Assembly (NCBI GenBank): GCA_027013165.1
Contig: JALUXV010000418.1
Location: forward strand, 1 to 45,021
Origin: Alteromonadaceae bacterium
GTDB taxonomy: Bacteria; Pseudomonadota; Gammaproteobacteria; Enterobacterales; Alteromonadaceae
Direction of reading: 5' to 3'
DNA length: 45,021 nt
Numbering within the stretch: the stretch's first letter is position 1; each line of letters begins with the position of its first letter. Of this stretch, positions 1 to 45,021 are shown piece after piece. The notes below the pieces were generated by a model. The model was not told the DNA's origin and made no database searches. It saw only the letters and a list, made by a program, of their open reading frames with translations. The position numbers and the translations under genes were made by a program.

Positions 1-692
1 ATTACCAGTAGCCAGATACCGTAAATAACAACACTTGGTGCAATGGCGATAAGTAAAGACTTCTTGGTTGAAAACGAAGTCCACTGACTTATACCAACCA
101 TGGTTAAGTAGATAGACCAAATTAATTCAAGCTTTACTGCTTGGCAAAATGCAAACCATTCTGACGCCATATCAATATTCAGCAAAAACGCGAGTGAAGT
201 AGGAAACACTGTACTTTGCGGTATTTGATGGCCATCAGAAAGTAACAATGCAATAACGCCTAAAAGGCATGAAAGTACTGAAGGCATAGCAGTCCATAGG
301 GTAAAGCCGTACCAGTCAGTAAAGCCAAATACGTGGCTGTCGTCATTGCGAGTGGCTAAATTAAAGTAAACCGCAAAAATTGCATTAAATATCACTAATC
401 CAATAAAGGTGCCTACCGTCGCTTGAATAATAAGAGACTTGCGAGTAATGAACGAGCGCATGGCGTCTTCTTCTGCCGGACTCATTGCTTCTTGCGCTGA
501 TACAATGCTATTGGCAAGCCAATCAATGTCTACTGCGTTCACATAAAGGTATTGAGGCAGGATCAAGGCCACAACCAGTAAAATGAAAGGTAGCCAAGAC
601 CAGTTGTTGTTTTCTCCAACCGCTTTAAATACGCCATTAGGTTTAAAAAATATGTCATTACATGCTTGTAAGGGGTTTGTTACCGAGTGCAT
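1..692 (-). CDS. Yip1-family-like integral membrane protein (partial, C-terminus beyond the window)
   Basis: An open frame runs on the minus strand from an ATG at 692 off the left edge, giving about 230 codons without a stop. The protein begins MHSVTNPLQACNDIFFKPNG and then alternates polar stretches with hydrophobic segments (for example WLPFILLVVALILPQYLY and ATVGTFIGLVIFNAIFAVYF). This polar N-terminus followed by about five membrane spans resembles the bacterial Yip1 domain (PF04893-like). The ATG at 692 is chosen over an in-frame ATG at 704 because GGAG lies six bases before it; the upstream ATG has no good Shine-Dalgarno. The function of bacterial Yip1 proteins is poorly defined. The gene is separated from the permease gene at 868-2592 by about 175 bp containing a hairpin, so it is probably transcribed separately. 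Confidence 0.7.
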   Translation of the reverse strand, partial: MHSVTNPLQACNDIFFKPNGVFKAVGENNNWSWLPFILLVVALILPQYLYVNAVDIDWLANSIVSAQEAMSPAEEDAMRSFITRKSLIIQATVGTFIGLVIFNAIFAVYFNLATRNDDSHVFGFTDWYGFTLWTAMPSVLSCLLGVIALLLSDGHQIPQSTVFPTSLAFLLNIDMASEWFAFCQAVKLELIWSIYLTMVGISQWTSFSTKKSLLIAIAPSVVIYGIWLLV

Positions 693-832
693 CCGGTGCT
701 CCATTTCAGCTTTTAATTATTGAATTTAAAAGGTTACTGATTCGTCACATTGAAGTACAGTAATTCTACATAATGAGTGAATAGAAATTAGTAATAAAGT
801 GTGTTTTAAACGCAAATTTAAGGTATTGAAGA

Positions 833-856
833 GGGCGGATTCTATACGATCCGCCC
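833..856 (-). terminator. GC-rich hairpin after the SLC13 permease gene
   Basis: GGGCGGAT (833-840) and ATCCGCCC (849-856) form a perfect 8 bp stem with an 8 nt loop, 12 bases beyond the permease stop codon. The base following it on the minus strand is only moderately T-rich (TCTTCAATACC), so intrinsic termination is plausible but not textbook. Confidence 0.5.
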
Positions 857-867
857 TGTTAGTGATT

Positions 868-2592
868 TTACAGGTAGGTATAGTTAAGAAGTGCTAAAAC
901 TATACTGCTGTAGGCTATCGAGATTGGAATTCCTATTCTCATAAAATGCGTGAACTTGTAGTTAGCAGCATTAAAAGCTAGCAGATTAGTTTGATAACCA
1001 AACGGTGAAATAAAACTCGCACTGGCCGCAAACGCTACCGCTAAAGCGAATGGCATCAGAGGAGCACCAATAATTTCAACCAGACCGTATGCAAATGGAA
1101 ACATCAGTGCTGCTGCCGCGTTGTTAGTAACAAATTCGGTAAGCAGTAGAGTAGTTACATACACAACAATTAATGCAAAAAACCAATTGGTATCGGCTAA
1201 GTAGGGCATTAATGATTGGGTGGTAAAGGCTATCACACCTGAGCCTTCAAGAGCCGTGGCTAAACTCAAAGCGCCGACGATGACCACGATAAGGTCTAAA
1301 GGTAGGTTGCGCTTTAATTCACCGTGTGAAGTTACTTTAAAGGCAATTAAAACTGCTGCAAGAAACAACAGCCCCAACGCCAGTGACAGCATATTTGAGG
1401 CAGCAAGGCCCACAATAGAAAGAAACCCTCCAAGGGTTATCCACTCTTGCTTGTTTGTCAGCGGGCGGTTGATTTTTTGTTCAGAGAGAATGAAAAAGTT
1501 CTTTGACAAATTCTGTCTTGAGTGAAAGTCGGGTCCTACTGCGAGTAGCAAAAAATCACCCGCTTGCAGCTTTATTTCTCCAAGTTTGCCGGACAATTGT
1601 TCGCCATCTCGACGAATCGCAACAACAGCAGCATCGAATAGTGCTCTAAAGCCAAGACTTTTGATTGTTTGACCGATGATTTGCGCGCGGTTTGCGACGA
1701 GTACCTCAGTAAGATTGTCCCGTAATATGCCGTCGGTTTCCGCAAAGGTAGACAAACCTTTAATGTGGCTTAAGTTTTCAAGTTTTTGAACATTACCCGA
1801 GAAAATAAGCTTATCGCCCTGATTTATCACTAAGTCAGGAGAAACGGGAGAAATAAGGTGACCTTCCCTTATCACCTCAACCAAGAAAAGCTCAGGTAAG
1901 TTGCGAAGGTGGTTATCTTCTACCGTTTTCCCAATAAGTTCGGACCCAGTATTTACCTCGGCTTCAACTGTGTATTCCCTATAGTTAGCGTTTTTACTTG
2001 CGATGTTTGGAAGTAATCCAGACAGCAAATACATTAAAAAACCACAGGAGATGCCTGCAACTAAACCGTAAAGGGTAAAGTCAAAAAAGCTAAAACCAGG
2101 ATGACCATGCTCTTGCAAGAAGCTGTCTACAATAAGGTTAGTTGACGTGCCAATTAGCGTTACTGTGCCGCCTAAAATCGCTGAGTATGACAGCGGTATA
2201 AGTAGTTGCGACGCGGGGTGGTACTGGTTTTGTTTAACTGGGCCAATAAGGCTAGCCACAATAGCAGTATTGTTTAACAAAGCTGAAGACACAAACGACA
2301 GTGAAAATAGACGCCAAAAGCTGGCAGTAAAACTGGCAGTTATGAGCTTTCTTCCCAATCGTTTTATCAGCGCGGTTTTATCAATAGCACTGCTGACAAG
2401 AAGCAATAAGGTGAGGGTAATTAAGCCCTTGTTCGTTAGGTTGTGAAGAATATCGTCGAGTGTTAATTGCTGAATAACAATTAACACCAAAACAGTTGCT
2501 CCAAAAATACGAGCAGGGCGCTGATTGGTAAAAATCAGCGCAAAAATGGTGCTGAAGAAAACCCCCAGCACCATGAACTGGTTAATATCCAT
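868..2592 (-). CDS. SLC13/DASS-family permease with two RCK_C domains, probable sulfate transporter
   Basis: This 574 aa polytopic membrane protein has the two-fold SLC13 layout. In the N-terminal half are NNT (residues 107-109) and GTSTN (148-152); in the C-terminal half are VTNNAAAALM and SPFGYQTN. These paired Asn-Thr motifs are the substrate/Na+-binding signatures of the DASS family. Between the halves lie two soluble TrkA-C (RCK_C)-type domains at roughly 205-275 and 290-360, as in the SAC1-like subgroup of putative sulfate permeases. It starts 17 bp after cysN on the same strand and ends the operon. The context implies that it imports sulfate, probably with Na+, for the activation enzymes encoded upstream; this is inference from the neighbourhood, and other dianions are possible. 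Confidence 0.85.
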   Translation of the reverse strand: MDINQFMVLGVFFSTIFALIFTNQRPARIFGATVLVLIVIQQLTLDDILHNLTNKGLITLTLLLLVSSAIDKTALIKRLGRKLITASFTASFWRLFSLSFVSSALLNNTAIVASLIGPVKQNQYHPASQLLIPLSYSAILGGTVTLIGTSTNLIVDSFLQEHGHPGFSFFDFTLYGLVAGISCGFLMYLLSGLLPNIASKNANYREYTVEAEVNTGSELIGKTVEDNHLRNLPELFLVEVIREGHLISPVSPDLVINQGDKLIFSGNVQKLENLSHIKGLSTFAETDGILRDNLTEVLVANRAQIIGQTIKSLGFRALFDAAVVAIRRDGEQLSGKLGEIKLQAGDFLLLAVGPDFHSRQNLSKNFFILSEQKINRPLTNKQEWITLGGFLSIVGLAASNMLSLALGLLFLAAVLIAFKVTSHGELKRNLPLDLIVVIVGALSLATALEGSGVIAFTTQSLMPYLADTNWFFALIVVYVTTLLLTEFVTNNAAAALMFPFAYGLVEIIGAPLMPFALAVAFAASASFISPFGYQTNLLAFNAANYKFTHFMRIGIPISIAYSSIVLALLNYTYL

Positions 2593-2609
2593 TTATTGTC
2601 CAGTTTTTA

Positions 2610-4025
2610 CTACAGTTTACTGATATCTACAGCATTCCAATGTGGGAAGTGTTTACGAACAAGTTCGTTGAACTCTAGTTCGAACGCTGAGAACTCAGGC
2701 GCTGCGTGCTGGCTATCTTGCGCTAATGCGTCAATGATCATACCTGCACCTACAGTACCGTTAGTTAAGCGGTCGATTACAATGAAAGAGCCTGTAGGAC
2801 GATTGCGTTTGTATGGGTCACAGCTTACAGGTTGTGTAAACTTCACGTCAACAACGCCAATCTCGTTAAGGTTCAAATGCATTGCATCGGTTTCTTCCAA
2901 TGTATTCACATCGATTTGGTTATCAATGCTGGCAACAACACCCGGCGTTGACTTAGTCGCAAACTTAAATAAGTACTGCTTGTTCGGCATCAGAGGTTCT
3001 TCTGACATCCATACTAAGTGAGTCTTAAACTGAGTCGCTGTAAGCGGCAAGTTATCAGACTTAACAATCATGTCGCCACGAGAAATGTCAATTTCGTCTT
3101 CAAGCGTAAGAGTAACGGCTTGAGGAACGTGTGCACGCTCTTGGTCGCCCTCAAAAGTTACCACTTGCTTAACCTTGGATTTTTTACCTGAAGGAAGTGC
3201 AGTAATTTCATCACCAGGAGCAATTTGACCAGACACTACGGTACCCGCGAAACCACGGAAATCTAAGTTAGGACGGTTAACGTACTGAACAGGGAAACGG
3301 AAATCATCTAGGTTGTCGTCGTCACCAATTTCAATGTTTTCCAACATTTTCATTAGTGGTTCACCGTCATACCAAGGTGTTTTTTCACTTTTACCCACAA
3401 CGTTGTCGCCTTCAAGGGCAGAAAGTGGTACGAAATGGATGTCTGGAATATCTAACTGTTCAGAGAACTTAATATAATCTTCTTTGATTTGGTTATAAAC
3501 CTCTTCAGAGTAGTCCATTAAGTCCATCTTGTTGATAGCAACGATAACGTGCTTAATACCCAGTAATGATACTAGGAACGAGTGACGTTTTGTTTGTACT
3601 TTAACACCGCCACGGGCATCAACAAGGATAATGGCTAGGTCACAAGTAGACGCACCCGTTACCATGTTACGCGTATATTGCTCGTGCCCTGGCGTATCCG
3701 CAATGATGAACTTACGCTTTTCTGTTGAGAAATAACGGTAAGCTACGTCAATAGTGATACCTTGTTCACGCTCTGACTGAAGACCGTCAACCAATAATGC
3801 AAGGTCAACTTTCTCGCCAGTAGTACCTACTTTTTTACTGTCTTTAGTAATTGCAGCAAGTTGGTCTTCATAAATCATCTTTGAGTCATGAAGCAAACGA
3901 CCAATAAGAGTACTCTTACCGTCATCTACAGAACCACAAGTTAGAAAGCGCAACATATCTTTTTGTTCGTGTTGCTCTAGGTAAGACAGAATGTCCTGTT
4001 TCAATAATTCGTTTTCGTTGTTCAT
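2610..4025 (-). CDS. cysN: Sulfate adenylyltransferase subunit 1 (GTPase subunit)
   Basis: This 471 aa EF-Tu-like GTPase stimulates ATP sulfurylase, which makes adenosine 5'-phosphosulfate from sulfate and ATP. Its G1 loop is GSVDDGKST at residues 31-39, followed by switch [18 protein letters not shown]4 NKMDLMD and G5 SALEGD. Beta-barrel domains 2 and 3 follow to the C-terminus. Length matches CysN without a fused APS kinase (E. coli CysN is about 475 aa), and the kinase is indeed a separate gene here. It follows cysQ by one base and precedes the permease gene. Its catalytic partner CysD is encoded two genes upstream rather than directly next to it, which is an unusual separation. Confidence 0.97.
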
Positions 4026-4026
4026 G

Positions 4027-4815
4027 TTATGCGCTCACAAGGAAAAAGGGGTTTAACACTGACTCTTTTTGGTTATAAGTAAGAGCTTCAGCGTTATCAT
4101 TTAAAGGGTTGGCTGCGTCGAGTACAGTTACGTTTGCACCGGCGGCTAAGGCTACAGCGTGGGCTGCGCCTGTGTCCCATTCCGACGTTGGACCAAGACG
4201 AGGATAAAGATGCGCTTCACCTTCAGCTACCAAACAAAGCTTAAGAGAACTGCCCATGGCTACAAGTTCAGACTCGCCACCAAGTTGTTCTAGTAAGTTC
4301 TTGATTTCTGGGCTTTGGTGAGAACGGCTTCCTACCACTTTCCACACTTCGCTACCGTCGTTTTTACGGGCAGTAATTGGCGTGAATTCACCGTCAACTT
4401 CCGTCCATGCACCTTCATTTTCAATGCCTACATAGGACTTTTTCAGTGCTGGGGCATAAACAACCCCCATCACAGGCTTACCATTGTCGATAAGCGCAAT
4501 ATTTACCGTAAACTCACCATTTTTCTTGATGAATTCTTTAGTGCCATCAAGTGGATCAACTAACCAGTATGAAGTCCACGTTTGACGCTCTTCCCATGGA
4601 ATATCAGCAGATTCTTCTGACAGGATAGGAAGATCAGATATAGCCTTCAGACCATCAACAATAACGTGATGGGCTGCTAGATCAGCCTCTGTTAAAGGGC
4701 TAGTATCTTGTTTCTCATAAATGGCGAAATCTTTTTCGTAAATCACCATAATTTTATCGCCAGCTTCTTTAGCTATGCGAAGAATTGATTCAGCTAGTGT
4801 ATTTGACAACGACAT
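4027..4815 (-). CDS. cysQ: 3'(2'),5'-bisphosphate nucleotidase
   Basis: A 262 aa member of the inositol-monophosphatase superfamily. Metal-binding motifs are EES (67-69), DPLDGTKEF (87-95) and, near the C-terminus, WDTGAAHAV. CysQ hydrolyses 3'-phosphoadenosine 5'-phosphate (and PAPS) to AMP (APS), removing the inhibitory product of PAPS reduction. Its start codon overlaps the cysC stop as TAATG at 4813-4817, a classic translational-coupling arrangement, and cysN begins one base after its stop. The position inside the sulfate activation operon supports the CysQ assignment over a true inositol phosphatase. Confidence 0.95.
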
Positions 4816-5411
4816 TACACAAGTCCTTTTTCTTTTAACAACTCGAACAAGCGTTCCGCAGTTTGCTCAGCAGGTTCTTCCTGATATGTCAGATGAACCT
4901 CTGGTTGCTCTGGTGCTTCATAGGCAGAATCAATGCCTGTGAAGTCTTTAATTTCACCACTGCGTGCTTTCTTATAGAGTCCTTTGGGGTCACGCTGCTC
5001 GCAGACTTCTAGTGGGGTATCGACGAACACTTCGATAAACTCGCCTTCTTCAAGCAATTGACGGCAATAAGCACGGTCGGCTTTAAAAGGTGAAATAAAC
5101 GCAGTAATCGCAATACAACCAGAATCAACGAAAAGCTTTGCTACTTCACTGATACGGCGAATATTTTCAACTCTATCCGTATCGCTAAACCCTAAGTCTC
5201 CACACAAACCGTGGCGAACATTGTCACCATCTAATAGATAAGTGTGTTTGCCCTGTTCGTGTAGCTTTTTTTCGAGTAAGTTCGCTAAAGTTGATTTTCC
5301 TGAACCGCTCAAGCCAGTGAGCCACAATACCCGTGGCGACTGGTTGAGTTGCTCGGCACGAGTGTTTTTGTTTACCTCATGCTTATGCCAAACAACATTA
5401 TCTGTGGCCAT
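4815..5411 (-). CDS. cysC: Adenylylsulfate kinase
   Basis: This 198 aa P-loop kinase phosphorylates APS to PAPS. Walker A is GLSGSGKST (33-41), followed by [17 protein letters not shown], the APS-binding region [12 protein letters not shown], and [10 protein letters not shown], which holds the serine equivalent to the phospho-Ser of E. coli CysC. Then come [20 protein letters not shown] and a typical C-terminal helix. Length is normal. Its ATG overlaps the cysD stop as TAATG at 5409-5413, and its own stop overlaps the cysQ start in the same way, so cysD, cysC and cysQ look tightly coupled in translation. Confidence 0.97.
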
Positions 5412-6325
5412 TAGAAGTATCCTTCCATCTTCTTCTTCTCCATCGAACCAGCGCTGTCGTGGTCGATTACACGGCCTTGGCGTTCTGATGTTTTGGTAAG
5501 AAGCATTTCTTGAATAACTTCTGGAAGTGTGGCAGCTGTTGATTCAACCGCTCCGGTAAGCGGGTAACAACCAAGGGTACGGAAACGCACTGAACGCATT
5601 TCTGGCACTTCGCCTTCTTCTAGTGGCATACGGTCGTCATCAACCATAATAAGAACGCCGTCACGCTCAACCACTGGACGAGGCTTAGAAAGATACAGTG
5701 ATGGAATGTCGATGTTTTCTAGGTAGATATATTGCCAGATATCAAGCTCAGTCCAGTTTGACATTGGAAATACGCGAATACTCTCACCTTTGTTGATTTG
5801 TGAGTTGTAGATATTCCAAAGTTCAGGACGCTGGTTTTTTGGATCCCAACGGTGGTTGTCATCACGGAACGAGTAAACACGTTCTTTCGCACGAGACTTT
5901 TCTTCGTCGCGACGAGCACCACCAAAGGCGGCATCAAACTTATACTTGTTCAACGCTTGTTTAAGCGCAGCTGTTTTCATGATGTCTGTGTGTTTAGCAC
6001 TACCATGAGAGAAAGGTCCAACACCGGCCTCAACACCTTCTTGGTTAATATGCACTAGCAAGTCAAAACCGTGCTTTTTCGCTTGCTCGTCACGGAACTT
6101 AATCATTTCACCAAACTTCCACGTGGTGTCTACGTGAAGTAATGGAAAAGGAATTTTGCCTGGAGCAAATGCTTTGCGCGCAAGGTGAAGTAGTACCGAA
6201 GAGTCCTTTCCAACAGAGTAAAGCATTACCGGGTTTTCAAATTCCGCGGCCACTTCTCGGAAGATCTGGATACTCTCGGCTTCGAGTTGTTTCAAATGCG
6301 TAATAGACGGGATACTTGCAGTCAT
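5411..6325 (-). CDS. cysD: Sulfate adenylyltransferase subunit 2
   Basis: This 304 aa PP-loop ATP pyrophosphatase is the catalytic subunit of ATP sulfurylase. The PP-loop is SVGKDSS at 37-43, and the protein carries conserved CysD segments such as [45 protein letters not shown] and [16 protein letters not shown]. Length agrees with E. coli CysD (302 aa). It is the first gene of the operon. Upstream, 6326-6520 is a 195 bp gap whose minus strand is AT-rich close to the start (A/T runs around 6347-6360), compatible with a promoter region. I could not identify a CysB site with confidence. Sulfur-source control is expected from the pathway but not shown here. Confidence 0.97.
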
Positions 6326-6520
6326 TTTCGAGTCCGATTGTATGTTATATAAAAAAAAGTTATATGCGAATTATTTTTGTGCATAGAACGATAGCACACT
6401 TATTGGCAAATGTAGTATGCGATTTTGCTATTTAAAATACTTCTCTTATTCCAATGGATGAGATTATAATGCTTTTGAGGCATAAGCGCGGAAAGTATTG
6501 TCCTGCTAAGCCAGCAAAGT

Positions 6521-9500
6521 CTATTGTTTGCAACAGACTGAAAAATCTGTAAGGGCTTTCTTAATGGTTACAATGTCAAAAATTTCTGTCGCACTGACAA
6601 GCTCTTGTGCAAAGGATTTCACGCTCTCTATACCGTGTTCATTTGCTGTGAGGTACAAATTGTTGGCGAAGTCAGCTATTGCACTAAGGTTGTTGCTTTG
6701 TTGAAGTACTTGGCATTGTGGTAGGTATTCATCAATAAGGATGTTTCTAAAAGGCTCGGTTACGTCCGAAAATATCTCGCTGTCTTCCTCGTGCACCTCT
6801 TCCTCGTGATAGGGAAGGTGTTTCTTTAGTTCTTCGATGAGTTCTTGCCGTAAAATGGGTTTTCTAAGATACCCAGAAAAGTTTTCCCTCCGTTGACGTT
6901 CATAGTCATCTCGCATCACAGAAGCGGTTAGCGCTACAATGGGAATGGTTGGGTGGCTAGACTTTATAATATTGGCCGCTTGATACCCATCCATTTGGGG
7001 CATGCGAATATCCATAATAATGATATCGAAGTGGTAGTTTTGCGTTTGCTCGATGGCTTCTAACCCATTGCTAGCTTCTTTACATTCGAAATTCAATCCT
7101 TTAAATATTTCTACTAACAAGTCTCGATTATCTTGAATGTCGTCCACAATTAACACCGCTCCCCCAGTGAAAATGGTGGATTTTGTGGCCGTAGGTTCGG
7201 TGGCTTGACTTGGGCGAGGTTCCTCAATTGAGGCGATATCGACCTCGTGTAAATACACAGAAAAACACGAGCCTTTTCCAAGCTCGCTCGACACCGATAT
7301 AGTACCATCCATTAGCTCGGTAAGGCGTTTACTAATGGTTAGCCCAAGACCGGTACCTCCGTATTTGCGTACACTTTGCCCTTCTTGTTGTTGAAAACTG
7401 TCGAATATCTGAGTCACCTTATCTGGGGCAATACCTATACCTGTGTCTTTCACGTCGATACGCAAATCAACCTTACTGTGAATATCATCCTCGTTGAGTG
7501 CAGTGGCCTTCAACGTGATAATACCCTCGTCGGTAAACTTCACAGCATTCCCAACAAGGTTGAATAATATTTGTCGTATCCGTGTTGAATCGAGTATAAG
7601 GGCATGAGGAATTTTTTCGTCAACTTGAAGCAAAAAGTCTAACCCTTTACTGCGAACGTTCATGGTGAAGATGTTACTGATGTCTTCAAAAATGTTGTGC
7701 GGATTGCATACTTCTTTGTTGATAGAAAGCTTGCCCGCCTCAATTTTCGATAGGTCGAGAATATCGTTAATCAGCATTAGCAAGGAGTTTCCAGCTGATT
7801 TGATAGTTGTGACAAATGAACGAAGCTTTTTGTCTTTTACTTGCTCATGAAGTAACTCGGTAAAACCAATTATGGCATTCATTGGTGTACGGATTTCGTG
7901 GCTCATGTTGGCAAGAAATTCAGACTTGGCTTTATTCGCACTCACAGCATTATTTTTTGCTTCTTCTAGTGCCCGCTCCATGGCTATTCGTTCGGTAAGA
8001 TTAACGACAATGTGAAGGAGCGCAGTTTCGCCATGAAATCTTATGGGAATAATCGATAAAAGGCCGTCAATTTTTTCGCCAGTGAGGGTGGATATTTCCA
8101 GTTGTTGTTCATTAATGTCTATTTGCGTACCAGCGTAAATTAAAGAGGCGTCCAATGACGTTAATTCACCTTCATTTAGCTTAAGTGTTTTAATGGCATT
8201 GTGATTAGCCATGAGCAGTTTGTTGGTTTTCAAGTCAACTACGTAAACAATCACTGGAATGTTGTTTATCACTACGGAAAGGTTTTTCTCACTTTGAATG
8301 AGAGACTGTTCAGTTTGGGTTCTAAGCGCTATCTCAAGTTGTAACCTACGGTTCCAAATAAACACAAAAGATATGATTAATATCGCAACAAAGGTAATGA
8401 GAAAAATAAGTTTGTAGTCGGTTTTGACGATCAATTCTGAGTTGCCCCAATGATCGACAATGTCTTGTTTTGTCGCTGTGGGTATGTTGTCGAGAACGCG
8501 ATTTAATAGGGGTATTAAAGGAGCGTGTTCGCGTTGTACAGCAAAGCTAATCGCAAGGTTGTATTCAGTCTTTCCTACAACCCTTAGGCCAGAGTAACCA
8601 TTTTCCGCGATGTGATAGTTAACCTGTGCCAAAGAGCCAATGAATACATCGGTTTTTCCAGAAGCTAAGTCATCTAAGCCTTGCTCTGGTGTATCAACGA
8701 AATAAAAGTGCTTATTGGGGTATTGGAGTGTTATGTCTTTGGTACTCGGGTAATCACTCAAAAGCGTAATGTGCTTACTCATTACTTGACTAATATTCTC
8801 AATATATTTGTTTTCATTCTGAGTAACAAACACAATAGGAGTATCGATATAACTGTCAGTGAATACTAACTTACTAAAGGGTTTGTGGTTGGGGAAGGCG
8901 GCGACCATGTCCACCTCTCTCTCTGTGACTTGTCGTTCGCTCTCTTGCCAACTCTCAGTTTGTATATAGGTAAATTCAATGTTTAACGCCTCAGAGAATA
9001 TGTCGAGGTAATCCTGAATAATACCCACATGGTTGTTGTTTTCATCAAATCCTTCAAAAGGCATCCATAATGGATCGCCCACAATGGTGAATGAGGCGTT
9101 GCGGCTAAGCCATTCTTTCTCTGATTCGGACAGGACAATATTTTGCGTACTTTGTCCACTGCGCTTATTTATAAGCCATTTGTCCATGATGCTTTGCATG
9201 TCAGTATTTTCTAGGTGCACCAGTGCCTTGTTGAGAATGCCGATTAAAGGCTCATAATCGTCTCTCACCGCAATATGAAGATTGTTTACCGGTGAGTTTG
9301 GAATAGTTTTGAATGCTCGAAGGTTAGTGACATTGTTTTGCGTCAGTAGATAACTTATCACCGCGTGAGAGTCGTAAAGGAAATCCGCTTTACCTTCAGA
9401 AACATAGGCAATGGCTTGTTCAGGAGACTCTACATATAAGGTGTTAATGTCAGGGATAAGAGAACCTATTTCTTCTTCTCGGGCACTGTTAATAATTATC

Positions 9501-10693
9501 GCTAGTGTTTTGCCAGATAAGTCTTCAATGGTTTCAGCGTTGATATCAGACCGGATGAAAAAGTAATTGAGTGCGCTAACGTAAGGGTTAGTGAAGAGCA
9601 AATATTCTTCCCTGTCTTCTGTTTTAAAAGCGGCAACCAGTAAATCTTTTTCCTTGTCTTTAACCTCTTGCAGCGACTTCTCCCACACGTCAGTCGTAAA
9701 GTGAAATTTTGCGCCAGTTAAAAGGGATATTCTTTCAAGAAGATCATGCCCAAGTCCATCGTGGAGGCCTTGCTCGTTTCTAAACTCAAAGGGAGCCCAT
9801 GCATAGTCACCAGCCACGTTAATCACCGGATGTTGCTCAAGCCACACTTTTTCTTCATCAGTTAGCGAAAGCGAGCTACCTTGCTCATTCATGTTTTTTG
9901 GAGCTGACGTGTCAGAGGTTTGAAACCACTTGTTGTAAATAACTCGTCTCTCGGCTTCGCTGATAGCGTCAAGGCCTTTTTGGATAATACTTGCTAATAG
10001 TGGTTGTGCTTTTGAAGAGGCGAAATGGATGGGGTTTTTGCCAAGGTGGCGTGTTGACTTAAATGGCTTGATGGTACTAATACCCTCAATTTCGAGAGTA
10101 TAAATAAGGGCACCATAGGTATCAAATAGAACATCGGCTTTCCTTTCTAACACCATGTCTATGGCGTCACCAAAGGAGTCTGCGTCTACTAAAACGATAT
10201 CTGGAAAGTGTGTTTCGATGATTTCTCTATGAGCATACCCTTTTGGCATTGCTAGCCGTTTACCATTTAAGTCCTCGAAGTTATTGGCACTAACCTCTTG
10301 ATGTATAAAAAAGTAGTCGAGTGCTTCGAAGTAGGGGGAAGACAAGTTTAGGTAAGTTTTCCGTTCTTCGGTAACGTAAACAGCAGGTAAAACATCAAGT
10401 TTACCTTGTTGAATGCGTTGTAAGTTGTTTTCCCAGGTATCTGTAATAATTTGGTATTTTAGACCCGTATATTTTGATACGAGGTTGAGGTAGTCATTGG
10501 CAATGCCACTGTACTGCCCTTGCTCATCGACAAAGTTGAAGGGGGTCCAGTCAAGGCTCCCTCCTACCAGAATCTTTGGATTAGACGCCAACCATTCTTG
10601 TTCCTCCTTGGTTAACTCAATAAGAGGCGTTGCATTGAGGGAACACGACAACAAACAAGAGATCAGCAGGGTTAAAAAAAGCCTGATGTTCAT
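6521..10693 (-). CDS. Giant hybrid sensor histidine kinase with three periplasmic solute-binding-like domains
   Basis: This 1390 aa protein begins with a signal peptide or first membrane helix (about 1-22). Three tandem SBP_bac_3/PBPb domains follow (about 28-258, 275-515, 522-760), each introduced by an E/V-WL-x(3)-P/A segment and a (W)xPF motif. A membrane helix (about 775-797) leads to a PAS-like domain (about 812-925), HisKA with phospho-acceptor H932 in NMSHEIRTPMN, HATPase with GTGLGL, and a receiver with D1228 in IIIMDIRMPQ. The last 90 residues resemble an HPt helical bundle but lack the phospho-histidine. The architecture is like BvgS/EvgS, but with three instead of two sensor domains. 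The ATG lies one base after the stop of the HD-GYP regulator gene (TAACATG), so the two are probably translated together. The ligand is unknown; amino acids or similar small solutes are typical for the domain. Confidence 0.93.
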   Translation of the reverse strand: MNIRLFLTLLISCLLSCSLNATPLIELTKEEQEWLASNPKILVGGSLDWTPFNFVDEQGQYSGIANDYLNLVSKYTGLKYQIITDTWENNLQRIQQGKLDVLPAVYVTEERKTYLNLSSPYFEALDYFFIHQEVSANNFEDLNGKRLAMPKGYAHREIIETHFPDIVLVDADSFGDAIDMVLERKADVLFDTYGALIYTLEIEGISTIKPFKSTRHLGKNPIHFASSKAQPLLASIIQKGLDAISEAERRVIYNKWFQTSDTSAPKNMNEQGSSLSLTDEEKVWLEQHPVINVAGDYAWAPFEFRNEQGLHDGLGHDLLERISLLTGAKFHFTTDVWEKSLQEVKDKEKDLLVAAFKTEDREEYLLFTNPYVSALNYFFIRSDINAETIEDLSGKTLAIIINSAREEEIGSLIPDINTLYVESPEQAIAYVSEGKADFLYDSHAVISYLLTQNNVTNLRAFKTIPNSPVNNLHIAVRDDYEPLIGILNKALVHLENTDMQSIMDKWLINKRSGQSTQNIVLSESEKEWLSRNASFTIVGDPLWMPFEGFDENNNHVGIIQDYLDIFSEALNIEFTYIQTESWQESERQVTEREVDMVAAFPNHKPFSKLVFTDSYIDTPIVFVTQNENKYIENISQVMSKHITLLSDYPSTKDITLQYPNKHFYFVDTPEQGLDDLASGKTDVFIGSLAQVNYHIAENGYSGLRVVGKTEYNLAISFAVQREHAPLIPLLNRVLDNIPTATKQDIVDHWGNSELIVKTDYKLIFLITFVAILIISFVFIWNRRLQLEIALRTQTEQSLIQSEKNLSVVINNIPVIVYVVDLKTNKLLMANHNAIKTLKLNEGELTSLDASLIYAGTQIDINEQQLEISTLTGEKIDGLLSIIPIRFHGETALLHIVVNLTERIAMERALEEAKNNAVSANKAKSEFLANMSHEIRTPMNAIIGFTELLHEQVKDKKLRSFVTTIKSAGNSLLMLINDILDLSKIEAGKLSINKEVCNPHNIFEDISNIFTMNVRSKGLDFLLQVDEKIPHALILDSTRIRQILFNLVGNAVKFTDEGIITLKATALNEDDIHSKVDLRIDVKDTGIGIAPDKVTQIFDSFQQQEGQSVRKYGGTGLGLTISKRLTELMDGTISVSSELGKGSCFSVYLHEVDIASIEEPRPSQATEPTATKSTIFTGGAVLIVDDIQDNRDLLVEIFKGLNFECKEASNGLEAIEQTQNYHFDIIIMDIRMPQMDGYQAANIIKSSHPTIPIVALTASVMRDDYERQRRENFSGYLRKPILRQELIEELKKHLPYHEEEVHEEDSEIFSDVTEPFRNILIDEYLPQCQVLQQSNNLSAIADFANNLYLTANEHGIESVKSFAQELVSATEIFDIVTIKKALTDFSVCCKQ

Positions 10694-10694
10694 G

Positions 10695-11747
10695 TTAAAG
10701 ACGTACTATTTTTAAAAATTCCGGTAAATGAGCCACAAAAATTCCCACAAGAGTGGGGTCAAAGTGAGTACCGCTGTGCGCTTTTATATAGTCAACGGCT
10801 TTCTCTACGGGCCATGCTTTTTTGTATTGGCGTTTGTGTGTAAGTGCGTCAAATACATCAGCCAGTGCAACGATACGACCAAAGATGTGAATCTCTTCAC
10901 CTTTCAACCCTCTAGGGTAACCACTTCCATCCCACTTTTCGTGGTGTTCACGGGCAATAATAGCCGCGGCTGTGGTCAAACGGCGTTTAGAGCGATTTAA
11001 CATCTCAAACCCTCTGAGAGCATGTTGCCTCATCTCACTCATTTCTGCTGGAGACAGCTTAGCGGCCTTGTGAAGAATGTCTTTGGGTATAGTGATTTTC
11101 CCAATATCGTGCATAGGAGAGGCTAAAAATATGGTATTGATGTCTTCTTCTGATAACGAAGGAACATAACTAGCCAACAGTCTACTGGTTTCTGCCACCC
11201 GTCGAATATGTTGGCCTGTCTCATCCGACGTAGACTCCATTATTTCTAGAAGTACGTATAGCATTTCTATTTGCGCTTCTTCTATTTCGTTAGCAAGGCG
11301 AATAGCTTGAAGGCGCGCTTTCTTTTCAATAGTTTCCGCCCGCTGTTTGAGCTCTTGTCGCGATAATGCCAACTCTACATGTGTTCGCACCCGAGCAAGA
11401 AGTTCGTTGGCGTGGAAAGGTTTAACTATGTAATCCACTCCGCCAACATCAAAGCCTTCAGCTATGGCATCGGCATCGGCTTTGGCGGTTAAGAATATCA
11501 CTGGGATATCTTTAGTATTGGAAGAAGATTTTAGTGCTCGACACACGTCAAACCCATTGACTTTGGGCATCATTATATCGAGTAAAATAAGATCAAAAGG
11601 TTCGGAGTTTATGAGGGTTAAGGCTTCTTGCCCGTCTGTTGCAAACGAAAAACTGTAGCATTCTTCTTTGAGGATATTCATTGCCACTTGGATGTTTTCT
11701 GAGACATCATCGACAATTAAGATACGGATTTCACTACCACTTTTCAC
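10695..11747 (-). CDS. HD-GYP response regulator, probable c-di-GMP phosphodiesterase
   Basis: This 350 aa protein has an N-terminal receiver domain (acidic pocket DD at 13-14, phospho-acceptor D57 in LLDIMMPKVNGF, K109), a helical linker (125-165) and an HD-GYP domain. The HD pair is H213-D214 in SPMHDIGKI, followed by HH at 268-269 and GYP at 276-278 within DGSGYPRGLKGEEI. All signature residues are present, so it should be an active RpfG-like phosphodiesterase that hydrolyses c-di-GMP. The start is GTG, with AGGGAA six bases upstream; no in-frame ATG fits the receiver N-terminus. It is the first gene of a two-gene operon with the sensor kinase encoded one base downstream, its likely phosphodonor. 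Confidence 0.94.
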   Translation of the reverse strand: MKSGSEIRILIVDDVSENIQVAMNILKEECYSFSFATDGQEALTLINSEPFDLILLDIMMPKVNGFDVCRALKSSSNTKDIPVIFLTAKADADAIAEGFDVGGVDYIVKPFHANELLARVRTHVELALSRQELKQRAETIEKKARLQAIRLANEIEEAQIEMLYVLLEIMESTSDETGQHIRRVAETSRLLASYVPSLSEEDINTIFLASPMHDIGKITIPKDILHKAAKLSPAEMSEMRQHALRGFEMLNRSKRRLTTAAAIIAREHHEKWDGSGYPRGLKGEEIHIFGRIVALADVFDALTHKRQYKKAWPVEKAVDYIKAHSGTHFDPTLVGIFVAHLPEFLKIVRL

Positions 11748-11881
11748 ACTGCGTTCCCTATTCGCCGGTAAATAACCGCAAACTTCGCTGATTAATTAAG
11801 CATACGTAGTTTTGCTCAGATATCAAGCAAGGTATAACGCAAAAAGCGCATTTGTTGAAATAATTGGGTATGCGTGGCAGA

Positions 11882-11909
11882 AGGAGCCCAATTAAAAAAA
11901 AGGGCTCCT
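11882..11909 (-). repeat. Inverted repeat after putP, possible atypical terminator
   Basis: AGGAGCCC (11882-11889) and GGGCTCCT (11902-11909) form a perfect 8 bp stem 9 bases beyond the putP stop. On the minus strand eight T residues lie inside the 12 nt loop rather than after the stem. It is therefore not a standard intrinsic terminator, though its position suggests a transcript-end or stability role. Confidence 0.45.
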
Positions 11910-11918
11910 GAAAAAGGC

Positions 11919-13424
11919 CTATCTAGCGTTGAACACTGAAGTAAAGGTATCGTGAAGTGTTAGTGTTTCGTTGTCTGTGGACGAAAACTTACTTACTAAT
12001 ACTATGGTCAAGCTCGACAATATAAAGCCGGGAACAATTTCGTACATCCAACTACTCAGTGACTGCCCCTGTATGGTTATCGGTAAGTATATCCATAGTA
12101 GAACGGTAGTTGAGCCAACAATAATGCTGCTAAGGGCCGCGATACGGGTCATTGTGCGCTTGAAAAGACTGAATAGCACCAGTGGCCCAAACGCCGCACC
12201 AAATCCGGCCCAAGCGTTACTCACTAGGGATAAAATTGAGCTATCGCGGTCGTGGGCAAGGTAAACCGCTAGTAGAGATACCACTACAACACTGACGCGT
12301 CCTGCAATCACCAATTCTTTATCTGACGCATCTCTATGAACAAAAGCTTGATAAAAATCACTCGTCAAAGAGCTAGAAGTCACTAAAAGCTGCGAGGAAA
12401 TAGTACTCATGATAGCGGCGAGAATGGCTGCGAGTAAGAAGCCTCCAATGAAAGGGTGAAATAGTACTTGAGACAGGTGTAGGTAAATGGTTTCTGGGTC
12501 AATGGTTTCACCTTGTGCGGTAACATATGCAAGACCAAATAAACCTGTGGTGAGTGCGCCTATAAGAGAAATAACCATCCACCCCATACCGATATTGCGA
12601 GCAGTTGGAATGTCTTGAACTTTTCTTATCGCCATAAAGCGCACAATAATATGGGGTTGACCAAAGTAACCTAACCCCCATGACATAAGAGAAATAATGC
12701 CGATAAAACTAAGTGATGCACCGGTTTTAGCATTAATAAGTGGGTGGGTTAGGTTGGGGTTGATCTGGTTGATGGCAGTCAATGCGTTATCTAAACCGCC
12801 CAGTTCACTAATCACCACGGCAGGTACAAGTATCAATGACACAAACATGATGCAGCCTTGCACAAAGTCAGTCATGCTTACGGCCATGAAACCGCCTATT
12901 AATGTGTAGCTTACGACAACACCGGCGGTAATATATAACCCCAGTTCATAGTTGAGTGCGAATGAGGTTTCAAATAACTTGCCTCCAGCCACCACGCCTG
13001 ATGATGTATAAAGAGTAAAGAAAATAACGATAACGACAGATGCAATGACTCTTAGTGAACGACTGCTATCGTTAAAGCGGTTTTCGAAAAAGTCCGGTAA
13101 GGTAATTGAGTTTTTGGCGACCTCGGTATAAACCCTGAGACGCGGCGCAACCAGAAAATAGTTAGCTAATGCGCCTAAGGTTAGGCCAACGGCAATCCAT
13201 GCGGACGATATACCTGAAACATACATTGCACCGGGTAGGCCCATTAGCATCCAACCACTCATGTCAGATGCTCCAGCGGATAGTGCTGTTACAGAGGGGC
13301 TTAGTTGCCTGCCACCTAACATGAAGCCTTCGACATTTGTGTTTGTCTGCCGATAGGCAAATATACCTATACCAAGCATAGCTATGAAATAAAGCGCGAG
13401 TGAGATAAGGGTGCCTGTCGCCAT
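11919..13424 (-). CDS. putP: Sodium/proline symporter
   Basis: A 501 aa member of the solute:sodium symporter (SSS) family with about 13 membrane segments. The N-terminus carries the PutP-type stretch FMLGGRQLSPSVTALSAGAS and DMSGWMLMGLPGAMY, which line the Na+ and proline sites. Later come GWGLGYFGQPHIIVRFMAI and AAILAAIMSTISSQLLV, both characteristic of PutP, with SSL and TSDFY close to the Na2 site. Length matches E. coli PutP (502 aa). It is likely monocistronic: the upstream sigma/anti-sigma unit on the same strand ends at a strong terminator (13488-13512), and an inverted repeat follows its own stop. The substrate is inferred from family similarity; no putA lies in the window. Confidence 0.93.
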   Translation of the reverse strand: MATGTLISLALYFIAMLGIGIFAYRQTNTNVEGFMLGGRQLSPSVTALSAGASDMSGWMLMGLPGAMYVSGISSAWIAVGLTLGALANYFLVAPRLRVYTEVAKNSITLPDFFENRFNDSSRSLRVIASVVIVIFFTLYTSSGVVAGGKLFETSFALNYELGLYITAGVVVSYTLIGGFMAVSMTDFVQGCIMFVSLILVPAVVISELGGLDNALTAINQINPNLTHPLINAKTGASLSFIGIISLMSWGLGYFGQPHIIVRFMAIRKVQDIPTARNIGMGWMVISLIGALTTGLFGLAYVTAQGETIDPETIYLHLSQVLFHPFIGGFLLAAILAAIMSTISSQLLVTSSSLTSDFYQAFVHRDASDKELVIAGRVSVVVVSLLAVYLAHDRDSSILSLVSNAWAGFGAAFGPLVLFSLFKRTMTRIAALSSIIVGSTTVLLWIYLPITIQGQSLSSWMYEIVPGFILSSLTIVLVSKFSSTDNETLTLHDTFTSVFNAR

Positions 13425-13487
13425 TGTGTATCCTTGTTATTTTTTCTATATGCTAACAGGATTGTTCGCGACTCTCTAATTACAGCC

Positions 13488-13512
13488 AAAAAAAAGCGGC
13501 CATTTTGGCCGC
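13488..13512 (-). terminator. Strong intrinsic terminator after the anti-sigma gene
   Basis: On the minus strand TGGCCGC-type arms (stem 13496-13502 with 13506-13512, sequence GCGGCCATTTTGGCCGC on the plus strand) are followed by eight consecutive T residues (13488-13495). It lies 20 bases beyond the anti-sigma stop and isolates that operon from putP. Confidence 0.9.
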
Positions 13513-13531
13513 AAACGGAGGAGAGTGTGGC

Positions 13532-14236
13532 TTACGCCGAGAACTGCATTCGTGCAGAAATACGTTGTTTTACTTCTGATAAATCTGCGCCTATGTCACC
13601 CACTACTAATACGTTAGCTCGCTGCATTCTCATGCTTTCGCCTTGGTACAAGGTGTCGCTAAAGGCATCGGGTATGTCTACGTCACTGCGCTGTGGAACT
13701 ATGAACACTGACATTTTTCCCTCGGGCGTGTTCATAATTAGGTGAAGACTTCGCACTGTGTTCAAGTGACAATAATTAGCCACTTGCACGTCGCCAATTA
13801 AATCACTAAATTCAGCGCCAAAGCTAGCTAGCTTGGCGTTAACTTGTGCAAGGTCTACCGGTAGAGGTGAATGGGCTTGCTCAGTTTGCGCATACTGCAT
13901 GTGCGCTAACGCGTGGACGTCTAAGCTTACAGGTTGATTAACCCAGCTCATTACACCTACCCCCATCACGAAGGCTACAGAAGCCGCCAACCCGATATAC
14001 CACGGAGTTTTGCTTTTGTGGCGCGCCAAATCATTCGCTGATTGCTGCCAAATTAACTTGTGAGCTAAGTCTTCTGGCACAGGAATATTGAGCGACTGCT
14101 TCAACTGGTTATCGAAGGCTTTTTGCTCGTTCCAGAAAGCCATAAATTTTTCATTGGTTTTCGCCGCTTCAATGACGTCACTGTCAGTCGTGTTTGGATC
14201 TGCATAGATACGGCGTCTAAATTCTAACTCATCCAT
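13532..14236 (-). CDS. DUF3379-type membrane anti-sigma factor
   Basis: About 234 aa. A cytoplasmic N-terminal region (FRRRIYADPNTTDSDVIEA, FWNEQKAFDNQLKQSL, PEDLAHKLIWQQS) is followed by one membrane helix (TPWYIGLAASVAFVMGVGVM, about residues 78-98) and a periplasmic C-terminal domain. This matches the layout of DUF3379 proteins encoded next to ECF sigma factors. The frame stays open to an ATG at 14257, but I prefer the ATG at 14236: AGAGG lies eight bases upstream, and it overlaps the sigma stop in the coupled pattern ATGGATGA. No HxxxCxxC zinc anti-sigma motif is visible. Inferred role: it holds the sigma factor at the inner membrane until an envelope signal releases it. Confidence 0.83.
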   Translation of the reverse strand: MDELEFRRRIYADPNTTDSDVIEAAKTNEKFMAFWNEQKAFDNQLKQSLNIPVPEDLAHKLIWQQSANDLARHKSKTPWYIGLAASVAFVMGVGVMSWVNQPVSLDVHALAHMQYAQTEQAHSPLPVDLAQVNAKLASFGAEFSDLIGDVQVANYCHLNTVRSLHLIMNTPEGKMSVFIVPQRSDVDIPDAFSDTLYQGESMRMQRANVLVVGDIGADLSEVKQRISARMQFSA

Positions 14237-14741
14237 TTTGGCGACCTCTACTTTCATTTTGTTGCGATAGCGCCTCTTTTAATTGGTTTCTTGCGCGAAA
14301 AAGCCTTGTCATTACTGTGTTCTTATTTAAATTGAGATGTTGTGCAATCTCTTCTCCACTAAATCCCATGATAAGTTGCAGGACTAAGGGTTCTCTGTAT
14401 TCCACGCTGAGTTGACCGAGTAATCGATGTAGATCTCTGTCCTGTACGTCTCCCTCGGCAACTTGGGTGTCGTCGTGAAGAGACACATCGTCAATATCAA
14501 CTGTTTCAAGTTGTTTGCGTTCGAAGCGACGTGCATTTTCCCGGCGTAAAATGGTTATTAGCCAAGGTTTGGCCGCATTTTCGTCTTTTAAAGCGTCGAG
14601 TGAGCGCCATGCGCGTAAGAAGGTTTCTTGCACAATATCTTCCGCTATGGCTTTATCTTTTACTAGCCAATAGGCGTAGCGGTATATGTCTGCATGAAAC
14701 GCGTGTACTAACGCTTCATATCTTTTTTGTTTTGCTTTCAT
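14229..14741 (-). CDS. ECF-subfamily RNA polymerase sigma factor
   Basis: About 170 aa with the two-domain ECF layout. Region 2 is YRYAYWLVKDKAIAEDIVQ followed by ETFLRAWRSL; region 4 is LSVEYREPLVLQLIMGFSGE and EIAQHLNLNKNTVMTRLFRA, a clear helix-turn-helix. The open frame extends upstream to a GTG at 14834, but that extension is basic and phenylalanine-rich, unlike sigma factors. The ATG at 14741 gives a normal ECF length and region 2 starts right after it; the Shine-Dalgarno there is weak, so the exact start is uncertain. The stop overlaps the anti-sigma start. The gene follows batD by about 160 bp on the same strand, so it may be read both with the MoxR-Bat operon and from its own promoter. 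Confidence 0.88.
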   Translation of the reverse strand: MKAKQKRYEALVHAFHADIYRYAYWLVKDKAIAEDIVQETFLRAWRSLDALKDENAAKPWLITILRRENARRFERKQLETVDIDDVSLHDDTQVAEGDVQDRDLHRLLGQLSVEYREPLVLQLIMGFSGEEIAQHLNLNKNTVMTRLFRARNQLKEALSQQNESRGRQNG

Positions 14742-14904
14742 GTGAGATAAGACCCGGTTATTGCCAAATCTATTTCGCGCAAACATAAAAAATCCAAAAA
14801 AAATGTATGAAACTCTAGTTTTGCCGCCACCCACCTTAAGAGATCACGGCAAAAACAGAAATTTAATGATGTGTTTGTTGGCGTAAAGCTTAACCTATGT
14901 TTTG

Positions 14905-16623
14905 TTAGCTAGGATACAACTCGGAGAGCGTATGGCCTTTTTGGGCCTTTAATTTTTGATGCCACGATTTTCGCGCCTGTTTTAGTTGAACTAGTAGGTC
15001 TGATGCAGACGATGATTTACTGTCGCCATACTTACTGCCCATGAACTGGTCAAAAGCCGGTTGTAAGTATTTTGTCTCGTCAAAATCCGAGAGGCGGATG
15101 TGGTGAGCAGGCCGAGTTGAAAAATGGCGTAACCAAGCGGTTACCGCTAGTGCGGCGTTTGCGACATCATTTTTCTGCACGCATTTAACGAGCTGTTTGA
15201 AAGCTTCAGCTTCATCTAGATTGTTATGGGGTGTATTCAAAGGCGCTTGAGATGCGCTACTTAACGCAGCGGTCTTTGTACGCTTCATTACGGCCAGTAA
15301 TACTACTAGCGTGGCTATCCAAAGTAAGAAACTGGCAATGGCAATGTAAATCCAATAAGACGGAGCAGGCTCACTCTGCGGCATTGTATTCGATGGCGTT
15401 GTTTGTTCTGCGCTTTCTTCGGTATCCTGCATTATTGGCTCAGCGGCTATTGGGTTGCTTGTAGGTAGACTCGAAGAAGGGCTTACTACTACGCTGCGTG
15501 GAGGAAGTGTGGCGTATTCGGTGGCGCCAGTTGCAGTATTAAACCACGGTACTGTGATTTCTGGTAAAACAAAGCTTCCTGCCTGGGTTGGTATAATCGC
15601 CAAACTCGATTGACGCTGAGCGATCAGTGTATTGTCTCTTTCAACACTAGCGGTATTTGATTGGTCAGGGTACAGCTTAAAGTGAGGTGGATAGAAACTG
15701 GGGATCTCGGGCAGCACCGCTTCAGTAATACCCACCGCAGTAAGTGTTATTGCGCGAGTAATGGGCTCGCCTACGATGAAGTTCTCGCCTTGTGGCCATT
15801 GCTCGTCAATACGAACAAGCTCAGAAGGTAACCAGTCGTAATCAATTCCTTGAGGAATAGGGTTGATGGTTACGGTAATATCAGGACCTACACGGCTTAT
15901 CTCTTCGGTTTGATTAAATAGTCCAAAGCGTTTGTTGGTGTTGGCTGCCATGACTTCACCATTAAACACTGGGCCTCTAATGGTGAATTCACCAGACGAA
16001 AGGGGAATGACGGCAAAATTTCTTTCAATTATTTGATAGCGCTGACCATTAACGATATCGGTATATTGTTTATCTTCTCCAATTTGGGTGATTTCTGCAT
16101 TGGGCATTTCAGGTGCTTGTAAGCTGCCCCGTTCTATATTACTCGCTAAGAAAAGTTTGACCGTATACAGTAGCTGTTGGTTTAAATAGGCTTCGGTGTG
16201 GTTGACTTCTGTGGTGACGTAATACTTTCTCGCTTCACCTTGATTGTTGCTCGCTGGAATAACTTCAACGCGAATGGGTTGAGTTTGCTTTCCTTCAATG
16301 GTGAACGCAGGTATCACAAAAGTCCCTTCTTTACGCGGGAACAGCGTTGTCGTCCACGTGGTAGTTTGGCTGGTTGAGAAGTTAACTATTGACGTTTGGC
16401 TACTCACAGACGTACGTCCAACTACAAAGTCTTGCATTAAAGGTGAGCTATCAAAAGCATCGTTGTTGGCATCGCCACGGGCTACAATGGTGAGTCTTAT
16501 CGCTTCGTCGACCATGATGGGATTTGCACTGATGCTAGCTTCTACGGATTCAATATCTGCGAGGGCTAATTGAGACAGCAGTACACTGAAAACAAATAAT
16601 AAGGGCGTAAGGCTTCGTAACAT
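14905..16623 (-). CDS. batD: BatD-like protein (oxygen tolerance family)
   Basis: A 572 aa protein with an N-terminal signal peptide (LLFVFSVLLSQLALA), tandem Ig-like beta domains in the periplasm (about 23-400; conserved pieces FVVGRTSVSSQTSIVNFSTS and TLFPRKEGTFVIPAFTI), a membrane helix (about 426-450, WIYIAIASFLLWIATLVVLL) and a cytoplasmic C-terminal helical domain. This is the usual BatD plan. The start ATG abuts the batB stop (TAAATG). Bat proteins, with MoxR-type AAA+ ATPases, are thought to form an envelope-associated complex linked to stress tolerance. The exact biochemical role is unresolved in the family. Confidence 0.9.
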   Translation of the reverse strand: MLRSLTPLLFVFSVLLSQLALADIESVEASISANPIMVDEAIRLTIVARGDANNDAFDSSPLMQDFVVGRTSVSSQTSIVNFSTSQTTTWTTTLFPRKEGTFVIPAFTIEGKQTQPIRVEVIPASNNQGEARKYYVTTEVNHTEAYLNQQLLYTVKLFLASNIERGSLQAPEMPNAEITQIGEDKQYTDIVNGQRYQIIERNFAVIPLSSGEFTIRGPVFNGEVMAANTNKRFGLFNQTEEISRVGPDITVTINPIPQGIDYDWLPSELVRIDEQWPQGENFIVGEPITRAITLTAVGITEAVLPEIPSFYPPHFKLYPDQSNTASVERDNTLIAQRQSSLAIIPTQAGSFVLPEITVPWFNTATGATEYATLPPRSVVVSPSSSLPTSNPIAAEPIMQDTEESAEQTTPSNTMPQSEPAPSYWIYIAIASFLLWIATLVVLLAVMKRTKTAALSSASQAPLNTPHNNLDEAEAFKQLVKCVQKNDVANAALAVTAWLRHFSTRPAHHIRLSDFDETKYLQPAFDQFMGSKYGDSKSSSASDLLVQLKQARKSWHQKLKAQKGHTLSELYPS

Positions 16624-18567
16624 TTACCACTCACTCCGGTTAGCTGGCATGCGTTGGCGCTGTCGTTTTTGCGCCTCAAGTAGCATTTTTCGTTTCAATA
16701 AAAAAGCGGGATCATCAGGAACGCGGCGCATAAGGTTTTCCATACGCTGTTGTTGCTCTCTTTGTTCGTCTGTCAGTTCTTCTTGAGATGCTTGAGCTGA
16801 TGTGGGCTGCTCTTCGGGATTTTCCCCTTCACTCCGCTCATTCTCGGCTTGGCTTTGTTGTTGCTCGGCATCTTGTTGTTGAGCATTGTCTTCGGTTTCG
16901 CTCGATGGTGACTGCTCGGTTTGTTCATCCTTGGCACCTTGCTCACTTTCGCTTTGAGCGTCTGTATCCTCTGACTGACTTTGGCTTTCATCACTTTGCG
17001 AGTCGCTACTTTCTGAAGATTGATCTTGTTGCTGATCACTATTGGGTTGTTCACCTTGTTCGCTGTCGGAATCTTGATTTTGTTGATCGCCATTATCGTC
17101 TTGATTTTGGTTTTCTTGTTCAGATTGAAGCTGTTCTAACAAGGCTTTGTTCGCCGCTGCGTCTTGGTGATTTTGATCGACATCGAGTACTTGTTGATAG
17201 CGCTCTATCGCTTCGTCAAATTGACCCAGTTGCGCAAGAGCATTTCCTTGATTGTATATCCCATCAAGGGTATCAAGTTGTGAATAGGCGGCCAATGCCG
17301 CTTCATAGTTCCCAGCTTTGTAATGCGCTGCACCTTGCCATGCTGCATCTTCAAACGTACTCGCTGCGGCAGAATAATTCTTGGCATCAAAATGGTGAAG
17401 CCCTTCTTGATCTTGGTTTAAAAATGGTTGTTGCCACGTTGGAATGGCTGAACCTGAGTCAGAGTAAGCTCGTTCGTCTGATGCAGTTTGCTGTGCTTGA
17501 GCACTGGGAACTACGCCAACAGTGCCAACAAATAGCAGCGCATTGGTGAAAAACATTAGGCTGAATATTAGGCCCTTGCGAAAACCATAAGCCGCCAAAG
17601 GCAAAACGAGTAAAAGAAGATACGGTCCCACTTCTTCCCATGCGTCACCTTGATTGTTGTCCTCAGACTCATCTTTATCGCTGTCGCGCTCAAGAAGTGA
17701 GGCGTTGATTAGCGAATTAATGTCGCCGTCATTTGGGGTAAGCGTTGCGAACTGGCCACCACTTGCACTTGCGACTCCACGAAGACGGGACGCATCCATC
17801 GTTAGCACCACAATTGCACCTTTAGCACTTTTCAACAGCTCGCCATTAACTTGCCGAATAGGCGCACCTTCTGAGGTACCAATAGCCAAAAGATTCACCG
17901 TAAAAGGTAAACCAGATACGTATTCTTGAAGTTCGACTTGTTGGTCGACTTCTATACCGTCAGTGATCCAGTAAATGTTTCCTGTCTGATAGCCTGCATT
18001 GGAGAGTAAAGTTGCAGCACTTTCAATCCCAAGTAAAGGATCACTACCAGGTACGGGCATAATTTCAGGAGAAAGACTCGGTAATAGTGCAGTAATGTTA
18101 CTGGCGTCTTGGGTAAGAGGGCTAATGACAAATGAGTCACCCGCATAAGCTACTAAGCCCATCTCACCTTCGCCAATTGCATTTACCAAGTCGATGGCCT
18201 TGTATTTTGCGCGAGTAAGGCGATCTGGCGTAATGTCAGTGGCGCGCATCGACAATGACATATCAATGACAACTACGTGCCCCTGTTTAACTTGGTATAC
18301 GGGTTGAGGTAATTTTTCCCACGTAGGTCCGGCTAGTGCCAAAGTTGTTACACACCATGTAAATGCTAATAGGCCGAAAGGAGGGGTAGCGTTTTTTTCC
18401 AGTTTTCCCTTGACCATGTGTTGGTATAAATGCGGTGGAATAACAGATTGCCAGCCCGAAAATGTTCGCCCACTGATTTTCAGCCAAACATAAGCCAGCG
18501 CAATGGGGATGAGTATCCAAAACCATTGGGGTCGCAAAAAGTGAAAGTTGTTTAGTATTACATCCAT
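16624..18567 (-). CDS. batB: BatB/BatC-type fusion: von Willebrand A, TPR and acidic Q/S-rich tail
   Basis: This 647 aa protein combines functions that are separate genes in some bacteria. Two N-terminal helices (about 14-29 and 64-80) precede a vWA domain with an intact MIDAS motif D102-M-S-L-S106 and later ITDG (201-204). Two further helices lie at about 315-355. TPR-like repeats (about 390-475, including YNQGNALAQLGQFDEAIERY) face the periplasm. A low-complexity stretch (481-600) consists almost only of Q, S, E, D and N. The C-terminal motif RRVPDDPAFLLKRKM is typical of this family. It overlaps the batA stop as TGATG. The MIDAS suggests metal-dependent protein binding; the TPR part suggests a protein-interaction scaffold. 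Confidence 0.92.
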   Translation of the reverse strand: MDVILNNFHFLRPQWFWILIPIALAYVWLKISGRTFSGWQSVIPPHLYQHMVKGKLEKNATPPFGLLAFTWCVTTLALAGPTWEKLPQPVYQVKQGHVVVIDMSLSMRATDITPDRLTRAKYKAIDLVNAIGEGEMGLVAYAGDSFVISPLTQDASNITALLPSLSPEIMPVPGSDPLLGIESAATLLSNAGYQTGNIYWITDGIEVDQQVELQEYVSGLPFTVNLLAIGTSEGAPIRQVNGELLKSAKGAIVVLTMDASRLRGVASASGGQFATLTPNDGDINSLINASLLERDSDKDESEDNNQGDAWEEVGPYLLLLVLPLAAYGFRKGLIFSLMFFTNALLFVGTVGVVPSAQAQQTASDERAYSDSGSAIPTWQQPFLNQDQEGLHHFDAKNYSAAASTFEDAAWQGAAHYKAGNYEAALAAYSQLDTLDGIYNQGNALAQLGQFDEAIERYQQVLDVDQNHQDAAANKALLEQLQSEQENQNQDDNGDQQNQDSDSEQGEQPNSDQQQDQSSESSDSQSDESQSQSEDTDAQSESEQGAKDEQTEQSPSSETEDNAQQQDAEQQQSQAENERSEGENPEEQPTSAQASQEELTDEQREQQQRMENLMRRVPDDPAFLLKRKMLLEAQKRQRQRMPANRSEW

Positions 18568-19601
18568 CAGGGCTTTGACCTTTGTTGAAAGCTTGCTGAA
18601 TGCGATTGTGTATGCTGTTTAAACATAGTCACCAGTAGTTTGTAAAACACCATTACCAAAGACAAAATAAGGGCGACTGCTAATGGGTAGTAGAATAAGG
18701 AAGACAGCGGTCGCATTTTCTGTGTTTCGCCCTCAATGGGCTCAAGTGCATCTAGGGTGCTGTAAATCTGTTCTAACTCACTGACGTCTCGTGCGCGAAA
18801 ATATCGGCCACCCGTTGACTCTGCAATGTCTCTGAGCATGTCTTCATCGAGTTCTTGAGATGGGTTGATTTGTCGGCTGCCAAAAAAGCTTCGCACCATC
18901 ATTTGATCAGCACCCACACCAATAGTGTAAACTGTGATCCCTTTATTCATTGCAAGTTCTTTGGCTTGTTCTGGCGTGATGTTTCCCGCAGTGTTTTGAC
19001 CGTCGGTAAGCAAAATCAGTACATTGTTTGAATCTTCTTTCTCGCTAAATCTTTTGGTCGCCAAGCCAATAGCGTCGCCAATAGCAGTTTGCTCACCCAC
19101 TAAACCGATAACTGCTTCATTTAACAAGGTTGATACTGTGTTTCTGTCGTAAGTTAACGGTGCTTGAACGTAAGCGGTATCTGCGAACAAAATTAACCCC
19201 AACCTGTCACCCAATCGTCGTTGGATAAACTCGTAAAGTACCGCTTTTGTCATGGTTAACCGGTTAACTTGTCGTCCTCTCAGCTCCATGTCATCAATTT
19301 TCATACTTCCTGACAGGTCCACGGCTAGAATCATTTCTCTTCCTTCGTTAGGAATACTAACCGGTTCTCCAAGCCACTGAGGTCGCGATGCTGCTAATAC
19401 AAGAAGGCACCAAATCAGCGTAGGTATAATGCTTTTTACCCACGATTTACTGGGAAGTGTAGAAGTCGTAGACACCGAAGGTCGTAATGCAGGAACCCTA
19501 AGTGCAGCCATATTAGTGACATTTTTACTGGGTAGAACAAGTCTAAGCAGTAGGGGAAGTGGCAGAATAAAAACCACCCACCACCAGGCGAACTCAAGCA
19601 T
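18567..19601 (-). CDS. batA: BatA: membrane-anchored von Willebrand A domain protein
   Basis: A 344 aa protein with N-terminal hydrophobic segments (WWWVVFILPLPLLLRLVLP and IIPTLIWCLLVLAASRP), a vWA domain with perfect MIDAS D95-L-S-G-S99, ADTAYVQAPLTYD and LLTDGQNTAGN, and a C-terminal membrane helix (about 308-328). This is the standard Bat plan of a cytoplasm- or periplasm-facing vWA domain between membrane anchors. Its ATG overlaps the DUF4381 stop by eight bases, and its stop overlaps the next gene. It probably pairs with BatB as the metal-dependent adhesion module acted on by the MoxR ATPase encoded at the operon head; that link is inferred from gene context known for MoxR/vWA systems. 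Confidence 0.93.
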   Translation of the reverse strand: MLEFAWWWVVFILPLPLLLRLVLPSKNVTNMAALRVPALRPSVSTTSTLPSKSWVKSIIPTLIWCLLVLAASRPQWLGEPVSIPNEGREMILAVDLSGSMKIDDMELRGRQVNRLTMTKAVLYEFIQRRLGDRLGLILFADTAYVQAPLTYDRNTVSTLLNEAVIGLVGEQTAIGDAIGLATKRFSEKEDSNNVLILLTDGQNTAGNITPEQAKELAMNKGITVYTIGVGADQMMVRSFFGSRQINPSQELDEDMLRDIAESTGGRYFRARDVSELEQIYSTLDALEPIEGETQKMRPLSSLFYYPLAVALILSLVMVFYKLLVTMFKQHTQSHSASFQQRSKP

Positions 19602-20127
19602 ATTGTCCCCCGTGTGTATTTTTTTCTACGCTCGAAGGCTTATATTTTACATTGGCCTTTTTCAGCCAAAGTAACGTACTTTCATGGCATTGTTCGAAGC
19701 TCTCTTGATTAGGCGCAGACACGTAGAGCTCAGACTGTAATAACCTTAGGCCATCTTCTATTTCGGTTGCAGTGGCTACATCTACTCTAGTTACGAGAAA
19801 ATCTACCCAAGATTGACCGCTAAGTTGCGCAATGTCACCCACGGGGAAGTAACTTAACGCCGTGCGTTTGAGCGTAGCATTAACCAACGAAGGCCAATTG
19901 GGCTCAGTGCCAGATATGTTATTCAAGCAGCCTATGGCTTCTCTTCTCGCTTGGTTATATTTATGTGTTTTGATGAACCACCAAATTAAACACACAAAGA
20001 TAACTATCAGCAAACTACCTGCAAGCCACCATCCCCAGTCGAGGGGCCAGCTGTCTACGCCAGAAGGTACATGAATGTCTTTCAGTTGATCTAACGGGTT
20101 ACTTTGAGGAGTTGAGGTTGCTTGCAT
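19594..20127 (-). CDS. DUF4381 single-span membrane protein of the MoxR-Bat cluster
   Basis: A 177 aa protein. An N-terminal periplasmic segment with LDQLKDIHVPSGVDSWPLDW is followed by one membrane helix (WWLAGSLLIVIFVCLIWWF, about 32-52) and a cytoplasmic helical domain containing NATLKRTALSYFPVGDIAQL and WVDFL. This matches DUF4381 proteins found between DUF58 and BatA genes. Start and DUF58 stop overlap as TAATG. No enzymatic motif is visible; a structural or adaptor role in the membrane complex is the reasonable inference. Confidence 0.88.
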   Translation of the reverse strand: MQATSTPQSNPLDQLKDIHVPSGVDSWPLDWGWWLAGSLLIVIFVCLIWWFIKTHKYNQARREAIGCLNNISGTEPNWPSLVNATLKRTALSYFPVGDIAQLSGQSWVDFLVTRVDVATATEIEDGLRLLQSELYVSAPNQESFEQCHESTLLWLKKANVKYKPSSVEKNTHGGQYA

Positions 20128-21092
20128 TACATCTTCTCCCTCTGAATACCTTGCAGCTGACTGTCTATGGATTGCCCGGCAGACACGTGATATCGAAGTA
20201 AGCCAGATTTCTTAAGCTGACTTTCGATATTGTTGTGTTGAGTTGCACGCCATTGCTCGTAATCGGCTTGTTCTTTAGCATCACCCAGTACCCAAGGCTG
20301 TTGTTCTGAGCCATCCGACACATTGACATATTGAACTTGATTGGATTTAGGCAGGCTGTATTCCATCGGGTCGTTCACTACAATGGCTCTAACTTCACAA
20401 TGCCGCGACATCTGACCTAGGTGTTGTAATGCCATAGTACTAAGGTGTTGAAAATCTGACACTATGTAAACCAGGCTGCCTGGTCTGGCTAGACGTCTAG
20501 CACGCGCGCAACTATCTGCGAAAATAGCCTTGCTCTGAGCTTCGTCATATACATCATCAGAGACGTTTGATTGATGCACATCGATCATTGCGTGGCATAA
20601 ATTAAGCACTGCGCGTTTTCTCGAAACAGGTTTACATTCTTTGTGCTTCTGTTGACTAAAAATTAGTGCGCCAACTTTGTCACCTCGGTCGGCAGCCGAC
20701 CAACTCAGTAAGGCACTCACATGGGCCGCTTGAACTGATTTAGTGAGTAATTGGGTGCCAAAGTGCATCGACGGGAGAAAATCGCAAAAAATAAACACAG
20801 GGCGTTCCCGTTCTTCACGGTATACCTTAGTGTGAGTTTTCCCCGTTCGCGCGGTTACTCGCCAGTCAATCGCTCGAATATCATCGCCAGGTTGATAATG
20901 CCTGGCCTCGTCAAACTCCATTCCTCGGCCTTTGTGACGGGTTAAATAACTCCCCGCAAGACGGGCTTGGGGCGTCCGCTTAGGCGTTAGGTCGATTAAT
21001 TTGGCTAGCTGCTGATAACGCAGTAGCTCAGCACTGCGTAGGCTAACACCGTCAGAATGGAGTAACTCAAGTTGATTGCTAACAGATTGCAT
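20127..21092 (-). CDS. DUF58 domain protein
   Basis: A 321 aa soluble protein without signal peptide or membrane span. The DUF58 signature is clear: GRGMEFDEARHYQPGDDIRA continuing into IDWRVTARTGKTHTKVYREE. Downstream is a vWA-like fold (VFIFCDFLPSMHFGTQLLTK, GALIFSQQKH) in which the metal-site motif is degenerate (DFLPS instead of DxSxS). It starts 4 bp after the moxR stop. DUF58 proteins almost always accompany MoxR ATPases and are thought to be their partners, but the molecular role is not established. Confidence 0.92.
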   Translation of the reverse strand: MQSVSNQLELLHSDGVSLRSAELLRYQQLAKLIDLTPKRTPQARLAGSYLTRHKGRGMEFDEARHYQPGDDIRAIDWRVTARTGKTHTKVYREERERPVFIFCDFLPSMHFGTQLLTKSVQAAHVSALLSWSAADRGDKVGALIFSQQKHKECKPVSRKRAVLNLCHAMIDVHQSNVSDDVYDEAQSKAIFADSCARARRLARPGSLVYIVSDFQHLSTMALQHLGQMSRHCEVRAIVVNDPMEYSLPKSNQVQYVNVSDGSEQQPWVLGDAKEQADYEQWRATQHNNIESQLKKSGLLRYHVSAGQSIDSQLQGIQREKM

Positions 21093-21096
21093 ATGC

Positions 21097-22053
21097 TTAC
21101 GGAACAGCTACCACTGAAACAATTTTGTTTAGCGCGTCGTCAACGGTAACACCCTCAGCTTCCGCCTGATAAGAAAGAATAATTCTGTGACGAAGTACAT
21201 TGTGCACTACCGCTTGAATATCGTCTGGGCCAACAAAATCTCTACCACTTAACCAAGCATGTGCGCGCGCACAGCGATCCAAGCTAATCGTAGCTCGAGG
21301 GCTGGTACCCATTGCTATCCATTCGCCTAGTTGCGCGTCAAATTTTGCCGGTTGGCGAGTTGCCATGATGAGCTGCACTAGATAGTGTTCAAGTTCAGGC
21401 GCCATATGAAGGCTCAATGCGTCTTTTCGCGCTGCAAAAATATCTGCTTGAGACAGTTGGGGCGGTTCAACTTTTTCGGTATTTAATGCTTCGCCACGGG
21501 TGAGTTGAAGAATGGCAAGTTCAGTTTCAGCGTCGGGGTAGTCGATAGAAACATGCATTAAGAAGCGATCTAACTGTGCTTCTGGAAGCGGATAAGTGCC
21601 TTCTTGTTCAAGGGGGTTTTGCGTTGCCATTACCAAAAACAGTTCTGGAAGTTTGTAGGTTTTGCTACCCACGGTAATCTGATGTTCAGCCATTGCTTCT
21701 AATAATGCCGATTGAACCTTAGCGGGTGCACGGTTGATTTCGTCGGCTAATACAAGGTTGTGAAACAATGGACCTTGTTGGAAGACAAATTCGCCAGTTT
21801 CGGGGCGATAAATATCTGTGCCTGTTAAATCTGCTGGTAACAAATCGGGGGTAAATTGTACGCGGTGAAAGTCACCGGTAATGCCATTTGCCAGCGCGTT
21901 AATTGCACGGGTCTTTGCTAGTCCAGGAGGGCCCTCAACCAATAGGTGACCATCTGCAAGAAGCGCAATTAACAAGCTTTTAGTCAGCTCGTGTTGACCG
22001 ATGATCTGAGTGTCTAGGTATTGATGCAATTGTTGAAACTGCTCAGTTGCCAT
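21097..22053 (-). CDS. MoxR-family AAA+ ATPase
   Basis: A 318 aa AAA_3-type ATPase. Walker A is GPPGLAKT, Walker B is LVLADEINRAPAKVQSALLE, sensor 1 is ATQNPLEQEGTYPLPEAQLD, and the lid domain contains GTSPRATISLDRCARAHAWL. These are all MoxR hallmarks. MoxR proteins act as chaperone-like ATPases on vWA-domain clients, here most likely the BatA and BatB products encoded downstream. It is the first gene of the minus-strand operon; the region upstream (22054-22423) is shared with fadI and includes a perfect 12 bp palindrome 30 bp before the ATG. Confidence 0.95.
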   Translation of the reverse strand: MATEQFQQLHQYLDTQIIGQHELTKSLLIALLADGHLLVEGPPGLAKTRAINALANGITGDFHRVQFTPDLLPADLTGTDIYRPETGEFVFQQGPLFHNLVLADEINRAPAKVQSALLEAMAEHQITVGSKTYKLPELFLVMATQNPLEQEGTYPLPEAQLDRFLMHVSIDYPDAETELAILQLTRGEALNTEKVEPPQLSQADIFAARKDALSLHMAPELEHYLVQLIMATRQPAKFDAQLGEWIAMGTSPRATISLDRCARAHAWLSGRDFVGPDDIQAVVHNVLRHRIILSYQAEAEGVTVDDALNKIVSVVAVP

Positions 22054-22082
22054 AGTGGAGATATCCTGTTTATTTTTGTTAT

Positions 22083-22094
22083 TCCGTCGACGGA
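22083..22094. promoter_or_regulatory. Perfect 12 bp palindrome upstream of moxR
   Basis: TCCGTCGACGGA is its own reverse complement and lies 30 bp upstream of the moxR ATG, in the likely 5' leader or promoter. It could be an operator for a dimeric regulator of the MoxR-Bat operon. No regulator family is recognised, and chance is possible. Confidence 0.3.
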
Positions 22095-22232
22095 CGTTTA
22101 CTAGCTCAACGAGTTAGGCGAGAGAATAATCCGCTCCATTGTTAATAACAAGCGGGGATGTGTATCAAAGTACAACACGCCTAAGAAAAGAAACTAGGTT
22201 CAATAAAGACTACAGATCACATATAGGGTTCC

Positions 22233-22280
22233 ATTCTGTCATCTTCAAGTCGTTAAAATTACGTATTTTGTCGACAGAAT
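22233..22280. repeat. Nested inverted repeat upstream of the fadI promoter
   Basis: The outer arms ATTCTGTC (22233-22240) and GACAGAAT (22273-22280) are perfect over 8 bp. Inside, AAAAT (22255-22259) and ATTTT (22265-22269) form a second stem. It lies 70-117 bp before the predicted -35 box. Function unknown. Confidence 0.3.
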
Positions 22281-22349
22281 AATAATTACTGAGGTTTTCA
22301 GAGTGTTGTTGGGTCTAGAAGGCGGTGATATTGATGATTATTTGCTATT

Positions 22350-22377
22350 TTGTTCATTGTTTGTAAAAATCTATCTT
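22350..22377 (+). promoter_or_regulatory. Predicted sigma-70 promoter of fadIJ
   Basis: TTGTTC (22350-22355) and TATCTT (22372-22377) are spaced by 16 bp and fall 47-74 bp before the fadI start. The match is moderate. Support comes from the adjoining operator, which would cover the transcription start. Confidence 0.45.
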
Positions 22378-22378
22378 A

Positions 22379-22396
22379 TTACAGGTCTGACCACTT
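22379..22396 (+). promoter_or_regulatory. FadR-like operator in front of fadI
   Basis: The site TTACAGGTCTGACCACTT matches the remembered reverse-oriented FadR consensus (TAACAGGTCNGACCAGTT) at all but two positions, including the core GGTCnGACC. It begins two bases after the predicted -10 box, where bound FadR would block transcription until long-chain acyl-CoA releases it. The match is read by eye; the regulator gene is not in the window. Confidence 0.65.
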
Positions 22397-22423
22397 AATG
22401 TTGGTCTCAAAATCAGGTGCATT

Positions 22424-23734
22424 ATGGCTTCAAAACAATCTGTTACTACCCGTGAGGGTGATCGCATCGCTATTGTTGCAGGATTACGTACTCCATTCGC
22501 GAAAATGGCGACAAATTTCCACGGCGTGCCTGCCGTAGACTTAGGTAAGATGGTCGTTAACGAACTTCTTGTTAGAAATGGCGTTCAAAAAGAATGGGTT
22601 GACCAACTCGTTTACGGTCAAGTGGTACAGATGCCCGAAGCACCGAACATTGCTCGAGAAATTGTGCTTGGTACTGGAATGAACGTACATACCGATGCGT
22701 ATAGCGTATCTAGAGCTTGTGCAACAAGCTTCCAGTCAGCAGTCAATGTAGCAGAGAGCATGATGGCAGGTGTGGTTCAGGTGGGGGTTGCTGGTGGCGC
22801 CGATTCTACGTCAGTATCACCTATCGGTGTGTCAAAGAAGCTTGCCCGCGCGTTGGTTGATTTGCAAAAAACCAAAACTTTAGGGCAAAAGTGGAATGTA
22901 CTCAAAAAGCTTGGTTTAAAAGACCTACTTCCTGTGCCTCCTGCGGTGGCGGAATACTCAACTGGGTTGTCTATGGGGCAAACTGCCGAGCAGATGGCAA
23001 AATCTCATGGTATCACCCGAGAAGAGCAAGACGCGCTAGCGCATCGTTCTCACACCCTTGCAGCTGAAAGTTGGGAAGCAGGCAAATTATCTGCTGAGGT
23101 AATGACGGCTTACCCAGAACCGTACAAACTTGCACCAGAAAGAGACAACAACGTACGTTTCGATTCTAAATTGGAAGGTTACGCTAAGCTTCGTCCGGTA
23201 TTTGATAAGAAATACGGTTCTGTTACTGCCGCAAATGCTACGCCGTTGACCGACGGTGCATCTGCGGTATTGATGATGACTGAGAGCCGCGCCAAAGAAC
23301 TTGGATATAAGCCCCTAGGTTATATCAAAAGCTACGCATTCTCGGCAATTGATGTGTGGGAAGACATGCTTATGGGTCCATCTTACGCAACTCCAATTGC
23401 ACTAGATCGCGCTGGAATGTCGCTAAACGACCTTACATTAATTGAAATGCACGAGGCATTCGCTGCACAAACATTGTCAAACGTTAAGATGTTTGCAAGT
23501 GACAAGTTTGCTCAGGAAAAACTCGGTCGTGACAAGGCGATTGGCGAAATAGACATGGATAAATTTAACGTGATGGGAAGCTCAATTGCATACGGGCATC
23601 CATTTGCGGCGACAGGTACTCGCATGATCACTCAAATGCTTCACGAACTTAATCGTCGTGGTGGCGGAACTGGCCTTCTTACTGCATGTGCTGCGGGCGG
23701 CTTGGGTGCAGCGATGATTGTAGAAACGGAATAA
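22424..23734 (+). CDS. fadI: Acetyl-CoA acyltransferase (3-ketoacyl-CoA thiolase), FadI type
   Basis: This 436 aa thiolase catalyses the last step of fatty acid beta-oxidation, cleaving 3-ketoacyl-CoA with CoA. The nucleophile is C99 in [10 protein letters not shown]; the C-terminal active-site residues lie in [26 protein letters not shown] and [15 protein letters not shown]. Long blocks agree with remembered E. coli FadI, which has the same length, for instance [20 protein letters not shown] [20 protein letters not shown]. It is therefore FadI rather than FadA. AGGTG precedes the ATG by four bases. fadJ follows 18 bp downstream; together they encode the two subunits of the beta-oxidation complex. 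Control by FadR is inferred from the operator at 22379-22396. Confidence 0.97.
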
Positions 23735-23752
23735 ACCAGCCAGGATAAGAAA

Positions 23753-25888
23753 ATGACTACTGAAATAGAAACAAAAAGCGCATTTACCCTGACTAAACAA
23801 GACAATGGTGTTGCCATTCTTTCAATGGATGTTCCAGGTGAAAGTATGAACACATTGAAGGCCGAGTTTGGTGATGAAATTTCTTCAATGCTTGATGACA
23901 TTGAACGTGACTCGTCGATAAAAGGGGTAGTATTAACTAGCGGTAAACCCAGCTCTTTTGTGGCTGGTGCCGATATCTCAATGTTGGCCGCGTGCAAAAC
24001 TGCTGAAGACGCAACAACTATTGCCGCTGGCGGTCAAGCTATCTTTGATCGCATTGAAAATATGAAGGCAACCTTTGTTGCTGCTATTCATGGCCCTGCA
24101 TTAGGTGGCGGGTTAGAGCTAGCCTTAGCGTGTCACTACCGTATTTGTACAGACTCGGCTAGCACTCAGCTTGGTTTGCCAGAGGTACAATTGGGCTTAT
24201 TACCAGGTAGTGGTGGAACACAGCGTTTGCCTCGTTTAATTGGTATTCAACAAGCGATGAAAATGATGCTTACTGGCGCACCAGCACGAGCTAAGCAAGC
24301 GAAGAAGTACGGCATAGTAGACGATGTTGTTCCATTGAGTGTGCTTGTTAAAGTCGCCGAGAAGTTTGCACTAAAAGCCAAACCTAAGCGTCAAGCGCCT
24401 CAAAAAGGATTGGTTAATAAGGTGCTAGAAACTACTGGGCCAGGACGTAACCTACTGTTCAAAAAGGCTCGTGAAGCCACTTTTGCGAAAACTAAGGGTA
24501 ACTACCCGTCACCGGGCATGATCATAGACGTGATTGAAACGGGTATGTCAAAGGGTGTTAAAGCGGGTTTAAAAGCAGAGGCAGAGGCCTTTGGTAAACT
24601 TGTAATGACTCCAGAATCATTCCAGTTACGCCAAATCTTTTTCGCCACCACAGAAATGAAAAAAGAAACTGGCGTTGAAGGCGTTGAGCCAGTGAAAGCA
24701 AACAAAGTTGGCGTACTTGGTGGCGGCCTAATGGGCGGTGGTATCGCTTTTGTTACTGCTACCAAAGCTAAAGTACCTGTGCGAATTAAAGATGTGCGCC
24801 CTGAAGGTATTTCTAATGCCATTAAATACAGCTACGACATTCTAAATAAGAAAGTGAAAAAGCGTTTCATGCGCACCAGTGAAATGCAAAAGCAATTGGC
24901 GCTACTTACAGGTACTCTAGATTACCGTGGTTTTCAGGACGCGGATATTGTTGTGGAAGCCGTATTTGAAGATCTTGGCCTTAAACAACGCATGGTTGCT
25001 GACGTTGAAGAAAACTGTCAAGCGTCCACGATTTTTGCGTCGAATACGTCTTCAATTCCAATTACGCAAATTGCAGAGAAAGCAGCACGTCCAGAAAATG
25101 TGATAGGTTTACACTATTTCTCTCCTGTAGACAAAATGCCCTTGGCTGAAGTTATCGCCCACGAAAATACGTCTGACGAAGTTATTTCTTCAACGGTTGA
25201 ATTTGCCAAGAAGCAAGGTAAAACGCCAGTAGTAGTTAAAGATGGCGCAGGTTTTTATGTAAACCGTATACTGGCGCCTTACATGAATGAGGCTGCCAAC
25301 TTGATCCTTGCGGGTGAACCAATCGATCACATTGACAAAGCCTTAGTTAAGTTTGGCTTCCCTGTAGGACCTGTGAAGCTTCTAGATGAAGTAGGTATCG
25401 ATGTTGGTACTAAGATCATTCCTTTCTTGGTAGAAGCTTTTGGTGAGCGTTTTACAGCGCCGTCTGCCTTCGACAAAGTATTGGCAGATGATCGCAAGGG
25501 TAAGAAAAACGGAAAAGGCTTTTATTCCTATGAAGGTAAAAAGCCGGGCAAAGAAGTGGACGAGTCAATCTACAGTTTACTTGGTTTAACTCCATCGTCG
25601 TCATTAAGTGAAAAAGATGTTGCAGAACGTTGTGTTTACATGATGCTAAACGAAGCTGCGCGCTGCTTGGATGAAGGTGTAATCAGAAGTGCACGAGACG
25701 GCGATATTGGTGCCATCTTCGGTATCGGTTTCCCACCTTTCCTTGGTGGTCCTTTCCGTTACATGGATACTGTGGGTATCGAAACAGTGGTGAGTAAGCT
25801 TAATCAGTATGAATCTGAAGTAGGTGATAAATACGCACCTGCATCAGTGCTTGTCTCCATGGCTGAATCTGGAAAAACATTTTACTAA
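23753..25888 (+). CDS. fadJ: Fatty acid oxidation complex alpha subunit (enoyl-CoA hydratase / 3-hydroxyacyl-CoA dehydrogenase), FadJ type
   Basis: A 711 aa multifunctional enzyme. The N-terminal crotonase domain has the oxyanion-hole segments SSFVAGADISML and IHGPALGGGLELALACHYRI, with a catalytic glutamate region LGLPEVQLGLLPGSGGTQRL. The central Rossmann domain has KVGVLGGGLMGGGIAFVTAT (near residue 320) and the dehydrogenase signature ENVIGLHYFSPVDKMPLAEV. The C-terminal 3HCDH domain runs to the end. Length fits FadJ (E. coli 714 aa). It is co-transcribed with fadI and ends at a strong terminator 18 bp downstream. It hydrates enoyl-CoA and oxidises L-3-hydroxyacyl-CoA with NAD+. Confidence 0.97.
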   Translation: MTTEIETKSAFTLTKQDNGVAILSMDVPGESMNTLKAEFGDEISSMLDDIERDSSIKGVVLTSGKPSSFVAGADISMLAACKTAEDATTIAAGGQAIFDRIENMKATFVAAIHGPALGGGLELALACHYRICTDSASTQLGLPEVQLGLLPGSGGTQRLPRLIGIQQAMKMMLTGAPARAKQAKKYGIVDDVVPLSVLVKVAEKFALKAKPKRQAPQKGLVNKVLETTGPGRNLLFKKAREATFAKTKGNYPSPGMIIDVIETGMSKGVKAGLKAEAEAFGKLVMTPESFQLRQIFFATTEMKKETGVEGVEPVKANKVGVLGGGLMGGGIAFVTATKAKVPVRIKDVRPEGISNAIKYSYDILNKKVKKRFMRTSEMQKQLALLTGTLDYRGFQDADIVVEAVFEDLGLKQRMVADVEENCQASTIFASNTSSIPITQIAEKAARPENVIGLHYFSPVDKMPLAEVIAHENTSDEVISSTVEFAKKQGKTPVVVKDGAGFYVNRILAPYMNEAANLILAGEPIDHIDKALVKFGFPVGPVKLLDEVGIDVGTKIIPFLVEAFGERFTAPSAFDKVLADDRKGKKNGKGFYSYEGKKPGKEVDESIYSLLGLTPSSSLSEKDVAERCVYMMLNEAARCLDEGVIRSARDGDIGAIFGIGFPPFLGGPFRYMDTVGIETVVSKLNQYESEVGDKYAPASVLVSMAESGKTFY

Positions 25889-25905
25889 AATGTTATAAAA
25901 ATATT

Positions 25906-25932
25906 AAAAACCGGGCTTTGCCCGGTTTTTTT
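25906..25932 (+). terminator. Intrinsic terminator after fadJ
   Basis: AAAAACCGGGC (25906-25916) pairs with GCCCGGTTTTT (25920-25930) around a TTT loop and runs into a seven-T tract. It is a textbook terminator, and its A/T arms would also work in reverse. Confidence 0.95.
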
Positions 25933-26059
25933 GTATTAAGCAGCTATTATTGCTGGTTTATTGACCATTTTTAGGTACAATTCTCACCGTTTAATATTTG
26001 AACTGTCAATACATTGGCGTTCGCACTCAATCACTTACCGCGTTGTATAGGTATTCATT

Positions 26060-26260
26060 ATGCTAGTTGCGTATATCGTGTTAAATTTTGTGTGTTGCAT
26101 GTTCTTCTTTGTAGAAGCGATAAAATGGGCTATGCCTGCAAAAAGATGGGCAATGATTGGATTACTTATGGGGCCAATGGTACTGCCGCTATTCAGTATT
26201 GCTAGGCACATTCAGTGGCGTAAGGCTGTAGGGTTCAATAATCTTTATATTGCGGCGTAG
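26060..26260 (+). CDS. Small membrane protein of unknown function
   Basis: A 66 aa ORF with ATG at 26060 and AGG nine bases upstream. The protein has two hydrophobic segments (LVAYIVLNFVCCMFFFVEAI, about 2-22, and WAMIGLLMGPMVLPLFSIAR, about 30-49) separated by the positively charged MPAKR. This fits a helical hairpin with its loop in the cytoplasm, and the C-terminal tail is short. It stands alone between the fadJ terminator (25906-25932) and a bidirectional terminator (26287-26316), a good sign that it is a real transcription unit. I do not recognise the family, and no function can be assigned. Confidence 0.65.
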   Translation: MLVAYIVLNFVCCMFFFVEAIKWAMPAKRWAMIGLLMGPMVLPLFSIARHIQWRKAVGFNNLYIAA

Positions 26261-26286
26261 TCAGCTACAGAATATCCGTTGTATAT

Positions 26287-26316
26287 AAAAAAAGAGAGCA
26301 GATGCTCTCTTTTTTT
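26287..26316. terminator. Bidirectional terminator between two convergent small genes
   Basis: AAAAAAAGAGAGCA (26287-26300) and TGCTCTCTTTTTTT (26303-26316) form a near-uninterrupted 14 bp stem. It gives a seven-T run after the GC-containing part on either strand. It serves the membrane gene on the left (+) and the exported peptide gene on the right (-). Confidence 0.9.
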
Positions 26317-26335
26317 GAATATCGTCATCTAATGC

Positions 26336-26500
26336 TTAGAAGCCAATACCTACGCCACCACCGGTTCTTGGACGGTAGTTCTCAACTTGTGTCGCAGCTT
26401 CTTTTTGAGTTTCTGGAGCTTTGTTAGCGCCTTCTTGCTTGTCAGCAGCAACAGGTGTAGCAGTCGAAAGTACTAGAGCAACAGCATATTCTTTTAACAT
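26336..26500 (-). CDS. Small exported glycine-tailed peptide of unknown function
   Basis: The 54 aa product starts MLKEYAVALVLSTATPVAA, a short signal peptide with a plausible AxA-type cleavage site before DKQEG. A polar mature region of about 35 residues (KQEGANKAPETQKEAATQVE) follows, ending NYRPRTGGGVGIGF. The open frame extends upstream to 26653, but the ATG at 26500 is chosen because AGAGGAAAA lies about 7-15 bases before it and the signal peptide begins there. The 5' leader contains four AAAC tetranucleotide repeats (plus strand, about 26525-26540). A bidirectional terminator follows the stop. I recognise no family; a periplasmic or secreted role is inferred only from the leader. Confidence 0.7.
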   Translation of the reverse strand: MLKEYAVALVLSTATPVAADKQEGANKAPETQKEAATQVENYRPRTGGGVGIGF

Positions 26501-26523
26501 TATAATTTTCCTCTGATTTTTTG

Positions 26524-26541
26524 AACAAACAAACAAACAAA
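26524..26541. repeat. Short AAAC tetranucleotide tract in the leader of the exported peptide gene
   Basis: The plus strand reads GAACAAACAAACAAACAAAG. On the coding (minus) strand this is a TTTG tract about 25-40 bases upstream of the peptide ATG. Such simple repeats can change length by slippage; this one is short. Confidence 0.6.
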
Positions 26542-26643
26542 GCCAACCTTCATGCTGAATTTTGGCAAAGAGGATAATGCTAAGACCGTGCCAGTCTTTT
26601 AAGTTATTGTTTTGGGTGGTTTTTTTGTTTCTTTGGTAGGTTT

Positions 26644-26702
26644 TTGGCGGCAATTTTTAGCCTTTTGGCTATGTAGTCTTTAGTTTAATGGCAAACCGCC
26701 AA
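26644..26702. repeat. Nested inverted repeat downstream of the GGDEF/EAL gene
   Basis: The outer arms TTGGCGG (26644-26650) and CCGCCAA (26696-26702) enclose a small hairpin TAGCC-TTTT-GGCTA (26658-26671). No T tract follows in the minus direction, so it is not a standard terminator. It may protect the mRNA 3' end. Confidence 0.3.
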
Positions 26703-26709
26703 TAAATAG

Positions 26710-29700
26710 TCATATATTTGAATGACCTAGCAAGTTATGAAGTTGTTGATTCTCTGTTAGTAGCTTTTCAAATCGCTCGGCATTTAACGGGCGGCTATAT
26801 AAAAAGCCTTGTAGCATTTCACAATCGTAGCGTCGCAAAATGTTCAATTGTTTTTCGTCTTCCACACCTTCGGCTACAACCTTTAACCCTAGGTTATGGG
26901 CAATATTAATGATTGCTGCGGCCATATGTCGGTCAACGCTACTATTGGCAATATCATCGATAAAGGCTTTATCAATCTTCAGTGTGTTGAGAGGGAAGCG
27001 CTTTAAGTAGGCTAAAGAAGAATATCCAGTGCCAAAATCGTCCAATGCTAGGTGGATCCCACGTTCACGCAAACGGCCCATCATCTCTAGGCCATTTTCT
27101 GGGTTCTCCATTAATGTACCTTCTGTGATTTCACATTCAAGGTGAAGTGGAGATAGGCCTACCTCGTTGAGGATGCGGTTAATTCTGTCATCTAAGTCTG
27201 GCAGTTCGAACTGTTTGGCAGAGATATTTACCGCTACACGACCACTAAATAAGCCGCTATTCACCCAACGCTTGGTATCGGCGCAAGCTTTTCTTAGTAC
27301 CTGCTCACCAATTTCGATGATTTGACCTGTTTGCTCGGCGAGTGGAATAAACTGCCCTGGGCTCACAATGCCTTTTTGCGGATGTTCAAAGCGAACTAAC
27401 GCTTCCATACTGACTAACTTGCCAGACGCAATATCGACCTTGGGTTGGTAATACACCGTAAATAGGTCGTCTTTAATCCCTTGGCGGATAAGATTTTCAA
27501 TTTGTAATTGACGAACCGCATTTTGATTCATTTCGCCACTAAAGAATTGGTAGCTATTACCACCATTATTTTTAGCAAAATACATGGCAGTGTCGGCGTT
27601 TTTAAGCATCTCTTGTGGCGTTGTGCCGTCGTCAGGGTAAAAGGCAATACCGATACTCGCACCCAATACAAACTCTTGCTTGTTGATAATAAAAGGGCGC
27701 TCTAACGTATCAAGTAACCCTTGAGCGTAATGAGTGACCGTATGAACGTCTGCACTCTCTTCAATTAATACGCTGAACTCATCACCCCCCAAGCGGTAAC
27801 AAGTAGCCGTACGGCCAGTAATGCGTTGTAAACGCTTAGCAATTTGTTTGATTAGAATATCACCTGTTTGGTGGCCCAACGAGTCGTTAATCTTCTTGAA
27901 GTTGTCCATATCCAAACACAGGAGAGCGTGAGAGGTAGACTTTCTCACCAAATTCTGGTGACTTGCTTGGAAGAATGAACGGTTGGGGAGCTCTGTTAAG
28001 GGGTCTGTATTAGCCAGCTTAAGCAACTCTTTCTCGGTATTTTTACGAGAAGTAATATCTGAAAATACGCCTACAAAGTGGGTGATTTTACCGTCGTCGT
28101 CATGCACGGCATCTATGTTAAGCTCTATCTCAAACCGTTCGCCATTAAGCCGCACTGATTCCACTTCACCAAACCAGTTACCTTTGGCTTTAAGTGTCTT
28201 CTTGATTTCTTCTGTGAACGCATCTGGATACAGATGGAAGTGCATATAGGTGGCTAAAGCTTGCTCTCGTGTCTCGCCTGTGTAGCTACAGTACGCATTG
28301 TTTACTGAAATAAATTTGAAGTGAGTATTAGCTATGAATACACCTTCTGAAATATTTTCAATTGAGCGTTTAAACAGGTTGAGCTGCTCTTCTGCTTCTT
28401 TCAAATGGTGAATATTCTTCAGGGTACCTGTCATTCGAACCGGTTGTTGGTTGTGATCTCGCTCTACAACTTTGCCCCGGTCGAGTACCCAAATCCATTG
28501 GTTTTTAAAGGTTTTTGCTCTGTAAGCAAGTTCGTAAAATTCGTTTTTGCCTTCCAAATGGGCTTTGAGTGCCTTTTGCACGCGAGGTAAATCATTGGGG
28601 TGAATATTGGCGTCGTATGCACCAGTAGTACGAATATCGTCTTGAGGAAAGTCTAACGTTCCCCAAGTGTTTGCTCGGTAAACTTGACCGCGATATACGT
28701 CCCAGTCCCAGAGTTCATCACCCGAGCTCCAAAGGGTAAGTTTTAAGCGCTCTTCAGATTCACGAATGGCTAATTGATTTGCTTTGCGGATTTGATACTG
28801 ACGGACCGTAAATGCAAGAGCAACCGTTGCCAACAATGCATAAAATACCAACGCGACTGAATGCAACCATGGTGGGCGATTAACATTGATTGCGAGAGCC
28901 CTGCTTACTGACCACTTTTTACCAGCTTCGCGAGCTTGTACTTCAAACGTGTAGTTTCCAAAACCAACATTGTTGAACTGTGCGGTACGATTCGCTCCTA
29001 TGTAAATCCAATCACTATCAAGGCCAAGTAATCTGTAGCGATATGTAACCGTATCAACAAAATGTGGGTTAAGTAGTCCAAACGACACGCTAAACCTTGA
29101 CTCGAAATATTCGATTGTTTTGGAATCTGCGTAGGTTACCAATTCGCTGTAGACGAAATCTTCTTCAACATTCCCCTGATTTCTATCAAATGACTTTCTA
29201 CTTTGAGATGGTGTCCCGAAAATACTAAACTCCACCAAATCTGGCGGTAGAGTAGCAATAGACTGGCTAGAAGAATTTGCAGAGATATTTCTTGATATAT
29301 TATTGAATCCCTTATCACCAGCAAAGATAATATCTTGGTCGTTAGTCACCAACACTGCACTCTCTCCAAGTGAGTTATATGCAAGCTGTTGGTTTGTTAT
29401 CGTTAGAATTTTCTGGAGGGACGGTAGTGATATCTGGTGAACACCGCCATTATCGGCATACCAAATACTGTCATTTAGACCAATCGATGAGTAGATAAAT
29501 CCGAAATTATCATTTCTACTCTGTTTTTCTTCTATATCGAAATTCGTTTTGTTGAGCTTGATAACTCCATCGGATCGGGTAGTTACCCAAAAAGCCTCAT
29601 TTGTTTCATAGACGCTGTAGACTATAGAGTTCAAGCCTTCTTTGTTACCGATACTAGTTAATACTGTTGAAGTTTGAATATCATAAACTAAAAGTTCGTC

Positions 29701-31254
29701 TCCTTGTCTCAACCAAAGCCGTGACTTAGTGTCAGTGTAAATGGGAAGTAGAGCATTGTTTTGAGCCGAGAACTCGTGAACTTCGATAGCATTTTCATCA
29801 AGAGGGTTGTTTATATCAACTGAAATCAGACCCGATTGCCCAGGCCAAATCCATACGTAATGATCATCATGATGAAGGTAATCTATAAACTCGCCTTTAA
29901 ACAAATGTTCTACCTGTACTAGCAGATTGTCGACCTTATCATAGAGCATCAGTCCATCTGAAGTAGCAACCCAAAAACGTCCGTTTTTGTCGATCACTAG
30001 ATCCCAAAAGGTTGTATTTGCAGACAGTTCCTTGTTGAACTTTAAAAACTCAATTTCACCACTTGATTTATCAAAAATACCGACGCCTTCAGTTTGGGCG
30101 GCGAAATATACAGTTCCCTGAGAGTCTTGACTCAAACCCCAAATTGTCGCGAATGCAGGGGGAGTAGTGTTTGAAATAGCACTAGGATAGTATCGAACTA
30201 TAGAGAAGTCAGCGTGGTGCTTTAGTGCGCCTTGAATCGAACCTAACCATACTGCGTCATTTCTATCTTTAACTATGCTAGTAAAAACGTTTTGAGATAA
30301 TTGGATTGGTGCTCCTTTAGCACCACTGACATGCACGATATGCTCTCTTTCGATTAAACTTGGAGAGTCAATTGATTCAGCAACAATATATAGGCCTCTG
30401 TTAGTACCGAGCCAGATTTGCCCGTTGATGTGCTCCAATGAGAAGACATCAACTGAAGTTTCTGAATTCAGGTATGTCATATCTAAGTGTGCCAGAGTAT
30501 TTCCAGTCGCTGAATACACGAAAACACCGTCACTAGTTGCCGCCCAGTAATTTCCTTCTACAATCATAAGATCATGAAATGAATTAGTCGGTAAAAGAAT
30601 ATTCCATGGATTGACTTCGTTTAAAGGGAATGCTTTTTGTTGGAGCTTATCGACAATCATCCCTCCGGCCGTTTTTGACCCTAACCATGTGCGAGAGCTT
30701 TCATCGAAAATATGTTTTACGAAGCTGTGAGATGAGAAAACTTGTTGCCGCTGAGTTATTGTTCCATCTTCAAGAGAGTAGGTGTACAGATACTTATTAT
30801 CGGCAAACAGAACATCGCCATTTACACCCTCTGATACCGCCGTGATGGCGTCAACTTTGATCGCCGAGTTTGCACTGTTGAAAGTCTCGAAGTTGTCATA
30901 CTCAGGTCTATACTTTGAAAGGCCTGAGTGCGTGGCGAACCATAAATCCCCATTGGAATGGACTAATATTTTGTATATGAAGCCGCTGGGTAGTGAATTT
31001 GGATTGGTGTCAGAGGGATGATACTGCTTAACTTCGTAACCTGAATATCGGTTTAAGCCGTTCATGGTGGCAAGCCAAATGTAGCCGTTATGATCTTCTA
31101 CTATGTCTAAAACTGTGGTGCTCGACAAGCCATCCTCATTGCTGAGTTTGGTAAATTGAAGATCAGCTATTTCAATGGCGCTGGCTTGAGAGGACAAGAA
31201 ACCAATCAAAGTAAGCCAGACAACAAAAAAAGAACAAGCTTTGGTTAAGCGCAC
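26710..31254 (-). CDS. Reg_prop beta-propeller / Y_Y_Y / PAS / GGDEF / EAL sensory c-di-GMP enzyme
   Basis: This 1514 aa protein has a signal peptide (SFFVVWLTLIGFLSSQASA), many two-component-regulator propeller repeats in the periplasm (about 30-690; for example GYIWLATMNGLNRYSG and GDLWFATHSGLSKY), a Y_Y_Y domain (about 715-795), a membrane helix (about 800-818), two PAS domains (about 830-1075), GGDEF and EAL. The catalytic motif GGDEF is intact at 1156-1160 and EAL is intact at 1284-1286, so both c-di-GMP synthesis and hydrolysis are possible. The start is GTG (31252-31254) with AAGG about eight bases upstream; the signal peptide begins there and no ATG fits. The gene is monocistronic. 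Proteins of this plan often sense sugars or other extracellular ligands, but the ligand here is unknown. Confidence 0.94.
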   Translation of the reverse strand: MRLTKACSFFVVWLTLIGFLSSQASAIEIADLQFTKLSNEDGLSSTTVLDIVEDHNGYIWLATMNGLNRYSGYEVKQYHPSDTNPNSLPSGFIYKILVHSNGDLWFATHSGLSKYRPEYDNFETFNSANSAIKVDAITAVSEGVNGDVLFADNKYLYTYSLEDGTITQRQQVFSSHSFVKHIFDESSRTWLGSKTAGGMIVDKLQQKAFPLNEVNPWNILLPTNSFHDLMIVEGNYWAATSDGVFVYSATGNTLAHLDMTYLNSETSVDVFSLEHINGQIWLGTNRGLYIVAESIDSPSLIEREHIVHVSGAKGAPIQLSQNVFTSIVKDRNDAVWLGSIQGALKHHADFSIVRYYPSAISNTTPPAFATIWGLSQDSQGTVYFAAQTEGVGIFDKSSGEIEFLKFNKELSANTTFWDLVIDKNGRFWVATSDGLMLYDKVDNLLVQVEHLFKGEFIDYLHHDDHYVWIWPGQSGLISVDINNPLDENAIEVHEFSAQNNALLPIYTDTKSRLWLRQGDELLVYDIQTSTVLTSIGNKEGLNSIVYSVYETNEAFWVTTRSDGVIKLNKTNFDIEEKQSRNDNFGFIYSSIGLNDSIWYADNGGVHQISLPSLQKILTITNQQLAYNSLGESAVLVTNDQDIIFAGDKGFNNISRNISANSSSQSIATLPPDLVEFSIFGTPSQSRKSFDRNQGNVEEDFVYSELVTYADSKTIEYFESRFSVSFGLLNPHFVDTVTYRYRLLGLDSDWIYIGANRTAQFNNVGFGNYTFEVQAREAGKKWSVSRALAINVNRPPWLHSVALVFYALLATVALAFTVRQYQIRKANQLAIRESEERLKLTLWSSGDELWDWDVYRGQVYRANTWGTLDFPQDDIRTTGAYDANIHPNDLPRVQKALKAHLEGKNEFYELAYRAKTFKNQWIWVLDRGKVVERDHNQQPVRMTGTLKNIHHLKEAEEQLNLFKRSIENISEGVFIANTHFKFISVNNAYCSYTGETREQALATYMHFHLYPDAFTEEIKKTLKAKGNWFGEVESVRLNGERFEIELNIDAVHDDDGKITHFVGVFSDITSRKNTEKELLKLANTDPLTELPNRSFFQASHQNLVRKSTSHALLCLDMDNFKKINDSLGHQTGDILIKQIAKRLQRITGRTATCYRLGGDEFSVLIEESADVHTVTHYAQGLLDTLERPFIINKQEFVLGASIGIAFYPDDGTTPQEMLKNADTAMYFAKNNGGNSYQFFSGEMNQNAVRQLQIENLIRQGIKDDLFTVYYQPKVDIASGKLVSMEALVRFEHPQKGIVSPGQFIPLAEQTGQIIEIGEQVLRKACADTKRWVNSGLFSGRVAVNISAKQFELPDLDDRINRILNEVGLSPLHLECEITEGTLMENPENGLEMMGRLRERGIHLALDDFGTGYSSLAYLKRFPLNTLKIDKAFIDDIANSSVDRHMAAAIINIAHNLGLKVVAEGVEDEKQLNILRRYDCEMLQGFLYSRPLNAERFEKLLTENQQLHNLLGHSNI

Positions 31255-31422
31255 CTACACACCTTTGGCAATATTTGCCTTATCATTATATTTCGACGTT
31301 TGGGCTATTTCCTTACAACCAGAAATACAAATATGCCCAATTAAGCAAGGCTCTACAAGGAATTTTTATGCTTCGATAGACGTTGGCTTAATTGTTAATC
31401 AACTTGCGCTTCAAATTCTCTG

Positions 31423-34170
31423 CTAATAGTAAGGGGTATTTTGTTTAAATGCTGCGATGTTGGGAATTTGATTGTCTGATAAATCATCTAACCCGTTGTG
31501 CTGTCCCTTAGCATATAAGACAAGCTCACCACAGTGCGAACGGTTAGCAAGTGAAGTGGCGTAGTTCTGAATGTCTTCGAACGATAATGCTTCAATACAT
31601 TGAGCCACTTGTGTGTGACGGTTGAAGGTGAAATCTTGAGTACCCAAGCTTACCCACAAGCGCTGGGATTTCATTGAGAAAGATAAGTCTTGTTCTTTTA
31701 ACTGTTTGAGTAAATTGTGTTGAATTGTCGACCAATAATATCGATAAAAACTTATTTCATTGAGTTGGTCGAGCAAAAACGTGGTCATTGCAGACAAAAT
31801 GTCTTTGGGGCCATGAGTGGGACTTTGTACGTAGAACACCATTCCCGGGTGTTGATTGTGTGGAACATAGCCGGTACCTGCAATATAACCCAACTGCTGT
31901 TCGGTTCTCAGCGCATTGAAAAATGGTGCCGCCAACATTTGTTCTAGTACCATAAACAATGCAGTGTCTTGCAACGATTGACTTGGTGCTTGAAGGTAAA
32001 GTACCACTGCTGCATCGTCGTGATCACACACTACTTCGTGGTACAAAGACTTGCCCACTGGGAGTTTGGCAACAGAACGCTGAATCGTGGGTAAGTTGGC
32101 ACCGTGGTACAGTGGCAAAGTATCGTTGTAGAAGGTTTCGGCTTGGTCATAGGTCCAATTACCGTGCATAAAGCTCTCGACAAAATAGTCGCTAAAGGCG
32201 TTTTCTTGCGCTCTTAGCATATCATTATGAGACACATTACCAACCGCATCTATTAGCTCGATGGGAGCCTGAGTACTCTTTTGCATAAGCACACTCAAGC
32301 GAGAGAATAGTCGGTTGGTGGGCTTATTCATCAAGGTATTGTGTAAACTTTGAAGTTGCAGTTGTTTGTGATGTTCAAAAACATCGCTAGGCACATGGTA
32401 ATGTTGAACTACATCGAGAAGCTGCTTGGCGAGCAGTGTTTGTTGGTCGGTAAACCCTCGAGTATGCAAGGTAAACCCAGCCTGATGACCGTAAAGTCTG
32501 TAATGTAGGCCCGCAATTTCAGCTCTGTAATACTTAGATTGCAAATGGTCATTAATGGCACTTAACCAAATTCGCTTCGCCGCTACATCAGCTCTGCTCT
32601 CGGAAAATGCGTGACTGTCGAAAGAAAGGTAAATGTCCCCTTTAGGGCTCTGAAACATAGAGTCCTGAGCAAACCAAAAGCGACTGAATTCAGACGAATG
32701 AATGGCTGAAGGTTTGCAATATTTATCTTCTACAGGAACGACAACATAGTTGGTTCCTAAATACGGATTTTTAGGAGGAAGCGTTAAACAACTAATGGCC
32801 CGCGGGTTTGATAGTTTTTCGAGTAACGAGTCACTCAGCCGTTCTACACTGTATTTAGCTTCATAGAATGCACAGGCCTTGTTAGTAACAACGTTATCTG
32901 CAATAACCTTTAAACGTAAATTTTGCGGTGTGAAATATGACAGCGCATTTTCTAAGGCCTGTTTGTCGTAAACCGCTTCAAACGTTCGCAGTTTTACCAC
33001 GTCTTCTGGTGAATATAAAAATAGATGTTGGGCAAAATCACTCACCAATGAAAGTGGTTTTACACTATCTTCGAATTTAATGGCAAGGGTGTTGAGTTTG
33101 GCTTTTTCGTTAAAACGCCATTCTTCATTGATAGCGTTGCTAATTAGCGCGATATAGCTAAATAGCGCGTTAAGAATGTGGTCTTTGTTTTCTAACCCTG
33201 TTTGGGTTAGCTGAAAACTCACGTTGAAATCTTTGAAGTCATCCCCCTCAATACCCGAGCCTGCAATTAAGTTTAATGCCCAATTTTTTGATTTTAAATA
33301 GGCCAGCAGGCTGCCTTCACCTTCGTCACCCAAAAGGTGGCTTAAATAATTAAGAGGTTGAACTACATAATCATTGTGCAGCCCAGGCAGAGCAAAGGTA
33401 ACAATCATTCTGCGTGCAGACTGCAAGGGTTGAATGTTGATTTGCACACCAAGATTCTCAGAGGTGTAAAGTGGTGGCCATTGAGTATTGGCGAGGGCTC
33501 CTGTCTCGAACCTACCAAAACACTGAGTAACAAGCGTGTGGATTTGCTCTATTGGCATGGGCGTTGAAATACACAGCGCCATATTGGCACCACAATAGTA
33601 AGTTTGGTGAAGCAGTTTTAATTTATCTCGAATAGCGCTGACCTTATGCTCACCAAACGTTAAGGCATTGCCCACTGAGAATTTAGAAAATGGGTGATCT
33701 GGATTACACGTTTCTTTGTGAATTTGATAAAGGCGGCGCAAATCGTCTTTGAGCTTAAACTTAAACTCAGCATCAATTGAGTGAATCTCGTTGGCGATAG
33801 CCTCTTTGTTTAAAAGGGGCTGCCTTATCATGTCGGCAAATGCCGGTAAGGTTTGAATTATGGCATCACCGTGGCACTGAAAATGATAGTTCGCGTACTC
33901 AGTACCTGTCCATGCGTTAATCGACCCGCCGTGTTTCTCTATAAACGCGTTAATTTCGTTTGGCTTTGATAGGTGTCTGCTACCCATAAAAAGCATATGC
34001 TCTAACAGGTGTGCTAGGCCATGACAATCGTCAGGATCATAGAAATGACCCGCTCTTACAGACAAAGAAACGTAAGAACTTGTTGATTGGGGATTACAGT
34101 GAACTAAAACTCTTAGCCCATTAGCCAATGTTACATGTGTCGCATTTTCAAAATCTAAGGAGGTAGTCAA
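31423..34170 (-). CDS. M16 (pitrilysin/insulinase-family) zinc metallopeptidase
   Basis: A 915 aa protein with the inverted zinc motif HLLEH at residues 54-58, and E135 placed 77 residues after H58, the pitrilysin spacing for the third ligand; E128 corresponds to the additional conserved glutamate. Four M16 domains fit the length, and the C-terminal region retains the substrate-binding R/Y segment FYRYYWSTIQHN and LRTEQQLGYIAGTGYVPH. There is no signal peptide, so it is probably cytoplasmic, unlike periplasmic E. coli pitrilysin. The start is TTG at 34170 with GAGA about five bases upstream. The nearby ATG (34175) is in another frame and meets a stop at once, while the first in-frame ATG would cut the active site. 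It is divergent from sixA. Confidence 0.9.
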   Translation of the reverse strand: MTTSLDFENATHVTLANGLRVLVHCNPQSTSSYVSLSVRAGHFYDPDDCHGLAHLLEHMLFMGSRHLSKPNEINAFIEKHGGSINAWTGTEYANYHFQCHGDAIIQTLPAFADMIRQPLLNKEAIANEIHSIDAEFKFKLKDDLRRLYQIHKETCNPDHPFSKFSVGNALTFGEHKVSAIRDKLKLLHQTYYCGANMALCISTPMPIEQIHTLVTQCFGRFETGALANTQWPPLYTSENLGVQINIQPLQSARRMIVTFALPGLHNDYVVQPLNYLSHLLGDEGEGSLLAYLKSKNWALNLIAGSGIEGDDFKDFNVSFQLTQTGLENKDHILNALFSYIALISNAINEEWRFNEKAKLNTLAIKFEDSVKPLSLVSDFAQHLFLYSPEDVVKLRTFEAVYDKQALENALSYFTPQNLRLKVIADNVVTNKACAFYEAKYSVERLSDSLLEKLSNPRAISCLTLPPKNPYLGTNYVVVPVEDKYCKPSAIHSSEFSRFWFAQDSMFQSPKGDIYLSFDSHAFSESRADVAAKRIWLSAINDHLQSKYYRAEIAGLHYRLYGHQAGFTLHTRGFTDQQTLLAKQLLDVVQHYHVPSDVFEHHKQLQLQSLHNTLMNKPTNRLFSRLSVLMQKSTQAPIELIDAVGNVSHNDMLRAQENAFSDYFVESFMHGNWTYDQAETFYNDTLPLYHGANLPTIQRSVAKLPVGKSLYHEVVCDHDDAAVVLYLQAPSQSLQDTALFMVLEQMLAAPFFNALRTEQQLGYIAGTGYVPHNQHPGMVFYVQSPTHGPKDILSAMTTFLLDQLNEISFYRYYWSTIQHNLLKQLKEQDLSFSMKSQRLWVSLGTQDFTFNRHTQVAQCIEALSFEDIQNYATSLANRSHCGELVLYAKGQHNGLDDLSDNQIPNIAAFKQNTPYY

Positions 34171-34262
34171 TACATTCTCGATTAAGCAATATTTATATTG
34201 TTATTTAATTTGCCTTAAGGAAGGTACTACACCGTAAGCAATACTAAAGTTTATACTCAAAT

Positions 34263-34289
34263 TTGACGGATAGTGCTAGGCGATATAAA
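34263..34289 (+). promoter_or_regulatory. Possible sixA promoter
   Basis: TTGACG (34263-34268) and TATAAA (34284-34289) are spaced by 15 bp, with an ATG 36 bases further on. If real, the TTG of the -35 box is not the sixA start codon. Confidence 0.35.
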
Positions 34290-34325
34290 CGCTCTCTGCT
34301 ATCGTTAACTTACGTTATTTATAGT

Positions 34326-34850
34326 ATGCGCAATGTCATGTCAGGTCAAAGTAGCAACGACGACATTTACTTTTTTATTATGCGTCACGGAGAAGCGGAA
34401 GCCCCGAGACTCGATGATAAAGGTAGACAACTCACAACAGTGGGTAAAGCTCAAACAGCCGACGCGAGCAATTGGCTTATCAAACACTATTGTCCTGATC
34501 ACAAAGTTGATTTCGCGCTGGTAAGCCCTTATCAACGCACGCGACAAACCTTTGACCTGTTTAGTAACTTTGTTTCCTCAAACAAAACCGAAATCAGCGA
34601 AGATATTACACCAAACGGCAACGCTGATGATGTTCATCACTACCTGTTTGCCAAAGCACATCGTTCGTTAAATATGACTACACCAATGAAGCGGGTGTTG
34701 GTGGTGAGTCATATGCCATTGGTGAGCTATTTGGTAGATTCTTTGTGTGGCTCTTTCACTACATGTTTGTTCGCTACCGCATCAATAGCAGTGATTAAGT
34801 ACAATTTGACTGAGCAAAAAGGCATATTAGAAACCCATTATCAAGGCTAA
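34326..34850 (+). CDS. sixA: SixA-type phosphohistidine phosphatase
   Basis: About 174 aa from the ATG at 34326. A histidine-phosphatase fold is shown by IMRHGEAE, with the nucleophile H21 in RHG, VSPYQRTRQTFDLF, and the second catalytic histidine in VLVVSHMPLVSYLVDSLCG. SixA removes phosphate from histidine on signalling proteins such as HPt domains or the nitrogen-PTS. The frame stays open to a TTG at 34263, but that codon overlaps a likely -35 box, and SixA proteins begin only a few residues before MRHGE; an ATG at 34338 is also possible. No clear Shine-Dalgarno marks either. The upstream intergenic region is shared with the divergent M16 peptidase gene. Confidence 0.88.
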   Translation: MRNVMSGQSSNDDIYFFIMRHGEAEAPRLDDKGRQLTTVGKAQTADASNWLIKHYCPDHKVDFALVSPYQRTRQTFDLFSNFVSSNKTEISEDITPNGNADDVHHYLFAKAHRSLNMTTPMKRVLVVSHMPLVSYLVDSLCGSFTTCLFATASIAVIKYNLTEQKGILETHYQG

Positions 34851-34905
34851 GTTTAGTTGTCATTTTCATAAGGATTGTGAAATTAGCCTATAAATCCAAA
34901 TTTAT

Positions 34906-34971
34906 CCCTACAGAAGTTTACGCTCTGACCGATAAACCTAATGAGAGCGTCAAGTTTAATTCACTGTAGGG
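34906..34971 (+). promoter_or_regulatory. Nested hairpin that covers the ribosome-binding site of the small downstream ORF
   Basis: CCCTACAG (34906-34913) and CTGTAGGG (34964-34971) are perfect 8 bp arms. Inside, ACGCTCT (34920-34926) and AGAGCGT (34944-34950) are perfect 7 bp arms. The outer 3' arm includes AGGG, the likely Shine-Dalgarno six bases before the ATG at 34978. In the mRNA it could sequester that site and make translation conditional. Confidence 0.45.
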
Positions 34972-34977
34972 CGGGAA

Positions 34978-35166
34978 ATGGCCACAAAATCAATTCCTGA
35001 ACTCCTCAAGCGATCGTTGCAATCCCATATGGAAGAATCAGATCTGCAAGATGATGAGGAGATGAGGCATATCATATCTAAGCTAACTACCTTGTCGGAT
35101 AAGGTAGCAGATGCAAAGGCGCGGGCACTGGCGAGACGCGCAGAGAAGGCGTCTCGCGAGGTTTAA
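34978..35166 (+). CDS. Small charged helical protein of unknown function
   Basis: A 62 aa ORF (MATKSIPELLKRSLQSHMEE at the start, then DDEEMRHIISKLTTLSDKVADA and a basic tail KARALARRAEKASREV, described here in pieces). It is soluble, highly charged and almost wholly alpha-helical by eye, with an acidic N-terminal half and a basic Ala/Arg-rich C-terminal half. AGGG precedes the ATG by six bases. Its stop overlaps the stop of the convergent CNNM/CorC gene by three bases, so the ORF fills the gap exactly. I do not recognise a family. The real-gene call rests on the Shine-Dalgarno, protein-like composition and the structured leader. Confidence 0.6.
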   Translation: MATKSIPELLKRSLQSHMEESDLQDDEEMRHIISKLTTLSDKVADAKARALARRAEKASREV

Positions 35167-36455
35167 TCAGACGAAGATGTCTTAGGTTCTATATAGAACT
35201 CAGGCATTATCCTCACCGTTTTTATCATGTTCTCTGAGATATCAACAATCTCTAAAGGGTAGCCGGCAAGTCTAACACTGATCTTGTTTTCTGGAATTTC
35301 TTCCAAGTATTCGAGCAATAATCCATTTAAGGTTTTAGGTCCCTCAGTTGGGAAGTTCCAATCCATCTCTTTATTCAGATCTCGAATGTTGGCACTGCCA
35401 TCGACTAACACTGAGCCGTCTTGCTGGGTATTTGCCTCTTTGCTGTGATCAGGCAGGGTAGTAGTGGTGAAATCACCGATAATTTCTTCAAGAATATCTT
35501 CTAGGGTAACCAAACCCATAATATCGCCGTATTCATCCACCACTAATGCGATGCGTTCCTTTTCGGTTTGAAACTTGTACATCAGTGTGTGCAATGGCGT
35601 AGATTCCGGCGTGAAGTAAATTTCTCTAACCGCTCTCAATAGCGTTGCTTTGGTAAACTGGTCTTTCGATAATAAACGCAGAGCATCACGTAGATGAACA
35701 AAGCCCACCGCATCATCAATACTATCGCGATACAGAAGTACCCGAGTGTGTTGAGCATGGGTTAGCTGCTTTTGAATTACTTTCCAGTCGTCGTTAATGT
35801 CTATAGCAACAATGTCAGACCGGGTAACCATGATATCTTCGGCGGTTACGCTCTCTAAATCGAGAATACCTACCAGCATATCTTGGTGCTTCTTCGGGAT
35901 CATGGTGCCAGACTCATACACCACGGTGCGCAACTCTTCGCGGCTTAACGAGTCTCCGTCGCCATCAGTAGGGCTTATACGAAGCAAAGAGAGTATGCCG
36001 TTGGTAATCGCGTTAATGAAAACCACAAACGGATACAGTAGTGTCATTAACGGCAGTAAGATCAAAGAACTTGGGAACGCGACTTTTTCGGGGTAGAGTG
36101 CCGCTAAGGTTTTAGGGGTGACCTCTGCAAAAATAAGTAAGATAAAGGTTAAACCAAAGGTTACTGCGAAGAACCCCCAATAATCTCCAAACAATCGAAT
36201 ACATATAACGGTAGCAATAGACGAAGCGGCGATATTAACTAGATTGTTGCCGATAAGTATCAGGCCAATCAAGCGATCAGGTCTGTCAAGAAGACGTTGA
36301 ACCCGTTTGGCAGAACGGTTCCCTTGGCTTTTTAAATGCTTTAGGCGATATCGATTTATCGACATCATTCCCGTTTCGGAACTAGAGAAATACGCAGAAA
36401 GTAATATGAGTACGCCAAGTGCGATAAATAGCGTACTCGTTGATATGTCGTCCAA
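35163..36455 (-). CDS. CNNM/CorC-family transporter (YfjD-like), DUF21 plus CBS pair plus CorC_HlyC domain
   Basis: A 430 aa protein with a DUF21 membrane domain (about 1-190: SAYFSSSETGMMSINRYRLK, LIGNNLVNIAASSIATVI, FAEVTPKTLAALYPEKVAFP), a CBS pair (about 205-335: VTAEDIMVTRSDIVAIDIND, RIALVVDEYGDIMGLVTLED) and a C-terminal CorC_HlyC domain. The match to E. coli YfjD as I remember it is good from the second residue on, supporting the TTG at 36455 as start; AAAGGAAA lies upstream and no ATG or GTG is available. The family is linked to Mg2+/Co2+ export or homeostasis. It lies next to a ypjD-like gene, as in E. coli, where yfjD, ypjD and ffh are neighbours. Confidence 0.92.
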   Translation of the reverse strand: MDDISTSTLFIALGVLILLSAYFSSSETGMMSINRYRLKHLKSQGNRSAKRVQRLLDRPDRLIGLILIGNNLVNIAASSIATVICIRLFGDYWGFFAVTFGLTFILLIFAEVTPKTLAALYPEKVAFPSSLILLPLMTLLYPFVVFINAITNGILSLLRISPTDGDGDSLSREELRTVVYESGTMIPKKHQDMLVGILDLESVTAEDIMVTRSDIVAIDINDDWKVIQKQLTHAQHTRVLLYRDSIDDAVGFVHLRDALRLLSKDQFTKATLLRAVREIYFTPESTPLHTLMYKFQTEKERIALVVDEYGDIMGLVTLEDILEEIIGDFTTTTLPDHSKEANTQQDGSVLVDGSANIRDLNKEMDWNFPTEGPKTLNGLLLEYLEEIPENKISVRLAGYPLEIVDISENMIKTVRIMPEFYIEPKTSSSD

Positions 36456-36560
36456 CGATGGTTTTCCTTTAATACTTGGACTTCAACTTTAGTTTTTTGG
36501 CGCTAGTGTTTCAAGAGAAAATTACGTGACAAAGCAGTTATCGTGCTCCTCACCACCAAA

Positions 36561-37352
36561 CTAGAGTAAAAACTCGCGAACTAACTTGCTACCAAAGTAG
36601 GCTAGAGACAAAAACATAACGCCAACTATCGTGAGCACTATGACTTGCTTACCTCGCCAACCTTTTAACTTTTGCCCGATTAACAGGGTTGAAAATATGC
36701 CAAGGGCGATGATCGACAAGACGGTTTTGTGAGCGTGAGATGTACTCAACATGTTGTCTAAAAATACAAAGCCCGAACCCAAAGAAATGAACAACAATAG
36801 GGTGCCAACTAACATAAGTTTAAACAAAATACTTTCCACTGCCATGAGTGGGGGAAGTGAAGAATGAAGTAATACACCCGCTTTTTCTTTGAGCTTATGG
36901 GTAATGTATGACATTTGAAGCGCGTAAAGAAATGCCATTACCAAGATACAATAGGCCAACAACGACAGGGTGATGTGAATAACTAGCCCCGGAAGCAACT
37001 GAATATCCATGACGTTTGACGAGGGAACTAGCCACGATACCGCAACTGTGAAAGCAGAGAAAACAAAAACCACAGGAAGTAAAATGATATTAGGCATAAC
37101 GGTAGCAAAGGCCACCATGGCTGTGCAGATAATCCAGGCGACGAGAGATAGAACATTAGTCACACTCATATCTTGGCCGGGCGCTACCCAAATGTTTTCC
37201 AGCAAGAACCCCAAGTGTGCCAGAATAGACACGCTTGCAATGATAAATCCTAGTTTTTTGTTTGGCCCTTCTGAGTGGACGAATTTTCCTATTAATACTG
37301 CTGCGGCGAGGAAATAAAGTAGTATCGCACACACAGCAAAAAGCGTACTCAT
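36561..37352 (-). CDS. YpjD/CcsA-like inner membrane protein
   Basis: About 263 aa from the ATG at 37352, chosen over an upstream codon at 37409 because AGGA lies six bases before it and the hydrophobic N-terminus (MSTLFAVCAILLYFLAAAVL) begins there. It has about eight membrane helices of the cytochrome c assembly (CcsA) fold, including LPGLVIHITLSLLAYCILVM and the C-terminal SHAHKTVLSIIALGIFSTLL, then GQKLKGWRGKQ, a YpjD hallmark. A full haem-handling tryptophan-rich WWD motif is not present, so a general cytochrome c biogenesis role is doubtful. In E. coli the equivalent gene is divergent from ffh, the same arrangement as here. The function is not settled. Confidence 0.88.
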   Translation of the reverse strand: MSTLFAVCAILLYFLAAAVLIGKFVHSEGPNKKLGFIIASVSILAHLGFLLENIWVAPGQDMSVTNVLSLVAWIICTAMVAFATVMPNIILLPVVFVFSAFTVAVSWLVPSSNVMDIQLLPGLVIHITLSLLAYCILVMAFLYALQMSYITHKLKEKAGVLLHSSLPPLMAVESILFKLMLVGTLLLFISLGSGFVFLDNMLSTSHAHKTVLSIIALGIFSTLLIGQKLKGWRGKQVIVLTIVGVMFLSLAYFGSKLVREFLL

Positions 37353-37473
37353 AATAAATCCTATTTGCATTCGCCTAATGTCGCTAAGATCGTATTGATA
37401 CTTGAACAACAGTTCATTTTCAATGTTTTCTTTGTAATACAGGGTGATTTTAAGAATACATGGCCACGTGGGG

Positions 37474-37503
37474 TTAGGTGAACAATAATTTTTACGTTAC
37501 AAT
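37474..37503 (+). promoter_or_regulatory. Possible ffh promoter
   Basis: TACAAT (37498-37503) is a good -10 box. The best -35 candidate, TTAGGT (37474-37479) at 18 bp spacing, is weak. The site is 43 bp before the ffh ATG. Confidence 0.35.
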
Positions 37504-37545
37504 ACGCGCAGAATATATCCTCGAATTAACCTGAAGTTTCACGCT

Positions 37546-38958
37546 ATGTTTGAAAATTTATCCGAACGCTTAGGCCAAACGCTCAGAAATGTGAGCGGGA
37601 AAGGGCGACTTACTGACGACAATATTAAAGATACGCTACGGGAAGTGCGTATGGCCCTCCTTGAGGCCGACGTTGCATTGCCAGTAGTGAAAGCCTTTGT
37701 TGCGCAAGTCAAAGAGCGTGCAGTAGGAACCGAGGTCACCAAAAGCCTGAAGCCGGGCCAAGTGTTCATCAAAATCGTTCAATCAGAACTAGAAGCCGTG
37801 ATGGGCGCCGCGAACGAGCGTTTAGACCTAGCGGCTGCGCCTCCTGCCGTTGTGCTTATGGCGGGTTTACAAGGTGCTGGTAAAACGACCTCTGTGGGTA
37901 AATTAGCAAAGTACCTTACCGAGCGTGAAAAGAAGAAAGTCCTAGTAGTGAGTGCCGATATTTATCGTCCAGCGGCGATTAAGCAGCTAGAAACTCTTGC
38001 TACCGATGTGGGAGTAGGCTTCCACCCATCTACCATTTTGCAAAAGCCCATTGATATTGTAGAAAGCGCTATCGATGCAGCTAAAAAGCAGTTCTACGAT
38101 GTACTTCTTGTAGATACCGCCGGACGTCTTCATGTCGATAGTGACATGATGGATGAAATCAAAGACCTTCACGCAGCGGTTAAGCCTGTTGAAACCCTTT
38201 TCGTGGTTGATGCTATGACAGGTCAAGATGCCGCAAACACGGCAAAGGCTTTCAATGACGCCCTTCCACTTACCGGTGTTATTCTGACTAAAGCTGACGG
38301 TGATGCCCGAGGCGGTGCGGCGCTTTCTGTTCGCCACATTACTGGTAAACCTATTAAATTTATTGGTATGGGTGAGAAGCTCGATGCACTTGAGCCATTC
38401 CATCCAGAGCGTATTGCTTCTCGTATTCTTGGTATGGGCGACGTACTGAGCTTAATTGAAGAAGTTGAGCGTAAGGTTGATAAAAAGAAAGCCGAGAAGT
38501 TAGCCAAGAAAGTTCAAAAAGGTAAAGGTTTTGACCTGCAAGACTTTAAAGACCAGCTTGAACAAATGAAAAACATGGGCGGCATGATGGGGATGATGGA
38601 CAAGCTACCGGGTATGGGTGGCATGTCAGAGAAAATCAAAGAGCAAGCCAACGACAAGCAGTTCAACCAAATGGAAGCTATCATCAATTCGATGACGCCA
38701 GCAGAACGCGCAAGACCTGACATCATTAAAGGGTCTCGTAAGCGTCGTATTGCCGCAGGCTCGGGTACGCAAATTCAAGACGTTAATCGTTTGCTCAAGC
38801 AGTTCACGCAAATGCAGAAAATGATGAAGAAGATGTCTGGCGGCGGCATGAAGAAAATGATGCGTCAAATGAAAGGCATGATGCCTCCGGGCGGGCCAGG
38901 TGGTTTTGGTGGTCCAGGCGGCTTTGGTGGTGGCGGTGGTATGTTCCCACCACGCTAG
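37546..38958 (+). CDS. ffh: Signal recognition particle protein Ffh
   Basis: A 470 aa SRP54 GTPase that binds 4.5S RNA and signal sequences to target membrane proteins co-translationally. The N domain (1-85) has ALLEADVALPVV. The G domain has G1 GLQGAGKTT (107-115), DTAGRLHVD, TKADGDARGGAALS and the closing GMGEKLDALEPFHPERIASR. The methionine-rich M domain (about 325-435) contains the RNA-binding segment IIKGSRKRRIAAGSGT. It is longer than E. coli Ffh (453 aa) because of a glycine-rich tail after MKGMMPPG, with repeated GGFGG units. It is divergent from the ypjD-like gene. The rpsP operon that usually follows ffh in gammaproteobacteria is not next to it here. Confidence 0.98.
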   Translation: MFENLSERLGQTLRNVSGKGRLTDDNIKDTLREVRMALLEADVALPVVKAFVAQVKERAVGTEVTKSLKPGQVFIKIVQSELEAVMGAANERLDLAAAPPAVVLMAGLQGAGKTTSVGKLAKYLTEREKKKVLVVSADIYRPAAIKQLETLATDVGVGFHPSTILQKPIDIVESAIDAAKKQFYDVLLVDTAGRLHVDSDMMDEIKDLHAAVKPVETLFVVDAMTGQDAANTAKAFNDALPLTGVILTKADGDARGGAALSVRHITGKPIKFIGMGEKLDALEPFHPERIASRILGMGDVLSLIEEVERKVDKKKAEKLAKKVQKGKGFDLQDFKDQLEQMKNMGGMMGMMDKLPGMGGMSEKIKEQANDKQFNQMEAIINSMTPAERARPDIIKGSRKRRIAAGSGTQIQDVNRLLKQFTQMQKMMKKMSGGGMKKMMRQMKGMMPPGGPGGFGGPGGFGGGGGMFPPR

Positions 38959-38983
38959 TTTAAAACTTTTCGTTTTTTATCGA

Positions 38984-39004
38984 GGGAAAGCATTTTGCTT
39001 TCCC
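38984..39004 (+). terminator. Probable terminator after ffh
   Basis: GGGAAAGCA (38984-38992) pairs perfectly with TGCTTTCCC (38996-39004) around a TTT loop, 25 bases beyond the ffh stop. The following bases TACTATCCCTTATTTC are only moderately T-rich. Confidence 0.6.
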
Positions 39005-39162
39005 TACTATCCCTTATTTCTTCTCACTTCACACCGGTTTTTTTTCCACTTATTACTTGCCACGCAGTGCAACCTTTAGCAAATCGTAATAAACTGAGCG
39101 GCTATTCGCGCTAATAAGACACACACGCTTTATCAAGTGTGCTAGATACAAACAGGAAGAAT

Positions 39163-42100
39163 ATGGCTGGTTTAAATCGCATCATCCTTATTGACACTCA
39201 TTTACCGGGTGTTGTGGAGTTGAAGCTTGATGGTCACACCAATATTTGTGGTACCAACGCCTCGGGTAAAACTACGTTACAACGCTTAATACCGGTGTTT
39301 TACGGTGAATATCCAAGCCGCGTAGTCCCCGCAACCCGAGATAGTTTTGAACGCTGGTACTTGCCCCGTACTTCTAGCTTTATTATTTACGAATACACCC
39401 GAGCAGAAGGGGATTTATGCCAGGTAGTGCTCAGCTCAAATGGCACGGGCGTAAACTACCGTTTAGTGGGTAAGCCTTTCGATTTAGACGATTACCTGAT
39501 TAAGCAAAAAAGCGGTAAGCACGTTAGCGTATCAAGTGCGGAACTAGCTCGCGCCATGAAGCGCAATGATATTCTCGTCAGTAATATTCTGAATACCAAA
39601 GATTTTCGCGCTATTATTCAAAATGATTTAGGTGTGTTAAACCAGAGTAGTTCAGCGCGAGAGCTACTGGGATATGCCAAAGTATTTAGTGTGTGTGAGT
39701 CAGGTAAGCACATGCGTCATATCGAGAAACTAGCAAAAGCGGTGCACTCAAAAGAAGGCAAGATGGAAACCATCAAAGCCATGATTGCGGCTATTCTAGA
39801 AGAAGATGGTGTAACGCCGCCTACGTCAAATTTGAGTCGTCACAGAGTTGATGATTGGATCAAAGAATGCCAGTTAATTAAACAGTTCGACAAAATACGC
39901 CCTGAGTTTTCCAAGCTAGAGCAAGCCGATATGGCGTTGACCTCACTGGAAGCCGAACTGAGCCAACTAAAGCATGATTTTGAACTAGATAAATCCTACT
40001 TGTCAGCCCATTTAGAGTCGACTAAGCAGGCGTTGGACAACAATCAGTTCGAGCGTAAACAAGCTGACAGCCAATGGCATGATAGTCGCGATCATTTGAA
40101 TCAGGTTATTTCTTCTGCCCGCGCCGATGTTGACAAATTCACTACTGAACTCGACACCGTAGAGCAAGAGTTTGAGCAATGGCAATCTGAAGATATTGAG
40201 CAGTTAAAAGAAGATGTAGAAAACCTTGCTCAATGGCAACGAGATGCTGAAATTGCCGAAAGTCGCTATCACCTTTTGACTGAAAAGCACCAAGATATTG
40301 AATCGGCCTTTAACCGCCGTGCCGCGGAACTCAGCGATAGCTTAGGACAAACTCTTGAGTTGTTGTCGGAAAGAAAAGCAGAAGCTGCTGAGCAGAAAGC
40401 CCAACAGCAGCGTGAAGAAAGCGAGAGTATTACCCAAATTCAACGTGATTTCGCCGCTCAGTTGAATGACGTGAAAGCTGCTCATCAAGATGCGCTGAGT
40501 GAACTTAAAGTGAAAGAAGCTGAGCTTCAGTCTGCGTTGAATAACGCAGGATACAATGAGTTTGAACAATCGCAACTAGACTTATTAGACGCTGCTATTA
40601 AAGATGCATCGATTAATGAAGATGCTGCCCGTAGCGAACTACGGAAAGCCAATCAAGCTCATAGCAAACTGGTACAACAGCGTTTAGAGGCGTCTAATGC
40701 TCTCGATAAAGCAAGAGCGCGCTATCAAAAAGAAGACGTTGAAGTTGATAAAATCAACGGCCTTCTATATCCCGGTGAAGGTTCGCTATTAGAATTCTTG
40801 CGTAAAAACGTGGATGACTGGGAGCATACGCTGGGTAAGGTACTGCATCCTGATTTACTCGACCGTACCGACTTAAAGCCGAGCAGACAAGACGCGGGAA
40901 CCTCGTTGATGGGGGTAGAACTTGCCCTTTCTATGATAGATACCCCAAGCTATGCGCAAACTGAAACTGAGTTAAAGCAAAAACTCAGCGATGCTCAGCA
41001 GCGTCAGGCTGAAGCCCTTGAGGTACAAAATACCTGTGAAACGGCTCTGGCGAAAGCCAACGAGGAAGTGCGTAACGCTGAACTTATAGTTACGCAAAAA
41101 GATAACGGCGTAAAAAGTGCTGAAGCGACCCGAAAGCGTACCCAGCAAGACAGAGACACAGTACTTAGCGAGTATCAGCAAGCTTTGTCTGCCCGTAAAA
41201 AGTCGACCAGAACAAAGTTAGACGGAATTAAGCAGAGCCAAAAACAAGCGGCTACTCAGTTTGCTGCAAGTGTTGATGAGATCAAAGATCAGCAGCGAGA
41301 AGCTGAAACTGAGCACCGTTTCCACTGGCAACAGTTGTTAAGCGATACCGACAGCAGAATCGACAAAATTGACCAAGACATTAAGCACGCCAAAGACAGT
41401 GCAGCGTCAGATCGTCAAGAAATGAATCAATGGTTAGAGAACGAGTTAAATCAACGGGGCGTTGACGTTGATGAAATTGGTCAGTTAAAGCGTCAGATCA
41501 ACGAATTAAAAGCGTCTATCAATCGCACCGAAAAACACCGACACAAAGTGAGCGACTACGAGCGTTGGTACAATACAGTGTTTATGTCACAAAAAGTGAC
41601 ATGGCAAGAAGGCTTAACCAAAGCTCGCAAATCATTGGGTGATGCTGAGCGCAGCCTTGCTGAAAAGCAATCGAGTTACAAAACACTACGAGAAACACTG
41701 CAAGAGCAACACGCAGAACTAGAGTCATCGCTTAAGCAAACTAAAGAGCATTTAGAGCAGGTGACGTCGCTGAGTAAGTCGTTAAGCAAGATTCGACTAA
41801 AAGCGCCTGATGAAACCAAAGCCCAATTGAGCCAAGACGCAGTGAGCATTGGCCAACGTATTTCACAGGTACAAAGCCAACTGCAAGAACGAGAGCAGTT
41901 GCTTAGTGATGTACGTGCTTACGTTGAACGTTTCGATCAGTTAATTGCAGCACAGGCTGGTACGGGCTTGTCAGATACGTGGGAGCGAGCACGAGAGGAG
42001 TGCGCGACCACCAACGCCAATGGTATCAAGTCTATTGACCATCGCAGAATGGTGACTCACCTTTCTCAGCTACTAAACGTTATTGTTCCGCAGAAACTTC

Positions 42101-42846
42101 AAGGACTTCGTGAGCAAGGGCGCATTTTTGGTGCAGACTTGTCTCAGTACTATTTTGTATTGGCTGATATCGACAAACGCATTGCGTCACAAAGTCGACG
42201 TATCACCAAAGAGGTTGATGGTGAACTGTTCCTCGATGGTGTGTCCGACTCAGCCGTTAAGATACGCTCCCGCATTAGTGAACTTGAATTCTGGCCAGAG
42301 CTAGAGCAATTCAGAAAACACTACGAGTTGTGGATAGAGAACGGCGCAAACGAATTGCCACAAGAAGAGTACGGTATGAGTATGCGCACTGTACTTGATA
42401 TTCTTGGCCGTGCTGCGCTTACGGGCGGAATTAGTAAGCTGCTGGATATTGAGCTGCACTTAAAAGAGGGCAACAGCGATCTAACTATTAGAACGGATCG
42501 CCAGCTCAATGAGTCGTCGAGTCACGGTATGGCTTACCTGATTTTGTGTAAGTTTTTGCTTGCCTTTACCCGCTTATTACGTGGTGATGAAAAGGCCACC
42601 ATACACTGGCCTATTGACGAGCTGGGTACGCTTCACCAAAGTAACGTTAAGAAGATATTTGACGCGTGTCAGAACAATAACATTAGCGTGGTGGGCGCAT
42701 TCCCTAACCCAGAGTCAGATGTACTGACATTGTTTGAGAACCGTTACCTCATTGACAAAGTGTCTCGTCAATTACAAGTGGTTCAACCAAAATCTAGCGC
42801 CATTGCCGAGCGATTAAAAGCGCGTCAGCTCGCTGAGGAGAAATAA
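39163..42846 (+). CDS. SMC-like coiled-coil ATPase of a condensin-type complex (MukB/MksB/JetC-like, DUF3584-like)
   Basis: A 1227 aa protein from the ATG at 39163, chosen over a GTG at 39139 because AGGAAGA lies just before it. The N-terminal head half has P-loop GTNASGKTT (30-38) followed by LQRLIPVFYGEYPSRVVPAT. Two long coiled-coil arms, rich in Q, E, K and A (roughly 260-525 and 615-985), flank a compact hinge-like segment (about 533-610, LLYPGEGSLLEFLRKNVDDW). The C-terminal head half has an atypical ABC signature, SSSHGMAYLILCKF (1118-1131), and Walker B IHWPIDELG with D1152-E1153. Length and layout fit the DUF3584 family as I remember it. It likely dimerises and, with the two following gene products, entraps or extrudes DNA. 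It is not MukB proper, which is larger and has a different signature context. Confidence 0.87.
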   Translation: MAGLNRIILIDTHLPGVVELKLDGHTNICGTNASGKTTLQRLIPVFYGEYPSRVVPATRDSFERWYLPRTSSFIIYEYTRAEGDLCQVVLSSNGTGVNYRLVGKPFDLDDYLIKQKSGKHVSVSSAELARAMKRNDILVSNILNTKDFRAIIQNDLGVLNQSSSARELLGYAKVFSVCESGKHMRHIEKLAKAVHSKEGKMETIKAMIAAILEEDGVTPPTSNLSRHRVDDWIKECQLIKQFDKIRPEFSKLEQADMALTSLEAELSQLKHDFELDKSYLSAHLESTKQALDNNQFERKQADSQWHDSRDHLNQVISSARADVDKFTTELDTVEQEFEQWQSEDIEQLKEDVENLAQWQRDAEIAESRYHLLTEKHQDIESAFNRRAAELSDSLGQTLELLSERKAEAAEQKAQQQREESESITQIQRDFAAQLNDVKAAHQDALSELKVKEAELQSALNNAGYNEFEQSQLDLLDAAIKDASINEDAARSELRKANQAHSKLVQQRLEASNALDKARARYQKEDVEVDKINGLLYPGEGSLLEFLRKNVDDWEHTLGKVLHPDLLDRTDLKPSRQDAGTSLMGVELALSMIDTPSYAQTETELKQKLSDAQQRQAEALEVQNTCETALAKANEEVRNAELIVTQKDNGVKSAEATRKRTQQDRDTVLSEYQQALSARKKSTRTKLDGIKQSQKQAATQFAASVDEIKDQQREAETEHRFHWQQLLSDTDSRIDKIDQDIKHAKDSAASDRQEMNQWLENELNQRGVDVDEIGQLKRQINELKASINRTEKHRHKVSDYERWYNTVFMSQKVTWQEGLTKARKSLGDAERSLAEKQSSYKTLRETLQEQHAELESSLKQTKEHLEQVTSLSKSLSKIRLKAPDETKAQLSQDAVSIGQRISQVQSQLQEREQLLSDVRAYVERFDQLIAAQAGTGLSDTWERAREECATTNANGIKSIDHRRMVTHLSQLLNVIVPQKLQGLREQGRIFGADLSQYYFVLADIDKRIASQSRRITKEVDGELFLDGVSDSAVKIRSRISELEFWPELEQFRKHYELWIENGANELPQEEYGMSMRTVLDILGRAALTGGISKLLDIELHLKEGNSDLTIRTDRQLNESSSHGMAYLILCKFLLAFTRLLRGDEKATIHWPIDELGTLHQSNVKKIFDACQNNNISVVGAFPNPESDVLTLFENRYLIDKVSRQLQVVQPKSSAIAERLKARQLAEEK

Positions 42847-42847
42847 T

Positions 42848-43483
42848 ATGATGACGGAACAAGGTCAAGTACTTAGCGCGTTGTTGGAAGGCAAGTTTAT
42901 TTGTCAGGTATCGGATGAAATGTCGTGGCGTTTTTTAAAAGCTAACGGCAATGCAGCCCAGCTAGAGCCTCATTTGAACCTACTTAATCGCACGCTTTCG
43001 ACTACGGCGGAGGGTGATGTATTTTTTGCCAGCTACCTCACTATTGGTGAAGCAGAGCGCAAAATTCTGATCCAACAGTTTCAGGAAACCACCTCTTATT
43101 TGGTGCCGCTGGTGGAGTGGTTGCTATTGGTTCAACAAGCCAATGAGTCTGATATGCCAGTGACTATGGGCAATGCTATTCGCTTGAATGAGCTACTCAC
43201 CACCATCGAAGATACACCTGCGTATACCGAGCAACTTGAAAAAATATCGCGCTACAAGATATTTGGCTCTGCCAGTGTATCGGCCGACGGCCAGTTAAAG
43301 CAGGTGTTTAAGCGGTTGTGTGATTTGGGCTACTTAATCAAGCCTAACCCAGACAAGCAGATTTATTTGGCCACCGGTCGCGTAGAACACTTGTACGAGA
43401 TGATCCGCTTTATTGACGAAACCGAGGCTCTGAGTCTAGCCGAACAGGCCGACGCCGCTATTCAGCAAGGTAGCTTGATATGA
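42848..43483 (+). CDS. KITE-like winged-helix subunit (MksE/JetB-like)
   Basis: A 211 aa soluble protein starting one base after the ATPase stop, with GAGGAG seven bases before the ATG at 42848 (a second ATG follows directly). The N-terminal part (QVSDEMSWRFLKANGNAAQL, then a helical stretch) precedes a region that reads as a winged helix: YKIFGSASVSADGQLKQVFK, RLCDLGYLI and a short acidic tail ending in helices. Size, position and this fold agree with the KITE subunits MukE, MksE and JetB, which bind the kleisin and DNA. Sequence identity to those is not obvious to me by eye, so the call depends on operon context. It overlaps the next gene by four bases. Confidence 0.75.
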   Translation: MMTEQGQVLSALLEGKFICQVSDEMSWRFLKANGNAAQLEPHLNLLNRTLSTTAEGDVFFASYLTIGEAERKILIQQFQETTSYLVPLVEWLLLVQQANESDMPVTMGNAIRLNELLTTIEDTPAYTEQLEKISRYKIFGSASVSADGQLKQVFKRLCDLGYLIKPNPDKQIYLATGRVEHLYEMIRFIDETEALSLAEQADAAIQQGSLI

Positions 43484-44700
43484 GTCAGGTATTGTTGCAG
43501 GCGGGGAGTCGATTACTCAACGCGTTAGGGCGACACAGCGACCTGATCATGCAGGCGTATATTAACGGGTCGGTGTCTGCGCGGGAATACAGCCCCAAAG
43601 TATTAGAGCAGCTAGTGCAGCTTGGCGTGTTGTGGCGTCCTGAGGCGCAAAGTGACCTACGCCTAAAAAGCGCTGTGCGAACTTTACTCGAAGGCAGTTT
43701 ACAGGATGAGCGAAACCGCAATATCAACACTAATATTGGTGCTGCTATCGCAAGCCTTAAAACCCTAACAGAGCACTACAAAGAGGCACTTCAGCACCAG
43801 CGTTATAACGATGCCACAGCGTACATGAGTGATCTCACCGAACATACATACCAGTTGTCTGAAACCCTTTCAAATAGTGTAAGGGTAATGTTCAGCCGCA
43901 TTAATAATGAATTTGGCTATGTGTCGTCGGTTGAAGCGAAAATTCGAGAAAATGAATTGGCTCAGGAACAGGTGACTGACCTACTTGGTCAGCTAGAGTG
44001 TTTCCGTTTTGATGAATTAAGTGAATTAGCGGGATCAAATCGCGAACTTCGTCACTTACTTGTTGTCTCACTTCAGCAGCGTTTCTCATTGGCAGCACAA
44101 GAGCTGTCGGTGGTGCAAGCACGATTACTTGATTTACTTGGGCGATTTAGAGAGTTCCGAGGGCGTACCCGCCTACTCAAAGGGTTTTTGCTTCATATGG
44201 AGCAACACCCAGATTTTACTCCTGGTAATTATCCCAACTTAACCCAAGTGCCCGTGCTGTTTAATCAGTCGCGCAGCGTTATTAAACCTGCGGCTTCAAA
44301 CGTGAACAACGTGGAGCATGAGGCTGATTATCACGCAATTGTTGGGGCGTTAAACTATGTGCATAAGCAACATAAAGCGCCAGAAGAGCAAGTTGAATCG
44401 CAAGAAATCAATGTTACTGAACAAGCGAGTGTGACGTTAGAAAAAGATCCGCTTCATCAAGCAGTAGAAGCTTACTTTGTAGATGTGATTGACTCTGGCC
44501 AAGCAAAAACAGCGTTGGAGTATTATCACGAACACGAGCTAAGCTTTGACCCTGAAGTGTGGATTTATCAAGTAATTGGCGGCTACCAAGGGCTTGATGA
44601 TGAGGATAAACAGTACTTTGCGTTAGATGCGCAAGGCAAGAACGATACACGCTTTACCGGGAATTTTTACATTAATGATGTAACCTTAGGGCTAAGGTAG
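43480..44700 (+). CDS. Kleisin-like subunit (MksF/JetA-like)
   Basis: A 406 aa protein whose ATG overlaps the preceding stop as ATGA (43480-43483). An N-terminal winged-helix-like region (about 1-75: LLNALGRHSDLIMQAYINGS, KVLEQLVQLGVLWRPEAQ) is followed by a long helical middle (about 80-270, with QERNR-like LQDERNRNINTNIGAAIASL and LSNSVRVMFSRINNEFGYVS). A charged linker with Pro/Glu/Gln follows (about 290-335), then a C-terminal domain (about 338-406). This N-winged-helix, helical neck, linker and C-terminal domain plan is that of kleisins such as MukF/MksF/JetA. It would bridge the two ATPase heads and hold the winged-helix subunit. It is the last gene of the cassette. Confidence 0.77.
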   Translation: MSQVLLQAGSRLLNALGRHSDLIMQAYINGSVSAREYSPKVLEQLVQLGVLWRPEAQSDLRLKSAVRTLLEGSLQDERNRNINTNIGAAIASLKTLTEHYKEALQHQRYNDATAYMSDLTEHTYQLSETLSNSVRVMFSRINNEFGYVSSVEAKIRENELAQEQVTDLLGQLECFRFDELSELAGSNRELRHLLVVSLQQRFSLAAQELSVVQARLLDLLGRFREFRGRTRLLKGFLLHMEQHPDFTPGNYPNLTQVPVLFNQSRSVIKPAASNVNNVEHEADYHAIVGALNYVHKQHKAPEEQVESQEINVTEQASVTLEKDPLHQAVEAYFVDVIDSGQAKTALEYYHEHELSFDPEVWIYQVIGGYQGLDDEDKQYFALDAQGKNDTRFTGNFYINDVTLGLR

Positions 44701-44878
44701 CAGGCTTGAAGTTAGTGTTTGAAAGTATAGATTTCAGTACATAGGTATGATTTTAAAGTTGCGATCTTCTTAGGTAATTCTTTACAAAGTGTTAACATTG
44801 CGCGGATGTAATCTTGAAATTAGCATTACTGGCCACATGTTTTTTCTGTCACTTTTGAATGATATTAAGGGGCGAATA

Positions 44879-45021
44879 ATGGAACTATCAGAACAACAAG
44901 GCTTTAACCAAGCATTAATCAAATTATCTGTGTTGCTGTATCAGGTTGACGGTACAGTCTCTTTATCTGAACAAGATTACCTTAATGATGTGGTTGACAC
45001 TCTGGACTGGCAAAGCCCAAT
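44879..45021 (+). CDS. TerB-like protein (partial, runs off the right edge)
   Basis: The ATG at 44879 is preceded by AAGGGG at six bases. The 47 visible codons give MELSEQQGFNQALIKLSVLL, then YQVDGTVSLSEQDYLNDVVD and TLDWQSP. The pattern of a helix followed by VDG-x(3)-S-x-E-x(3)-L is typical of TerB (tellurite resistance/DUF533-like) alpha-helical domains with acidic metal-binding loops. It is 178 bp after the kleisin gene, with no clear terminator between, so membership in the same unit is possible but not shown. It does not resemble the start of a JetD or topoisomerase-VI-type protein. Confidence 0.6.
   Translation, partial: MELSEQQGFNQALIKLSVLLYQVDGTVSLSEQDYLNDVVDTLDWQSP

Follow-up and report, generated by a model that had tools for sequence, protein, structure and literature searches.

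The window, a 45,021-nt stretch of Alteromonadaceae DNA, encodes near its end what is probably a Wadjet-like anti-plasmid motor of reversed gene order that lacks its nuclease and has been retained as a second chromosome condensin. Translation gave the gene order SMC-KITE-kleisin (B, E and F; Table 1). A sequence-only reading of this DNA had proposed a condensin-like three-gene cassette headed by the ATPase, in an order opposite to that of mukFEB, mksFEB and jetABC, and both the three-gene cassette, with F as a predicted kleisin, and its reversed order were confirmed.

Table 1. Features of the B-E-F cassette and its surroundings, in window positions
Feature	Position	Strand	Basis
ffh (SRP54), upstream chromosomal anchor, outside the complex	37546..38958	+	Pfam; Alteromonas neighbourhoods
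B: SMC-family ATPase (DUF3584), MksB/JetC-like, 1227 aa	39163..42846	+	PF12128 and tree clade
Walker A motif in B (GTNASGKT, residues 30-37)	39250..39273	+	Translation and conservation
ABC-signature-like stretch (S1119, S1120, G1122) and Walker B (DE 1152-1153) of B	42517..42621	+	Translation and conservation
E: KITE (tandem winged-helix), MksE/JetB/MukE-like, 211 aa	42848..43483	+	PF21980; AF2 with Foldseek/VIA
F: predicted kleisin, MukF/JetA-like, 406 aa	43480..44700	+	
Position of D in relatives (DUF7281 nuclease gene), empty here	44701..44878	+	Relatives' loci, genome search, L042
Start of TerB-like gene, interrupted by contig end	44879..45021	+	Downstream gene in Alteromonas loci

B matched PF12128 over its full length (Pfam search, 1085 bits) and, like the ATPase of Wadjet, is an SMC protein with Walker motifs and a DUF3584/MukB-like head. 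Residues G30, T31, N32, G35, K36 and T37, and likewise S1119, S1120, G1122, D1152 and E1153, were invariant in 11/11 relatives; we take these stretches to be the Walker A, ABC-signature and Walker B motifs. E matched the Pfam MksE family (PF21980) with 28.4 bits, just over the cut-off of 27, as expected of an MksE-type KITE, and the top Foldseek/VIA matches of its AF2 model were JetABC and MukE entries, corresponding to the KITE subunit of Wadjet. The model of F begins with N-terminal helices and one strand, continues as a long helical bundle and a low-confidence linker, and ends in C-terminal helices with two strands. Its ten best Foldseek matches were kleisin-type chains, none of them below 1e-3, and its VIA Z score was tied with those of helical bundles; a kleisin fold is predicted with moderate confidence. 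The E and F models also matched the MukE and MukF entry chains, and in the structure check suggested earlier they agreed best with KITE and kleisin structures, respectively. Profile comparison gave no usable match of F to JetA (prob 0.4) or of E to JetB (prob 2.3), the JetA and JetB profiles representing six of the eight JetC1 reference loci, and it is the predicted folds that suggest the F-JetA and E-JetB links. For window B, E and F nothing above cut-off was found in NCBIfam, PADLOC yielded a weak JetC1 match for B (at most 21.8 bits) and none for E and F, and searching solved structures by sequence, with the single B protein and with profiles of B, E and F, returned coiled-coil or unrelated matches or none.

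The separate ATPase lineage with reversed order that had been postulated was recovered in the FastTree phylogeny, where 60/60 reversed-order ATPases were monophyletic (SH-like 0.938). A reduced 37-taxon bootstrap tree likewise placed 21/21 of them together (UFBoot 99); support values come from these two trees, as the larger likelihood tree carries none. The clade was separate from the JetC1 and MukB sequences sampled in both trees, and in the proposed tree check B fell outside both clades, within a reference set that lacked P. aeruginosa MksB and the JetC proteins of type II and type III Wadjet. A JetC3 query across 200 genomes gave coiled-coil noise only, and types II and III are therefore not represented; the head alignment excluded L181 for its masked residues and L141 because its gene is split. 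Smc was distant from B, and the groupings of JetC1 with MukB (SH-like 0.874; UFBoot 72) and of all DUF7281-type ATPases (SH-like 0.284; UFBoot 79) were weak. At family level the ATPase search was positive in 56/118 genomes, one of them at noise level (G425). At class level candidates were found in 12/369 genomes, including G301 and G337 (apparent coiled-coil/Walker noise) and G257 (a fragment); this is an undercount, because at most two candidates were scored per genome.

In 21/76 distinct loci a fourth gene, D (DUF7281), lies immediately 3' of the kleisin gene. In a separate profile-profile comparison D matched JetD (E 8.9e-9, prob 95.7) over its C-terminal half, and as judged from sequence it is a JetD-type Toprim nuclease. 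Its catalytic-type residues E143, D196 and D198 were invariant in 23/23 sequences, and a D-x-D and a Q-E were conserved in the D and JetD sets alike. Residues of the same kind, E236 and D279, are needed for cutting by MksG, according to the accessible part of PMC10123090. D is 274-308 aa long in 20/21 loci, compared with 375-439 aa for five JetD references, one of which (L169) was assigned solely from its position. A first profile from six D sequences found JetD weakly (L174, E 0.0099); the E-values of D in classic-order loci are inflated, since such matches entered the profile, and the separate JetD comparison was used instead. The four-gene form B-E-F-D was located on plasmids, vibrio plasmids among them, and in one phage, and was mostly annotated as 'hypothetical'. 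In viral contigs 218 stretches fitted a pattern and none was a relative, a weak negative resting on two short patterns.

Since it has four-gene members with a JetD-type nuclease, the reversed family is a branch of Wadjet/Mks. Of the separate lineage of complexes suggested earlier, the distinct reversed-order clade thus stood, but the complexes are not remote as a kind. Like Wadjet (JetABCD/MksBEFG/EptABCD), the D-bearing relatives unite SMC, KITE, kleisin and Toprim nuclease in one operon; the ATPase gene comes first in the branch, whereas in Wadjet it is third, and all eight JetC1 reference loci have the order kleisin-KITE-SMC. The window differs from Wadjet also in having no JetD-type Toprim nuclease in its operon and an ATPase outside the JetC1 clade. 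Three loci with the same nuclease family (L140, L180 and L184) have the classic order of kleisin-sized ORF, KITE, ATPase and nuclease. L140, on a Persicobacter plasmid, encodes a DUF3584 ATPase and an MksE-type KITE, L184 also has an MksE-type KITE, and the ATPases of L180 and L184 measure 917-936 aa. Because these classic-order relatives adjoin the reversed clade as sister or outgroups just outside it, the reversed gene order is probably a derived rearrangement.

The genome search gave no DUF7281 match in the window genome, and none follows F. The window contig ends 321 nt past F, and the absence of D rests on that search and on the near-identical locus L042, in which F is directly followed by the TerB-like gene. 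Among 24 Alteromonas genomes, D was intact in one, present as a remnant in another and missing after F in 22. The remnant, in L050, comprises the 5' end of D (34 aa, 59% identity, E 6e-9) and its 3' end (27 aa, 41% identity, E 0.003), at the same spot where L051 has an intact D; the ATPases of these two sister species are 93% identical. D has been deleted in the L050 species, because only its two ends remain where the sister species has the gene. For the other D-less loci we infer the loss, as L050 alone among 55 such loci held a clear remnant and none was seen in 16 further genus loci. The trees give 17 losses if no regain is assumed, a count that depends on branch order; in the family clade 40 of 47 loci are D-less and seven carry D.

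B was present in 24/24 Alteromonas genomes, and D was missing with B-E-F intact in nearly all of these and in most of the related genera sampled. The cassette lies downstream of ffh in 16/17 named Alteromonas loci and 7/8 further genus loci (23/25; the L051 stretch stops short of where ffh would lie). The TerB-like gene follows in 25/25 Alteromonas loci, including the window, L042, L050 and L051, at 88-596 nt from F in the D-less ones; its TerB match in L042 (21.2 bits) is below the cut-off of 24.4. No nuclease-like gene was found in the place of D in the D-less Alteromonas loci. The dN/dS of B was 0.021-0.029 in six pairs, compared with medians of 0.015-0.040 for neighbouring genes and 0-0.012 for ffh. 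The window genome has genes for Smc and ScpB at other sites, and the genome search found no MukB (PF04310) in it. Outside Alteromonas, B occurred in 0/4 genomes with MukB and in 7/12 without it, no more than a weak trend towards avoidance of MukB genomes, and vibrio plasmids bear four-gene copies.

We propose that two B ATPases, bridged by F and gripped by E, would form an SMC ring that captures DNA and extrudes loops at the expense of ATP. In the four-gene relatives, D would cleave small DNA circles after their complete extrusion, thereby excluding plasmids or phages. In nearly all Alteromonas genomes and most of the related genera sampled, D is missing and B-E-F intact, in Alteromonas under strong purifying selection, and the remaining motor would serve as a second, chromosomal condensin beside Smc, as has been proposed for MksBEF. 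A chromosomal role appears most likely because D is missing, B-E-F is intact between ffh and the TerB-like gene, and purifying selection is strong. For the family as a whole, it is close to an even call that B-E-F-D, with its short DUF7281 Toprim protein, is a further Wadjet type found on plasmids, in bacterial genomes and in a large phage, which was disarmed many times independently in Alteromonadaceae-type genera and fixed there as a second condensin.

Other chromosomal systems share parts of this design. MksBEF of Pseudomonas aeruginosa resembles the window cassette in having three subunits and no nuclease alongside Smc, and in the Pfam MksE family that matches E; in PAO1 the order is MksFEB. 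An origin of this MksBEF through loss of JetD is proposed in the consulted part of a review (PMC10586767). MukBEF, also chromosomal and without a nuclease, has KITE and kleisin subunits that E and F match as models, but its order is mukF-E-B and MukB (1481-1508 aa) has its own family, PF04310. Smc-ScpAB shares the general SMC-kleisin-KITE plan, whereas Smc and ScpB lie at separate sites in the window genome and Smc is distant in the tree.

The trio might still serve defence, trapping and silencing plasmid or phage DNA uncut, much as certain viral DNA is silenced by Smc5/6, or handing its extruded loop to a host nuclease. Some relatives armed with a JetD-type nuclease occur on plasmids and in a phage, the loss of one effector gene is no proof of a lost defence role, and the purifying selection is compatible with defence too. 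Defence genes are, however, usually patchy in distribution, while the cassette is universal in the Alteromonas genomes, mostly adjacent to ffh and evolving at a dN/dS like that of its neighbours, and in Alteromonas a TerB-like gene rather than a nuclease-like substitute comes next; we regard this explanation as unlikely, although the most serious of the alternatives. Rather less probable is that the window holds nothing but the already described MksBEF with altered gene order. Apart from the marginal Pfam MksE match of E, this reading gains from Petrushenko 2011, where MksBEF was reportedly described as overlapping subfamilies. The 2025 Cell survey of Wadjet-group operons, in its accessible part, mentions several members without MksG/JetD (PMC7617805), and window-type species may figure in its lists or in those of Petrushenko 2011. 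The available portion of PMC10123090, however, describes mksFEBG as a conserved order, with MksBEF running F-E-B against B-E-F in the window; F and E are without usable profile matches to JetA and JetB, the reversed group lies outside JetC1, and the deletion of D is left uncovered.

That D was mostly gained, an ancestral reversed trio of Alteromonadaceae-type genera having captured or swapped its nuclease several times, seems very improbable. It would suit the excess of D-less loci in the family clade and the D tree, in which the D genes of L051-53 (0.988) and of L075, L207, L210 and L211 (0.995) form two groups that are not joined, whereas their B genes do join (1.0), possibly through a replacement of D in one group or the other. 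Yet D directly adjoins F in D-bearing loci, the D-bearing state surrounds the family clade and includes the classic-order outgroups, L050 retains both ends of a deleted D, and D and B distances correlate across 22 loci (Mantel r 0.59; reached in 0/2000 permutations), with the two trees agreeing on small groups though not throughout. Loss of D from a Wadjet-like ancestor remains our preferred account.

A literature search on DUF7281 found nothing, papers on DUF3584 (including PMC9674854), mostly judged from titles, yielded none on the reversed cassette, and among the matches listed for Alteromonas with Wadjet, MksB or condensin no title concerned it. The armed form on plasmids and phage was largely invisible to annotation and to the defence models tried, and defence inventories probably miss it for this reason. 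MukBEF and MksBEF are suspected descendants of Wadjet-type plasmid-cutting machines, according to the portion of PMC10586767 at hand. Those switches are ancient; the one in Alteromonas is recent and maybe repeated, and two species differ at one spot, with an intact nuclease in one and two leftover ends in the other. The role of a nuclease-less Wadjet motor, and why it is retained, can therefore be tested through the contrast between the L050 and L051 species. If the proposed account is true, these sister species would offer a direct test of a switch from defence to housekeeping.

Within the window, the genes for an SMC-family ATPase (B), a KITE subunit (E) and a kleisin-like protein (F) are separated by 1 nt (B and E) or overlap in ATGA (E and F), and the tight coupling described in the sequence-only reading was thereby confirmed. 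One of the 586 contigs of the genome, 45,021 nt long, makes up the window in full; ffh lies directly upstream of the cassette and the contig ends 321 nt past F. The ATPase is 99% identical to B of Alteromonas sp. KUL49. No Pfam match above cut-off was obtained for F, and NCBIfam and PADLOC left B, E and F of the window all unnamed.

Features of the window cassette and of related loci (D, gene following F in relatives)
Feature	Location	Strand	Description
B-E-F cassette	39163-44700	+	three tightly coupled genes
B			SMC-type ATPase, 1227 aa; DUF3584 Pfam match over whole length, 1085 bits
E			211 aa; Pfam MksE match, 28.4 bits, barely above the cut-off of 27
F			406 aa
B-E-F-D, phage Dfl-JY45	L256:4875-11251		complete; all genes annotated hypothetical
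Shortened B, Raoultella plasmid	L142:7929-8660		insertion sequence adjoining
Nuclease-first arrangement	L254:6338-12001		464-aa ORF after the 978-982 aa ORF
Nuclease-first arrangement	L253:5255-10001		cut 328-aa ORF after the 978-982 aa ORF

The reversal of gene order claimed in the same reading held in all 77 tabulated rows (76 distinct loci), where B, E and F followed each other on one strand, as against kleisin-KITE-SMC in 8/8 loci of the reference Wadjet ATPases (JetC1); mksFEBG order is termed conserved in PMC10123090. The reversal is real and also old, since the order persists down to 20-21% ATPase identity. When ATPase heads were placed in a tree (79 taxa, 561 columns), the 60 reversed-order proteins were all monophyletic (SH-like support 0.938), with JetC1 (0.999) and MukB (1.0) apart, in agreement with the separate lineage proposed earlier. 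The sister of this clade was L140, a Persicobacter plasmid locus of classic order (0.967 with L140 included). A second, bootstrapped tree of 37 taxa, to which the phage copy was added, gave the reversed clade a UFBoot value of 99 (21/21), or 92 with L140 added, while its deeper nodes were weak (79 and 72). On these trees, the reversed order most plausibly arose from the usual one among DUF7281-bearing relatives.

An extra gene, D, follows F in 21 of the 76 distinct loci; its product has 380 aa in L078 and 274-308 aa in the other 20. Seven of eight D proteins tested passed the cut-off for DUF7281, a Pfam family of unknown function; the eighth, from L080, fell short at 13.9 bits (cut-off 27). 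Profile comparison aligned D to JetD (probability 95.7, E 8.9e-9, 129 columns), the JetD side being five references, one assigned by position only; matches of D to the JetD models of PADLOC were no stronger than E 2e-7. Residues E143, N144, D196, D198 and Q269 were invariant in 23/23 sequences, the JetD references likewise had invariant D-x-D and QE, and cutting by MksG requires E236 and D279 (PMC10123090). Taken together, the profile match and these residues lead us to read D, by sequence, as a putative JetD-type Toprim nuclease.

DUF7281-type genes were also seen in other arrangements. Three loci of a compact variant (L180, L182, L184) combine ATPases of 917-936 aa with a putative DUF7281-type nuclease; L180 and L184 have classic gene order, and the KITE of L184 is MksE-type. 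In the nuclease-first arrangement, a DUF7281-like gene lies ahead of an ORF of 978-982 aa. One genome (G288) carries a second, broken DUF7281 copy (L186, a 141-aa piece) distant from its intact cassette.

Four-gene B-E-F-D cassettes were found on plasmids of Aromatoleum, Acinetobacter, Marinobacter, Vibrio and Azospira, annotated as 'ATP-binding protein' (B), 'hypothetical' (the remaining genes) and, for one D, 'DUF2399', and in scattered gammaproteobacterial genomes. In PLSDB, 43 records showed some match to the window B, 10 of them covering at least 80% of it, and 4 matched D of L057 at the limit used. The cassette of the 209-kb cyanophage Dfl-JY45 possibly reflects warfare between mobile elements. 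Decaying B copies are present on enterobacterial plasmids, namely the shortened Raoultella gene and an Enterobacter hormaechei match (H10) with B listed in two pieces and an IS256-like element. On a Vibrio campbellii plasmid (L141), B and F are each in two pieces and E and D apparently intact.

B was found in 24/24 Alteromonas genomes, of which one (G011, L051) has an intact D after F, one (G014, L050) a remnant and 22 none (the window's own, for which a DUF7281 search of the genome also gave no match, and 5 and 16 others from separate inspections of the region after F); all 25 tabulated Alteromonas loci share one TerB-like gene downstream. The DNA of L050 is ~80% identical to L051 until 74 nt into D and then skips to the D end, so that 34 N-terminal residues (59%, E 6e-9) and 27 C-terminal ones (41%, E 0.003) remain; the B proteins are 93% identical. 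By this alignment, L050 has had its putative nuclease gene deleted next to an intact motor. Counting D-less clades and assuming no regain gave a rough figure of 17 losses on both ATPase trees. In the family sample of 118 genomes, B occurred in 56, one of these noise, and DUF7281 in 13, of which 10 beside B by position. Distances of D and B were correlated (Mantel r 0.59, 22 loci; reached by 0/2000 permutations), and several small groups are common to both trees. Two good D groups, L051-53 and L075/L207/L210/L211, were however not joined although their B genes join, so that one D may have been swapped, which counts against simple vertical descent.

No paper on the B-E-F(-D) cassette was found in literature searches on Wadjet/Mks, condensins in Alteromonas, DUF3584 and DUF7281. 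PMC7617805 reports several Wadjet-group members lacking MksG/JetD, in a survey requiring consecutive MksB, MksF and MksE matches, and its survey data may list individual members of the reversed-order group. We regard the cassette as a variant within the already known Wadjet/Mks kind.

G033, listed as 100% complete, carries the four-gene cassette in the same order (L058/L083), and a profile search of this genome gave Smc not above cut-off and no match for ScpB or MukB; either another condensin was missed or the Wadjet-like B-E-F-D is its only one. A search of G025 matched none of Smc, ScpB, MukB and B.

The nuclease-less trio was universal in the genus sample and adjoins ffh in 16/17 named loci and 7/8 further genus loci. 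Across six pairs, dN/dS was 0.021-0.029 for B, 0.000-0.033 for E and 0.014-0.038 for F, where the median over 3-8 neighbouring genes was 0.015-0.040 and ffh lay lower (0-0.012). The window's genome encodes Smc (1029.8 bits) and ScpB, and its profile search gave no MukB match. That the trio acts as a silencing type of defence seems to us unlikely. Genus-wide presence, the ffh neighbour, dN/dS near that of neighbouring genes, and Smc with ScpB but without MukB fit the pattern of an accessory condensin such as MksBEF of Pseudomonas aeruginosa, and we infer that the trio probably has a chromosomal role of this kind.
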